Origin: Bryoerythrophyllum caledonicum
Lineage: Eukaryota > Streptophyta > Bryopsida > Pottiales > Pottiaceae
Direction: 5' to 3'
NCBI GenBank assembly: GCA_963971425.1
Contig: OZ020519.1
Span: 7,828,028 to 7,892,027 of the forward strand
Length of the DNA: 64,000 bases
A program made the position numbers and the translations under genes. Below, piece by piece: positions 1-64,000 of this stretch. Position 1 is the stretch's first letter. Each line of letters begins with the position of its first letter. The notes beneath the pieces were generated by a model. That model was not told the origin of the DNA and did not search any database. It worked only from the letters and a program-made list of their open reading frames with translations.

Positions 1-1487
1 TCAAACCTGCATAGTCAGCCATGGCCAAACCCCAATGGATTGCACCGAGAAACGAAATAATGGATGCTCCGTAAGCTGCCTGTGCATTAGCATGTCCAAC
101 GGCCAAAATATCCTGCAGCCAAAATCCATCTCCACATTAGTCTATCATTCAAAACAATCCAATCAACACATACATTGAAATGATAGGATAATAGCTTACG
201 GGTAATGGAAGCATTTGTGCCAGCGGAGGGGCTAATGCAACGAATGGAATGAGCCCTGCTATTCCCAGAATCAGTGCTGGGAAAGGAACGGCTCCAAAGT
301 CCAACAACATTTGCTTCACTATTCCCGACCCCTTCGTCTTCGGTTTCTCTTTCTCTTCCGGCTTGCCCTGCACAATATGATATATCCTACATTAAAGAGG
401 GTACATGTCAGTCCTAAGAGTATGAGATCCAAAGGTGTACAATATTCTCAGGAATGGCCAGTAAAACAGAGTTAACAACCCTGTGCTAAGTCAATCCTGA
501 AAATTGCACGAGATCAATTTCATTCCAAAGTTTGCAGCTCATTGAAGTTATTTGTAAAGTCACCCAGAGTTTGAATAAGATACCCCCTCTGTTTTCATGA
601 AATCACCTGTAAATAGTTCTCGATTCAGCTCAAAGAAATAAAAAAAGATGGCCAACATTCATCAGGACTAAATGATGGCTAAATCTACGTCGACATGAGT
701 TTTAGGACCACCAAGCTCTAAATAACTACTTGGAGTGAAGAAAGACTTGTAAAAAGAGGGGATATCTAATTGAAACTCCAGGTGACTTGACAAACAACTA
801 CAGTATTCACGACAGTAGTAGGCCATACCATGCCAGTCGAAGGGGGTGAAGTTTGCCCCGATGACGGTGATGTATTTGCCGATGATGGTTTGGTTTCCGA
901 AGAAGCTTTGGAATCTAACGGTGCTCGTGTTGGCGTCGGTGACGAAGTCTGTGTTGGCGTCTGAGTTGCAAGGCCCCGAAGAAAGACCTAAAGAAGCAAA
1001 GAAAAAATCCCGTTACATACTCTAACACATAGTATCATACAATCCAAGTGAGTCGGGCTCATATGACTCTTTATCCCGCCTGCTCAAATGTCCAGATTTT
1101 ACATTAAAAACATTGAATATCTAATACACACCTTGCATAATTCTGATACCTCAACCCAAACCCTAACCCTAATTCTCGTGCATCCCAATTGCAATTAGGT
1201 CTAGGAGATACATAATTTGGCGTCCGTGGCTTGATTGCCGCTGCCGCAATTCCACCCACAGAGGTTGCTCGCGAAGCATGCCCATCGATCACACCTTGCA
1301 AGGCAAACGACGGGGAAGCAATTGTCCCAAATTCACGCTCTTTCCTGAGAATCACCCCAATCGACGACAACGACGAAGCCAAATTTGGGGAGAAAGAAGA
1401 GAATGCGCACTTGGAGAGGTGGGGAGTGTGGGAGATCCGGTGCAGGGAGCTCACAAGTGCTCGCCCTGCTGCAACTCCGGCCCTCAT
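1..1487 (-). CDS. DUF3429 (TMEM69-like) membrane protein, 3' end beyond window
   Basis: Partial gene whose 3' end lies left of the window. I see exons at about 1487-1120 (N-terminal leader beginning MRAGVAAGR, rich in Arg/Ser/Ala and lacking acidic residues at the start, so probably a mitochondrial or plastid presequence), about 988-830 (Ser/Thr/Pro-rich linker), 368-201 (KPEEKEKPKTKGSG then a hydrophobic helix around PFPALILGIAGLIPF) and about 112-1 (AQAAYGASIISFLGAIHWGLAM). The last motif, with small residues followed by FLGxIHWG, is the signature of the DUF3429 family, small multi-helix membrane proteins of unknown role found in organelles and bacteria. The 368-201 exon ends in a GTAAGC donor. 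The join between the first two exons is uncertain because the obvious donor gives the wrong phase; a donor a few bases further on restores it. The function is not known for the family. Confidence 0.72.
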
Positions 1488-1559
1488 TGTTGCCAAAAAC
1501 TGCTGCTCCCCTAAAACAAACCCTCCACAGAGACTGGAGTTCAATACCTCATGAATCCT

Positions 1560-2492
1560 CGGAGATAGGGGGCGATGTTTGTGGTGAAGGATACCTCTTC
1601 TGCATGGTGACTGGATTATCGTGTTGGATTATTCAGGAGATTGTGTCCATTGAGGCTTTGACACACCTTCTAGGTGTAGCAGACTGGCTCTGCCATGTGG
1701 GCACGGTTCCGAGTTCTCCTGGATCCTGAAAACTGGGAACTTCGGCCACCGGTGTTGCTGAAACTGCCACCTTGGACTACCATGATATGCACCTAAATAG
1801 AATCTTTCAGTTTGTTAGCAAACTCTGGAATGAAAATGCGTAAACAAGGCATTTCCACCATTCAACATACTTGTCCTCTGTTTTCTGTTTGTTCTCTAAA
1901 TTCATCCTAGAATTACCGAAGAGTTTACCTGGTTTTACGATGGGGGCAGAAGCACGTTACACGTGCTCCTACACTGTATACTTAAGTTGCTGCAGCTGGT
2001 GCCCAGCTGTCAACGTGGGCTAGCAGAGCATGCGTGCGCTGGAAAGATGAGGGAGGCAGCGAATTAGCCACAATAGTACCAGGTTTTCTGTTGCCAGAAG
2101 ATGCACATCGATGCACGTTTTCGCCGTGGTATCGTACAAACCTTCATCTTTGTGTAGATCCTCCGGGGGCGATAAGAACTGCTCTCCCTGTAGTCCCAGA
2201 TTCCTCAACCACGACGCCAGTCTCAGAAACTTTCTAGGGTAGGCTAGGATCTTTGAAGAACCGATTTTGAGATTTGAGGCGCTTGTGGGGACGGTTGGCC
2301 AGCCGTCACATCTTGAAGGTGAAGCTGTGAAGCGTTTTAGCGAGTCGCAATATTTAATTCTGGTAGCTTGACCGTGTCTTCAAAGGGCCTGTTGACTTTA
2401 GTTTCCACCCTCGCCTCTGAAAGGACACGGACTCCAAGAGCCAACGTCGGAGAGCGTCGGCAAGTTTTTGAAGCTGCAGAGTATACTCTCAG
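1560..2492. other. Intergenic region and 5' leader of the PLC gene
   Basis: No convincing coding exon was seen. Short open frames at 2034-2237 lack family features. The right part is probably promoter and first untranslated exon of the downstream PI-PLC X gene, because a good splice donor (CTCAG|GTGAGT) stands at 2492/2493. Confidence 0.4.
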
Positions 2493-2816
2493 GTGAGTGC
2501 CTTACTAAATTTTGAGAACAGTCGGTACTATTTCTTAGCATTACATCGGTGACTTAAGATGCACTGAACGATTCAGCTGCAGTAATACGAGGCTGCTCTT
2601 TTTTGCTGAAGTGTAGAAACTAAACAGAGGCTAGTTGCTCTTTAGAAACTTTTGTCAAGCTATAGAAACGCCATCGAGGCCCGCTGCTCTTTAGAAACGT
2701 GGTTGAACGCTGTAACCTCAACCGAGGTCGGCTGCGTTGTTTATATTGTGGAAACCTGCTTTTTCAAACGTCGAGTGAAATCTTAATCACTGTGGTCTTC
2801 TGTCAAACAATTCCAG
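2493..2816 (+). other. Intron in the 5' leader of the PLC gene
   Basis: A GTGAGT donor at 2493 pairs with a pyrimidine-rich TTCCAG acceptor ending at 2816, ten bases before the start codon at 2827. Leader introns of about 300 bp are common in plants. This is an inference from splice sites only. Confidence 0.6.
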
Positions 2817-2826
2817 GTACATCATC

Positions 2827-3795
2827 ATGGGCGCCCAAATCTCGAGAGAGAAGCAAGTGAAGAGCGAGAAGGCGCAGCTGAAGCAGAAAGTAGCCGTCCC
2901 CACGGAGGTAAACTTCCCGGGCAGCGACTTCCATCACCCGAACCCGAAGGAATGGATGGGGACGCTCCCGCTCCAGAATCTCAAGGTGCGCGACGTGGTG
3001 TGGCCAGGCACTCACGACTCCGCCACGAACAAGATCGGCGTGGTGGGAATCTCGCGCCCCTTCGCGCAGTGCCAGAAGCTCTCTGTGTACGACCAGCTCT
3101 GCATCGGCGTGCGGTGCCTGGACATCCGCGTGCAGGAGGGTCGCAAGGTGTGCCACGGCCCGCTCAAGAGCTACCTGGTGGACGTGGTGGTGAACGACCT
3201 GAAGAAGTTCCTGTCCGAAACGAAGAGCGAGTTCGTGATCCTGGAGATTCGCACCGAGTTTGGGTACAAGGACTCACCTGGTTTCGACAAGTGGCTGATT
3301 GAGCAGCTGGGGCAGTGGCTCATCCCGCAAGACGCTTCCCTCTTTGGCAGCCCCTTGAGCGCGCTCCTCCCCAAGCGCGTCTTCTGCATCTGGCGCCCCC
3401 GCCAGGACCCGGCTCCCTCCCCTGGCTCCCCGCTCTGGAGCTCCGCCTTCCTCAAGGACAACTGGATCGACACCGACCTCCCCCTCACCAAATTCTCCGG
3501 GAACATCACTAACCTGCAGAAGCAGCCTCCGAACGATCAGAGGACGTACTTCTACCGGGTGGAGAACACGGCTACTCCACAGGTCACCAGCGCGGTGCTG
3601 TGTGTTCACCCTGTCACGACGCGCATCCGTGGGTACGCGAGGCTGTTCCTTGCGGAGGTCTTCAAGCAGAACCTTGACAACCGGTTGCAGATCTTCTCCG
3701 AGGACTTCGTAGAGCCGGACTTCGTTGACGCTTGCATTGGCGTCACCATAGCGAGGAATAAGTTAGAGATGATCCAACCGGCAGCTGCTGCTTGA
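2827..3795 (+). CDS. PI-PLC X-domain-containing protein (PLCXD type)
   Basis: Single-exon gene for 322 residues. The PI-PLC X barrel half starts near residue 50. Catalytic histidine 63 lies in PGTHDSATN and the second catalytic histidine 110 in KVCHGPL; CLDIRV just before it is also typical. The length and the absence of Y, EF-hand and C2 domains match the short PLCXD group rather than plant PI-specific PLCs, so substrate and calcium dependence cannot be assumed. The protein begins MGAQIS, with Gly2 and Ser6 fitting the N-myristoylation pattern, followed by a Lys-rich stretch (residues 8-21), so a peripheral membrane location is likely. The start is supported by this motif, by the acceptor just upstream and by the strongly GC-rich third codon positions. 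No signal peptide is visible. Confidence 0.88.
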   Translation: MGAQISREKQVKSEKAQLKQKVAVPTEVNFPGSDFHHPNPKEWMGTLPLQNLKVRDVVWPGTHDSATNKIGVVGISRPFAQCQKLSVYDQLCIGVRCLDIRVQEGRKVCHGPLKSYLVDVVVNDLKKFLSETKSEFVILEIRTEFGYKDSPGFDKWLIEQLGQWLIPQDASLFGSPLSALLPKRVFCIWRPRQDPAPSPGSPLWSSAFLKDNWIDTDLPLTKFSGNITNLQKQPPNDQRTYFYRVENTATPQVTSAVLCVHPVTTRIRGYARLFLAEVFKQNLDNRLQIFSEDFVEPDFVDACIGVTIARNKLEMIQPAAAA

Positions 3796-4391
3796 TTCAT
3801 CATGTACCTCATGGTCAAGGATTCACTTGTAGATAGATCACCTGTAGAGCACTTTGGCCTGTTGAAGGTCGCATTCCCTGTTCCTGTATCATTACGGGTA
3901 GAATAAGATCGACCTTGTACTCAAGTCTTGCATCGATATTATTCTTCATGTGCTGCAGGTCCTTTGTTGTGATGAACGTTCCCATTCCGAATGCCACGTT
4001 AAGTAGTAATCCACCTACTTAAGTGATCTGTTAAAATTTCAGTAATATTCTTAAGAACTACGTCGCCTTGCACATACTGTGACCTGAAGTCTTCTGAGCT
4101 CCCCAATTCTGTGTACAGGAAGGATTGATGTCGAACCATATGTTCGACATGCCTGTTTTCCGTGACACGTTTCGATCAACTCGTATTCTGTGCCGAGAAG
4201 GTAAACATATCTTCTGTATCTAACTTCTGAGTGTAAACATCTGTATAGAACTGACAGCCCGCACTGAGAAGGCAACCAAAGCTCTTGGTGTCAGCTGAGA
4301 CCATTCGGTTCATGACCACCCTTTTCTGAGACCTGAGTTCCTACCAATGTGAATCCTCTACATATTGCACATTATCTCGCATCGTGTGCAA
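3796..4391. other. Convergent intergenic region between PLC and CLC genes
   Basis: This holds the 3' untranslated regions of the convergent PLC (+) and CLC (-) genes. I see no coding exon or repeat in it. Confidence 0.5.
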
Positions 4392-7300
4392 TCACGGCAA
4401 CGAAAACAGCACATCTCGTGGCGATCTGTCCTTGAAGCTCGATCGGAGATTGAAGGACCTCACTTCGAAAGACTGGCTATTTTCATCTCCCGGGCTTCTA
4501 GGCGTGTCAGGGTCGATTTCCGACTCCTTGTGCGCCTTGGCGATGTCTTTCCTCGTAATCATACCTATTACCCTGCACGAAACATTCAGATCACAACCAA
4601 TTAAGCAAAAGTTGAAATTGTTTGAGTTTACTTCTTAGCTTGATAACTCCAACTGATCTATCTCATGGCGATGGCTTTCCTGCAAACAGAAACTGACCTG
4701 TTGCTTGCATCAGTCACACAGAGATGTCTCAAACCCAGAGTCCGGAAAATAATGTACACTCGACGCGCTGAGGTTTCTGCCCGAACCTGCAACAGCAGAG
4801 AAAACATCGCGAGTTCTGAATATATTTCTACACAGACCTACACAAAACCATTGCACAGAATAGTAAGTGATCACATAAAAAAAGCGATCAATTTGCACCC
4901 ACCGTCAAGGGTGCGCGATTCATCCACGGCCGGAAATCTACGGCTAATTCTTTGCCAGCATGATTCGCAGCAATCTCTAAGTCCACGCTCCTGGAACCGC
5001 CACCTTCTTCAAGGTTGGTGTTGTCATCAACTGTCGGCATTGCGAATCTCTGCAAACAGAAAAGCGCTTAATTTTTCAAATTCTCACCTGAAGAGGCAGG
5101 AAATCTTCATCTGAGGGAAGATGAATTTCTTGTAAAATGCAAATAGCAAGTGGCATCAAGACCTCTAAGATTTCGTCGATTTCCAAGTCAGCAACTGCCT
5201 CAGGCCTTGAGCTCAAGTAGCGCCGGTGGGGATAATGAGCATGGTGGTACACGCGCATGAGCGTGTCCAAAAATCGCTGCTCACGCGTCAAGCGCGGCAG
5301 CCGCAATCCGGCACCATGACGCATAGGCCGGTCCAATGTTGCTGCATCCGCCTCAAAAATTGCGCGGTGCTCCAGCAGCAACAAAATCTGGTGCCTTAGT
5401 ATAACGCCAACCAGCTGACCATCGGGGTTATTAGCATCAGCATCGCCGTGTGTGTGCCGAATGATGGGAAAACCATTGTGACATGTCTCACGGAGAACAC
5501 TGACGACCTCTGTAACGGAGGTTATCTGTGGAAAAAGGGGCAGCAAGTCAGCAACAAGAATAGTTGTGGCAAAGCTAACTAATCAGAAATTCAGAATGCG
5601 GTTCGTTCTCAACGACAAACACTTGGACATCAACTACGCAGGAAAATGGTTTTTCAAAAACTGCAATCTTTTAGTCACAAATGATGATTACCTCCTTAAA
5701 ACATATCACATCTGACGCCATGATGTCTCTAGCCGAGATCAAGTGAAGTTTCTGTGAAGGCTCGCTTTGCAGAAAGTGGACTTCTCCTGCCACACGTAAA
5801 ATCAATCAACCAATAGAAGTAAGACGTTTACCAGAAGTAAGCCAAAGAAAGCAGAAGTCTGCGAATGCCAACTACGAGGCTTAAGCTCTAGATAGCATCT
5901 TCCCGGAACGAGAATGTCGTAAAGGACGTCATACCTATACGCTCCAAGTCAGACTCATAGGCTCCTGCCGAATGGATGTAATGAGCCACCCAATTGGAGA
6001 GAACAATAGCGAGTATGACTGGCAGTAAGAACTCGATTCCACCTGTTCCCTCCACCATTATAACCACCTGCACATCCATAGGTCAACTAATAGGCTCAGC
6101 ACACAAAAATAGTAGAAATCGAGGGAGACATTACAAAGAGAGCTCCAAGACTAATCCCCTGTAAAAAAACATGTATCAATCAATCGGCTACTGTCAATGA
6201 TTCTCCTCCTAAAAAGTTAAAAAGTTCAGGCGATCACTGGATGACCACCAAGTGTTTTGATGTGTAATCGATGTAAACAACTTCTTAGTACTTTCATTTA
6301 TTCATAATGAAGAGCACTGCCACTTATAGATTAGGGAATTATAAAAGTCTGCATTATACCAAGGATATGGTACTTCGGAAAACTCCACCAAGCATAGCAG
6401 TCGCCCCCAGAAGCGCGTGCATACCCGGTTGCACCGACCACCTGTAAAAACATTCAAGGATAGCAAAGACTTCATTAATTAAGCGTCGTTAGACTGAAAC
6501 TTCAAGACTCGGTTACCTAATAATGTATTAATCATTGAAAGGATAAAATTTGAAACATTAAAATTAGAACTCATTTATAAGCTTGCATTATGTCTATTGA
6601 GGCGTCAACGCTAGTTTTCACACAGGTATCAATGTTATTTTTCTTAAAATAACAAGGGAAAGTAATGGCCTTCCTCACCTTGGAAAAAAAACTTGAAAAA
6701 TGCGCCCCAGAGAAGCTCCAAAAGACGCACCAACCTGGTAACAGCTAACTGTGAGGCAGATAAAAGAAAGTAACTATCCATTACAACTTAGAAAATGACT
6801 GTCACAAAAAATCCTCACAAAATAGGAGATTCATATGTGCCCTCTAAGACAAGATTCCAAGAGTCAACTCAATTATGTAGAGAATGATATATAGTGTGTA
6901 CCTGAAGTCATACGAACCAGTGAAAGAAAGTGAACAGAAACAAATCATTAAAAAAAGAAATCCGATCAAGGACATCGTACTTACCATGATGGCAGGCATA
7001 AAAATGCCGCCTGGAGTTGCAACGCCATAGGCTAGAATAAACAGCAAAAGAAAAGAACTCGAGTGAATGCTTAAACTACTAATAGTGAACGGAGAACTGT
7101 CACCACCTCCTAATGCAAGTAGCTGCTGAATCGTCTGAAATTAATCAACGAGTTAAATGTCAAGAGTCCAGTTTCAAGGTTGAGAGAAGCCAATTGCAAT
7201 CAATACGCGCATTACAAACGTACATCACAAAATGACATAGAAGTTTTCTTTCATGCGCAAGAGTAGAAGCGGAATGTATAATGAACCTGACGTGGGACGG

Positions 7301-10300
7301 CAAAGTATAGAGACGCAAGGTCATTATAATAGGAGACTCCTGTATCCTGATCTGGAAGCGGACATGTGTATCTATACCAATATTCATCGCCTTCTTGCCT
7401 GCAGAAGATATCATGTTTCAAAATATTAGCTCACGTGTATAAGGAAGGAGCGCTGTAGAAGCGACAACTTCGACAAGAAAAACTATCTGGCATAAGAATT
7501 CTGACTTGCTTTCTGTGACAAACAAGTACAGAAAGTACACATGGCATGATTGCGGCAACTGAATCTTTCCACATGATTTGAGTGCAAACAGTGCACAACA
7601 AACAACATACCCATTTCGGATCGGTAGACAATGTCCAAAGTAATGGGGCAGCACAAAAATGGAGGTGACAGAAATAAATGTTACAAGACACGCCTCGAGC
7701 ACCCTGCATCCCCCCTCAAACCGTGACAGGATGATATTAAACACCTGTAAACACAACTTACAATGTGTGCACTTAGGATTTTGCAGAAGATAAGAACATA
7801 GTCAATAACTGTGGGAAATGAAATGGACCTCATGGCCCTGTGCTTTGATGACGGTCGAAATTGAGCAAGCCAGTCATGGATTATGTTGAGACAGGCACCA
7901 ATTATGCCAGCAAAGACACTTGTGACCACAAATAGTGGCAAGTCTATGATATCAAATTCGGGCTGGAACAATACATGTCAGACGAAGTATTCCGGAAACA
8001 ATTAGGATACAGATTAGCTTCTAATATCATAGAACTACCTTATTCTCAGTCTAGTTAAGGATTTATAATGTCATTGAGCACTTGCGCATTGAGCATAAGG
8101 GAATTTTCTAGAGCAAAAGGTACTGAAAATTAGTATGGAATTTTTCACTACGGACACCGTAAAGATTTATTGTATATCTTTAAATAATTTCGAGAAAAAA
8201 ATTACACCAGAGGTTATCAAGAAATTGATAGATACAGAGCAGCTTTAAAAGCAGGAAAATTTGAAATAAACCAAAAAAAAAGGTAAAAGCTGGCACCAAG
8301 AAACATGCATGTTATGGATCCTAATCAGAGCGATCATAATTCAAGTGAAATGATAACTGAAGTTAATTTGATTACCTTAAGACCTTGAAATGAGATGGTG
8401 CCTGGTAAGGAAAATGAAAATTTCCTGTCACATTTTAGACGAACCTATCAATAAATTCAACTACACAAAAGCAATTATGCGACATGTGACATTTATGCAG
8501 ACAGCTAGAGCTTGTAAGACTCGAGTTACTATCAATAAGCTCCAAAAACCAAGAATGCAGAGCATACCGTTGATTAAGCCATGACAAAGTTATGGTGGCG
8601 CATGTCGTGCATATGAGTGACCGCCACATGACCTACTCACATAACGATCACCAATTACAAGTTACGGCACTAGTAAGACATAGCACACTGATAAAATATA
8701 AATTCGAAGGAAATCAATATGCCATATCATCGTAGAGCCATTTGCCGTAAAACATCAAGTATTGAGTCAGGTCAAGAGTGGTTATACCTTTCTGGACCAG
8801 AAACTAGAGGCTTCCTCCATAGAAAATAGGACTCCACCAATCGGTGCACCAAAGGCTGCTGCCAAACTGTAAAAACGTGTTAGATTTAATCATGATAAAC
8901 CATAAGCAATCTTCCATGTTTGATTGCAAGGAACAACCGCGGCATGTTAGAAAGATGAAGAGGAAAGTCTGAACACACGGCCCTCTTTCTTACCCGGCTG
9001 CAGCTCCAGCTGAAATAAATTCTCGCCTGTCCTTATCGTTATAAAAATCCTGTATTGTACATGTAAGTAGAACGGTCACTTTTTCCTGGAATACTTCAAG
9101 TTTGATAAATGTCTGGCTTGATTTTCGATCAATACACACATAGTTAAGTGCTTCATAATCATTCATACATGGAGTGACGCTCACTTACGAATATCCAAGC
9201 TTTCGGTGTGAACCGCCTCATTTTTTCCCGCCAGGATCTCCACCGTGATTGTGGAGGGACGTTGTTGTGCGTCCTTGTTGGAGATCGACCGTGCATCCAA
9301 GTGAGTTCAGACGCAATGGCAGCCCCAACGTGAACCATAGGTCCTTCTTGACCAATCTGAGGACAACGTCAACATTCATGATAGAACTTCAACATACAAC
9401 CATCAGAGAATGCGAGACCTCAAAGTGTACAACATGAAGAACGAGTGACATGAAAAGACTCTTTAGGCAGGTAAAAAGATAGGCGCACCGGTAAGCCAGA
9501 TGAAATTGTGCAAATAGTACCCAATATCTGCAAATGAAATATCAAAGTTGCAACACCACTGTCAGTTTCCTGCAGAAAATGTTTGGAACACGCTCGGGAG
9601 TATGATAGAAGTAGATTGGCTCTATACAGTACGATCAAAGGGGAAGCTGCATATCAAGAAAGAAGAAGCAAACCTTTGTAAAGAGTGTCCTGTGCCGAAA
9701 GAAATCGGGTATGTCATTACCATTCAAATATGCCATGACTAGCGTAACCTGCACAAAAAAAGCTACGTGCAGCCATGTAAATACCATCACAAATATGAAA
9801 AGCCCACGTCAACAACCTTAGAGATTAATAAACAAGAGAAGTGTGTAGAAAGAGATAGACCCTTCAAATGGATACACTGACGGTTACACGGTTACTGAGT
9901 GGTAGGTATGCATACCCCTCCACCCGCGGCTGCTGGAGCCCAGAACATGACCAAGCAACTCGAAAGAAGCACCAGAGCTACCCCTATGGCTGTGTAGTTG
10001 AAAAAAACAAGCCATAATCCACGCTCAATCAATCTCTCGGTCCATTCTTTCTGCGGTTCATTCAATCAATCACTCAGAGCTAAGTCCATTCTAATTCCAT
10101 AATAAACATCCAAGCCATGAGTTGATTCCATAGCATTCCCGAATGTGGATGCCAAAGAATTCACAGACACAGAGTCCCCTCAGAAACTCAATTAACAGGA
10201 TTTTTCTGACCTCCATGATCTGAAGCGATACTCGGTCGAACTTGAACAAAACCATGTGTAATCGAGCAACTAGAAAGTCAAAAGGCATGATCCACAATTA

Positions 10301-11041
10301 CGAAGATCAGATGATTACCTTGGAAGTGATGATAACCTCTTGAAACGATTCGATGATAAAAGCAATCAGTCCTACATATCCAGAAAGGTCAGTTCAGCCC
10401 TACACCTTCGAGCAACCCTATAGCTTGCAATTGTCGTCCAAAGAGCACCCACTCGGTGTCAAAATATTAAAAATCTATTTAATTCAAGTGCATAGGCTAC
10501 GAAATCAACGGCCAAATGAACATGAGCTCAATTTCCTAATATTCCTCCTAATCTTCGAATACTTTAAATCAAAAGGAAACTTGAACGGAATATGTGAATG
10601 AGTTGATTTTACCAACAAGGAGTCCTATCACGATTGTAATTGTCCATTTCGCAAATGTAATCCCCGTATACCTGCACATCCCGACGATATCCACTTCGTC
10701 ACGAGAAGTGTACATACATTGCAACGTCCAACCATGATATTTACGATCAAGTCAAGCCTTACAGTTCAACCTTATATGAAAAGAGGATACTCCTTTGTGC
10801 ATTCTATCAACCGAATCAAGATGGATGTAGTGTATTTGTAAACGGTGTCGTACCCATAGAATTTACGACTGGTTTGTTGCTTCTTCTGTTTTTCGTATAC
10901 CACATTATGAATAGGATCGTAATCAAGGCTCTCAACTCCGAGATCGTCATCGCTTGGGGCATCAGTTTCCTGATTCTGGCTGCACTCGTAGCCTTGATCG
11001 AAGAGCAACGGAACTTCCGCACCAAAATCTGTGTCTTCCAT
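4392..11041 (-). CDS. CLC-family chloride channel/antiporter, endomembrane (CLC-6/7/d-like) type
   Basis: Gene of about 17-19 exons encoding roughly 780 residues. The first exon (from ATG at 11041) gives an acidic, Leu-Leu-containing N-terminus and [10 protein letters not shown], the segment found before helix A in CLC-6/7 and plant CLC-d. Later exons give [10 protein letters not shown] (about 10370), the anion-site region (10055-9916 and 9748 down), [16 protein letters not shown] (about 9350), [15 protein letters not shown] (about 9050), [18 protein letters not shown] (about 8860), [13 protein letters not shown] (about 7960), [15 protein letters not shown] (about 7030), [14 protein letters not shown] (about 6430) and [16 protein letters not shown] (about 6060). 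CBS1 follows (5529-5090), then a linker and CBS2 ([10 protein letters not shown] at about 4740, [11 protein letters not shown] at 4572). The gating glutamate (GQEGP) and proton glutamate (EEASSFW) are present. The usual GSGIP motif reads GGGVT and the usual GKEGP reads GQEGP. Likely an endosomal or vacuolar anion/proton exchanger. Confidence 0.87.
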
Positions 11042-13137
11042 GTTTACATGTGTGTCTGCAACTGTGCAATTATAATATCACAACAGTCAGTACAAAGTTC
11101 CAGCAAGTGTACACATGTAATCAAATGGCCTGGTACACTAGCGAGGATCTATGGGCAACACAACAACAATCAAAATTCATTGATTCTCTGGAAGGTTACA
11201 AAAACCCAAAGTATGAATGACAAATTTATGGAAACTGGATCAACCTTGCCAACAAACCAATGATCTCTACAATTATGTGCAGTTGTGTGCAGCTACCTCT
11301 GAGACGAAACAGGCGCGCACCAACAAGAAGGACTACAGGTACTCAGCAGCTACTATCACCATAGCCAAATTCACCAATTATATCAACAGGAACTTGAAAT
11401 CTCGCCGTTTCTGCAAGTCAAGTACTAATATCTTGATACTTAGACATACACGTGCGCTCTAATTAGCTGTGGGATACTAGCAGTTGTAAACGGAGCACAT
11501 GGTGAAGACAAAGACCTGTTGGATCACGTTGACTGTTCCCAGCGGAGGTGGCTTGATCTTGCTCCTGAAGATTCGTCCATGACACTCGCCGCGGTGGCTT
11601 CATCGTCGCAACGAACAATCACTCTCGCAGCCGCGAAATCTGGCAAAACCCCCAAAATACTCCAACCCACCCTTCTACATTTCCTCAGCTTGTGAGGTAC
11701 GTTAACCCCCGATAAATATGTAAGTCAAGTTACCTCCAACGAAGGCCCAGCTCCTGGTACGACATCAGGAAAACCAAGAGTATCTTAGCTCCACCAACAT
11801 CCAGACTGGAGATTCTCCGGTAAAAGAGTCAGAAGTTGAATGCCGGCGGGTCTGCGGAACATGGCGAGTACAGCACATTTACAGACAAACTTGAGGAACA
11901 CACTAATGCGGTACGGACAGTTATTTCCACATAATAAATTACACCAGAAAAGCCCTACACAATTGCCGTAGATTATGTTCTCCTTCTCCTTCGGATCTAC
12001 TCGGTAGCCCCTTCACTACCTCAGCAGTTTGCAAACCTTAAGCTTCTTCCTGCTGCTAAAAAATATGCGACCGACGAACTATTGTTCTGCCTCGCTATTG
12101 TAATCCGAAACTCCCTTGACGACAAATGTCGCTCTGAGATCTTTGCACCCGCCGTTTGCTGAGTCCTCATAACCCATTTCGGATTGCCAATCACTAGCAG
12201 CATCTGTCATCATTCTTAAATTTGTTAGATACACACTTCCCAACAAAGTATGAAGAGATTCCAGGATCAACTTTCGGTCGTCAATTCGAATTGAACCGAG
12301 GTTACTTAGTTGCATTAGAATTGTGACCAACGAAAAAGTTTTTTTTAATATCAGCAAAGGTGAGTTTACCATTTTATATTTTTACAGTGTGGTATCCATT
12401 CCTCATTGCAAATGATGCCGATAGTATGACATGCTGAATATGCAATGTGGCATTGTTGTTGACCAGTACCTTATTTCTGTGCGAGACTCAGCATAATCTC
12501 CTGCTTTTTCGTAATCATAAAAGAATCTTAGGCTCCGGGCACTCCTCCGTCCTGGAATGTCTCTGAAAAACATGGCACACAATATACAGTTATACACATT
12601 ATTCCATGTCAAAAGTTCCGGATAACTCTCCAGGGTTGCAGATAAACGCAGGAACCCTAAAGCGAATATCGCTTCAGATATTGGCCTGGTTTATACCAAC
12701 GGAGACCAAGACTTGAATTCCAAACGTGGAAAACAACAAGGGTCTACTAAGATCCATTGTCCTCGAGGCTCATGCGTGCAACTGCATGCATCGTTAGTAT
12801 AAGAGGAACAAGCTGAAACTTAGTTCCTATGATGAGAATCACATTTACACTGGTATTACAGGCCACTAATTGTGTCAAGAGTACAATTGCCGCATTTTCA
12901 TACCATCGCCCTGAGCCAGCATACTCAGGAATGAGGATCTTAGAGATTCCCAATGACAAAGTCTAACAAAATGCGTGCCGAGGGAATCTCCCATGCTTGT
13001 TCCTTCACGGAAATCCAAGCACCTAAAACATAGCCATGTAATCTATAAGCTGATATCCTCCATACAACACTCTCGATATGCGGGTTGCAATTAGGCAGAA
13101 AGGAAGAAAAGGTACACTTGAATGAATAGGCACCGCA
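11042..13137. other. Region between CLC and RABA genes, no confident gene
   Basis: About 11500-11650 on the minus strand could be a leader exon of the CLC gene (CAACAG|GTCTTT donor). Short minus-strand open stretches with plausible splice sites occur near 12740-12980, 12460-12560 and 12079-12372, but I recognise no protein family in any of them and do not call a gene. Confidence 0.4.
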
Positions 13138-15005
13138 CTAATACGAACAGCATCCACCCCTCTTTGGTGTTGTGTCATCACCACCAGCCAACCTTTGGCC
13201 ACTTGCAACGACTGTAGTAGCCTTGTTGGGATCTGCTGCCAGGGCCTTCTTGCTAACAATCTTGTGAATCTCTTTCAAGACTGTCTGGAAAGCGTCGACC
13301 ACATTGACAGACTCCAAAGCAGACGTCTCCATAAAGGACATGGTGTTCTTCTCTGCAAGAGCAGTGGCTTCCTCCACACTGACCTCCCGAATATGTGCAA
13401 GATCGCTCTTATTTCCAACAAGCATTACAACCACACTTGAGTCGGAATGAACTGCAAAAATCAACACACCCAACCAGAAAGTGGCCCGTTAGATATTCTT
13501 CGCAATAAATCAAAAGATCTAATAAAACCAATAATTCTACCTGATATAGGTGCTCTTACCTGCGAACGGAATATGTTATCTTAACCTCATGACGACGGCA
13601 AGGTCTTCTAAAGTCCGCTTGATAAGAGTCATGACATAAATGCAGCTCATGACATTTCTACCGTCGAACTATTCTGAGCATGTTAATGTGTTTCGTTTTT
13701 CCAGCTAGCTTATAGAACTGAGAAAAAAAATCATAATGTAACAATACTTGAAAAGCAACTCAAAAACAACGAGGCAAATTATTGGTGATTAAAAACCACT
13801 AAGACCTAAACCCGGAACAGATTTCTGGGTCAAAACATTGCTCAAAACCTAAAGCACTGTGCAGAAAAAAATTCTTGAATACTCTCTGCGAAGACACAAG
13901 CCTACAGCATATATTGTAAGACTAAACTTCCTAACGACGGTTTTAGAAGCAACCTCGCAAGAGATTCTTGCAAGAAGAAGTGTACAAATCAACATATCCA
14001 CACAAATTGCCGATTCTAGTGCAGGTATGATTCACATTTGGATCCTTAACTGGCTGTACAGAGCTTCCGTTTGACTTGGAAATTCACAACGAGTGTCTCA
14101 CTAACGACTGGAGCTGATCTACGTAAGATATGAACTCATGCAAGATTCTAGCCAAGACGATAACCTCAAGCACCGACCAAGGAGACTGGAACGATCATAC
14201 ATTGTCCAATCCTACTTCGAGCTTCACATCTCGCACTAATTCCTCTAAAAGGCAAGGGTCACATTCTGTGTTTAACAAATTTAGACAGAAGGATTTCTAG
14301 ATGACACTATTTAAGCGAAGTATTATCACTAGTGACAACTCCCCTGCCCTCACCGCACTGCAACCTTTATAACCTGAGCATCTTCATCAATTATATTTCC
14401 TCCAGGACTTCCCTTGCAAGCATTCAAACAAAGATGCCGCATCTACCGGAAGATCTACACATACGTCTTCCTTTTCTCTAATCATAAGCTCGGATACAGC
14501 TTCATTCGGTCAACCAGTCTATCTCTAAGAACGAAAATCCAGACCGAGAAACTACAGGCATACTTCAGCATATTTTTTTCTCAAACGAGGTCGCAGTACT
14601 TCTCCAGCGAGCGAAGTACACACTAAATACACGAGAAATAAGTGCGTACGAAGAGTGAAGCGCAGACTAACCTTTGAGTTCATCGAGCCAGCGGCTAACA
14701 TTCTCGAAGGTCCCCCGGCGGCTGATGTCGTAAACGATGAGCGCCCCGACGGCGCCGCGGTAGTACGCCGACGTGACGGCGCGGAACCGCTCCTGGCCAG
14801 CCGTGTCCCAGATCTGAGCCTTCACCTCCTTGCCGTCGATTTCCATGGACTGCGTCTGAAACTCCACGCCAATGGTCGCCTTCGAGTTCGAGTTGAACTC
14901 ATTCCGCGCATATCTGCTTAACAAGTTGGACTTCCCGACGGCGCTGTCACCGATGAGCACCACCTTGAAGAGGTAGTCCTCGCTCTGCTCATCCTGGTAC
15001 GACAT
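13138..15005 (-). CDS. RABA-type (Rab11-like) small GTPase
   Basis: Two exons, 15005-14672 and 13451-13138, join in phase to give 215 residues. The G1 loop GDSAVGKSN, effector region [13 protein letters not shown]3 [21 protein letters not shown]4 GNKSDL and G5 ETSAL are all intact. The [21 protein letters not shown] start and the switch sequences are those of plant RABA (Rab11/25) proteins, closest in my reading to the RABA5/6 side. The C-terminus GGCCSY gives two cysteines for double geranylgeranylation. Expected role: post-Golgi and recycling-endosome traffic to the plasma membrane or cell plate. The start at [14 protein letters not shown] fits family N-terminal lengths. The intron is 1.2 kb. 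The gene is transcribed divergently from SBDS and its leader shares a duplicated, inverted sequence with that gene. Confidence 0.95.
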
Positions 15006-15183
15006 CACTCCCGCTCCTACCCAAGAGGACCGCGAGCAGCACAATGCAGTACCACTAATCGCTCCTTCTTTCTTTATCGAGACAGTGACAGAAGTTTCAG
15101 GAAACTAACGAACGCGACCTCCGAGAACTAGAAAAACAAAGCACGATAAAGCTGAATTGCCAAACCCTGGATGCAAAGCCATA

Positions 15184-15292
15184 GAGAGAAGCGATTCCTA
15201 ACCATAGAATGGCGAGAGCTGCAAACCTGATTGATGATTCTGAAGCAGGAGAAGCGACTAACGCTAACAAGCTGATCTCGAAGCAAGTATGT
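15184..15292 (-). repeat. Left arm of an inverted duplication, RABA leader
   Basis: Read on the minus strand this about 110-bp stretch matches 15962-16072 read on the plus strand, nearly without gaps and at roughly 80-85 percent identity by eye. Shared blocks include CATACTTGCTTCGAGATCA, TTCAGAATCATCAA and the donor-like CAG|GTTTGC. Confidence 0.8.
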
Positions 15293-15961
15293 TATTGAAA
15301 GAGTCGCGGAACGATGAGCTTGTTGTGAGCGGCTCCCGCTCCTTACACAATGTAGTACCGCTCGCGCCCGATCTCGATCCCTCCCGCCACAGGATCGCAC
15401 CAGAAACACCTCAACCAACCGCCACCAACACGGCACAGCAACAAAACCTAGCGCAAAATGCAATGCCGCTGAACTCGAAGCGCTGAAACACAAATGCTCG
15501 ACACCTTGAAGAGCATGCCCCTCAGGCCTCGGCGACAGACAGAACAAAAGAATGTACCCCACAGCTACATACGTAAACCACAATCTTCTTCACGTAAAAA
15601 CATTTCATCTCCGAGATCTACCACTGGAGTTGGCACAAACCAAGTTGCAAGAGTGGTGAGGACGACGAAAAGCCGCTACTGCACCCAAACCCGATATACA
15701 AAGGATAAGTACGCTTTTTGTTGATAAATCTCACTCTTTCCTAGATCGGACTTAGCTGACGGATTTTTAGTTTAGATTCCTACAATTAGAGGGGAGCGCC
15801 GCAATTTTCCACTTGGAACGTGGTTTGGGAACGACGAACATGGATGATATTCGTTCGAGTGTTCTCTTTTCATCCTTCATCTAAGTGACTTTCAATCCCC
15901 ATTACCGTTGTTGTCGTGGAAGGTGATATATTTATGCGAGTCTGTTTCCGAATTAGGGTTC

Positions 15962-16072
15962 GCATACTTGCTTCGAGATCACTTCGGTAGCGTCAATCGC
16001 TTCTCCTTCTTCAGAATCATCAACCAGGTTTGCGCCTCTCGGAAACTTATGGTTTGGAATCACTTCTCTGTC
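15962..16072 (+). repeat. Right arm of an inverted duplication, SBDS leader
   Basis: Plus-strand counterpart of 15184-15292. It ends with ATCAACCAG|GTTTGC, which is probably the donor of an SBDS leader intron whose acceptor lies at about 16269 (TTTAG), 25 bases before the SBDS start. Confidence 0.8.
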
Positions 16073-16293
16073 TCTGCATCCAGGATATGGAAATTCAGCT
16101 TTGTTTTCTCGTTCTCGGAGGTCGCGGCGTCAGTTTCCTGAAATCGCAGTCGTGGAGAGGTTTCCTTTTTGGATTGCGGACTGCGTAGGGTTTGGAACTC
16201 ATCAGATAGTAGAGGGAAGCGTACAGACTGCGAGGGTTTTTGTTCTAACCGATTTCTGTTCTTGTTTAGGATTGAAAGTGAAGTTTATTCAGC

Positions 16294-18137
16294 ATGTCGC
16301 GGTCTGTGAAGCAACCGGTCGGGCAGAAGCGGCTGACGAATGTCGCTATCGTGCGAATGCGCAAGCATGGCCACCGTTTTGAGATCGCTTGCTTCAAGAA
16401 CAAAGTTTTGTCGTGGAGATCCCGAGTGTAATGATCTCAACTCGATGTGTGATTTTCCATGTTGCTGAGTCATTTCGAGTTCGTTTGTTGCATTCTATAT
16501 TGAGAAGGAGATGATGATAGATTTACTGAATTGGCTGTATGTTTCGATTTCGAGGTCGGTGGTTGTAGTTTCTCTTGTTGAGCTTTTAGGTTTTGGCAAT
16601 GTTTTTGCTGCTGCGATACATGTGGTGTCAAACTTGGTGATTCTTTCATGCGGCTTGGAGATGGCGATGATGAGAATTTAGAACATCTGATGTACTTTGC
16701 TGAGGTTTCGTGGTCTGTGAACAGGGAGAAGGATATCGACGAAGTTCTGCAGACTCATACCGTGTACGAAAACGTTTCGAAAGGCGTTCTGTCAAAAGCT
16801 AAAGATATGAAGCAAGTGTTTGGCACTGATGACCATGACGTGGTTTCCCTGGAGGTACGATTCCGGCGTGCCTTTGATGTAATGACTAGGTTGTATTGTT
16901 AGTCATGCTTTATATGATGGTTTTGCCCTGGTATGTTTGCAGCTTTCTGTATGAAGTAGATCAACACGTGAAAAATTGGATTGTTATGCTAAATTCTGCA
17001 CGCATTTGAAACAGATTCTAGAGAAAGGCGAATTGCAGGTGGCCGACAGAGAAAGGGAGTCTCAGCTATCAAATCAATTTCGAGATATTGCAACGATTGT
17101 GATGGCCAAGACTGTGAACCCTGAGACGGAGCGACCGTACACTATAACAATGATTGAGCGGCTCATGCGAGAGGTTCATTTTGCTGTTGATCCACATAGA
17201 AATTCGAAGCAACAGGTATTCCACAAGCTTTCGTTTCTTCTTCTTGATTACTTGTAGCTGATGAAAGCAGTATTTGCATCGTGGTTTTTGAAGTCATTCA
17301 GTCTTTGACAACAGAGTCAGTATATTCTTAATCAATGAGTCTTGCCGATCTGAGAGCTGTCATTTTTGCAGGCTCTGGAGCTGATAAGGGAGTTACAGAA
17401 TAAGTACCCAATCGCCCGAGCTCGCATGAGACTTAGATTTGTGGTGCCTACCACTCATATCGATCGGCTTTCTACAGCACTGAACTCCTGGAATTCCCAA
17501 GTTGAAGGCAGAGAAGAGACGGCCACTACCACTTCTCTGGTACTCTTTCCTAGTCAACCCAACCTTCGTTTGTGCTACTTTAGTCTCAGCATAACATTTG
17601 TTGTATAACGTCCACATTTTTCTGACATTTTTGGGGGGCATCACTCAGGTTTGCAAGATAGAGCCAGGCCACTTCCGCGAGTGCGACGCATTGGTGCGAG
17701 AGTTGCAAGGAACTCTGGAGGTTGTCTCCATGGCCGTCCAAGGCGAAGGGGAGAGCAACATCGACGACTTCAATGACGACGACGAGTACAACGCAGCTCA
17801 CGTCTCTCACGTTGTCGAGGACGAAGACCGCTTGGCTCAACGTTTGAGTGACTCGGCATCAGTGTCCAATGCATCTAGAATCGTGACGGATCCTGCAGAG
17901 ATGGGGAGACCGTCCGGTACCGCCACGACATCCAGTGGAGTTAAGCAGCAAGTTTGCAAGACGTGCAACAGAGAGGTCGGGGATGCCAAGGAGTACCGTG
18001 AACACTTCAAGAGTGACTGGCACAAGCACAACCTGAAGAGGAAAATGACTGGGTTGCCTCCTCTCTCTGCTGAAGAGTGTTTGGCCGACACAGATATCGA
18101 CTACGGCATCAACGACAGGGATCAGTACAGTCGCTAG
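16294..18137 (+). CDS. SBDS: Ribosome maturation protein SBDS, plant form with C-terminal zinc finger
   Basis: Five exons (16294-16427, 16725-16854, 17015-17215, 17372-17539, 17649-18137) close in phase to give 373 residues. SBDS works with the GTPase EFL1 to release eIF6 from the late pre-60S ribosomal subunit in the cytoplasm. The N-terminal FYSH domain ([28 protein letters not shown], then [21 protein letters not shown]), the middle domain (ILEKGELQV through [20 protein letters not shown] and [13 protein letters not shown]) and the C-terminal domain (RMRLRFVVP through [16 protein letters not shown]) are complete. After an acidic linker comes an extension absent from animal and yeast SBDS: a C2H2 finger of matrin/U1 type, [26 protein letters not shown], then [11 protein letters not shown]. 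This extension is known in plant homologues. Divergent from RABA. Confidence 0.96.
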
Positions 18138-20309
18138 CCGATGCAACCAGGCACGTATCTGTCTGTCTAGGCAGGCTTAATTTTGATGGTTTTCAGTAGT
18201 GTTCATGTTGATAGTGAGTTTAAATATATTGCCAATGAAGTCTAAGAGTTCGTAGTAACTCAACCACACCTCAACCGTGGCGATGTCCTGTTCACCCTGC
18301 TGGTCCTCCCTTTGTGGTACGATGGATGACGACTCAAATAGTTCTGGAGTAGGCAAACACATCAAACACAGGAGGGCAGACGTTGGAGCGAATGGAAAAA
18401 TATCACCAGATGTTCCGAAGGAGATTCCATCTTCAGAAAGTTGAACTCTCCACATTTGAAGGCCGTCCACCCGCAGCAGGAGCGCCTGGCCACAACTCGT
18501 TGTCCCTTTTTCTGACATCATTTCTTATGGTTACATGTTGTTGGGGCACCAATGAGGAATTTGTGCGGCTCGCATGTGCTGACAAATCCTTCTTGGTGTT
18601 GATGGAGAAAATGATCAATTCCAACTCATGTCCAGGACAGAGTGTCCCAAGCTTGGTACATGATGTATCTCACTTGTAAGCAGGGAAGGGACATGGCCAA
18701 AAAGGAGAGAGCATGAGGCGGCCACATGGGCCACTCCAGATATTTCAACTGAGACGCTGGTGGGACCACACATTTTTTAACCAGGTCAGAACAACAATTC
18801 ACTGCTGCAGTATTATTAGGTAGATACAGATGCTGCTTTTAATGCTCCTTCAGGGAGAGGAACATGATAGTTTTCATTTGTTTGTGAGACATGTTGACAT
18901 CTTCAGGGGCAGGCAATTCTTTTTTATCATTTTGATTTTGATTTTTTCTTTTAGGACTGGTTTGACAGGGTACAGGCCGTGGAGGAGACGGCAAAAGAGG
19001 CCGGAATGTGATCTGCAGGAGATGAAATGAAGCCAGGAGATTGGCTGGGACGAAGCTCCACCGATATCGTGGGTCCCTAAATCTCACAAGTGTATGTGCG
19101 CTTTGGAAAGTGATTCTCCGGGTGGCTTTGATTGTCATTGGTCGTGCATGGATATCAGCTTTCTGTGGGATTTTTTGCAGCCCTGCGATTTTTCACTAGA
19201 TGGGAACTTCGTCAGCCAGTAACATATTTAGAAACCGTGTGGCATCAGAGGCGCATATTGCACCTTAGGTCATGCCTAAAAACCCAACCTATGAAAATCC
19301 AATGCACTCACACTGTCTCGTCATTTGAAGCAACCCCCTGCTTAATTATCATGTGTGTCCTTGTTTATCAAAACCACAACATTCTAGAACCAATGCTAGG
19401 AAACTAGGGTTGATGAATCAAATTTCGTAGGGGCTTTTGCAAGTGACCATTGATGGGAGGAAGTACATGTGTGCTAGCAAAGGCCCATCAACAAAGGAAT
19501 ATATCATTGTTCAGTATTAGAGATTTTACGATAATCAATCCACTTAGATATCTTGAGCCTCTTTTCAAGTATCATTTTCTTGAAATCTACAAAAATCCAG
19601 TTGTTCACCCCCGAACGTGGTCTTTTGGGGGTGAAAACACACCATTGCAGCTAAAACTAGCGCAAAAACATTCTTCACAACCGACGTAGTCCAAGTAACA
19701 ATGATCCTAATGGGACCATTGCTGCAAGAATTAATGCAGGCTTTAGCAAACTACAATAATGTACATTAGTGTCATGATGATATGTATCCGATGATGTTCT
19801 GCATAATCTATCACGCTCATAGAATCTCTTAGGTCTCGCCGGTTGTGCTCAGCACTAAAGGGTCAATACAGAAATCTAACCGAATTTTAACCTATCGCTA
19901 ACACAAGGTGCTCCAGCAAAGGAAATATAATAATAACTATAAAAGTCGTTGCGACCGTCACTAACGTTGTCGCTGACTGGAGCTCTCTGAAAAGCGATGG
20001 CGAGCGGGCGCCACAGGATTGGACCTTATCTTATCAGGGCAATCCCGATCCAACACTGCCCAGCACTCGCAGCTCTCTTCCTCGCAGCACTGGGTTCGCG
20101 AGCGCCACGTCTGTCCCCGCGACGTCGCCGCGCACAATTCCTTCCGCGCGACCATGTATATGAGCGCTCCTGATTCCCCTCCCACTCAGTGAGTTAGACG
20201 ATCATCAGACACCGGACCTCCGTCTTTTTCCCCTTCGCAAGGGGCTCCAATCCAGCTGCCGAGGAGGAAGCGCGTGTGAAGGACATTGGGTTTGTGAGAG
20301 AGGAGCGCC
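18138..20309. other. Long intergenic region upstream of CHLH
   Basis: No coding exon with family support was found; short open frames here have no conserved features. The last 200 bases before 20310 are GC-rich and probably hold the CHLH promoter and leader, including a CCACGTC element near 20105. Confidence 0.5.
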
Positions 20310-23300
20310 ATGGCTGGACTTGCCGCTGCCTCGTCTATCGTCGGAGCATGCGCCTCCCTCGCCGGTGAACAGCTCCGCAATGGCGCCGCGTCCCTCCAAG
20401 TAGGCCATCAGCCCCTGCATTGTCTCAAATTCGAGCTTACTGTGAAATTCGTGCGTTTGCTGTGAGGTTGCCGTGCATTTGGTGATGTCGACTTGAAATT
20501 GTTGACTCTGAGAATTGTGATTGTTTGCGGTGCATTGGTCAGAGGTTCTGGTGTGAGGTTTAGGGTGCAGTCGTGTGAGGCTAGGGTCTCCTGATGCGTG
20601 AATTTTGTTTATTTACTTGAGGCTGAGGTTTTTGAGTGTTTGATTTTCTTGTTTTTTTCTGGATTTTTATTTAGAGAGTGATACTGAAGAAGAGGCTTGA
20701 GTTAATTGAGTTAATTGATATTCATATACGATTTTCCTGATTTTTTTTTGTTGGGAGGATTTGAGTTTGAGGTTGTGGAGGTTTTTGATTTTGTGAATTT
20801 TCTGATTTTTGTGCAGGTTTATGGACCTTCGGTGGCGGTGCCGTCGCGGAAGGCGGTAGGAGTGAGGGCGATGATGGGAGGAGGTGGGGGGATGTTTACG
20901 CAGACGCGGCCGGAGGTGAGGCGCATTGTTCCGGAGTCGCGGCCGGGGGTGCCGGTGGTGAAGGTGGTGTACGTGGTGTTGGAGGCCCAGTATCAGAGCT
21001 CGTTGTCGGCGGCGGTGCGGAACATTAATCGGACGAGGAAGGATCTGCGGGTGGAGGTGGTAGGATACTTGGTGGAGGAGCTTCGGGACGCGGACAATTT
21101 CGAGACGTTTAAGAAGGACGTGGCGGACGCGAATGTGTTCATCGGGTCGCTCATCTTCGTGGAGGAGCTGGCGCAGAAGGTGAAGCAGGTGGTGGAGGTG
21201 AACAGGGACAGGATGGACGCGGTGATCGTCTTCCCATCCATGCCGGAGGTGATGAAGCTGAACAAGCTCGGGACGTTCTCCATGGCACAGCTCGGGCAGT
21301 CCAAGAGCGCGATCGCGCAGTTCATGCGGCGCAAGCGCAAGGAGAATGTCGGCAACTTCGAGGAGGGCATGCTGAAGCTCATCCGCACGCTGCCCAAGGT
21401 GCTCAAGTACCTCCCCTCAGATAAGGCGCAGGACGCCAGGAACTTCATCATGAGTCTGCAGTTCTGGCTGGGCGGCTCCCCGGAGAACATTGAGAATTTC
21501 TTGGTGATGATTTCGAACTCGTATGTGCCGGCCTTGGCGGACAGCAAGCTCGAGTTTGACGACCCTGTCGTGTTTTTGGATACTGGAATCTGGCATCCTA
21601 TGGCTCCTCAGATGTACGACGACATCAAGGAGTATCTGAACTGGTATGGCACCCGACGTGACGCCAACGAGGCGCTCAAGGACCCGAATGCTCCGGTTGT
21701 CGGTATTGTCTTGCAGCGGAGCCACATTGTCACTGGTGATGAAGGCCACTACGCCGCTGTTGTCATGGAGATGGAAGCGAGAGGCGCCAAGGTTGTGCCC
21801 ATCTTTGCAGGTAATTTCCTCGTCTAATACAGTTCATCTTAGATGCAATGTGCGTTCGGAAATTATGCGAGAGTCGGTGGTTTGATATGCGTTTTTGTGC
21901 ACCAGGCGGACTTGATTTCTCCGGCCCTGTGGAACGCTTCTTCTACGACCCCATCACGAGAAAGTCCTTGGTACAGTCCGTAGTTTCTTTGACTGGCTTC
22001 GCTCTGGTGGGAGGACCTGCCAGCCAGGATCATCCGAAGGCAATTCAAGCCTTGTCGAAGTTGGATGTGCCATATTTGGTGGCCCTTCCTTTGGTCTTCC
22101 AGACTACGGAAGAGTGGTTGGGCAGCAGTTTGGGACTGCACCCTATCCAGGTCGCCCTCCAGGTCGCTCTTCCTGAGTTGGACGGAGGTTTGGAGCCAAT
22201 CGTCTTTTCTGGACGTGACAGCCGCACAGGTTGGAGCCTTCGAAGTTGCTTTTCGTGGGTAGTTCAGTTTAATGCATGTCTGGAGAAACTTACATTTTCG
22301 TCTGCATACTTAGGAGTGGTTGTGTGATGACGCAGGTAAATCTCATGCACTTCATGACCGTGTGGATCAGCTCTGCACCCGTGCTATCAAGTGGGCCAAT
22401 CTTAAGCGTTTATCGAAGGCGGAGAAGAAGTTGGCGATCACTGTCTTCAGCTTCCCACCTGACAAGGGCAACGTCGGAACTGCTGCCTACTTGAATGTTT
22501 TCTCCTCTATTTACAGCGTGTTGAAGGAGCTGAAGGCAGAAGGATACAACGTCGAGGGACTTCCTGAGTCATCAGAGGCGCTCATTGAAGAGGTAATCCA
22601 CGACAAGGAGGCTAGGTTCAGCAGCCCCGACCTGAATATTGCCTATAAGATGCCCACCCGAGAATACTACCAACTGACTCCTTACGCCAAGGCTTTGGAA
22701 GAGAGCTGGGGCAAGGCTCCAGGAACCCTTAACTCCGATGGCCAGAACCTCATCGTGTACGGAAAGCAGTTCGGGAACGTCTTCATCGGTGTTCAGCCGA
22801 CCTTCGGATACGAAGGTGACCCAATGCGGCTCCTTTTCTCCAAGTCCGCCAGTCCTCACCACGGGTTTGCTGCGTACTACACTTTCCTAGAGAAGATCTT
22901 TAAGGCCGACGCTGTGCTGCACTTTGGAACTCACGGTTCACTGGAATTCATGCCTGGGAAGCAGGTTAGTTCTCTCCTGTTGGTTGACAATTTTCGGATT
23001 TCTTCGCACTTGAGTTCTCTCATCAGTTCATTACTGTTGAACTGTCAGACTATGCTCCCTCAAGGCTGACTTTTCTGATTGTGATTTTGGATTGTGTGGC
23101 TGTGTAACAGGTGGGTATGAGTGATATCTGTTATCCTGATTCTTTGATCGGGAACATTCCCAACATCTACTACTACGCCGCGAACAACCCCTCAGAGGCT
23201 ACCATCGCGAAGAGACGTAGTTATGCCAACACCATTAGCTACCTTACCCCCCCTGCCGAGAACGCCGGTTTGTACAAGGGCTTGAAGCAGCTGAGCGAGC

Positions 23301-25694
23301 TGATTTCTTCCTACCAGTCACTAAAGGACTCCGGTCGGGGTGCACAGATCGTGTCGAGCATCATCAGTACTGCCAAGCAGTGCAACCTCGATAAGGATGT
23401 GAATCTTCCAGAGGAGGAGACCGAGCTTTCTGCTGACGAGAGGGACACCGTGGTCGGGAAGGTTTACGGAAAGCTGATGGAGATCGAGTCGCGGCTCCTT
23501 CCCTGTGGGCTTCACGTCATCGGTGAACCACCTAGCGCGGAAGAGGCGGTGGCAACTCTGGTGAACATTGCTGCCATTGACAGGCCGGAAGAAGAAATCT
23601 TCGGCATGCCCGGGCTCTTGGCGAAATCTTTGGGCCGGGACATCGAGGACGTCTACAGGAGTAGCGACCGTGGCGTGCTTGCGGATGTGACGCTTTTGAA
23701 CGACATCACCCAGACATGCCGTGAATGTGTTGGCGCGTTCGTGGCGAGGACGACCAACAAGCAAGGGCGCGTCGTGAGCGTGCAGAAGGATCTGACCAAC
23801 CTCTTCGGCTTCATGAAGAAGGAGCCATGGATGGACGTCCTGCGTAACTCCCCATATCGCAACGTCGACCAGGAGAAGCTCACTACCCTCTTCGAGTTTC
23901 TGGCGTTCTGCCTAAAGCAGGTAGTGGCGGACAACGAGCTCGGTGGATTGTTGCAAGCCCTGGATGGGTCATTCGTGGAGCCTGGTCCGGGAGGCGATCC
24001 CATCAGGAATCCCAAGGTGCTGCCCACCGGGAAGAACATTCACGCGCTGGACCCTCAGGCCATTCCCACAGCCGCGGCTCTTGCTAGTGCCAAGATCGTC
24101 GTTGACCGTCTCCTGGAGCGCCAGAAGGCCGAGAACGGAGGGAAGTATCCGGAGACTGTTGCGCTCGTACTCTGGGGAACTGACAACATCAAGACCTATG
24201 GCGAGTCTCTCGCGCAGGTTTTGTGGATGGTCGGTGTCAAGCCCGTGCCTGATGCCCTCGGTCGTGTGAACAAGATTGAGCCGGTCCCTCTTGAAGAGCT
24301 CGGACGTCCCCGTGTCGACGTGGTGGTCAACTGCTCAGGAGTGTTCAGAGATTTGTTTATTAACCAGGTAAACTTCTCCTCCTCCTCCTCCTCCTCTCAT
24401 GTTCCTCTCTTTCACAACATCATTTTCTGATTAATCCCTCTTTTTCTCCAGATGAACTTGCTGGACAGAGCAGTGAAGACCGTCGCGGAGCTCGACGAGC
24501 CCCTGGAGATGAACTTCGTCCGCAAGCACGCCCTGGAGCAAGCGGAAACCATGGGCGTCTCGCTCCGCGAGGCCGCCACTCGCATTTACTCCAATGCGTC
24601 CGGCTCCTACTCCTCCAACGTGAACCTCGCGGTGGAAAACTCCTCTTGGAACGATGAGAAGCAGCTGCAGGATATGTACCTCTCACGCAAGTCCTTCGCC
24701 TTCGACAGCGACGCTCCCGGTGCGGGGATGAGCGAGAAGAGGAAAATCTTTGAGTCCGCCCTGGCCACCGCCGAAGCCACGTTCCAGAACCTCGACTCGT
24801 CTGAGATCTCCCTCACCGACGTCAGCCACTACTTCGACTCCGACCCGACCAAGCTGGTGCAGAGCTTGAGGCCGGACAAGAAGCGCCCGAACTCGTACAT
24901 TGCGGATACCACCACCGCCAATGCCCAGGTGCGGTCCCTGGCTGAGACCGTGAGGCTGGACGCGCGCACCAAGATGCTCAACCCCAAGTGGTACGAGGGC
25001 ATGCTCTCCAGTGGATACGAGGGCGTCCGTGAGATCGAGAAGCGGCTCACCAACACCATGGGATGGAGTGCAACCTCTGGAAATGTAAGTTACCCCTCTC
25101 TCTCAGCAAATTATTCCTTCCTCCCTCATAACATCTCAGAACTAGCCTTCCAATCTGAGAAAAATTCCTAAATGATCCTAGATTCAAACTGAAAGAGCCT
25201 CATGAGGATGACTACCACAGTGAATTAAATACGTGGAATTGAGCACTGGTCAGTCCAAATACCAAAGACGCCGATTTAGCATTGATTCGAGACTCCTTGT
25301 CTGTGATGAGTTAGTGGGTGCTAGAATAGGATTATTGCTTCTTGAGTAACTTACCTGAATGCGTAGATCCCCACAAAGGAAGAGGTAGAGTCTTTACTAT
25401 AACTTATCAACCAGGGTACCTCCATGACTGCCTTTACTTCTTTTCCTTCGCTGACCGGTCTCGCTATTGCAGGTTGACAATTGGGTGTACGAGGAGGCGA
25501 ACAACACGTTTATCAACGACGAGGAGATGCAGAAGAGGCTGCTGGAGACGAACCCGAACTCGTTCCGCAAGCTGGTGTCGACCTTCCTGGAGGCGAACGG
25601 GCGCGGCTACTGGGAGACGTCGGAGGAGAACTTGGAGAAGCTGAAGCAGCTCTACCAGGACGTAGAAGACAGGATTGAGGGCATCGACAAGTAG
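20310..25694 (+). CDS. CHLH: Magnesium chelatase subunit H (ChlH/GUN5), plastid
   Basis: Seven exons (20310-20399, 20817-21810, 21906-22229, 22336-22964, 23111-24367, 24452-25084, 25473-25694) close in phase to 1382 residues, the usual length of plant CHLH. It is the porphyrin-binding subunit of Mg-chelatase, which with ChlI and ChlD inserts Mg2+ into protoporphyrin IX at the first step committed to chlorophyll, in the chloroplast; the plant protein also takes part in plastid-to-nucleus signalling. Exon 1 plus the start of exon 2 give a transit peptide, followed by [21 protein letters not shown]. Conserved blocks include [59 protein letters not shown] and, near the end, [25 protein letters not shown]. 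Codons are GC-biased compared with the surrounding intergenic DNA. A CT-rich microsatellite lies in the intron after 24367. Confidence 0.97.
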
Positions 25695-25909
25695 ACGAGA
25701 GGTACAATGTCCATACCAAGAGCCCTCTGTTGTAATTTTGTTAGGCTACCATGAGGCCCCCATTAGTTGACAATCCATTGCTTGGGTCGAGGACAGGTCT
25801 CGCCCTTGGACACTCTTTTGGTTGTGAAGTAGTGAACATTTGTAACAGTAGTCGGTGTACGTAGCTGAGCTGAAAGAGTACCTCTTCATGTTGATGCCGG
25901 TTTCATCTC

Positions 25910-25915
25910 AATAAA
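25910..25915 (+). terminator. Candidate polyadenylation signal of CHLH
   Basis: The only canonical AATAAA I saw downstream of CHLH, about 215 bases after the stop codon. Plant signals are loose, so this is only a candidate. Confidence 0.35.
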
Positions 25916-27901
25916 GACGTATTCTTGTTATTTCTTCTGTGTCAACAAGCTCCTCCAGATATCAAGTATCAGTTGATACTATGATCTATTGTCAGTTGAT
26001 CTATTATTGTCATATCATTGGCGATTTAGATGAGAAATAGTTAGAATTTTTTAGGGGTTGAATACTTGAATTGTACTCTTCATTTTCAACAAACAATTGA
26101 AGAAAATAGTCAATACAAATTCTCAAAACTGTGCACACTGATCCGATATTCGCAGCCTCCGGGTTGATGAAGAACTTGGAATCAGTGCAGGACGGTCCAC
26201 ATCAATGCAAGAAATGCACAGTACTTGAAGGTCAGAGAGCCAGCACCAAGCAGTACACTAACTATTAACTATGGTATTGGGTGCGGCTTGACAATTGTTG
26301 TTACTTCCCTCAATATGTAGCTCACTCTAAATGTAAACAAGTTGAAATTTAGAGTATGCTTTACAGTGAGGTCTAGAACAATAAATACTAAGTTGAACTT
26401 TAGGAGTGAAGAAACCCTACACTAAATGTGTAGTTTTCTCTCCAAAATTACTAGAGTAGAAAATTAGTGTTGATTTTACATTTAGTATTAGCCACATTAC
26501 CATTTAGTGTTTGTGTTGGTATTTAGTGTTAGTGATGCGAACATTAAATGCCATAGTTAGTGGTTCAAACCTGGTACTGCAAAGATCCGTAGATTCTAGC
26601 TTTATAGTAGTAAGGTAAACCCCCCACAACCGCCAAGTTAAGCAATTTGTATATATGAAGAGCCAAGATAATAAATAAATTATTTTTCAGTGATAGCGAA
26701 TAGAATTACAATTTCAACCCAAGTGATTTCATATTTTTCCGATGTAATATAAATTAGTTATGAATTTCCAAAGTCACATGTGAAGAAAGTTGGGTCAACG
26801 TCAGTAGGTGGGGGCCATGACCCTCCCACAAATGGCCTAAAACCACCCAAAAAAAATTGGAAACTGGGTATTACTCACCCTAAAACTAAATTCGGAAAAT
26901 CCTAGTTCCCTCTATCTCACATGCACTCTGACGCATTCACTAGACAGCAGCCCATGTCCATTCATGCCATGATGCAAAACCGCCAATAATATTCACCCTT
27001 CTATTCATTTATCCCTAAAACCACCAGCTTCGAAACCAACTTCTGCTACCCATGCCTTTTGCTACCCGCACTAAATTTGGAAGTTGGTTACATGTGCAAT
27101 TATTCGCCGTTTCTAGTGAAAAACTAGTTGTCAGTCACGGAATATTGCCGGTTTTAGATGTGACTACCTTAGTACTCTTCCAATCAACCACCGATTATCA
27201 AGCACCGCCATCCCGGAAATCCTCGCCTGAGCGATCTTCCCATCACCACACCATTAATATTTCCATCATCCAACAGTGCTACTCTCCCATCATATTCTGC
27301 ACCGTCCCTGACCCTGTAGTTAAGTTAGCACTCTCACTACCAGTTGGGTTCACAACTCTTGCATGCTCCATTTGTCGATATCCCAATTAGGACACTGACA
27401 CAAGCTAATTTACGCCAACTCTTTTTTCTAGGTTGCTTCTAGACTCCAGCTCTACTATGGGTAGTCTTATTCTCTTGGTCTTAATCCCGGGGGGCACTGA
27501 CATAAGGTGTTTACAGACAAACAAACACTACAGTTCTGTCGACTGCTCCTTCCTCTAGTTCTTATGAGTTGCTATTTCTAGATAGGCTTCCGTTCAACCG
27601 GCTTCATCACAGGGACGGTGCTGCTACATAGAGATTACACTTTGTTGATACCAATTCCTCTTTGCTTAGACTAGGTTCCCCATATGCAAAAAGTAAAGTG
27701 TTTAGTAGTACCTGATTCTCATGGGGCAGTAATCCTAGTCCTCAGCTTGGGCCTTGGATGAACGAACTCGCTGGCTGTATCAATGAAGTTGGAGTCATTC
27801 TTCATAGTTCCAGACTCAGCAGCATCTTTTGTACAAAACCGTCACCTTTGAGTCTCCTGGTCAGCATTACTTCTTCCGTGAGTCCTGGGAGAGTTGTTTT
27901 G
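25916..27901. other. AT-rich intergenic region
   Basis: No gene was recognised. Between about 26259 and 26562 short inverted similarity (TAACTATGG) and repeated TTTAGTGTT words suggest a decayed small element, too weak to call. Short open frames at 27052-27390 show no family features. Confidence 0.4.
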
Positions 27902-28384
27902 ATGGGGAGGCGGAGGGTGCTGGTGCTGGCCCCGGCGATCACACGGATGCAATGCATGGACAATCCATACAAGAGGGTGAAGAACGCGGGTAGCAGGGGC
28001 CGGGAGGAGGAGCCCGGAACGGAGGAGGTGATCAAGCGAAAGGGGTCCACAAGTTTCTGGTCATTATGGCGGAAGAGGAAGGCTCCCGTGAGGAACAAGA
28101 CGAAGAGGAGGAACGTCGGCAAGGGCGGTGAGGGACGGAGTCGGTCGTGGGGGTTCAGGATGACGTCCAAGCTCACCATCCGCATACTATCGCCGGGGTA
28201 CTGGGTGAAGAAGCTCCGGGACTCGTACATCAACCTGATGCTGGCGCTGGAGCGGAACGCGCCGTCAGAATGCAGCGGCATGGTCACGTACCCGGCCCAC
28301 ACCGTCCAACAACGATTCTCCGGAGGAACTCCTGCAGGAGGTGCCTACGTTATGCCCACCTTCGCTCCGCTAGTGTTCTTCTAA
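27902..28384 (+). CDS. Small basic plant protein of unknown function
   Basis: Single open frame of 160 residues starting MGRRRVLVLAP. It is strongly basic (many Lys and Arg between residues 20 and 80) and ends with a region MTSKLTIRILSPGYWVKKLRDSYINLML whose LRDxYxxxM pattern resembles a family of short, uncharacterised land-plant proteins. The local GC content, high only inside this frame, and the GC-rich third codon positions support coding. No signal peptide or membrane helix is visible. The open frame runs further upstream (to 27758) without good coding character, so the methionine at 27902 is preferred. The antisense frame at 27802-28302 is treated as a shadow. Confidence 0.55.
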   Translation: MGRRRVLVLAPAITRMQCMDNPYKRVKNAGSRGREEEPGTEEVIKRKGSTSFWSLWRKRKAPVRNKTKRRNVGKGGEGRSRSWGFRMTSKLTIRILSPGYWVKKLRDSYINLMLALERNAPSECSGMVTYPAHTVQQRFSGGTPAGGAYVMPTFAPLVFF

Positions 28385-29462
28385 GCGTGCGTACCCTTGA
28401 TCTCTCTCTTTTTCTATCAGCCTTTTGTTAGAAACTGATTTCTTGAGATTGCGAGGGCCTGTGGAAACGAATTAAGCTTCAATGAGAGCAGTCTGATTAG
28501 AAGTTAGGTTCAGGTTTCTAGAAATCGATGTAGACTTATCAAGGTTAGGGAACTACGGCTTCGGTGATTGAATGAACAGAATGATAATCGCTCTAACTTC
28601 CGAATTGCAAGTGAGTTACCTTACTACATCATGTTTTTCTTGCCACCGATCTGTGGTGTTTTCTGAAGTATTGGTTGCGCTTGAGAATGACCTGAGAAAG
28701 GATCATACCAAACTGAATCCCAGCTTCTGGGGTTAGCAGCGTAGAAACTAGCCTGTATGTAATGTTGAGGTCGAGTCGGCCTGCGTGAAAGAGTGAAGCT
28801 TCGTCACCGAAATGAGAGCAGTTTGATTAAATCAGTTAATGACTAAATACAGGTTTCTAGAGATCGTAGTAGGCTTTGTCAAGGTTGGGAAACTCCGACG
28901 TCCGACTAACTCAAATTACAAGTGTAAGTTACCTTAATAGATTATGTTTTTCTGTGGTGTTATCTAGAGTATTGGTTAAGCTTGGGAATGAGTTGACAAG
29001 GAATCATACCAAATTACGGTCCAAGTTGCTGGTTTTTTGGTGACGATCTCCGGGTCACGGGAAGTTCGAGATCTGCGCGATTGCTTGCTGAGAATTGTGG
29101 CTGACAACTTCCGCTGGAAATCCATGGAAATCGGGAATTGGATATCTGCAGGACCTCCAGGCATCTATTCGTGTCGGTACTCTATTCAGCTACTATATAT
29201 AATAATTCTCCCTGGAAAGCGATACATATCACAGGAAATGTGAAGTCAGTGATATGAACCAGCTGAGGATCCCAAATGCTTGACGATTTTCAGCAAGCAG
29301 GGGCACCACCGTAGTATGATACACTTGATACCCATGTGAAATGCTCTTACAACATTGTTGAGCACAACCCTGGGTCACTTTGTACTACCTTGCTGAATGT
29401 GACAACCAGACAAGGAAAAGAATGATTTGCACAAAAATTTACAACTCTTCTGCAAAGCCTCA
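28385..29462. other. Intergenic region with a partial internal duplication
   Basis: No gene seen. Two stretches about 340 bases apart, near 28480-28620 and 28820-28930, resemble each other (GAGAGCAGT(C/T)TGATTA, AGGTTTCTAGA, AACTACGG/AACTCCG, AATTACAAGTG), a decayed direct repeat. Confidence 0.45.
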
Positions 29463-32400
29463 CTAATCATTGGAATCCATACCAGCCCCTCGGCGCATTG
29501 TGATCCACTTTTTGGATTTCAGCGGCCTCATGGTTTTCAAGGGTACTTTAATATCAGTCTCGTTGTCATTGGAAACCTTTAGCGATTGGGCAGGCGGTGA
29601 ATCGGTTATCACAGTTTGAGTTTTTTGCTGCTTTCTCACTTGAAGTCCCAGCACCCTTGCAACTTCCCGAAGACCCCCCCATTTTTCCAATGATCGTGCT
29701 AGGTCATAACGCCCTGCACCTCACAGCGGACCAGGGTTTCAGATTCTTTCGATCATTTTGTCTGAAATCTCTGTAGAATGAAAATTGAGAAATGAAAATT
29801 ATGGATTGAAGAACTGACCTGCTTTTTCTAATGACCGTCTGGTCGGCATGAGCGTCCTATCCTTGCCCTGTTCTTTCTGAAACAGAACTATCTGAAATCC
29901 AACAAGCGGATTCCCAAACGCCCCATCAGGATCTTGAAGTTTAAACAAGTAAAAACCACATACCATTTCATCAATGTAAGTTTTCTAGGGAAAATTCCGA
30001 TTAGAAGATAATAAGGTACCAATTCGATGGAGTTACCTCCTTCTGGAGATTCTGGAGGTTGTCCCAGTAACCTTTAGGCTTCCGTTCCTTGTATGCAAGT
30101 GAAAGATTTAATTTGGCAGCTATAGGGCCAAAGCCTCCATTACGAGCTATAGCCTTTTCTAAGTCTACTCGCCCAGCTTCCCGTAACTCATCTCTCAAAG
30201 GCATCACACCCAAAGTACCCTGCACAGGAAACAAGAATTACATGGTCTTCATCTGTTGCCACTCCCAAAATTTGAAATACGTCAAAACTCAGCAAAGCTC
30301 CCTTTCAATATTTGTGAAAGAAGGTTCAGAGGTAGCAACAAAGACCCCAACTGTTGTCGACGCTCACCTTTTCAGCAATAAATTTAAGAAGCTCTTGTTC
30401 AAGAATGTTGAAGTCACGCTGAAGACCAACAACCCGTCGATTGCGAATCCGCGGAGAGTCTGTACGACCACCACTGGGCTTATCCTCCTCACTAGCATCT
30501 TCTGACGATTCTTGCTTGACGATTTTTTTTAGCTCATTTGCTCCAGTTCTGCCGTTTTGTGATGTATCGGACTCAAGAAGTTCAGCTCGATCTCGAATAG
30601 CACACAAATTTGCGGGTAAATCTTCATATACGACCTGCATAATATGACAGAAAATCCCTCAACAAATACATGTATGAATTAGGAAAGGGATATTCCTCAC
30701 ACCATTAAAGTAGCTGATCACATACCTCCTCGACAAGAGCCTCAGCCAGCAATGAGTCTCTGTGCATTCTGGTGTCAACAACATACTTAAGCAAAGTGTG
30801 TTCTGCTCCTAAAGGCTCTAGAGACCATTTTCCTTGATAACTGTCGAAGTCCCCTTCGACTTGTTGAAACAAAATCTCGTACATAGGCCTCTCCCAGAGA
30901 TCTAATACAACTCGAGCATGTAATACCATATACAACAGACACTTGCAGCCCTCCTGCAACAAACATTTGATCTCAGTCCCTCCCACATTCTTCAAACTAC
31001 TGAAAGAGAATGAAATGCTCAGAAGCAAGGGATTTCACATCTCTACAAGCACAAAGCCGAAAAAGAACAAAAACAAAAGAAAATTACAATTGATGACAAC
31101 ATGACAAGCGGCGCCGACTAAATGCACTACGATAGCATTTTCTGATACTGCTGCAGTACCTGTAGCAACCGCACTTTGTTTTTCTCCCGACTTAAAACTT
31201 CACAGATTGCCAGGTTGGGTATGAACCTGATAAAAGTGAGAACACAGCAGAAGCAAACAAGTTTCAGTCGAATCCTGAAGAGTTATCTCTTAACTCAAAA
31301 TCAACTAAGGGCCGATAGAAAGCAGAAAGATAAACTCTAAGTAAATAGACAACTGGTTCCACAGACCTGAACCACATCCATAACCCCAAGCCTGATCTTG
31401 TAAGTGGCTCACTTCTTACTAGTGAAAGCCATGATGCAGCAATTAAGTTCACAAAAGTAATACCGAGAACCAAAATCACCTAGAAGCTACTAGAAAACCA
31501 TAGAAAGATGTTCCTAGAACTCACTCGTGAAGACGCTCGTAATCAGTAAGAACGGCCCACACATTATGCGCGGGCGCCTCCACCGTAATAGCTGCTACTA
31601 CTCGCCTGTGCACTCCTCCATTCTCCAGCATGTCGTCAAAGCGTCTCAAGTGCACCTCATCTACAACACAAGGCTTTCCAAGTTGGCATGCTGATCCAAT
31701 TGCCCCCCACGAGTAGCCTCTTTCACCCAATTTCGCCCGCTGCTTCAAAGCCACAGAAGCAGACAGCCCCTCCTCGGAGACTGACCCTCGCAGAACATTC
31801 AAACCGTCCTCCACTCGATCAGCGATCGCCCGCAAATTGGTGGGAAGGTCCGACTTGATAATCTGCTCAACAAAAGCAGCCGGAAACAGCAGCCTCGGCG
31901 TCACGTTCACTTCGTAATGCAACATGGTCGTACCCGATCTGCAATGAACCATATATCAAGGCCTTGAAACAAAGTCAATCCATATAGAAACATATGGCGA
32001 GGAGAGGAAGGGAATTCATCACATACCGGACTTCAGGACGAAGATACCACCTCCCAACATACCGCTTGAAATCGCCATCCACCATCGAGAAACGAAGCTC
32101 TTTACCATCCTTCTGCAAACAAAAATAGCACAACACCGTTACAAATGAAAAGGTGAAGCGTCCGTTGCTAGCCCAAAAACATGCTTGTGTTAGAGACATA
32201 TTTATTGACTTGATTTTCATTTTTTTCAAGCCAATCCATCGTTTCTCATGTTTAAAATGAAGTGAAGATATACACCAAAAATATAATCGTTACATCAGCT
32301 TTTTTTTGTACCAAAATGTTGGACAAAAATAACATTATTTCGATTGTTTCTATTCGATGATTACAACGCTGGATAACTCTTGTCCATTCATGAAGTGACG

Positions 32401-33302
32401 CATCTTGAATATAATAGAATTCCCCCTCTTTTGTAGGGGGATTTTAAGCTCAAGCTGAGCGAAAGAAGAAGAGGTGATTTACTAACCGCATCAGGAAGCT
32501 CCTCCAAGTCAAGCACGACCCGGGCTTCGATCTGCCAATACATCGCCGACTGCTTGCCTTCCTGAAGGAGCCACTTCCGTCCCGGATGAGGGCAAGGGAT
32601 TTGCTCACTGTTCATTTCCCCCAAACCAGCAATAAAAATCTCATGAAAAAATCCACTTCACATAACTAAAAAACTCACAGTAAAGGGCATTATCAAAAAC
32701 AGCACCTGCGTGTGAGATTAGGAATAAACTCCGCCAACCGCCCGTAGTCCGTCAACACCTCCCAAACGCGCTCCTGTGTGGCCTCGATCCTGACACTCGC
32801 ACTAATGTGGCGCTCCCGCCACGACACGGCCTCGACTAGGCACTGCACTAGCCGCTCAAACGAACCTGAATTCACATCCGAGTCCACTGCATTCGCCAAG
32901 CCCCGACCAATTCCTTTCTGGCTGCAACGAATCTCCAAGAAATGCGCCACGCGCCGAGCTCGCACTCCTCCTCTCTTTGATAACGCAAACTATCAAAAAC
33001 ACACCGCAAACGATCACACATTGTACAAAGAACCGCAGGTTATGAAACACATTGCAAACTCGATTAAAAAAAATCCTCCAACTCTAATTCTCGCACAAGC
33101 GCTAATCTCGCACCTGCCGCGGCAGGAAGAGCGATCGCAACATGAATTCTGGCGCTAAGACGTACGAAACCCTAGCCGTGGCGCCTGCGCGCCTCCGGTT
33201 CGCAAAATCAGCTCGCCGTTGCTGAGCTCGGATGGAACCGTCCGATTGCTGCCGCGCGGATCTGCAGACGGGCAGCGGCGAGAGCCACGCGCCCGTCGCC
33301 AT
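29463..33302 (-). CDS. Plastid-targeted protein with two cyclase/dehydrase (START-like) domains
   Basis: Twelve exons (33302-33114, 32989-32706, 32607-32487, 32112-32027, 31938-31525, 31226-31160, 30953-30726, 30634-30368, 30219-30037, 29984-29964, 29891-29819, 29713-29463) close in phase to 727 residues. Exon 1 is an Arg/Ser/Ala-rich leader, probably a chloroplast transit peptide. Two polyketide cyclase/dehydrase (SRPBCC, coenzyme Q-binding-like) domains follow. Each starts with IEATQERVWEVLTDYGRLAEFIPNL or VEAPAHNVWAVLTDYERLHEFIPNL and continues to a GDF..Y.G.W strand. The C-terminal part has repeated GGFGPIAAKLNL and GGLREVARVLGL helices and a GYWDNLQNL motif. The architecture and length match the Arabidopsis At5g08720-like family, whose ligand is not established. 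Lipid or isoprenoid binding in the plastid is an inference from the fold. The genomic ends of this gene are clean, with no frameshift. Confidence 0.88.
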
Positions 33303-33675
33303 GGAGCTCGCCTGGTGCTACAATCCGCGACAATGCGAGCGGAAGCTCCGCAAACGCAATCGCATTCTGAAGCGCGAGCGCGAGGGCTTGGCTTCAACTC
33401 GCAACGATGCTGCACTGACCTCTCGTCGAAAGCAGATAGAGTAGGGGAATATGCACTCGGAAAAGGCTCCCCTTCAAAAAGTTACTTTTTCACAGGAAAG
33501 TTGCAAGTGTGGAGTGAAACTTTAACCCTTTAGCGTCTAAGGGTCGTTTTTTTTTTTTTTTTTTTGTACTTTTCTACAATGTCTCTCGTGTGCTCTGAAT
33601 GCATTTCGAGCGCTTCATTAGCTTTCGAACGGATTTTTCTGATCTCTAGTCCATGCAAGCATCAATAAATTAGAG

Positions 33676-33800
33676 TGATTTCCATGAAGTGGAGTCGTAG
33701 ATTTTTGTGCTGAAATGTATCTTTTGTGTAGATGATGTTTTGCCTAGTCTACTACACTTGTTTCTGACTCTTTGGTTCACGTGGGCGCTAAAGGGTTGAA
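33676..33800 (+). repeat. Dispersed repeat, copy A
   Basis: Similar in the same orientation to 47286-47406 and more weakly to 57355-57462. Shared blocks include GTGATTTCC(A/G)TGAAGT, GAAATGTA(T/C)C, TTTGTGTA(G/A)ATGATGTT and a terminal AAGGGTT/AAGGATT. Probably fragments of one old element family. Confidence 0.5.
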
Positions 33801-33814
33801 GTGAATTTTTTGGA

Positions 33815-34175
33815 GTTCATGGTAATTGCTCAAATTTATGTTGTACAGGTGTACATATACTAGAAATGGAGCTACTATAAGGCTTCCCTTTCAAAAGTAA
33901 ACTTCCACCACTTCATCATTTTGGCATGGTGGGTGAAGATTGGAAATAAGAGTCACTTCATAACTTAGCCCTCCATGACCATTGTTGAAGTTACTGCATA
34001 ATCCAATGTTCTTCCGCCATGTGAGAATGGTCAAGCGGTGGAAGTCCCGACACTTGCGACTTTCATGTGAAAAATTTACTTCTTGAAGGGGAGCCTTTCA
34101 ATGTCTCCATTTCTAGTGTGTGCACACCTATGGGCACCTTTGCTGTACAAATTGGAGCAATTACCATGGCTTGGA
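33815..34175. repeat. Fold-back (long inverted repeat) element
   Basis: Arms of about 90 bp face each other. The left arm (about 33815-33905) has CATGGTAATTGCTCAAATT, TGTACAGGTG and ACTAGAAATGGAG; the right arm (about 34085-34175) has their complements, including CTCCATTTCTAGTGTG and GGAGCAATTACCATGG. Identity is imperfect, roughly 75-80 percent by eye. Consistent with a MITE-like or foldback element, or a locus that could give a hairpin transcript. Confidence 0.55.
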
Positions 34176-35098
34176 GAATCCTCCCTTTAAAGTTTTGTTA
34201 TAGTTTCATTTGTTGAATTTTTTTCATTGAAGCATGGAGTGTGTAAGAAACCTTCTTAAACCCTATAGGACCACGGCATTTTAGACGAATGCCAAGATTA
34301 CCTTTTTGAAAATGTGACTTTAGAATCTCCTTGTATGCTTATATGAGATGATGTGGTGAGAAAATTTTGAATTTTGACCTTATCGATTGAAAGATAAATG
34401 AAGTCAAAGCATACATATTTGTGCTTCGTAGATACATCGGGTCCTTTAGGGATTTAAAATTGCATGGAGGCTTAGGTGTATTCATGAATAGAATTTAAAA
34501 TGGTGGTTTATGATTGCATGGTACCGTGTTTCATTAGTCAAATTTATTTCAAAGTTTCTTAGTTTTAGCAACAACTAACATTTCTTATTGCATGAGGAAT
34601 ATCTAGAAAGACTATATTATGCAGAGATTTGCACATTTTCATGAGTAAGATTATATATTTTGTAGAGATTTGATAACTAAGGAAGTTGTTATTTTTAATT
34701 AAGTGGTCGGAACCACAAGCATCTCATAAAAATCAATGGCAGCCAATCCTCTTTTACTAGTGTCTAGTTTTTTCAATCAATTTGTTCTATTTCTAGTTGA
34801 ATTGCCTTATTTATGATCAAATTGCTTTATTTCCAATATATTGACTACCTATGATTGTAGTCTATGGTTTTGAAAAATCTAACTAAAGATGTAAATATGA
34901 TAGATTTATTTTAATAATAACAGTACCAAGTTTTGATGTCAAGAGTAATAAAAAGAAATAGATGAGCCTACTCAATATTCTAGCACCAATGCTACGGTAG
35001 CCTCTTAGGTTTTGGAATCACTATTGAATCTCAAGAGTGATGTAATTATTTTCTTATAGGCCTTGCACACTCCTTTATCAACCCTTTATGGATCAGAG

Positions 35099-35108
35099 GG
35101 CCATAGGT
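35099..35108. repeat. Target-site duplication, left copy
   Basis: GGCCATAGGT directly precedes the left end of the transposon and is repeated exactly at 47135-47144, directly after the right end. The bases on each side of the two copies differ, so the duplication is exactly 10 bp. Confidence 0.88.
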
Positions 35109-35160
35109 CAGGATTGCTATCTTGTGAGCGGTGAGCCTTGAGCAATGAGCGGTGAGCACA
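35109..35160 (+). repeat. Left terminal inverted repeat with five 7-bp subrepeats
   Basis: After CAGGATTGCTATCTT come five heptamers: GTGAGCG, GTGAGCC, TTGAGCA, ATGAGCG, GTGAGCA, then a T-rich tract. The right end, read inward, shows the same plan. Arrays of short repeats at transposon ends are usual transposase-binding sites; binding here is inferred. Confidence 0.85.
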
Positions 35161-35691
35161 GTTTTTTTGGTTTTTTTTTTGCCCAAAAAATCTAAAAAAA
35201 TATATGGTACCTAAGGCCGTGGATTAAATTTACAAACTTTTGGCAATAAATTAAAAACATGCAACAATAAACAACGACAAGATATTTGGACATTGTGACT
35301 ACGTAATTCTTGATGTTTAGGATTGTAACAATTCGTCTAAAAACCTGGAGTGACATCTATGGCCGTGGATTGGATCTACTTTATCCTTTTAATACATGGG
35401 TGACATCCATCTAATACCTAGGCGATACCCGTGTTGTTTTACTACTTTGATTTGGAAAAGTTAGATACTTTGAAAGTATTGGCATGTTCAATAAATATGG
35501 TTTGAGATTGTAAAAATCTCGTGGCACAAAACATGAAATGTATTAACATAATACAAATGATAATTAGGTTGGCTAAGTATATAAAGAAACAAATCGATAT
35601 TCCTGAATAAAACACAATAGATAGAAGACTTTAATAAAGATATAAAAAAACAACATGCATTGTTAAAAAAAAATACAACCAAATGGATAAT
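35161..35691. other. AT-rich sub-terminal region of the transposon
   Basis: No coding exon recognised. It begins with poly-T and poly-A tracts similar in kind to those inside the right terminus. Confidence 0.5.
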
Positions 35692-35966
35692 TCAATTTTC
35701 CTCCCCTGATAGCTCATCTGAGCTATCCTCATAAATACCAGGCGAACTACTATCCGTACCACTACCAACCGCTTCCCCATCTATGAAGCGCTCTGCTGCG
35801 GACCTGCGTTGGGGTACTCGTGAAATCGGAAGAGGAGATGGTAGGGCAGCCATCGCATGTGCGATGCCCCAATCCCAAGGATTCATGTGATACGAACGAG
35901 GCGGACTCATCATCTCCTTCGACAAGCGCGATAACACTCCGGTTTGAGATGTGGATGATGAAGCCA
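35692..35966 (-). other. Open frame with acidic tail after the methylase gene
   Basis: A minus-strand frame continues past the predicted stop of the methylase-like gene. It encodes a short segment ending GIYEDSSDELSGEEN and a stop at 35692. It looks like a natural acidic C-terminus but is in another phase from the preceding exon (donor at 36090/36089, acceptor at 35984). Either it belongs to an alternative splice form or a frameshift has cut it off. Confidence 0.35.
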
Positions 35967-38900
35967 TCAACGACGTCGACCGACTGCATTAATCAAGTGG
36001 AATGGTGATGTCAACGACTGAATATTTTCAAAGGCAGTAAACTTCAACGGAAAGTCAATTAAATAAGATGGGACCCTAAACGTACTTACAAGTCCTCTTG
36101 CGAGCGGTCTTCACCTCGGGCTCGTCATCATCAACCTCCAATGGGCGTTTTCTAGAGCCTTCATGCAACGGTGGCTGAATTCCGGACTCTACTTCCATGG
36201 TGCTCGGAATCAAAGGGCGGAGGACCTCATCAACCAAACCAGCGTCCTCTTCTAATGCGAGGATGTGGCGCTTAAGGGCCTTACAAGCCTTGATGGATGC
36301 ACCTATTATAATGAAACAAGTTAATAGAAGTTAGCAAATGAGGAAAAAAAACCATGAGAGAAGAAGAAGTCTGTAGAACACTTACCTGTGGATGCTGTAA
36401 GATCGAGGACAATCTCATCTTCTTTGGTACAAAGGTCGATAAGAGCCTCCATGAGGTTGGAGGACTTCTCTCGTGCTCCACGCCATGGCTGGTTGGTGGA
36501 TCCTCTCATCGTCAGCGTCTCCTGGGAAATCAGATTGGTCAAGTGACCATCTGATGACAATTGAATCCCCTCCAGCAGCAATTCCATCCTATCATTAAAT
36601 GAAAACGGAACCCAAGGCTCCAACTTCCTCACATAGCACTTCACCATGAAGTACTTGTGAGTGCGACCAGGATGGCCCTCGCGGGAGAGAGACAAGCCAT
36701 TAATGGCAAACCACTTTGTCTCCTCACGGAAATCTGCCCACTCAGCCCAAGCATGAAGTTCGTTCGAGATGAACTTCGAGTCTGGATAGAACACGATGAG
36801 CGGTGCCCCATCGCGAAGCAAGGCCTCTGCCATCTCGAAACATCGGTGAATCCAAGGGGATTCGAGCTTCCCTCCATCAGAGTGCTGAGTTGGAAGTTTG
36901 TTCCAACTCGGCACCGAACCACCGCCCTCAATTCCAGGGACGGGCAAATCCTCAGGGACATCAAAGAGTATCATGTCCACCAAACCGTCATCGCAAGGCT
37001 CTCCGCGGTGATGCCGCAAACGCGACCCGGAATGCACCTTCATAAACTGCCGCATCTCTAACCAAAGAGATGGCAGGTCATCCTCTTCAGCAATACTATC
37101 GAACAAAGTCATAATGCTGAGAGCGCTTTGAGAAATCACCTCCACTCCGACAGTAGACTCCAAATGCTCCATTGCAGGAATCGTGTAGATTGTCTGCGAG
37201 GACTTTGCCACGTAGGTGGAGGGTCGGCTGCTGCCCGATGGAGAAATGCCTTGCGTCGGTCCCATGGCAGCTGGAATAGCGAACGCTGCTGCCCCTCCAA
37301 GCTGAGCAAACAACTTCTCAGGCCCCTCCTTTGCCACCAATGCCGCCAACTCCCTATTCCTCTCCCTCGTCTCCTTCTTCAAACTCTTCGCTTTGAGATT
37401 CTCCACCCTCAATGCCTCCTTCTCTGCCGCCTTGAGCGCCGCCTTCGTCGCCCTTTCCGCAGCCTTTGCACGATCCTTCTCTAAAAGCGAACCGTCAACT
37501 GCCTCAACTACGGCAGAAACTGAAGAAGGAAGCATGTCGCCATCTCCACCAGTGGCTAAGGAATCACAGTCTCTTCGAAGCTGAAGCTCTTCACCCGGTG
37601 TGGGATCCGAATTCTTCAACTCCAAGTACCAAGGGCACTGCACCAAGTGATGACGAGAAAAACGTTGCCTCTGCTGCTCGGTGAAGATATAGTCTGGTGA
37701 AGTAGGGTCCGTCCACTTCTTGAAGCGGATGGGCATTTGACTTGGCACCAACGCTCCTTTAACCACTAGCTCCCTCCAGAAGTAGCGAAGCACCGCCCGC
37801 TTCATGGTCTTCTCGCATCCCTCCTGCTTTAGAAACTCCTCTGACTTCGAGAACACACATTTTCTCCCAAGGTGGTCCTTGAATGCCTTCGCCCACAGCA
37901 TGATGCTCCAAGCCTCCATCCAAGAACCAATGTCTTGGATGGGATTAGGGAGCCCGTCATTCGTCAATACGACGTTGTCCTCTTCAATTACCTCCGAGAA
38001 CTTCTTCTCAATTTCCTCCTCCAACTATAATATATAGTACAATCTCTTAGACAAAATCAATATCCAAAATTGTTACTTGTAATTGCAATAGACAATAGAG
38101 ATTTGGAAAACTCACCCCTGCCCAAAAGGCTGCAGTATCGATCCATCCCCGAAGACTCGTGTCTGAAGCTGGCGATTTGGGGAAATTGTACTCCGCCCTA
38201 CTGTCCTTGCTCATGTTCCACCATTTGCACCATCTTCCCTTGAACTTCCCAGCCACCTTCGCCGTGCAAATGAGTTGGAGCTTCTCGAGTGTCATCTCTG
38301 GCTTAGTCTGGTAAATATCGAAATGACGCAACACCTAAAGTAGAGCACGAGTAACTGGACTCAGTTATGGTTCGAAACTAAAACAAATTGAAACAATATG
38401 GATAAAACATAAACAGATGCCATATAATTTGAAATTCACATACCTCCTTGAAGAATTCCTCACCGTTCGCCGGGTTGGCAACCGCCAACATCCGTGTGAA
38501 TGTTGTTTGACAAGCTATTTTTTTCTTGTGCACGGCATCAGTGCAGAGTCTCACCAACTCTGTTGGACTTTCAACGCGATCAACACCAACACCAGTGACA
38601 AGGCTATCCTTGTAATTGCGTATGCACTCCTCTTGGGCAGCAATAATCTCCCGCTAGAAACCAACATTCATCAGAAATACATAATGAAAATTTAACAGTT
38701 ACTGAACAAAAATGCAATGATAATTTCAATTCAAGTGTAGGCTGATAAGCATACCTCAAACATGAGTTTCTGAAATGCGTCATACGCCATGTGATACCAT
38801 TTCTTTGTAGTCTTCTTCCCCCACTCGTGCACACTAGCTTCGTAATCATCATCACTAATCAAGCCCTTCAACTACTCAAAGTCCAACAATCCGAAATGTT

Positions 38901-40001
38901 GGACCCTCTTCAACTCATGTGATAAATGCTGCGTGACGTGATCAGCCTCTTTTTGCCTAGAATAAACAAACCATAATTTAGATACGTGCATGACCTATAT
39001 GGATTTAAACCACCAAATACGACCATGGCAACGATGATAATTGGAGAATTGCAGAATTATTATTGACAAAAACCAGGAGGATTGCATCTTACTTGTTAAG
39101 ATCAGTCATGGCGTTGAGAAGAATATGGCGGTTTTCCAAACACGGCTCTAGAACCACTGCCCTCACCGGTGAATGGAAGATGAAGTCTCGAGAGTGCATC
39201 TGGGATATCACCTCCATCCACGCAATGTGGCGGTGGTTGCCATCCCAGATAAAGAAGTACTTGTTTGAGAACGACTGCAACTCCGGCCTCATCTGCAACA
39301 TCATCTCAAACTTGCGATCCTCCTCTTGCCAAAGTGTAGACCAATTGGCTCGCTCAGAAGGGAGTATCTCCTGCTCGGTCATTGAGAAACTCTTCGACGC
39401 AACATAGAAACATGCGGATCCGGGTCGATATCCCTTCACAAACTCCGCCTTGAGCTTCTCAACATCACTCTTCAAGGGGAGACGAACTTCCGTCATAGGA
39501 AGCATGCGGCATAGTGGAATGAGGAGCTCCTCGATTGAAGGGTAGAGTGACCTCTGTAGGACATCTGACGCTGTCCCACGAATGGACTTCCTCAACGCTT
39601 GCTCGGTCGATTCCATCCTCGAGTCGCCCTCAAAGTCATGGATCTCTTCCTCCTCAGGTTGATTCATCGGATCTAAGCTCTCTCTACAGGATACCGTCCC
39701 TTGTTCTTGCGGTGCCACCTGAAATATTAAAGCACGAAGGAACGTCACCATAGAAACACAGTGAGCCTATAAATCTCTCTCACTCGGAACGCAGCAGCCT
39801 ACCTCATCGAGGGGGACGCACCCTGTAGTCATGGACATCCCAAAGGACCCAACGTTCCTTAAGCGCTTCTGACCCGAGGCCTCCACCTGAAACCAACATA
39901 CAAACCTCAGCACCAAGCATGCAATCAACATAAAAAATCAGCGTACCTTCTCCACGAGGGTATGAGATAGTCCCCTATTACGGATTCTGTCATCCTGCGA
40001 T
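35967..40001 (-). CDS. Transposon-borne ParB-like / N4-N6 DNA methyltransferase-like protein, probably interrupted
   Basis: Exons 39886-39803, 39718-39093, 38956-38755, 38653-38444, 38334-38116, 38024-36386, 36302-36090 and 35983-35967 join in phase with good donors and acceptors. A short exon near 40001-39947 probably lies upstream and the true start is not resolved. The product exceeds 1000 residues. The second exon carries WDGNHRHIAW (39244-39218), the DGxHR signature of ParB/sulfiredoxin-like domains. The 1.6-kb exon carries a putative motif IV, MILFDVPEDLP (about 36979-36945), then a Rossmann-like strand GAPLIVFYPD. Joined across an intron comes motif I, IVLDLTASTGASIKACKAL, followed by HILALEED, where the acidic residue would contact S-adenosylmethionine. 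Motif IV before motif I after an N-terminal ParB domain is the order of bacterial and phage beta-class methylases. Motif IV lacks the usual (D/N/S)PP(Y/F/W). An in-frame TAG at 38874-38872 would stop translation after the ParB-like part. Function in the host or element is unknown. Confidence 0.72.
38872..38874 (-). pseudogene. In-frame TAG stop inside the methylase-like gene
   Basis: In exon 38956-38755 the only open frame that joins both neighbours in phase reads LLDFE-stop-LKGLISDDD. Reading resumes in the same frame, so this is a point nonsense change, not a frameshift. Unless the exon is skipped or the base is a sequencing error, the methylase-like part is not translated from the upstream start. 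Confidence 0.6.
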
Positions 40002-40029
40002 CCTGAACCTTGCTACGCGTACCCTAAAC

Positions 40030-41596
40030 GAGGAGTAGTTGGAGATAAGAAAACCGACGAGCAACAGTACTCGTGAAGAGGAAAAACAAAAACCACGACT
40101 CACCAGACCACCCTCAGATCCGAGGGTCAAATTGTGCAACCAAAATTTCAAAAAAAAAACGCGCGTACCTCTACCACGAGCACTGGAATCTGCTCTCACT
40201 AGCGAGCTCCGCTCCACGCGAGCACCTGACTTTAATTCGCGTACCCTAAAGGAGGAGGACCAGCACCTGGTCTATCACTAGTTGGAGATAAGAAAACCGA
40301 CGAGCAACAGTACTCGTGAAGAGGAAAAAAAAAACCACGACTCCCCAGACCACCCTCGGATCCGAGGGTCAAATTGTGCAACCAAAATTTCAAAAAAAAA
40401 ACGCGCGTACCTCTACCACGAGCACTGGAATCTGCTCTCACTAGCGAGCTCCGCTCCACGCAAGCACCTGACTTTAATTCGCATACCCTAAACGAGGAGG
40501 ACCAGCACCTGGTCTATCACTAGTTGGAGATAAGAAAACCGACGAGCAACAGTACTCGTGAAGAGGAAAAAAAAAACCACGACTCACCAGACCACCCTCG
40601 GATCCGAGGGTCAAATTGTGCAACCAAAATTTCAAAAAAAAAACGCGCATACCTCTACCACGAGCACTGGAATCTGCTCTCACTAGCGAGCTCCGCTCCA
40701 CGCGAGCACCTGACTTTAGTTCTCCAAGCCCTAAATGAGGAGGACCAGCACCTGGTCTATCACTAGTTGGAGATAAGAAAACCGACGAGCAACAGTACTC
40801 GTGAAGAGGAAAAAAAAAACCACGACTCCCCAGACCACCCTCGGATCCGAGGGTCAAATTGTGCAACCAAAATTTCAAAAAAAAAACGCGCGTACCTCTA
40901 CCACGAGCACTGGAATCTGCTCTCACTAGCGAGCTCCGCTCCACGCGAGCACCTGACTTTAGTTCTCCAAGCCCTAAATGAGGAGGACCAGCACCTGGTC
41001 TATCACTAGTTGGAGATAAGAAAACCGACGAGCAACAGTACTCGTGAAGAGGAAAAAAAAAACCACGACTCCCCAGACCACCCTCGGATCCGAGGGTCAA
41101 ATTGTGCAACCAAAATTTCAAAAAAAAACGCGCGTACCTCTACCACGAGCACTGGAATCTGCTCTCACTAGCGAGCTCCGCTCCACGCGAGCACCTGACT
41201 TTAATTCTCCAAGCCCTAAACGAGGAGGACCAGCACCTGGTCTATCACTAGTTGGAGATAAGAAAACCGACGAGCAACAGTACTCGTGAAGAGGAAAAAA
41301 AAAACCACGACTCCCCAGACCACCCTCGGATCCGAGGGTCAAATTGTGCAACCAAAATTTCAAAAAAAAAACGCGCGTACCTCTACCACGAGCACTGGAA
41401 TCTGCTCTCACTAGCGAGCTCCGCTCCACGCGAGCACCTGACTTTAATTCTCCAAGCCCTAAATGAGGAGGACCAGCACCTGGTCTATCACTAGTTGGAG
41501 ATAAGAAAACCGACGAGCAACAGTACTCGTGAAGAGGAAAAAAAAAACCACGACTCCCCAGACCACCCTCGGATCCGAGGGTCAAATTGTGCAACC
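40030..41596 (-). repeat. Tandem array of 242/243-bp units, about 6.5 copies
   Basis: The word GGAGATAAGAAAACCGACGA recurs at 40041, 40284, 40526, 40769, 41012, 41254 and 41497, giving periods of 243, 242, 243, 243, 242 and 243. Units are nearly identical; variation is mostly in A-tract length. Each unit contains the 18-bp palindrome ACCCTCGGATCCGAGGGT (one base changed in the first copy), an A8-A10 tract and, on the minus strand, an AG|GTACGCG splice-donor-like site preceded by an exon-like GC-rich segment. The array lies between the small minus-strand gene and the methylase-like gene. Long open frames through it result from a period divisible by three and are not called genes. Confidence 0.92.
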
Positions 41597-41702
41597 TGAT
41601 TTTAGAATAAAAAATGTGCGTACCTCCTCTACGAGCGCTCGGGACTGCAGTGTGGAGACGGCTGCGGTTCATTCCCCTACCTCGAACTGAAGAGCAGCAA
41701 TC

Positions 41703-42552
41703 CTAATCGAAGTGGCCGAGCACCTTGAGGATGTGGCTGAGGAAGTGAATATTATAATAATTGGTTGACCCATGGTTCACGGTATCGTTGGCACCGGGAT
41801 AATCCTGGCGCTCCAAGAATATTTGAATGAACTATATGTAACGATGTGAGACATTGAGACTCTAGAAGTACTATTCATTCAATCAGGTTCTGCAGACGCC
41901 GGATAGGGAGGCTATGATACGTACCTGAGGCGATGAGCCTGGTCCTGGCTCAGGTTGTGATGGGGTTTTGCTGTTCTTACTTCGATGATGAAATCTAGCT
42001 AGACTAGCGAGTGTTTGAGCTGGGGAAGGGGGGTTGATATTTGTAGACCTTGATGGATTTCCTCGGCTTCTAGATGCAATAGTTGACTTCATCGTTTGAC
42101 ACTGAGACTCCTCAGAACTGTCGTCAGTCTCCTTACCTCTTTCCAAAGAGGTATCCGAGGCACCAGATCTCTGATACTGACTCATCGTATTAGCTTGAAG
42201 TAAGTCCTCTTCTAGTGTCTTCCCACAAATATGTTCACTAGGCCTGTTCACCTGCACGATATTGGAACGACTGTAGTCAAGCCCTAACACTACTCAACTT
42301 ATATGAGTCAATAATCTCTGCAAATCAATGGAACACCAATCAAAAAATACCTGATCTCTATAACGGGATGATGAAGCTCCTTTGTGGATAGTTGTCAAAT
42401 CCCTAAGTTCCTAACTTGATGTTGCGCCCACTTCTACTGTATTTCTGAGAAGCTAATAATGCTAGCTTCTCTCGACGTTTCTTCTGAGCGCGTACTTGCT
42501 TAGGATTTGAAAACTTTGTAGGCCTTCTCCTCTGTCTAGCATTCTTAATCAT
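41703..42552 (-). CDS. Small transposon gene of unknown function
   Basis: A four-exon model (42552-42496, 42410-42351, 42251-41925, 41831-41703) joins throughout at codon boundaries and gives about 190 residues. It starts MIKNARQRRRPTKFSNPKQ, strongly basic, continues with a Ser-, Gln- and Pro-rich middle part (SSEESQCQ, QPEPGPGSSPQ) and ends with HFLSHILKVLGHFD before TAG. No domain is recognised; the basic start could bind DNA or direct nuclear import. Unspliced, the first exon alone reads as a 49-residue basic peptide. All junctions are inferred, the first being the least certain. Second genes of unknown function are common in Mutator elements. Confidence 0.45.
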
Positions 42553-43155
42553 CCTCAGCACTCAACCCTAAACTATTATCTCCACTTCCGAAACATCACA
42601 AACTAGCAGGTATAGCACTCACTAATAGTCACAACTGCAAGGTTGCAACCGTGCAATACTTATCTCATCATGCTACCTTCGACGAGGGGGATAGATTCAG
42701 TTCTCGAAAATATCGGATCTTGACAGTCTTTAGTTTGAATAGAGACAACGTTGTAGTCTCTAATAATGTTACTTTCACCATATATATCCCACCGTCTGGC
42801 GCAAACTTCATATTTATAGGTATACCGAGCATCACTATTGAAAAAAGACTGCAGGCATGGTATTAAAACAACGGGCAACCCTTTCGTTTCAAGGAGCCCC
42901 GATTAGATAATTTGATATATTAAGATATGCATGGACTACTACAAGCATGACTTTCATTGCTTTTTGTCGTATCCGTCCAGGAGGAAAGAGAATTGCTGCA
43001 TGAGCATCCTACGTGTAATATTAATTTATTATCCCGCCGGAAAAAGGCCAATGAACCATCTTATTTGAATGTGGACGCAAGCAGTGACTCATTCTCTTTC
43101 GTCAATCCAAGGTCATTTCGTGAAGTTGTTCAACCTTCTTTGAGACCCCTGGAAC

Positions 43156-46100
43156 ATGGCGTCTCTTTCATCATGTCGAGGGGGCATCCCTTTTCTCATG
43201 CCTGTTGGTGAACGTGGCACTGTCATTGTCGCAGAGTCTTTGCTCTGTCTTCGTTTCGGATTTAAGAGTGGAACAGTTCAAGTCGAACAGGAAGTATTTG
43301 ATAGTAACGGGATTCACACGCAATCCATTTATCAAGTCAAAGATCGTGATGCGGTAGGATTTGTGTGGAATTTATGTTCAGGTTCATTCAAAGTGTACGG
43401 TGTGTTAGATGCTCAGATGTCTGGTCATGCATCTACAGCCGTCACCACTTTTTCAGAGGATTCCGGAGATACGATACTCCTGCCTGGTTTGGGCACGAGG
43501 TCTATCCCAATTGTCCATACACTTAGCGACACAGAGGAAGAAGATTTCACTGATCCCAACGTAGGCAACTCACAAAATCTCACCAATTGTCACAAGTCAT
43601 TCCTTCCCAGTATGTCTATTTCACCTGCATCGATATCCGATACGTCCCAATCTGTTTCAATAGGAAAGCCACCAGTTGATCCTAAATTCAGAAGAATACG
43701 GAGTATTCTTCTGCAAGTGCGTAAAACAGGTCTTAGGAAGGGGTCCAGGTCGGAGTTGTCACGAATTGATCTAGATAGTCTAGATCTGAAAAGTGTGAAG
43801 TACTTGCCTCCAGATTACAATGGAAACCAAATCTTTGAACTACCGCCACTTCCAGAGGGTATCCCCCCACAGTTTGGAGGGGGGCTCGATGGTATGAGTA
43901 AGCAGTACGATGGTCACGCTTGGTGCAGGACGATGACTACAAACATCAAGAATGACTTCAGCCTCACATACCGGAAGTCAACGTGTACCGGGCATCTCCA
44001 GTGTCCCAACGCAAGTTGTGACTATAAGAGCAGAAATGAAGGGCGCACGAATCAAACCGAGTGGAGCAGGTTCGCCTTCATCCCGTTTCCTGTCAACGGA
44101 CCACCCTCCGAGAAGTCAACATTGGCATGTAAGCTTTGTCGGACTCCTCCTATTTGTATATCTCTCTGTGATGCTCGTATCTACTACGTGACATCGACCG
44201 ATCCGTCACGCACTCGTGCGGCCATTCATCTTGGGCATCATGACCATCCCATCTCGAAAGGCGTCGACCAGTGCGCGATGGACGTTGTCCACGACTGTGT
44301 TGCCAAAGAAGTCCAGCGCACACCGAAGGCTACAAACTCCGCAATCATAATGGCAGCGAGCAAGAACTTTCTTTCTGACTACTTGATTTGTCCGGCATCC
44401 GGGTCATCTACTTTGGAAGGAGCTTCTATGGACGTTGTCCTGGATCAATTCGAGACACTGTCATCTCCAAATATTAGAAACCTTGTGTCAACTTGCAAGA
44501 GGTTCTATAGTGGTGGTAAGGGAGTGATGGACAACATTATGGCCCTAAAAGAATCGTCCAAGTTCGTGTTCATACACGAGAACAAGTTCCCTGGTCAATC
44601 CAAAGGTAAAGTATTTGTCTTCAAGATGTCAGTCGATCGAGCAGGTAGTGGTGTGGATCTTGTCAAGCGTATGCAACCCGGGAATGACCTACAAGATTGT
44701 TGGTTGATGTTGGATCATGCCAAGCGGGCCAAAGAATGGACAACCATGGCATGTCATGTATATGACAGTAAGTATTGTCGAGTCATGACAATTGCCATGT
44801 GCAATATGCAATCTGAGGATGCTGACGCACAACAGCTTTTCTGGGAGAATTTGAATAATACGATGAAGAACCATGGATTGGAGGCGACGAACTTCAAGGG
44901 CTTCATGGCGGATAGTGCTGGAGCTAACTGGCACGCAGTTCGTCGAGTTTACGGCAACGGCGACAAAGACAAGCCCATGGACAACAAGGAACGGACTTGT
45001 CTATTCCATTGGACGAAATGCCTCCAGCGAGCCACCGTTCGGAACATTATTGCCGGCTTCCAAGACCAACATATTGCCCTTTGCAAGATCTGGAAGAATG
45101 CAAAGTCACAAGAGGAGGCCGAAGCGCAATATTATGTAATAAGAGGGTGGTGGGTGTCCTCTGGTGCCACTACCGAAGTAGGGCGACGAGCTCTTGAGGA
45201 TTGGATGGCGTTTTGGCACTTTCGGTATCGACAGTGGGGCGGCGCAATGCAACTTGTAAGTTCTCTGTACTTTTCATACAATCTATTCTCCAGTTCTATC
45301 TGTTATAGTGCTTTGAAATCATTTTATGACCCTCGTTGACTCCTTATAGGATCTGACGCTGGATGAGAGGGCGGACATGCCTTCATGCAACCTCGCTGAA
45401 ACCGTCCACAACCGGTGGCTTCAACAATCAGGGAACACGATGACATGCTTGTACGCTGCCACCGTGGACGATCTCATCCGTGCTTTCATGCAGATAACTT
45501 CATATCGTGCATGGTTGAAGGGTGGAACATCTGGTACTGGACCGGACAAAGGCACTTTGAGGCTTCGTTCTGCTCAACGTTCAGGTGATCCCAAACTCAT
45601 TGCTGAGGCGATTAGGAACTTTCCAAATGCTGCAGATCTATTAAACCGAACTGGCGGACTAGAAGGTTCGGAGATTTTTGGGTCAACGAAGCGCAAGCTT
45701 GATTTGCCCCCAGGGTCCGAACATGATTCTCACCGTTCCGATACGGTGAACTACTCTATTCCACGAGATGGGACAAGGGTGACTCGGGCACGTATCGAGG
45801 AGTCCCTTAGCGGTCAAAACTCCGGAGTTCAACACACAACCTCCGTCCAAGAGTCGGACTGTGATCCAATGAAGTGGCACATTGCTTGTCTTCCAAAGAA
45901 GTCCGCTCGAAGATGCCAGGCATTGCAAGCTCATACAGGTCAGCAATGCAACGCTCGAGTACAACGTGGAAGTTATGGAACTCCGGCCCCAACATACGCT
46001 GGTTTTAAGAAGGATTTCAGGAGTCCACGAAATGTTGCTGCAGAGTTCTGGTTTTGCCCTGATGACATTAGCCGTTGTGTGAAGGGATCGAAGCAATTAT

Positions 46101-46717
46101 TTGTACTGGATTGGCCAGCAGTTCCGATGATGTGGCCTGTGAAGTTTGGCACAAACCTAATAGTGCAAGAGGTATTGGCGTTAGAGGAAGCCGGTTTCCA
46201 ATTGCAGCAACGTGGTGCTCTTTCACCATGTAGACAATTCCAAGTGTCTTTGGACATGCCCCTTCCACGTTCCCACTTCCCGGTTCCCGTGAATCCAAAT
46301 TCATTCCACACATTTTGGCACGGCTATGCGATCCGTAGGGCCTCGGACGTTCCCACAATTGAGCAACGCAATAAGTGGTCAAGCGCGGCTCTTATGAATA
46401 ACTGTTACGTTTCGAACGTCGTTGCCATACCATACCCAGGTTGGGGATGTGTTATTACCCTTGACACATGCTTTGAAAAGTCCTACTGCATCACCTTTAC
46501 GGACCTCCCGGGGTGTTCTTGCCCTGATTTCTTGAAAATGCAGTCGGAGGCATTGGGAAAAAAGGGGCAGTGGAAGTATTGCAAGCATGTGTACTACATC
46601 CTTCGTTACTTGTGTAAGATGGATTACAAGGTGGACGTATTCATGCATGCTCCCAGTTATAGCTTCAGCGAAGTGATGCGCATTCTCGAAGTTGCCAACA
46701 TTGCAGAACAAGCATGA
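43156..46717 (+). CDS. MULE transposase (WRKY/GCM1-like finger, DDE, SWIM)
   Basis: Two exons, 43156-45255 and 45350-46717 (intron with a GTAAGT donor and TTATAG acceptor), give 1155 residues. An N-terminal zinc-binding region has Cys277, Cys283, Cys288 and LGHHDHP with His362 and His364, like the WRKY/GCM1-type fingers that precede many MULE transposases. The DDE core shows Asp520 in WLMLDHAKR, Asp586 in FMADSAGAN, the Cys615-x-x-His618 pair that follows the second Asp in this class, and a candidate Glu653 or Glu654 in SQEEAEAQ. A C-terminal SWIM finger, Cys1089-x-Cys1091 ... Cys1111-x-His1113, completes the architecture. The frame is open throughout, so it may still be functional. The start ATG at 43156 is the first in frame. 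It is divergent from the two minus-strand genes of the element, which suggests shared promoter sequence near 42.6-43.1 kb. Confidence 0.87.
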
Positions 46718-47082
46718 GTAGTCAGAGTTTGTAGCAAAGATCAGACGTCAAGATTTGGTCCTAAGTAGCATCACAGAGTGAGCAAGATATCAAATTATAC
46801 TTTTGAATTGGGGATCAAAATCCTGAATTCAGAATATATGAGACATGATATTGTACTAAGTAATAAATTGAATGTTCATAGAAACGTAGTCATGAGAGAG
46901 GAGAAGACCCCAAATCAGAAGTTGTTTTGACAAAGCTGAGGTGACCACGGTTATAGGACTCATTCTTAATTTAGTAAATTGTATCAAACTTTGTGTGCAA
47001 TTTTTTCATTTCTGCGGATTTTTCCTTGAATTTCACATTTTTTTGAAAAAAACACTTTTTTTTTTTTTTTTCCAGAGATTTT

Positions 47083-47134
47083 TAGGCTCCCTGCTCGCCG
47101 CTCGCCGCTCACCGCTCACAAGATAGCGTCGCTC
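47083..47134 (-). repeat. Right terminal inverted repeat with five 7-bp subrepeats
   Basis: Read inward on the minus strand: GAGCGACGCTATCTT, then GTGAGCG, GTGAGCG, GCGAGCG, GCGAGCA, GGGAGCC, then AAAAATCTCTGG and a long A tract. It mirrors the left end with five heptamers in the same register. Confidence 0.85.
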
Positions 47135-47144
47135 GGCCATAGGT
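47135..47144. repeat. Target-site duplication, right copy
   Basis: GGCCATAGGT, identical to 35099-35108. Confidence 0.88.
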
Positions 47145-48659
47145 GGTCATTTTTAAAGTAATTTGCGAATGGCGGATCCGCTAGTTCATCGCACCCTGAT
47201 CCACAAACTTAGATAACTTGCGTGGATGTATTCACTTCCAACGAATGTGGTGGGAATGTGCACTAGAGTCTGATGGGCAAACTATGGTGATTTCCGTGAA
47301 GTAGGGTCACAATGAAATGTACCCTTTGTGTAAATGATGTTGGACATGATCTATCACACTCGTAGATTCTCCTAGACCTTGTGAGTGTGTAGGCTTTGAA
47401 GGATTAACATACACATTGTAATAACTTTGTTGCATCAATTTTGGTGGCAAATGCACCGGGTTTGTTATTGCAATCCAAATTTTTGTCGACAAGGGACTAG
47501 CACCAATAGAGTGCTTGACATTATTGCTTGAGTCAAGCACTACAACAATGGCACATGAAGTGGTCTTAGAAACTCTTAGCATAGAGTGAGTGTAGGTATG
47601 GAACTTGACTGGGTAGCCTTGCTAAATAATGTTAAAATAAAAAGTAATGGTTATAAATATTATTAATTGGCATTCTTATCAAATACTATTAAAATACAAT
47701 TTAATATATTTTTCTTTATAAAAATTGAAGCCACCTATGTAATATGTAATTTAATATATGATCATTTAAGCTTGGAAGGATGCAAAATAATACTTGATTA
47801 ATTAGACTATGTACGAAATTGAATTTATTAAAATCAAAATGTACTTAGAAAATCTTTGAACCTCTTTCCATTGTTTTTCTTGTTTGTGTTTTTGAAAGAG
47901 ATGCTTCGCTTTCTCTTTGAACTCTAAATCTTATTCAACATTATAAGGAATACTTTACATTTTAATGGTATAAAACTCAGGACTTTTGTGATGTAAAAAT
48001 TTAACACCAAGGGAAGTCAAAGTTTGCCAATCCTTTAAACCTAAAGTAGATGAATTTCATTTTCTTCACTTTGGACACTACATGAATAGTTTATGAAAGT
48101 TTGTGACCATGTCTTTTGTAGTATAGACAAAGATCTTATGGTGCAAATCAAACTTTTGTTATCACACTATTAATTGTTGTAATGATAGTGGACAAGAATG
48201 TACATCTCAACCATTTTAACAATTTGAAAGAAGAATGTTAATATTTGAAGGTGGAAGTACAAGCTCTTGCATAACATTGTGGTCATAATAATTAAATTCA
48301 TCATTCTTAGCATTTAAATGCATGAGAGAAACCCCAAAATTAGTTGAATATATAGTAAAAATCCAAGAGAATATTTCTAGATTCATCCAGGTTAAAAAAA
48401 TATTGAATATTTGATCAAACATAATTACCAAAGATTAAAATAGTTTCTCATGTATAAGGAAATCAATTATTGCATGAGTAACTGTAAATACAACATTCTT
48501 TACAAAATCTACATTGAGGAACGTGTCTCTGGCGAATTCCCTGCACTTGAGCAATAAACACAACACAACTATCATTACAACTAAAATCCTATCCACATCA
48601 TAAATGTTCTAGTAAATTTGACAATTCATAACAACTTACGCAAAATATCTACCCAACTC
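47145..48659. other. AT-rich intergenic region with a dispersed-repeat copy
   Basis: Contains copy B of the dispersed repeat (47286-47406) described at 33676-33800. Otherwise no gene or repeat was recognised. Confidence 0.5.
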
Positions 48660-49400
48660 AATCAAAATCCAAACTTCTTAAACATAACTACCATCTCGAG
48701 ATTATAACATGAGACGAGATTTGAGAGAGTGAGAGATAGACACTCACCGCAAAGGATATGAAACTGAAAGCCTGAAGAGATGCACAAAGTAATTGAAGGA
48801 ACGCGGTGTATTGGTGTATTGTAACCATAGCAACTCGATTGAAATCCAGACATCTTTACCCTAATTGCCATCCTCAGATTACAACATGAGACAAGATGAG
48901 AGAGAGAGACAAACGAGAAACAACATTTGAGAGAGAGAGAGACAAGATTCAAGACAGGCACACAGAGACGAGATCCAAACTTCTTTACCCTAATTGCCAT
49001 CATCAGATTACAACATGAGACAAGATGAGAGAGAGAGACGAGATTTTAAACTGATAGAGAGAAAGGAAATTAAAAAAAAAAAAACATGAGACAACATTTG
49101 AGAGAGAGACAGACGAGATTGAAGACAAATAGAGACGAGATCCAGACTTCTTTACCCTAATTGCCATCGTCAAATTACAACAAGAGACAAGATGAGAGAG
49201 AGAGATAGACGAGATATAAAACAGAAAGAGACTAGATTTAAGAGAGAGAGAGAGGAGATTCAAGACAAGCAGACAGAGACGAGATCCATACTTCTTTATC
49301 CTAATTGCCATTGTCAAATTACAACATGAGACAAGATTAGAGAGACAAGATCAGAGAGATAGATTTAAGAGAGGGAAAAGATTTAAGAAAGACAGACATG
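48660..49400. repeat. Degenerate tandem repeats with GA microsatellites
   Basis: A unit of about 130-175 bp, containing ATCCA(A/G)ACTTCTTTACCCTAA, TTGCCATC, ATTACAACATGAGACAAGA and then (GA)n, recurs near 48667, 48842, 48971, 49139 and 49280. GA-rich sequence continues to about 49640, just past the 3' end of the reductase gene. Confidence 0.8.
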
Positions 49401-49715
49401 GGACATCATTTTGAGAGAGAGAGAAAGACAAGATTTAAAACAGACAGAGACGAGATTTAAGAGAGAGAGAGAGGAGATTGAAGAAAGACAGACATAAGAC
49501 AACATTTAAGAGAGAGAGACAGACGAGATTCAAGTCAGGCAGACAGAGACGAGGTAGAAGATAGACAGGAGACTTAAGAGAGAGAGAGAGGGACGAGCTT
49601 TGAGAGGGACAGAGACGGCATTTTGAGAGAAAGGAACAGACACTTACCACGACGGAGACGGAAGAGAAATTCCGAAGAGATGCACACAGCGAGCGATCGG
49701 CAGCAACATCCACAG

Positions 49716-50891
49716 CTACTGCGCAACAAGTCGAGCAGAAATGTGCTCCCGGCGATGCGGCTGCAAGAGCGCGCCGTCGTCCACAACGCGCGGCACCGCC
49801 GCACTGATGCCGCCGGGGTTTAACGGAAACAAGACCTTGTAGTAGCCGTGCACAACCGCCGCCATATCACACGTCTCCGCCACGCCGGGAATCTGGTATA
49901 CGTCGCGCACATACCCCGGCAAATTCCGAAACTCCGCCACCTTCTGCTTGGAGCACTTGAACAAAATCTGGTACACGGCGTCGAACCGGAAGAGCGTAGT
50001 GAATAATCGCACATCCGCGAGCGTGAAGACGTCTCCGCAGAGATACCTGGAGCTTTCCAAATGCGCATCGACGTCGTCGAGTGCAGAAAACAATGATTCG
50101 ACCGCGGAATCATACGCTTCCTGCGACTGCGCGAATCCGCAACGATAGACGCCGTTGTTGATCTTCCCGTAGATGCGCTCGTTCCACGTTGCGATTTCTG
50201 ATTTGAGATGCGGAGGAGCGAGGTCGAGGTCGGGGTGTTGCGCCAAATCGTTGAAGTCCGAGTTGAGAATCTCGATGATGTCCGCGCTCTCGTTGTTGAC
50301 GACGCGCTTCTCCGCTGCGTTCCACAGCATCGGCACGGTTGCGCGGCCGTTGTAGCCTCCCGGCTGCGATTTGTAGACTTCGAGGAGAGGTTTGGAGTTG
50401 GAGCTGAGCTCCCAGAGGCCGGTGTTGCCGGGGGTTGCGACGGAGAGCGGGACGGCTTCCTGGAGGCCCTTAAGGCTGTGCACGATGGCGGCGCGGTGCG
50501 CCCAGGGGCACGTCGCGGCGACGAAGAGCTGGTGCTCGCCGCGGCGCGGAATTCCGCGCGGGCGGTCGCGGAATTGGCTCGTTGGACGCGCATAGGCTTT
50601 CGTGGTGTCCGTTGGCGGCGCGAGCTGCGCCATCATCGTGAGCCAGCCTGCTGTCCAGAGCTCCTTGGCGACAGAGACGAGCGCGCCCGGCGGCAAGCCT
50701 CTTCCCCAGAGGTTCTGCCCGACGACCTTCACAAAATCCGCTGGCGTCCAATTACTGCTCCCCTTCTCGATCCCGCAACGAATTCCAGTCCGAATCCTCT
50801 TCTGTTGAGGCGCAACGCGCGGCTGAAACACTCCTGACGCTTCTGGCGATGGCAGAAACGAAGTGGACAGGCACGGCGACAACGACGCCAT
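49716..50891 (-). CDS. Glutathionyl-hydroquinone reductase (Xi-class GST), plastid-targeted
   Basis: Single-exon gene of 391 residues from ATG at 50891. The N-terminal 45 or so residues are Ser/Pro/Arg-rich and look like a transit peptide. The thioredoxin-like domain has the catalytic motif ATCPWAHRA; the cysteine in CPWA marks the Xi class (ECM4/YqjG/PcpF-like), which removes glutathione from glutathionyl-hydroquinones. The helical domain follows (HLKSEIATWNERIYGKINNGVYRCGFAQSQEAYD, then SSRYLCGDVFTLADVRLFTTLFRFD and NLPGYVRDVYQIPGVAETC), with the family's YxxGFA and ADVRLFTTLxRFD features. The stop at 49716 is followed downstream by GA-rich repeats. The intronless structure and high GC at third codon positions stand out from the AT-rich surroundings, but plant homologues of this family exist and transfer need not be invoked. 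Confidence 0.92.
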   Translation of the reverse strand: MASLSPCLSTSFLPSPEASGVFQPRVAPQQKRIRTGIRCGIEKGSSNWTPADFVKVVGQNLWGRGLPPGALVSVAKELWTAGWLTMMAQLAPPTDTTKAYARPTSQFRDRPRGIPRRGEHQLFVAATCPWAHRAAIVHSLKGLQEAVPLSVATPGNTGLWELSSNSKPLLEVYKSQPGGYNGRATVPMLWNAAEKRVVNNESADIIEILNSDFNDLAQHPDLDLAPPHLKSEIATWNERIYGKINNGVYRCGFAQSQEAYDSAVESLFSALDDVDAHLESSRYLCGDVFTLADVRLFTTLFRFDAVYQILFKCSKQKVAEFRNLPGYVRDVYQIPGVAETCDMAAVVHGYYKVLFPLNPGGISAAVPRVVDDGALLQPHRREHISARLVAQ

Positions 50892-51734
50892 TGGAAACGC
50901 CAAACCCTAGCTGCAGAGGCAAACGCACAAAGCATAAACAATCCAAGGGATCTGCTCAACCAACAATGACAGTAATCTGCTCAACCTGCTTCGTATGCTT
51001 GAATCAAGAGCTTGTCATGCTGGAGATTGATATGAGAGGGCGCATGTTTGAGGCTTTTCTGCGGGTAAACGACGGTGTCGAAGCCATGGCGAAAGAGAAA
51101 CTAGACTCACGGTCATCAAAGAGACCATAACGATGATGTCGCAGCAACAGTAAGCAGAATTCGCATCCGTCGTATCCGTGCAATCGTAGCCTTATCTTGA
51201 CCACTCGTTGCTCGTTTCCGGGTCGAATATGCGGTCCGCAAGCTCACCAATTGTCGAGAGCTCACAGCTTTCGAGCGCGTTTTGGCGCATTGCGCAGTAG
51301 GATATTACTGCATTCACGCAGGGACAGAACTGGACGCCACAATTCGGACAAGTCACGCAGCAGACGTGAGGCGCCGCCTTTTCCTCGTCCTCTTGATCAC
51401 CTCTTCTTCTTCCTCTCCTTGGTAGCCTCTCAAGCTCCCGCATCTTCACCTTCAAGCACCACTTAAGTAGAGATTACTCTGTAGAAACGATTTCTCCGTT
51501 AGAAATCCTTTGAGCTCGTTTCGGATTTTCTCGGTGAGGTTTTCTGCAATTGTGAGGAGGTTTTCCTCGTCCTCTTGAACACCTCTTCTTCTTTTTCTTC
51601 TTCGGGTTGGTAGCCCCTTGAGCTCCCGAGTCCTCACGTTCAACCACAGCGATTCCTGATTTGTTAGGTAGGTTGTACCGGATTCTCTCGGTGAGGTTTT
51701 CTGCGGTTGAGAGGAGGTTTTCTGCGTTTGCACG
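50892..51734. other. Divergent promoter region between reductase and fibrillin genes
   Basis: No gene is called. The part 51361-51735 contains imperfect direct repeats about 165-185 bp apart (TTTTCCTCGTCCTCTTGA, TTCTCGGTGAGGTTTTCTGC) that probably lie in the fibrillin leader. A minus-strand frame at 51192-51455 with several Cys residues has no recognisable family. Confidence 0.45.
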
Positions 51735-53640
51735 ATGGCACTCGCGACGCAGGCGCTTCTGTGTTTGCACCAACTGTGCTCCTCCACTTCCTCCCACGAC
51801 CACGTTTCGTCCGCTTCAGGGCTCGTGCGTCTGCGCAAGCAGAGTTTTACGGCGCACGGGGTGAGCGTCAAGAGTGCGGTGCGAGGCGGCGTTCGGGCGG
51901 CAGCTGCGTCGTCGGAGTTTCAGAGTACGTTCACTGCGAAGGAACTCGAGCGCGACGCCGCAAAAGAAGCTGTTCTGCTCGCGGTGAGTTCTCATTTCTT
52001 CTGCGAATTTGCAGACACACACTCGTGCATCTCGTTTTGATCGTGTGCATTTCGAAGGTATAGTGAGGTTAGGGTTTGGTGTTTTCAGATTGCGGATGCG
52101 GGAGGTGTGGAAGCTTTGACGTCCGGCAGGGAGGATGCTGCTGCGCGTATCAACGTGGGCGAGAAGCTGTTGGTGTTGGAGCGCTTGAATCCCACACCTC
52201 GGCCGACAACGTGAGCACCAGTCTCTTTATCCACATTTGGATATCCTTGTCAATTTCACGTATGAGGGATGTGTCCAAGATATTGCAACCCGAAATACTT
52301 TAGTCACTCAAGAATGTGGTCCAAGCTGTGGTAACTCCTTCCTGCTCATAGCTCGGATATGGATGAAGGGAAGGGTTCACTGATGCTGGAGCAGCTGCTG
52401 GGTCTTTCAACATCTAAGATGGATTTCATTTGTTCTGCTTATCTCTAACCATGAGATTTTGGTTTGCTAGGTCGCCGTTGCTGGAAGGACTGTGGCAGTT
52501 CAAGTGGGCTGCAGCTCGCAGCCCTGGAACAACAGCGGCGCGAGCACTCATCAAGTATTATCACATTCTACCTTTGACAGAGTCACAATCTTTCATGTTC
52601 CTCTTGTGCTTCTTCACAGTGTTATCGTTGTTGACGGTTTTTTCTGTGTACGATCCTGCTGCAGACGGTTTCCTGCAACTCTAGCATCGCTCACCTCTCT
52701 AGACATCCTCATTCTTGATGGCACGACGAAGGCCACTGCAACTTTGAAGCTGTTTGGCAGTGTAAGCGTGAAATCTTTTTGCAGTTTCGGGTTTGGAGCC
52801 AATTTCCTACACTAGTCTTACAAGTCAATTGCCTGATCTGTAGGTAGAGAGCTCCTTCGTGCTGTCAACGAAGCTGACCGTCGAGGGACCAACACGGCTG
52901 AAGGAGGAGTATGTGGAGGGCAGTCTGTCCTCTCCCAACGTCTCCGATGTTCCTTCATCGTTGAAGGGCGTCTTTGACCAGCTGGTTGCCGCTGTTGAGC
53001 GCCTCCCTGCTGCTGTGAAGGAAATTGTCAGCAACGGCATCAAAGTTCCTCTCAGTAATGCACTCCTTTCGTTTCCCTCTTGTATGACTTTGAGCAAAAT
53101 TTGCATGTAGTGCTTTGTCTTTACCTTTTCTAACAAGCATTATCTATACTTTGTTGGTGGGATTCAGCGGGTTCATATGAAAGACAGCTTCTCATATCGT
53201 ACTTGGACGAAGAAATCATGGTAAGTCTATCCATACTTGTATTAGTGAAGATGCAAGTTAAACCCTCACTGCATTAAGACAATCTTTAACGAATCACTGG
53301 AGACTTCAACTGAATCACTAGGACTGTAGGGTAGGATTGAATTGCACACAATGGAAGGACAAACGTTTAACATAAGATAGTTTTTGATTCATATAGAAAG
53401 TGTCCAGTTCTTTCTATACAGGGCCATCTCTATTTTGAGCTTGGCTTAAAAGATTTCTAGTGTTCTTGGGAACTTAGTAAATTCTCTAACAGGTTTGGTG
53501 TCTTTCATAATCTGACATTGGAGGTGTGAATTGCACAGGTTGCTCGAGACGAGTCAGGAGTACCGGACGTACTGTATAAGATTCGGGCGCCTATTCAGAC
53601 TGTGGAAACCGTGACGGTGGTTCCCAAGTATCTCTATTAG
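51735..53640 (+). CDS. Plastid-lipid-associated protein (PAP/fibrillin family)
   Basis: Seven exons (51735-51983, 52089-52210, 52471-52554, 52665-52761, 52844-53054, 53168-53220, 53539-53640) close in phase to 305 residues. Exon 1 supplies a Ser/Ala/Arg-rich transit peptide. The fibrillin domain begins with the helix KELERDAAKEAVLLAIADAGGVEAL and RINVGEKLLVLERLNPTPRPT, then the lipocalin-like barrel opens with SPLLEGLWQFKWAAARSPGTTAARALIK. It ends with the family's closing block SYLDEEIMVARDESGVPDVLYK. Fibrillins coat plastoglobules and thylakoid margins and bind lipids or isoprenoids; the exact subgroup was not determined. Convergent with the VOC gene. Confidence 0.9.
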
Positions 53641-54452
53641 AAAAAAACGTTCTTCTTCCTCACCCACATTGCACAGGCATGTTACATACAAACGGATCAC
53701 ACTTCTTGCTTTCATGTGTAGATTACAGCATAGGTCTTTGCCAGACTTAGTATATGTTGTATGGTTTCAGGGTCAACAGCAAGTAAAGACACTATCTTGT
53801 TCATATATTCTGCAATAAGGGGGGCTTCAGATTGAGACCCTGGTTCATTCGATTGATTCGTCCAGTGAGCTTCTGTCTTGTGTTTTCTATCCTCTCTTTT
53901 TGGCTCATTTTGTAGCGTGCCAGATGCATTTTGATGTGAGTTTGTTTCCTTGTGAACCTAGAAACAGGAGAACAGTAAGGAAATTCTTGAAATAGCGAAG
54001 AGCGGGTATGAGAGAACTTTGTTATGCATAGTGGTACCTGCTCTCTGACACACGCGATGCTTGTCTTCAAAAAGAGAGCATAGAACCACTTGTAGCCACT
54101 TTTAAAGTCTCTAAACCCAGTTTCTAACTTTCCGTTCCCTCTCTTTCCTGTCCTGGTATGCAAACTTTGCGTCAGTCGAAAATCGTATATATAAGATCGT
54201 AGGAAAATTGTTGTTAGATATTATATGCTCGAAATCCTTTCATAACTTAACTTGTGATCTAGTTCCTCAAAATCTGATTCTCCCAAGGTGATTAACATGA
54301 GCTAATCTGTACTGTGCAGCTAACTTGACTCTGTTGCAGCTGCCAGAAAGAGAATTGGAGCTTCTCTTTCCAGGAACCCGAATGTAGCAATCTGCCAGTA
54401 ACCGGAGTAGTAGAATCATGGTGAGAACGGGCAAGTTGATGTGTAGGTTTAC
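53641..54452. other. Convergent intergenic region
   Basis: This holds the 3' regions of the fibrillin (+) and VOC (-) genes. No further gene or repeat was recognised. Confidence 0.5.
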
Positions 54453-55892
54453 TTAGCAGGCCTTGAGCTGGTCTGGAATGAGTTTCTGCGCTTCCGCGGT
54501 GTTCGTCCTAGAGAGGTTTGGCCGCCCGGAGGACTGGCGGCGGGAGAGGGTGCGGACCAGGTTGCAGAGCTCGTGGGTGGCGCCGTTGAGGGGCTGCACG
54601 GGGAACTTTTCGCAGGTGCAGATCTCGATCATGAAGCTGTCCGGGTCGTGGAAGAACACCTGCTCGATCACGATGCCGTTCTCGTCGATGGTGCTTTTCT
54701 CGTACTTGATGCCGTGGTCGTTCAGGGCTTGCTCCACCTTCTCGACTGAGTCGCTCTGGAATTACCACGTCAATCGTCACAGGTTAAATATTCTGTCTGA
54801 TATTTGATCGCAAGTCAAGTGTACATCGCGTCTGTGTGTATAATTGATTAGTAAGGTAATGCGCATGGCTTCTCACTCTGGTAACCACATCAATAATGTA
54901 ATCACAGGTTCGGTTTCCTATCTGTTCCTGTCTATGTCATGCTTTGTGTAGGTGATGAGCTACTGCAAGCAGAGAACTATAACCTATTTGCTCCACTTAA
55001 TCGACTCAAGGGTTTGTTTGAGTCTATACTCTCTCTGTCAACCACATTATCACAGGTTGTGTGTTCCTGAGGATAACAACATCCAATGCAGGGCGTGCAC
55101 AGAACCACCTGTACAATTATGGGCTCTGCATTGACATACCTGAAAGGAGAGGTGATCATCTCGGGGGTTGATTTTTTCTTTCACGGGCGACAGTTCCTCT
55201 CTCTCTTCCTCCTCAGCTTGCAGAAGATGGATGCTGATTCCGTAGTTGTGAAGCCTAATCCACCACAAAGCTTCGAGTTACCTTTCCAGAGGAGAAAATG
55301 GAGACTAGATTATAGAATCTCCAGACCAAGAAAGAGAAGCCTAAAATGCTGCCTGAACAGAAGTTCAAAACTGAAGAGAAAATGGACTGGGTTTCGAGCA
55401 TCACAACGGCATCACAACTTCAAAACAGGCGTTCATTGTGGGACATAACCTTCGCTGGCAGCACTGCCATTGCTTATGGCAACATCTGTTAATTGGTAGG
55501 CTATCCTCACATTGTGTTACCAATTCATGAATCTTTCTCATGCTATGAGTCTACCATGTCCTACTACGTTGACTTATTAAAACACGTTAAAATAATACAA
55601 AAGCTGCACCTAGAAAGTTTAGCTGTGAAGAAGCTTGACCAATATATGAACTATTGTTTCCAGTCTGTGATCACTCACGAGCAGATGGTTCATTTGGGAA
55701 CAGATTCAGGAGGATTGTGATTGCGTACCAGGCTCCGTCGAAGTCGAAAGACCCGGGTCGTTTGATGGGGACGAATCCCAGGACGTGCTCATAGAAGTCG
55801 GTGGTGGCGTTCACGTCTCGACACACGCGTGAGACGTGGTTCAACGACTTCAGAGGAAGAGTGTGCTTCACCTTCGGCTTTGTAGTCTCCAT
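54453..55892 (-). CDS. Glyoxalase-I-like / VOC superfamily protein
   Basis: Three exons (55892-55729, 55254-55140, 54755-54453) close in phase to 193 residues. The sequence METTKPKVKHTLPLKSLNHVSRVCRDVNATTDFYEHVLGFVPIKRPGSF is the opening beta-alpha unit of the vicinal-oxygen-chelate fold, with a metal-ligand His in LNHVSR. The second module contains HNYGISIHLLQAE and DDHLSFQ, and the last exon FFHDPDSFMIEIC with the terminal Glu ligand. It resembles the plant GLYI4/GLYI7/GLYI8-like group, single-domain cytosolic proteins annotated as lactoylglutathione lyase-like. Whether it acts on methylglyoxal-glutathione is not settled for this group. After the VOC domain there is a tail rich in Arg/Ser (SRRQSSGRPNLSRTNTAEAQ). 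Confidence 0.9.
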
Positions 55893-57687
55893 TGTGTGCA
55901 ATCAGGGGTCGGTCGATGAAGCAGTCAATCAGTAAGATACCGGCTGCAATCAAATTACACCTCGTAATTAGTCATCACGTGGACCATAGCATCAAGCAGC
56001 GGATTCTAATCGAAGTAGTTTTTAGTGAGCGCCATCAAATCACTGCCCCAACCTGTGACATTATTCCTCACCAGTTCTCGATTACTTCCATACCTCCATT
56101 GAACTATCATTACCATTACAATCTCAATATTAACACTTCCCTCAGACTGGTTTCCTAGCTTGGGCATGGAATTAACTTTTCCAGACATGCTACAGTTCCA
56201 GGTAGACTTGAGTTTAAAATCGTCACTCTATTTCTGTAGAGTTTATGCATGTAATGGACCGCTACGGATACAAAGAACAGACTAGTTCTCATCACTCAAT
56301 TTCTATGAGTTTTCTATATTAATATGAAACACCTATTACGACCAAGTTGTCCTAATATCGTTGGACCTATGGACGCACAAAGAGTCTGAACTATCATGAC
56401 TCTACTTCTATGAAGTTAACGCACAAAGAAATCATTGTGTCCAAGTTGTTTACTAAGCAAGCATTCTAACGGCTAAGTTTAATTTCCATCTCTATTTCTA
56501 TCAAGTGGAACACGGTACAGTTCTCGTGGCGGTCCTTTCGCTTGATCATGTCCAAGTACAATCACAACATCCACACCACAAAACAAACTTGGCCATGTTC
56601 ATCATACCGGCGGTTTTCCCTCTTCACACAACTCGCAATGGTACAAAAAAGCTTCACCTAGAGCACAAAACTGTCAAGCACGCAAAAACCGCCCACTCAA
56701 TAACAAACAGTATTAACCCTCATGCGCACCAATCAAAACCAACAAACACTACTAGAATGAGGGGTCCATCCGAAAGAAAGAGACAGCTCTCGCTTGGTTT
56801 TACGTACCTTCAACTCCGGCGCCGAAGTTGTGGTTGCCTGCAGTAACTAGAGGCGCAAACCAAAACCAACAAGAGAGAAGGAAAGTAGTGGACGCTCACC
56901 GCCCCGCACTCACACACACACAGAAAGAGAGGAAAGGCCGTGTAGCAAAGAATGTGGAGCCTGCAGAGGCATATTATAAGGCTGCAAGGTCACGATGAAA
57001 TAGCGGTTGAGCAATCGAGCGCAGCAGTCGCAGTATTTCGAAGGCCGGCACGCACTCGGGCCATGCAGATGGAAGTGGTCGCCGCGTGGATCATGCAACG
57101 TAACACGACAAGTGGAGTTTGCAGACGATGCGGGTCCAGTGACTAGGGATTCGGGGATTCAATACCCTATGAGCTTCTGGTATTTTATTTTCTTTTGGTG
57201 TTAACCTTTTAAAAACAAGGGACTAGATTGTGGTGGATGAGACTAGTTTTTGAACCGTTAGATTGATTTGCAGTAGATGGAGCGGTTGTGCGCTTTTGCT
57301 TTCCTCCATCTAACCCATCTTCATCTCCAATCGGTTGAGGCATTCACGAGCTACAATGATTTCTTTGAAAGAAGTTAGTGTGAAAATGTACTCCTTGTGT
57401 AGATGCTGTTATGCAGGATCTATTAAACAGTAAAAAATGTTTTTTTAAAGGGTTTAATGTTTGGACATGAGGAGATGGACGCGAGGCGACATGACGAAAG
57501 CTGCACTGTGCCGCATTCCATGTGTGCCATTTGGCTGCTGGGTATCTACCTGCCCGCATGTACCCCCCGGGTACATGCCACGCTTTGAGGGGATATTCTC
57601 GGTCAAGTCTATCTCTAGTGCGAGTGGAGTGATTATGTGATTCGGTTAGGAAAACCCTTGGGTGGGAGGTCATAATCAACACAAGGT
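55893..57687. other. Intergenic region
   Basis: No gene recognised. A short copy C of the dispersed repeat is at about 57355-57462. The frames at 56505-56846 and 57344-57799 show no family features. Confidence 0.45.
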
Positions 57688-58504
57688 TAACCCCTAAAGT
57701 CGAAATCGACCAGAATGTGGTCGATCTGTAGATCGTATGAAGATACAACTTTTTGCAGATTGTAGAGTTTTCCCATACCTTTAAAATGACACCATTCATG
57801 CTTCAAAATTCCTCATACTTTAGGAGATATTCACGGTCAAAGTTTGAAAACACTGTTAGGGCATGCTGAAATCTGCCCAAAACTGCGGTATATGCTCATT
57901 TATTCTCAAAATCTGCCCAAAATCAATTCGATCGCAGTAACTTCAAAAATTCACCAAAAATTGAGATTTTACTTTTTTTCGAATTTTGTTTTTCGTACAT
58001 GTAAAAGAGGTAGTAAAGCATGATCTCACCGTTTGGATTTTCAATCCAATAATTTTTTACATGCCATTTTAATTGTTGAAAATGGGCATTTGTATTTGTA
58101 TTTTAGCATACCTCCATGTGAAAAATTAAGCATTTCTTTAGGTTTTACAGGTCCTGTGAGGGTAAAAATTATATGGACATATTCCTTACTCACATAGGAA
58201 CAAGAATTTGAAGAGCCTCATGTCAAATTTCCTTTCAAAAATGTTTTTTTTGGCCCCCAAAACATTAGTTTTCCATTCTACAAGGTAAAAATCTTTTTTT
58301 TCAACTTTGAACATTACGATCTCACAAAATGGTGAGGAATTTGAATCTAAGATTCGGTATGCATGTACATGTACAAGTTAGGTACTAGATCTTACGGTTA
58401 CATACTCGAAAATTTGTCAAAAGTTGAAAATTTTCACCTTGCATTGAAAGAGGGCAATTTTGAGGGTTTTTGGGATTATTGAGGGCTTTCGACTTTAGGG
58501 GTTA
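57688..58504. mobile_element. Probable non-autonomous DNA element with 18-bp inverted ends
   Basis: TAACCCCTAAAGTCGAAA at 57688-57705 is the exact reverse complement of 58487-58504. The 817-bp interior is AT-rich and has no coding capacity. No clear target-site duplication was seen, so the superfamily is not assigned. Confidence 0.6.
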
Positions 58505-59853
58505 TGGGCCACTAAGTCAACCGTCCAAACTTTAGCCCAAGCAATGGCGAGAGGCCAAACTCTGGGTTCAAGAAATACAAATTGAAGGAACGTGAGGTCT
58601 CTGGAGGGAAGTTTGGGTTGGCTAAAAACAACAATTCAAGTTTTGTTTGGAGCCAAAACTTTGTAAAAGTGTTGTCATGTAGGAGGGCAACGGCCTTTGG
58701 ACTTTTGCCTCTAGTGTGAAGGTGCAGAGGCCATTCTCCCATTGCATTGGTGGAATTCGACTGCCTCTCGACCTTTGGTGGAAGTGTGAAGCGGTCCTTA
58801 ATCCCTAAAGGACCAAATCTATGTTTTCACCAAAACCATCCTAGAACTACCTCTCTAGGATGCGACGTTGCAAGACTAATTGGAACAACTTTTTCCTACT
58901 TTCAACCGTAGGATTTTCAAGTTAACTACTACAAGAAGACGCTCAAAACATTTTGAAGACTTTTACCACACATATTCTAGTGTGGATTATGGGTTTTTTT
59001 TTCTCTGCACAAATAGATAGGGTCAGCACACTTTGACTCAAGATTATGGCATATTTTTCCACTACACAATGAATTAATATTATGGATCAATGTTCTACCT
59101 TGTGTTAGGTCATTGCACAGCAAAATCACAAGCAATATGGGTGTTTAAGATAATAGAAATGGACCTAAAATGACTAGAGGTATCGAAAGTAGTCATTTAC
59201 ATAAGAAAGTAATCTTATTTTGTAAATTCATTGATCGCATGCAAAATAACGTGGGAGGTGCTAAGAAAAGTGCTGTCGGCATCTGTTACATGATATTGAG
59301 GACGTGTCTTGACCACACATTTCCCTTCCGAAGTTTAATTCTAGCAACGTTCTGGAAGGCGTGCATTGGCTCATGATTCCGGAAATTGAAGGCTTGAGCA
59401 AAGAAAAATTAATGCCGAGAATTTGACTGACTTCAACACGTAGTGCTGTTGAGAGTGAGCAAAGGTAGAAACAAACTTGACCAATGGCAATCGTGGTATT
59501 ATTATTTCTCCTTGACCGCTCTATAATATATTCTATACTCATGTGATGATAATAAAGTACATGAACTTGATCAAACCTCTAAAAAGTCATGAACCTAAAA
59601 CCAAGTCATTCGTGGCGGGTGTCAACTTCAACAAACAAGTTTGTAGACGTTCATGAAAGTGATCATTTTTATAAAAAAAAGAACATGACTGAAGTCAGAA
59701 ACACCAGTCACTTTGGACGAGAGGACGAAAACAAACTGTGTTCTTTTCCCTGACAACTGATATTATACATGAATTTACAAAATGTATCATACTCAAAAGA
59801 ATCATAACTGGGCAAATGAATACCTTGCTAATTAACCGTGCTACAGATTTCAT
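58505..59853. other. AT-rich intergenic region
   Basis: No gene or structured repeat recognised. Confidence 0.45.
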
Positions 59854-62059
59854 TCAGGCAGGGTCGTATGCACCTGGACCTGGCATAGCTTCCACCTCCT
59901 TATTCCATCTGGTACCTTTGGTGAATCTAATGAACGGCGGGTTTGCACATTTTGATAGAATTTGATTACCCTGCAAACAATGTAAGGGCAACTAGCTTTA
60001 GAATTTCTGACTCAGGCGGTTGATGAGAGTAAGACGTGAGAGTAAGCAGGGCAACTTGCTAAAAAAAACAACAGTGAAATCGAGTTATGAGTGTGTATAC
60101 CATTTCCAAAAGTACTCGCCGACATGAAAGCTAATTCATGGAGTTCAATGAGTTCCAAAGCTAGTATGAAGATGTGCAATGATAAGGTCTTTCGTGGACA
60201 CTTACCACAGAAGTTGTCTGTCCAAATTGAGCAGGTCCATAAACTGAAGTTTGCCCCATGTAAGATTTATCATGTTCTCTTGATAAAAAGGTCTGCCATC
60301 AGACAAAAGAGAGGATGTGAGCATGAAGACCATGTGTGCACAGCTACATGAACTTGATCAACTGATCTCAGCAGAATTTCGATAGAATAAAAAGAGTGAT
60401 ACCTTATCTCTTCCTTCTCGAGTGCCTTGAGGGAAGCCGACGGAAGGTGCATTGGGCTTCTGAGACTCTGGTTGCTTCCCTACTGATCCTTTGATGGGAT
60501 ACTCCCCTGGTCCAGCACCTTCGCCGCCTCGCTCCCTCTGATTCAGAAAACAACGAACATTAAATTACTAGAGTGATTTGAAAATACGGAGGTAAAGATA
60601 CCATGAGTTTTGACCTCTTTTTCTCACTCAAATCACCTCAACATCGAGCTCTGATCAGCTCAATGAAGAAGAAAAAGGCAGCTAAGATTCAGGGTACAAC
60701 ATGACCTCTCCTTCTTTCTTCTCAAAGGCGGCTAAAACTACTTCTAACTTGGGTTTAGAGGCCACTTTTAAGAGTAAGGGAAGAGTAGTGAAACTTTGGG
60801 TGACTTTAGAAAGAACTCTAACAAGAGTAAGATTATTAGATTTGAATACCAGTGTTCTCAACCCTTTGGTGAAACCAATGACTGGAGCAGTTCGGTTTCC
60901 GGATTGGTTTTGGTACCCAAAAGTAGATTGTTGGGGACACTTGGGACCTGGTGACGTTCTCCCCCATTTATCCTGTAAACAATTGCAATATCCTTATCAA
61001 AAAACACCGTACAACCACATGAAATGCAGAAACACCAGAACAAGTGTTTGCACACAATGATTCCACCACCCTACCATGTCGGATTACCTTATCAAAATCC
61101 TTGTGCACAAACATCTTGGCTTGTGCCGCCCTACTTCCTTGCGTGAATTTTGTTTTACTGGGAGATCGTTTCGCTGAATCTACCTGAAACCAATAATGAT
61201 GGACTGTGAGCTCCAGAAGGTCATGCTGGAACAAGAACAAAAAACAAGTAATAAAACATGACAAGAACACAACACGATCAGTTAACATTGTTTTCGTACC
61301 TGATCACCGAAAGATGAAATGTGTGAATCCCATCTTATGTATGCTCCAGGTCCAGGCATTTGATCTGGCCCTTTCTGCGAGGTGACAACCATAAACATGG
61401 TGTAAACGGTGAAACAAGTGAGAAACTCTCAAGCTTTTTCTCTTGTGATTACCCTGGAAAACCGCTTTGCAGTCCCGATTTTCACTTCGGCCGGAGACTC
61501 AGACTGTGATAGCGGTTGTTTCCCAAACGATGAAATGGACTTGTACGCAGGACCTGGCGATAAAAACAAGTTCATTTTCTTTAGTTGGAGCTTTGTGCCA
61601 CAGCTAAATAATCCGAACCCTAAACTTCAACTAGCAGGAATTCATACCAGGGCTGTTGTTCCCTGGTTGCTTTGCTGCCATTTCAGCATTGATAAACATC
61701 TGCACCCAAACAACTCTCGAGGAGTTTACATGCCTAAACATCAACCTCGAAAGAGCTAGACATGAAAAAGTGGTGGAGATCATACCCTTTCAAAAGCGTA
61801 TCGACTACCAGTGCCAAATCCGATACATGGAGCAGTCGCCCTGTTTGATATGAACTGCATAATACACATCACACATCAGTCGATAGAATAAAATAAAGGA
61901 GAGTTAGGGTAACCTATCGATTTTTGGTAAGAGATTTACCTGTGGCCCAAAACATGCCGACTTGGTGCGCGTCACAAGCGGTGGAGAAGGCTTCCATGTC
62001 CTGTCCAACCGGAAGGCTTCCCAATAAGGTACCCTCGCAGTCGACTTCGCTTCTGTCAT
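59854..62059 (-). CDS. Sperm-tail PG-rich repeat (STPGR/SHIPPO) protein
   Basis: Gene of about ten or eleven short exons from ATG at 62059 (MTEAKSTARVPYWEAF) to a stop at 59856-59854. The exons, in order, encode typical STPGR units: PCIGFGTGSRYAFE (about 61830), NNSPGPAYKSISSFGKQ and IGTAKRFSR (61550-61455), MPGPGAYIRWDSHISSFGDQ (about 61340), SPSKTKFTQGSRAAQAKMF (about 61160), TSPGPKCPQQSTFGYQNQ and APVIGFTKG (60970-60870), GAGPGEYPIKGSVGKQ and APSVGFPQGTREGRDK (60540-60405), SVYGPAQFGQTTSV (about 60220) and PPFIRFTKGTRWNKE with MPGPGAYDPA at the end. PGPxxY alternating with short (V/I)GF segments is the family hallmark. Members sit in or on axonemal microtubules of cilia, so in a land plant the protein is expected in spermatids. 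Some exon edges are approximate. Confidence 0.85.
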
Positions 62060-63614
62060 GGTGTCACAAGCTCTTCACTTCGAGCTCTCTCTCGTCATCA
62101 TCTCCGACTCCTCATCGTCATCCTCCTGGACTGCTTTCTGATCAACATCTCATGCCCTGCACTCCATGAAATCGGGTTCCTCTCCGAATTCCATTCCTGC
62201 AGTAGTCACATGATCATCGAAGTGGAGCTTCATCTCTTCCACGCTTCAACAGAGAGAAAGGGCAACCCTCTGTATCCTCATCAGTGAAAATCTACTATGA
62301 GGACAGGTGAGGGAGATGGCTCCAGTTTTGGGAAAAACAGAGGGTGACCAAATTGCAATCACAGGGTGCCTGATCTCCTGCGACGAGCATGATCCATATC
62401 AACAGACGCCATGGACAAGTAGCTCACAGAGAGAATCAAGATCGGCAACTCCGTGGATCACACCAAACCACATGCAAAACTCGCCATCCACGATCGAGAA
62501 GCTCCTCTGCAAATGGCTACTCTTCAAGCCCCATGGCTATGAAGGTGGAGGACGCGTGAAAGAACCGCTACGCTTTGCCGAAGACACAGACCTCCCTCTC
62601 TCCTCTTCTTGCGTAGCATCACAGGCACATGGAGAGGAATGCCGTGCTCCGGGGCCTCCGCGAGGGCGGAAGGCATGATGATGGTGTGTGGGGCAGCGAA
62701 GGGCGAGCGGTGGGGGCAATGATGCCGGTTCAGAGATTGGTGAAGCTTCCGATCTGTAGCAAGAGCGCGGCAGAATGCGAAGGACTCGCCGTCAGATTCA
62801 GCCGAAGCCTGCACCCCAAGGGCTCAACCGTTGGGCTCACACAACCATCTCCCAAGAGACAACGAAAATGAGCTCCCATCCGTCCTCCATCTCCCCTCAG
62901 AAGGCAGTTCTCTCTCATCCATCTCGTTCAGGTGGAGCTCCATCATGTCCCCTTGGGTTTGAAAGGTTTTGGGACGCGCCATCGCTGGTTCACAGAGGTA
63001 ATTGTGACCTCTCCGTGTGTTAGGGTTAGGGTTTGGCGCTCTGAAGGATTGGTTTGAGGTGAGTTTCGAGAGTGATGCGGAATTTTGAGTGAAAGCCTGA
63101 TAATGGGAGGCGAAGTGATTTGGAACGCTTTCATTTCTGGGACTGATGCTGTCGCTAAAACGCGACGAGAGGATTATGAGGGAAGTTTGTTTTGGAGTGA
63201 GTTTTGAGACATGTCGTGGAGTGATGATGCGGAAGATGTTGTGGAACATTGGTAGGAGGATTGGCGATGATTTTGGAGTTTCCTGAGAGTCCTTGAAGAG
63301 GCCATTCCCTTCTCGCGACTTTCGGACTTCTTTTCCGTAAAAACAATTCATCTGACGCGGTGCATCACTATCGCCGCAGGTATGGTGACGTGAGCGCACT
63401 GCGAAAAGACTACTAAAAGTACTGTTTCTGTTGGTTAAGGGTTTTGCGGGTGTCGAAAGAAGGCTTCGTTTGTTAGAAAAAGGTGTGATTTGTGCTGAAA
63501 TTGGCTAGTCTCTGTGTATGGATTAGGTTTCGTCTGAGCATGTACCGGTCTGCACTGATTTACGCTCGTTCAGTGATTATCACATGTCATGGTGGGTCAA
63601 GCGCGCCTTGAAAC
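62060..63614. other. Divergent promoter region between STPGR and ABCI10-like genes
   Basis: No gene is called. A telo-box-like TTAGGGTTAGGGTTTGG lies at about 63020-63036, an element often found in plant promoters. The frames at 62307-62678 and 62824-63399 have no family support. Confidence 0.45.
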
Positions 63615-64000
63615 ATGACGCTTACTTTTGCTTCCTTGCCGCACTCGCTCCGTGGCGGTGGTGCGTGTGAGGTTTCTCCACGATGTAGATCCTTCATCTT
63701 CCCGCTCCCGCTGCGAAAGCCTCGCAGACTACTCGCAGCGAGAGCCACCGCGGGCGAGCCTTCGCTCGCAATCGACGCGCGCGACGTGGGCCTCACAATC
63801 CAGTCCTCCAGCGGCGCCGCGCTCCCCATCCTGCGCGACTGCACCGTCCAGATCCCCGCGGGCGAGCTCTGGATGCTCCTGGGCCCGAATGGGTGCGGCA
63901 AGTCCACGCTCCTCAAGGTGCTCACGGGCCTGCTCCGGCCCCACCGCGGCACGATCTCCGTGGCGCTCCCCCGCAGCTTCGTCTTCCAAAACCCCGACCA
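63615..64000 (+). CDS. ABC transporter ATPase, ABCI10-like (plastid ECF type), 5' part
   Basis: Open from ATG at 63615 to the window edge, 128 codons, and continuing beyond. The first 50 or so residues (MTLTFASLPHSLRGGG through PLPLRKPRRLLAARATAG) form a plausible chloroplast transit peptide. The ABC domain then begins: LAIDARDVGLTIQ, ILRDCTVQIPAGELWMLL, Walker A GPNGCGKST and the Q-loop FVFQNPD. The CT-V-IPAGELWMLLGPNGCGKSTLLKVLTG wording is that of plant ABCI10, a CbiO/EcfA-like ATPase needed in chloroplasts as part of an energy-coupling-factor-type complex whose substrate is not firmly known. Signature motif and Walker B lie outside the window. Very GC-rich codon use compared with the surroundings. 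Confidence 0.85.
   Translation, partial: MTLTFASLPHSLRGGGACEVSPRCRSFIFPLPLRKPRRLLAARATAGEPSLAIDARDVGLTIQSSSGAALPILRDCTVQIPAGELWMLLGPNGCGKSTLLKVLTGLLRPHRGTISVALPRSFVFQNPD

Follow-up and report, generated by a model that had tools for sequence, protein, structure and literature searches.

Does the DNA transposon found at this locus of Bryoerythrophyllum caledonicum carry, next to its transposase gene, a gene that joins a ParB-like domain to an amino-methyltransferase-like domain, and what could such a protein do for the element? The window, i.e. the whole stretch of DNA analyzed, comprises 64,000 nt of the forward strand (assembly GCA_963971425.1, contig OZ020519.1, positions 7,828,028–7,892,027) and contains a complete, 12.0-kb Mutator-like transposon with related ends and a divergent gene pair (35109..47134, no strand assigned). 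The element ends read CAGGATTGCTATCTTGTGAGCGGTGAGC on the left and GAGCGACGCTATCTTGTGAGCGGTGAGC (reverse complement) on the right, and alignments of other copies begin exactly at 35109. The terminal inverted repeats display an identical 21-base core and are 81% complementary over 42 bp (left arm 35116..35157, + strand; right arm 47086..47127, − strand). The element is bordered by two copies of a 10-bp target-site duplication, GGCCATAGGT (35099..35108 and 47135..47144, both + strand), a length that falls within the 8–11 bp given for Mutator-like elements (MULEs) in the available part of PMC6446971. The C15 copy and the family B copy also have a 10-bp duplication, the C3 copy matches at 9 of 10 positions, and the fifth copy inspected, C7:14.79M, lacks matching target duplications; related ends and a target-site duplication enclose the gene pair in four of the five elements of which both ends were read. 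The element thus has the anatomy of a transposon and was inserted by transposition.

One gene of the pair, the transposase gene (43144..46717, + strand), consists of an open stretch (43144–45339, coding from about 43156) and an exon (45350–46717). MULE-type DDE transposases carry a C2-H motif and a SWIM zinc motif. Residues D524, D590, C619-x2-H622 and C-x-C...C-x-H, candidates for these MULE patterns, are conserved in the families that cover them (5 to 7 of 7 rows); a Pfam search returned neither a MULE nor a SWIM model.

The other gene, divergent to the transposase gene, occupies 35692..39886 on the − strand. Its eight exons (39886–39803, 39718–39093, 38956–38755, 38653–38444, 38334–38116, 38024–36386, 36302–36086 and 35983–35692), joined across GT-AG introns, encode 1,162 residues, counted from the first codon taken; the donor of the last intron is GTACGT at 36085. 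The initial annotation, which placed the gene at 35967..40001, had the right gene but limits lying beyond those given here on one side and short of them on the other. It had also proposed that joining the exons by phase puts the sequence WDGNHRHIAW and a good methylase motif I in one gene, and this proves correct. WDGNHRHIAW is encoded in exon 2, and some 650 residues separate the ParB motif from the methylase motif within a single spliced gene. Exon 36386–38024 closes on base 1 of a Gly codon and is followed, after a GT-AG intron, by exon 36086–36302, so that motif I reads IVLDLTASTG and then, across the intron, ASIKACKALKRHILALEED. A chance join is ruled out by sister copies, 9 of the 29 retrieved having exons 5–8 open and without gaps, and by the distant family L044, where motif I (DLNASTGASLLACRASGRHFFGIEED) lies inside a single uninterrupted exon. 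All eight exons are open in sister copy L033. The window copy contains an in-frame stop in exon 3 (38755–38956), between the ParB and methylase domains, which was missing from the initial annotation, and the copy of family B that was read has one stop in the transposase and one in exon 4.

The N-terminal domain, encoded in exon 2 (39095..39718, − strand), is predicted to have the ParB/Srx fold. The AlphaFold model of this part is confident, and 29 of the 31 structural matches listed are named ParB, Noc, KorB, PadC, sulfiredoxin, free serine kinase or SbnI, the other two being unnamed hypothetical proteins, in agreement with the ParB-like identity first suggested. The nucleotide pocket of ParB/Srx proteins is marked by a conserved Gly/Arg motif, G-x-x-R or G-x-H-R; the DGNHR sequence (39230–39244), present in 71 of 76 alignment rows, provides both residues. 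The Pfam results for all four exons searched contained no ParB model, and a sequence-profile search of the PDB recovered chance-like matches and no ParB chain.

Residues 838–1018 of the joined protein match the Pfam methylase model PF01555 (E 6.3e-6) with 26.7 bits, which is exactly the curated cut-off. This cut-off is reached in two families, the L044 exon exceeding it (30.8 vs 26.7 bits); four database homologues taken each alone (P0001, P0003, P0005 and P0006) remain below it, with a best score of 16.2 bits and no PF01555 row at all for P0003 and P0006. The methylase region also has a PHROG match (3.4e-6), and hhalign against four phage methylases, picked since the same query had already matched them, gave Prob 93 and E 3.4e-7 over 68 columns covering the motif I half only, while reversed and unrelated controls gave Prob 0.2 each. 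The AlphaFold model of the methylase part, made from P0001 with an intron read through and a shallow alignment, has a pLDDT of 49.6. As judged by these profile comparisons, the C-terminal domain is related to phage and bacterial N6/N4 amino-methyltransferases, which upholds the methylase-like identity initially put forward.

In protein order, motif IV precedes motif I. The position initially assigned to motif IV (36951..36962, − strand) stands, but it reads D-V-P-E, not DPPY; motif I is split between DLTAST(G) (36386..36404, − strand), followed by a phase-1 intron, and GASIKACKALKRHILALEED with the tail beyond (36086..36302, − strand). The motif IV consensus, D-[VIQFM]-P-[EDF], lacks the first Pro of DPPY and mostly the aromatic residue, and the catalytic form [DNS]-P-P-[YFW] was not found across the families read. 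Because of this consensus, we do not class the domain as an active PF01555 member, and because motif IV is altered, it may not methylate bases. An active amino-methyltransferase, setting 6mA or 4mC on element DNA (e.g. at the palindromes described below) as a protective or host-steering self-mark, in the manner of phage self-modification or bdelloid N4CMT, is nonetheless conceivable, if doubtful. The PF01555 alignment spans profile positions 31–217 of 221, its motif I half being backed by profile comparison; the motif IV correspondence, drawn by eye, involves a D present in 30 of 30 family A copies and a P present in 28 of 30; each of the eight families read shows D-x-P-x (A, L034, L035, L039 and L044–L047); D-L-P-F is also found in an annotated phage methylase; and palindromic sites would suit such an enzyme. 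Against activity stand the acid that replaces the DPPY aromatic in seven of these eight families, the D-V-H-E of P0007, and a motif I, D-[LAC]-[TFN]-[AP]-S-[TI]-G, that resembles D-x-x-A-S-x-G instead of D-P-F-x-G-S-G and misses the first Gly of D-x-[FT]-x-G-S-G. The alterations of motifs IV and I would also fit a methylase fold that has lost catalysis and serves as a regulator by binding DNA or SAM, a reading we likewise hold with reservation: DIRS1 elements offer a precedent, their adenine methylase being conserved yet inactive (PMC3537659), and the gene is under purifying selection (see below), but the D-x-P and the motif I frame are still recognizable in methylase pieces only about 22–46% identical between families, and a dead enzyme need not keep them.

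Palindromes adjoin the ParB–methylase gene. The intergenic space contains a tandem array of 6.6 copies of a 243-bp unit (40036..41626, no strand assigned), with six perfect palindromes, ACCCTCGGATCCGAGGGT, at 40352, 40594, 40837, 41080, 41322 and 41565 (40352..41582, no strand assigned) and a seventh, with one mismatch, at about 40110. The sequence TCGGATCCGA is absent from the other 51,974 bases of the window, those flanking the element, and no other 10-mer is shared by all four of the regions from A, B, L034 and L035; the A and B intergenic regions give no blastn-short match at E 0.05. Genome-wide, it occurs 2,527 times vs 179 for its control. Palindrome counts set against Markov expectation likewise speak for these sites. 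The core TCGG-NN-CCGA is found in 8 of 12 families, and the arms and centre of the palindrome vary symmetrically between families. In a forward test on six further stretches, which represent four families (L057/L060 and L058/L061 are near-relatives) and were scored for palindromes and for a transposase within 4 kb, a repeated palindrome was present in four of the six (three of the four families), as against 0 of 12 control pieces and 0 of 300 Markov sequences. L057 and L059 failed the strict repeated-palindrome test, with a single palindrome each, and no transposase was seen within 4 kb in L056, L057, L059 and L060. Among the first eight families, fam44 and fam47 also failed the strict test, and fam45 and fam46 had no perfect palindrome of at least 14, the sites reported for these two coming from a spaced-repeat rule first tried on them alone, before the uniform test.

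The palindromes may be landing sites of the ParB–methylase protein, in line with the earlier suggestion that it might bind DNA at the array. That they are promoter or subterminal sites of the transposase or of a host transcription factor, with the ParB–methylase protein acting elsewhere, seems unlikely to us. Their intergenic location could serve either gene, and some fam44 palindromes lie elsewhere, within the transposase gene between its exons and on the downstream side of the methylase gene; but the symmetric change of core and arms fits an element-encoded dimeric partner, whereas a fixed host factor needs no change. The transposase also varies between families, so that a symmetric palindrome change is compatible with transposase binding.

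The host genome contains 212 methylase-domain matches, 150 of them listed, each at its own place. A divergent methylase partner lies within 20 kb of 70 of the 93 transposase matches, vs 0.3 expected; the other 23 have no listed partner within this distance, two of them having one at 22–29 kb, and 80 of the 150 listed methylase matches have no listed transposase partner (62 of the 212 matches being unlisted). Together with the four elements enclosed by ends and duplications, this pairing bears out the initial view that the gene is carried by a transposon. The divergent pair is kept in all seven families whose flanking sequence extends far enough (A, B, L034 and fam44–47), and exon structure is the same between copies. 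The dN/dS values are 0.277/1.447 (window–B) and 0.042/0.333 (L035–L039) for exon 6, 0.086/0.383 (L035–L039) for exon 2, and 0.097/1.391 and 0.169/1.631 for the transposase; families B and L035 are close (dS 0.33). The pairing is thus conserved and purifying selection operates. MULEs often carry captured fragments (available part of PMC6446971), but passive capture of a host or foreign gene fragment, of the Pack-MULE type, is contradicted by the seven families out of seven, the dN/dS range of 0.13–0.22 and the common exon structure, and is most improbable. Bacterial contamination was rejected, the gene being spliced and present at 150 or more places in the host assembly, with differing flanks at the element ends.

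On balance, we lean towards a two-gene Mutator-like family in which an accessory ParB–methylase protein binds the palindromes and controls or marks the element that encodes it, in the manner of VANC. One gene provides the transposase and the other a maintained accessory protein that begins with the ParB/Srx domain and ends with the methylase-like domain, whose motif IV is altered, a long stretch separating the two; bacterial fusions have the same ParB-first order. ParB proteins act as dimers. As a dimer, the accessory protein would recognize family-specific palindromes, a binding that we judge slightly favoured, and gather on its own element. There it would control the divergent promoters and/or keep the element from silencing; that anti-silencing or autoregulation is its purpose strikes us as evenly balanced. 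The methylase domain would write an element mark or act as a DNA/SAM-binding module, DNA methylation by the protein being a tentative proposal. A fuller ParB–parS-like system, with a nucleotide-switched ParB clamp that loads at element-specific TCGG-NN-CCGA palindromes, extends across the element and brings with it a tethered amino-methylase of unusual type, marking or insulating element DNA against plant silencing, protein and palindrome co-evolving between families, appears decidedly unlikely. If the proposed function holds, this would be the first ParB-type domain with parS-like sites known to us in a eukaryotic transposon. VANC is not known to contain a domain of either type, ParB or methylase.

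The likeness to the VANDAL/VANC system of Arabidopsis rests on anatomy, namely a MULE with an extra gene and targets that are short motifs amassed in non-coding tandem repeats and varying between related elements (available part of PMC5735166); here, the accessory protein is a ParB–methylase and the motif is palindromic. Fusions of ParB/Srx with an adenine methylase are known from bacteria, as the initial annotation stated (e.g. Bacillus cereus Bce_0392), and from phage/plasmid polyvalent proteins (PMC5512222, in part), whereas here some 650 residues separate the motifs, motif IV is altered and the gene is spliced and borne by a eukaryotic DNA transposon. The contrast initially drawn with retroelements overlooked DIRS1, a eukaryotic mobile element whose amino-methylase domain is described as catalytically inactive; DIRS1 is, however, a retroelement with a tyrosine recombinase, not a MULE, and the available part of PMC3537659 names no ParB. 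Fungal TET/JBP-dioxygenase DNA transposons (PMC12730594) and Phytophthora SET-domain MULEs (PMC6446971), as described in the accessible text, also carry an epigenetic enzyme, but other enzymes in other lineages. Bdelloid N4CMT offers a eukaryotic parallel, being an amino-methylase that came from bacteria, but it has an SPPY motif and a chromodomain and silences transposons, and the accessible text of PMC8885841 does not describe its carriage by one. No report of a Mutator-like element carrying a ParB domain or an N6/N4 methylase was found in the accessible text of the open-access literature, most subscription papers lying outside it. Should the proposed function be true, an old and numerous plant-type transposon family would use a prokaryotic-type ParB and amino-methylase for self-recognition, a second solution to the problem solved by VANC, with a testable co-evolution between the element's protein and its DNA sites; it might also be where 6mA or 4mC marks in a genome of plant type come from.

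As to relatives of the protein, a viral origin was rejected, scans of viral contigs with the ParB alignment and with the methylase alignment having found no relative (one or two short peptide patterns per scan). Protein searches returned one protein with the full-length sequence and 10 with an alignment; the ParB exon gave 230, of which 120 are listed.

The 12.0-kb element (35109–47134) carries the ParB-methylase gene on the minus strand and, diverging from it, a transposase gene on the plus strand (about 43156–46717). The intergenic region holds tandem repeats of a 243-bp unit, whose number varies among copies. The terminal arms (35116–35157 and 47086–47127) have a 21-base core in common, GCTATCTTGTGAGCGGTGAGC, and a direct repeat of 10 bp, GGCCATAGGT, flanks the pair (35099–35108 and 47135–47144). 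In the host genome (437 Mb, 894 contigs; the window is C7:7828028–7892027), 30 copies were fetched, including that of the window; 27 of them start at the base matching 35109, with differing flanks, the base itself being changed in one. Among the five elements with both ends read, perfect 10-bp duplications are found in three (window, C15 and family B), the C3 element matches at 9 of 10 positions and the fifth has none. The right flank of this last element resembles the left one of a nearby copy in opposite orientation, suggesting that an inversion took place between these two copies. Opposite copies with apparently exchanged flanks lie 67 kb apart at C7:14723906 (L003) and C7:14791241 (L002/L031/L036); these look like the product of a recombination-driven inversion or of an assembly fault. 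The terminal repeats extend into short tandem heptamers, GAGCGGC/GAGCGGT (window 35116–35170 and 47086–47127; 175–213 in the family B copy L039), whose number differs between these two families.

The ParB-methylase gene (39886–35692, minus strand) comprises eight exons with GT-AG introns in the window sequence, exon 2 encoding WDGNHRHIAW. The initial annotation had assembled motif I by joining exons across an intron, and this is borne out: a phase-1 intron splits the segment IVLDLTASTG|ASIKACKALKRHILALEED. The window copy carries a single in-frame stop, which falls between the ParB and methylase domains, in exon 3; none is present there in L031, L032, L033, L034, L035 and L039. All eight exons are open and gap-free in the sister copy L033; L031 has an exon 4 deletion, L032 (C3:27.46M) a 1.7-kb insertion that breaks the ParB exon (exon 2) relative to the window copy, and L039 a stop within exon 4.

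A Pfam search of the transposase recognised nothing useful. Projection of seven families onto the window transposase showed that D524 is kept in 7/7 rows, D590, C619 and H622 in 6/6 covering rows and a C-x-C...C-x-H finger in 5/5 covering rows, which we take to be the pattern of MULE transposases with a SWIM finger. Because of these residues and of a duplication length within the MULE range of 8–11 bp, as stated in a MULE survey (PMC6446971), we call the element Mutator-like.

The two genes are commonly paired. The methylase domain gave 212 matches in the host genome (150 listed, at distinct places) and the last transposase exon 93; a divergent methylase match among the 150 listed lies within 20 kb of 70 of these 93 (about 0.3 expected), at a median gap of 8.7 kb. 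The pair is present in all seven families with enough flank: besides family A of the window, it is kept in family B (ParB-methylase 44–79% identical by exon, transposase 74–84%), in L034 (ParB-methylase exons 49–77%, transposase part 38%) and in the four deep families fam44–47 (ParB-methylase pieces 22–46%, transposase mostly 36–45%); in L035, no transposase was seen before the stretch ends. The dN/dS ratios, which are rough since dS exceeds 1.4 in many comparisons and is saturated for two exon-2 pairs, are 0.19 (window–B) and 0.13 (L035–L039) for exon 6, 0.22 (L035–L039) for exon 2 and 0.07–0.10 for the transposase. In the fam47 stretch, another transposase start, more distant (32% identical), lies at L051+L047 16985–17998, downstream of the methylase gene; it may belong to an adjacent or nested element. 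Further ParB-type exon families occur in the host genome (171 matches with P0066, ten places inspected), at about 34–57% identity among the full-domain rows listed.

The joined window protein scores 26.7 bits against PF01555, equal to the cut-off (E 6.3e-6), and the fam44 exon (L044) 30.8 bits, above it (E 3.6e-7); four database homologues run singly did not reach this cut-off. A PHROG methylase also matched (3.4e-6), and the best PDB match, a chain named DpnA (E 0.0087), is confined to the motif I segment. Four annotated phage methylases, chosen from tblastn hits of the same query, were compared with it by profile: 68 columns around motif I aligned with Prob 93 and E 3.4e-7, versus Prob 0.2 for reversed and unrelated controls. 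The AlphaFold model of the methylase part is poor (pLDDT 49.6). Motif I reads DLTASTG, DLTPSTG, DLNASTG, DAFASTG, DAFASIG or DCTASTG according to family, and motif IV D-V-P-E, D-Q-P-F, D-F-P-D, D-I-P-D or D-I-P-E; the latter is D-V-H-E in P0007, among ten database homologues, and D-L-P-F in a phage relative. Of 30 copies of family A, all retain the D of motif IV and 28 retain the P. Judged from these variants, the methylase pocket is recognisable but altered.

The array of the window contains ACCCTCGGATCCGAGGGT, an 18-bp palindrome, seven times, perfect in six cases and with one mismatch in the other; the 51,974 bases that lie outside the element hold no copy of TCGGATCCGA. Palindromes also lie between the two genes in family B (seven, 22–94 bp, core TTTCGGATCCGAAA) and L034 (five cores), and upstream of the ParB gene in L035 (two). 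At E 0.05, blastn-short finds no match between the palindrome regions of A and B; the A, B, L034 and L035 regions have a single 10-mer in common, TCGGATCCGA. As for the deep families, fam47 has two copies of TCGGGCCCGA; in fam44, GTTCTGTACAGAAC occupies a single intergenic site, and three related palindromes lie elsewhere in the stretch; fam45 has eight copies of GCACTGCCG-N4-CGGCAGTGC and one variant, and fam46 two of GGGGTGCCG-N4-CGGCACCCC. The fam44 palindrome TTCTGTACAGAA (L048+L044 3158, 3220, 6058 and 16814) is found in the intergenic region, but also between exons of the transposase and on the downstream side of the methylase gene. Perfect palindromes in the array units of family B (L039+L040 5311–8500) reach 94 bp; they could form cruciforms or yield hairpin RNA and small RNAs.

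A spaced-palindrome rule was initially tried on fam45 and fam46 alone; a uniform rule fixed afterwards (arms of 7, spacer 0–6, same arm at two or more places) was applied to all, and six of the first eight families pass it, fam44 and fam47 failing. A forward test used 4-kb stretches, fetched beforehand, that lie upstream of six additional ParB exons (L056–L061). These stretches represent four families (L057/L060 are 90% and L058/L061 96% alike), and four of the six, or three of the four new families, pass: L056 and L060 through TCGGTACCGA, set within longer arms, and L058 and L061 through GCCATGGCCATGGC. L057 (TCGGTACCGA) and L059 (TCGG-CT-CCGA) have single palindromes and fail. The controls, 12 pieces of the window from outside the element and 300 Markov sequences, all failed. 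L056 and L057/L060 have the TCGGTACCGA palindrome in common, yet give no blastn match at 1e-6. TCGG-NN-CCGA is found in 8 of 12 families (A, B, L034, L035, fam47, L056, L057/L060 and L059), B and L035 being closely related, and arms and centre vary symmetrically among families. Genome-wide, TCGGATCCGA occurs 2,527 times versus 179 for the reversed letters, also a palindrome; 40 of the first 50 sites listed (C1, 0–7.41 Mb) are clustered, and 16 of these 50 adjoin three listed methylase copies, positioned like the array of the window.

ParB proteins are dimers that bind palindromic parS sites and act as nucleotide-switched clamps. On the simplest account, the accessory protein would recognise its own family's palindromes and, once there, act on both promoters and on silencing. 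Alternatively, the transposase or a host factor could bind the palindromes instead of the ParB-methylase. If the accessory protein is the binder, we propose a likeness to VANC of VANDAL elements, which acts via motifs in tandem repeats, according to PMC5735166. Writing of a mark by the methylase domain would be one possible role, a candidate activity; as a study of DIRS1 states, a methylase retained in an element can be inactive (PMC3537659). Our search of the open-access literature listed no paper on a ParB or N6/N4 methylase carried by a Mutator-like element, and the MULE survey PMC6446971 has neither 'methyltransferase' nor 'methylase' in its main text. Each part is of a known kind; as far as we looked in this literature, neither their combination nor the co-varying palindromes have been described. 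Elsewhere in the window, the ORFs at 20715–25171 resemble the Mg-chelatase H subunit (CHLH), a presumed identity that fits a photosynthetic host.
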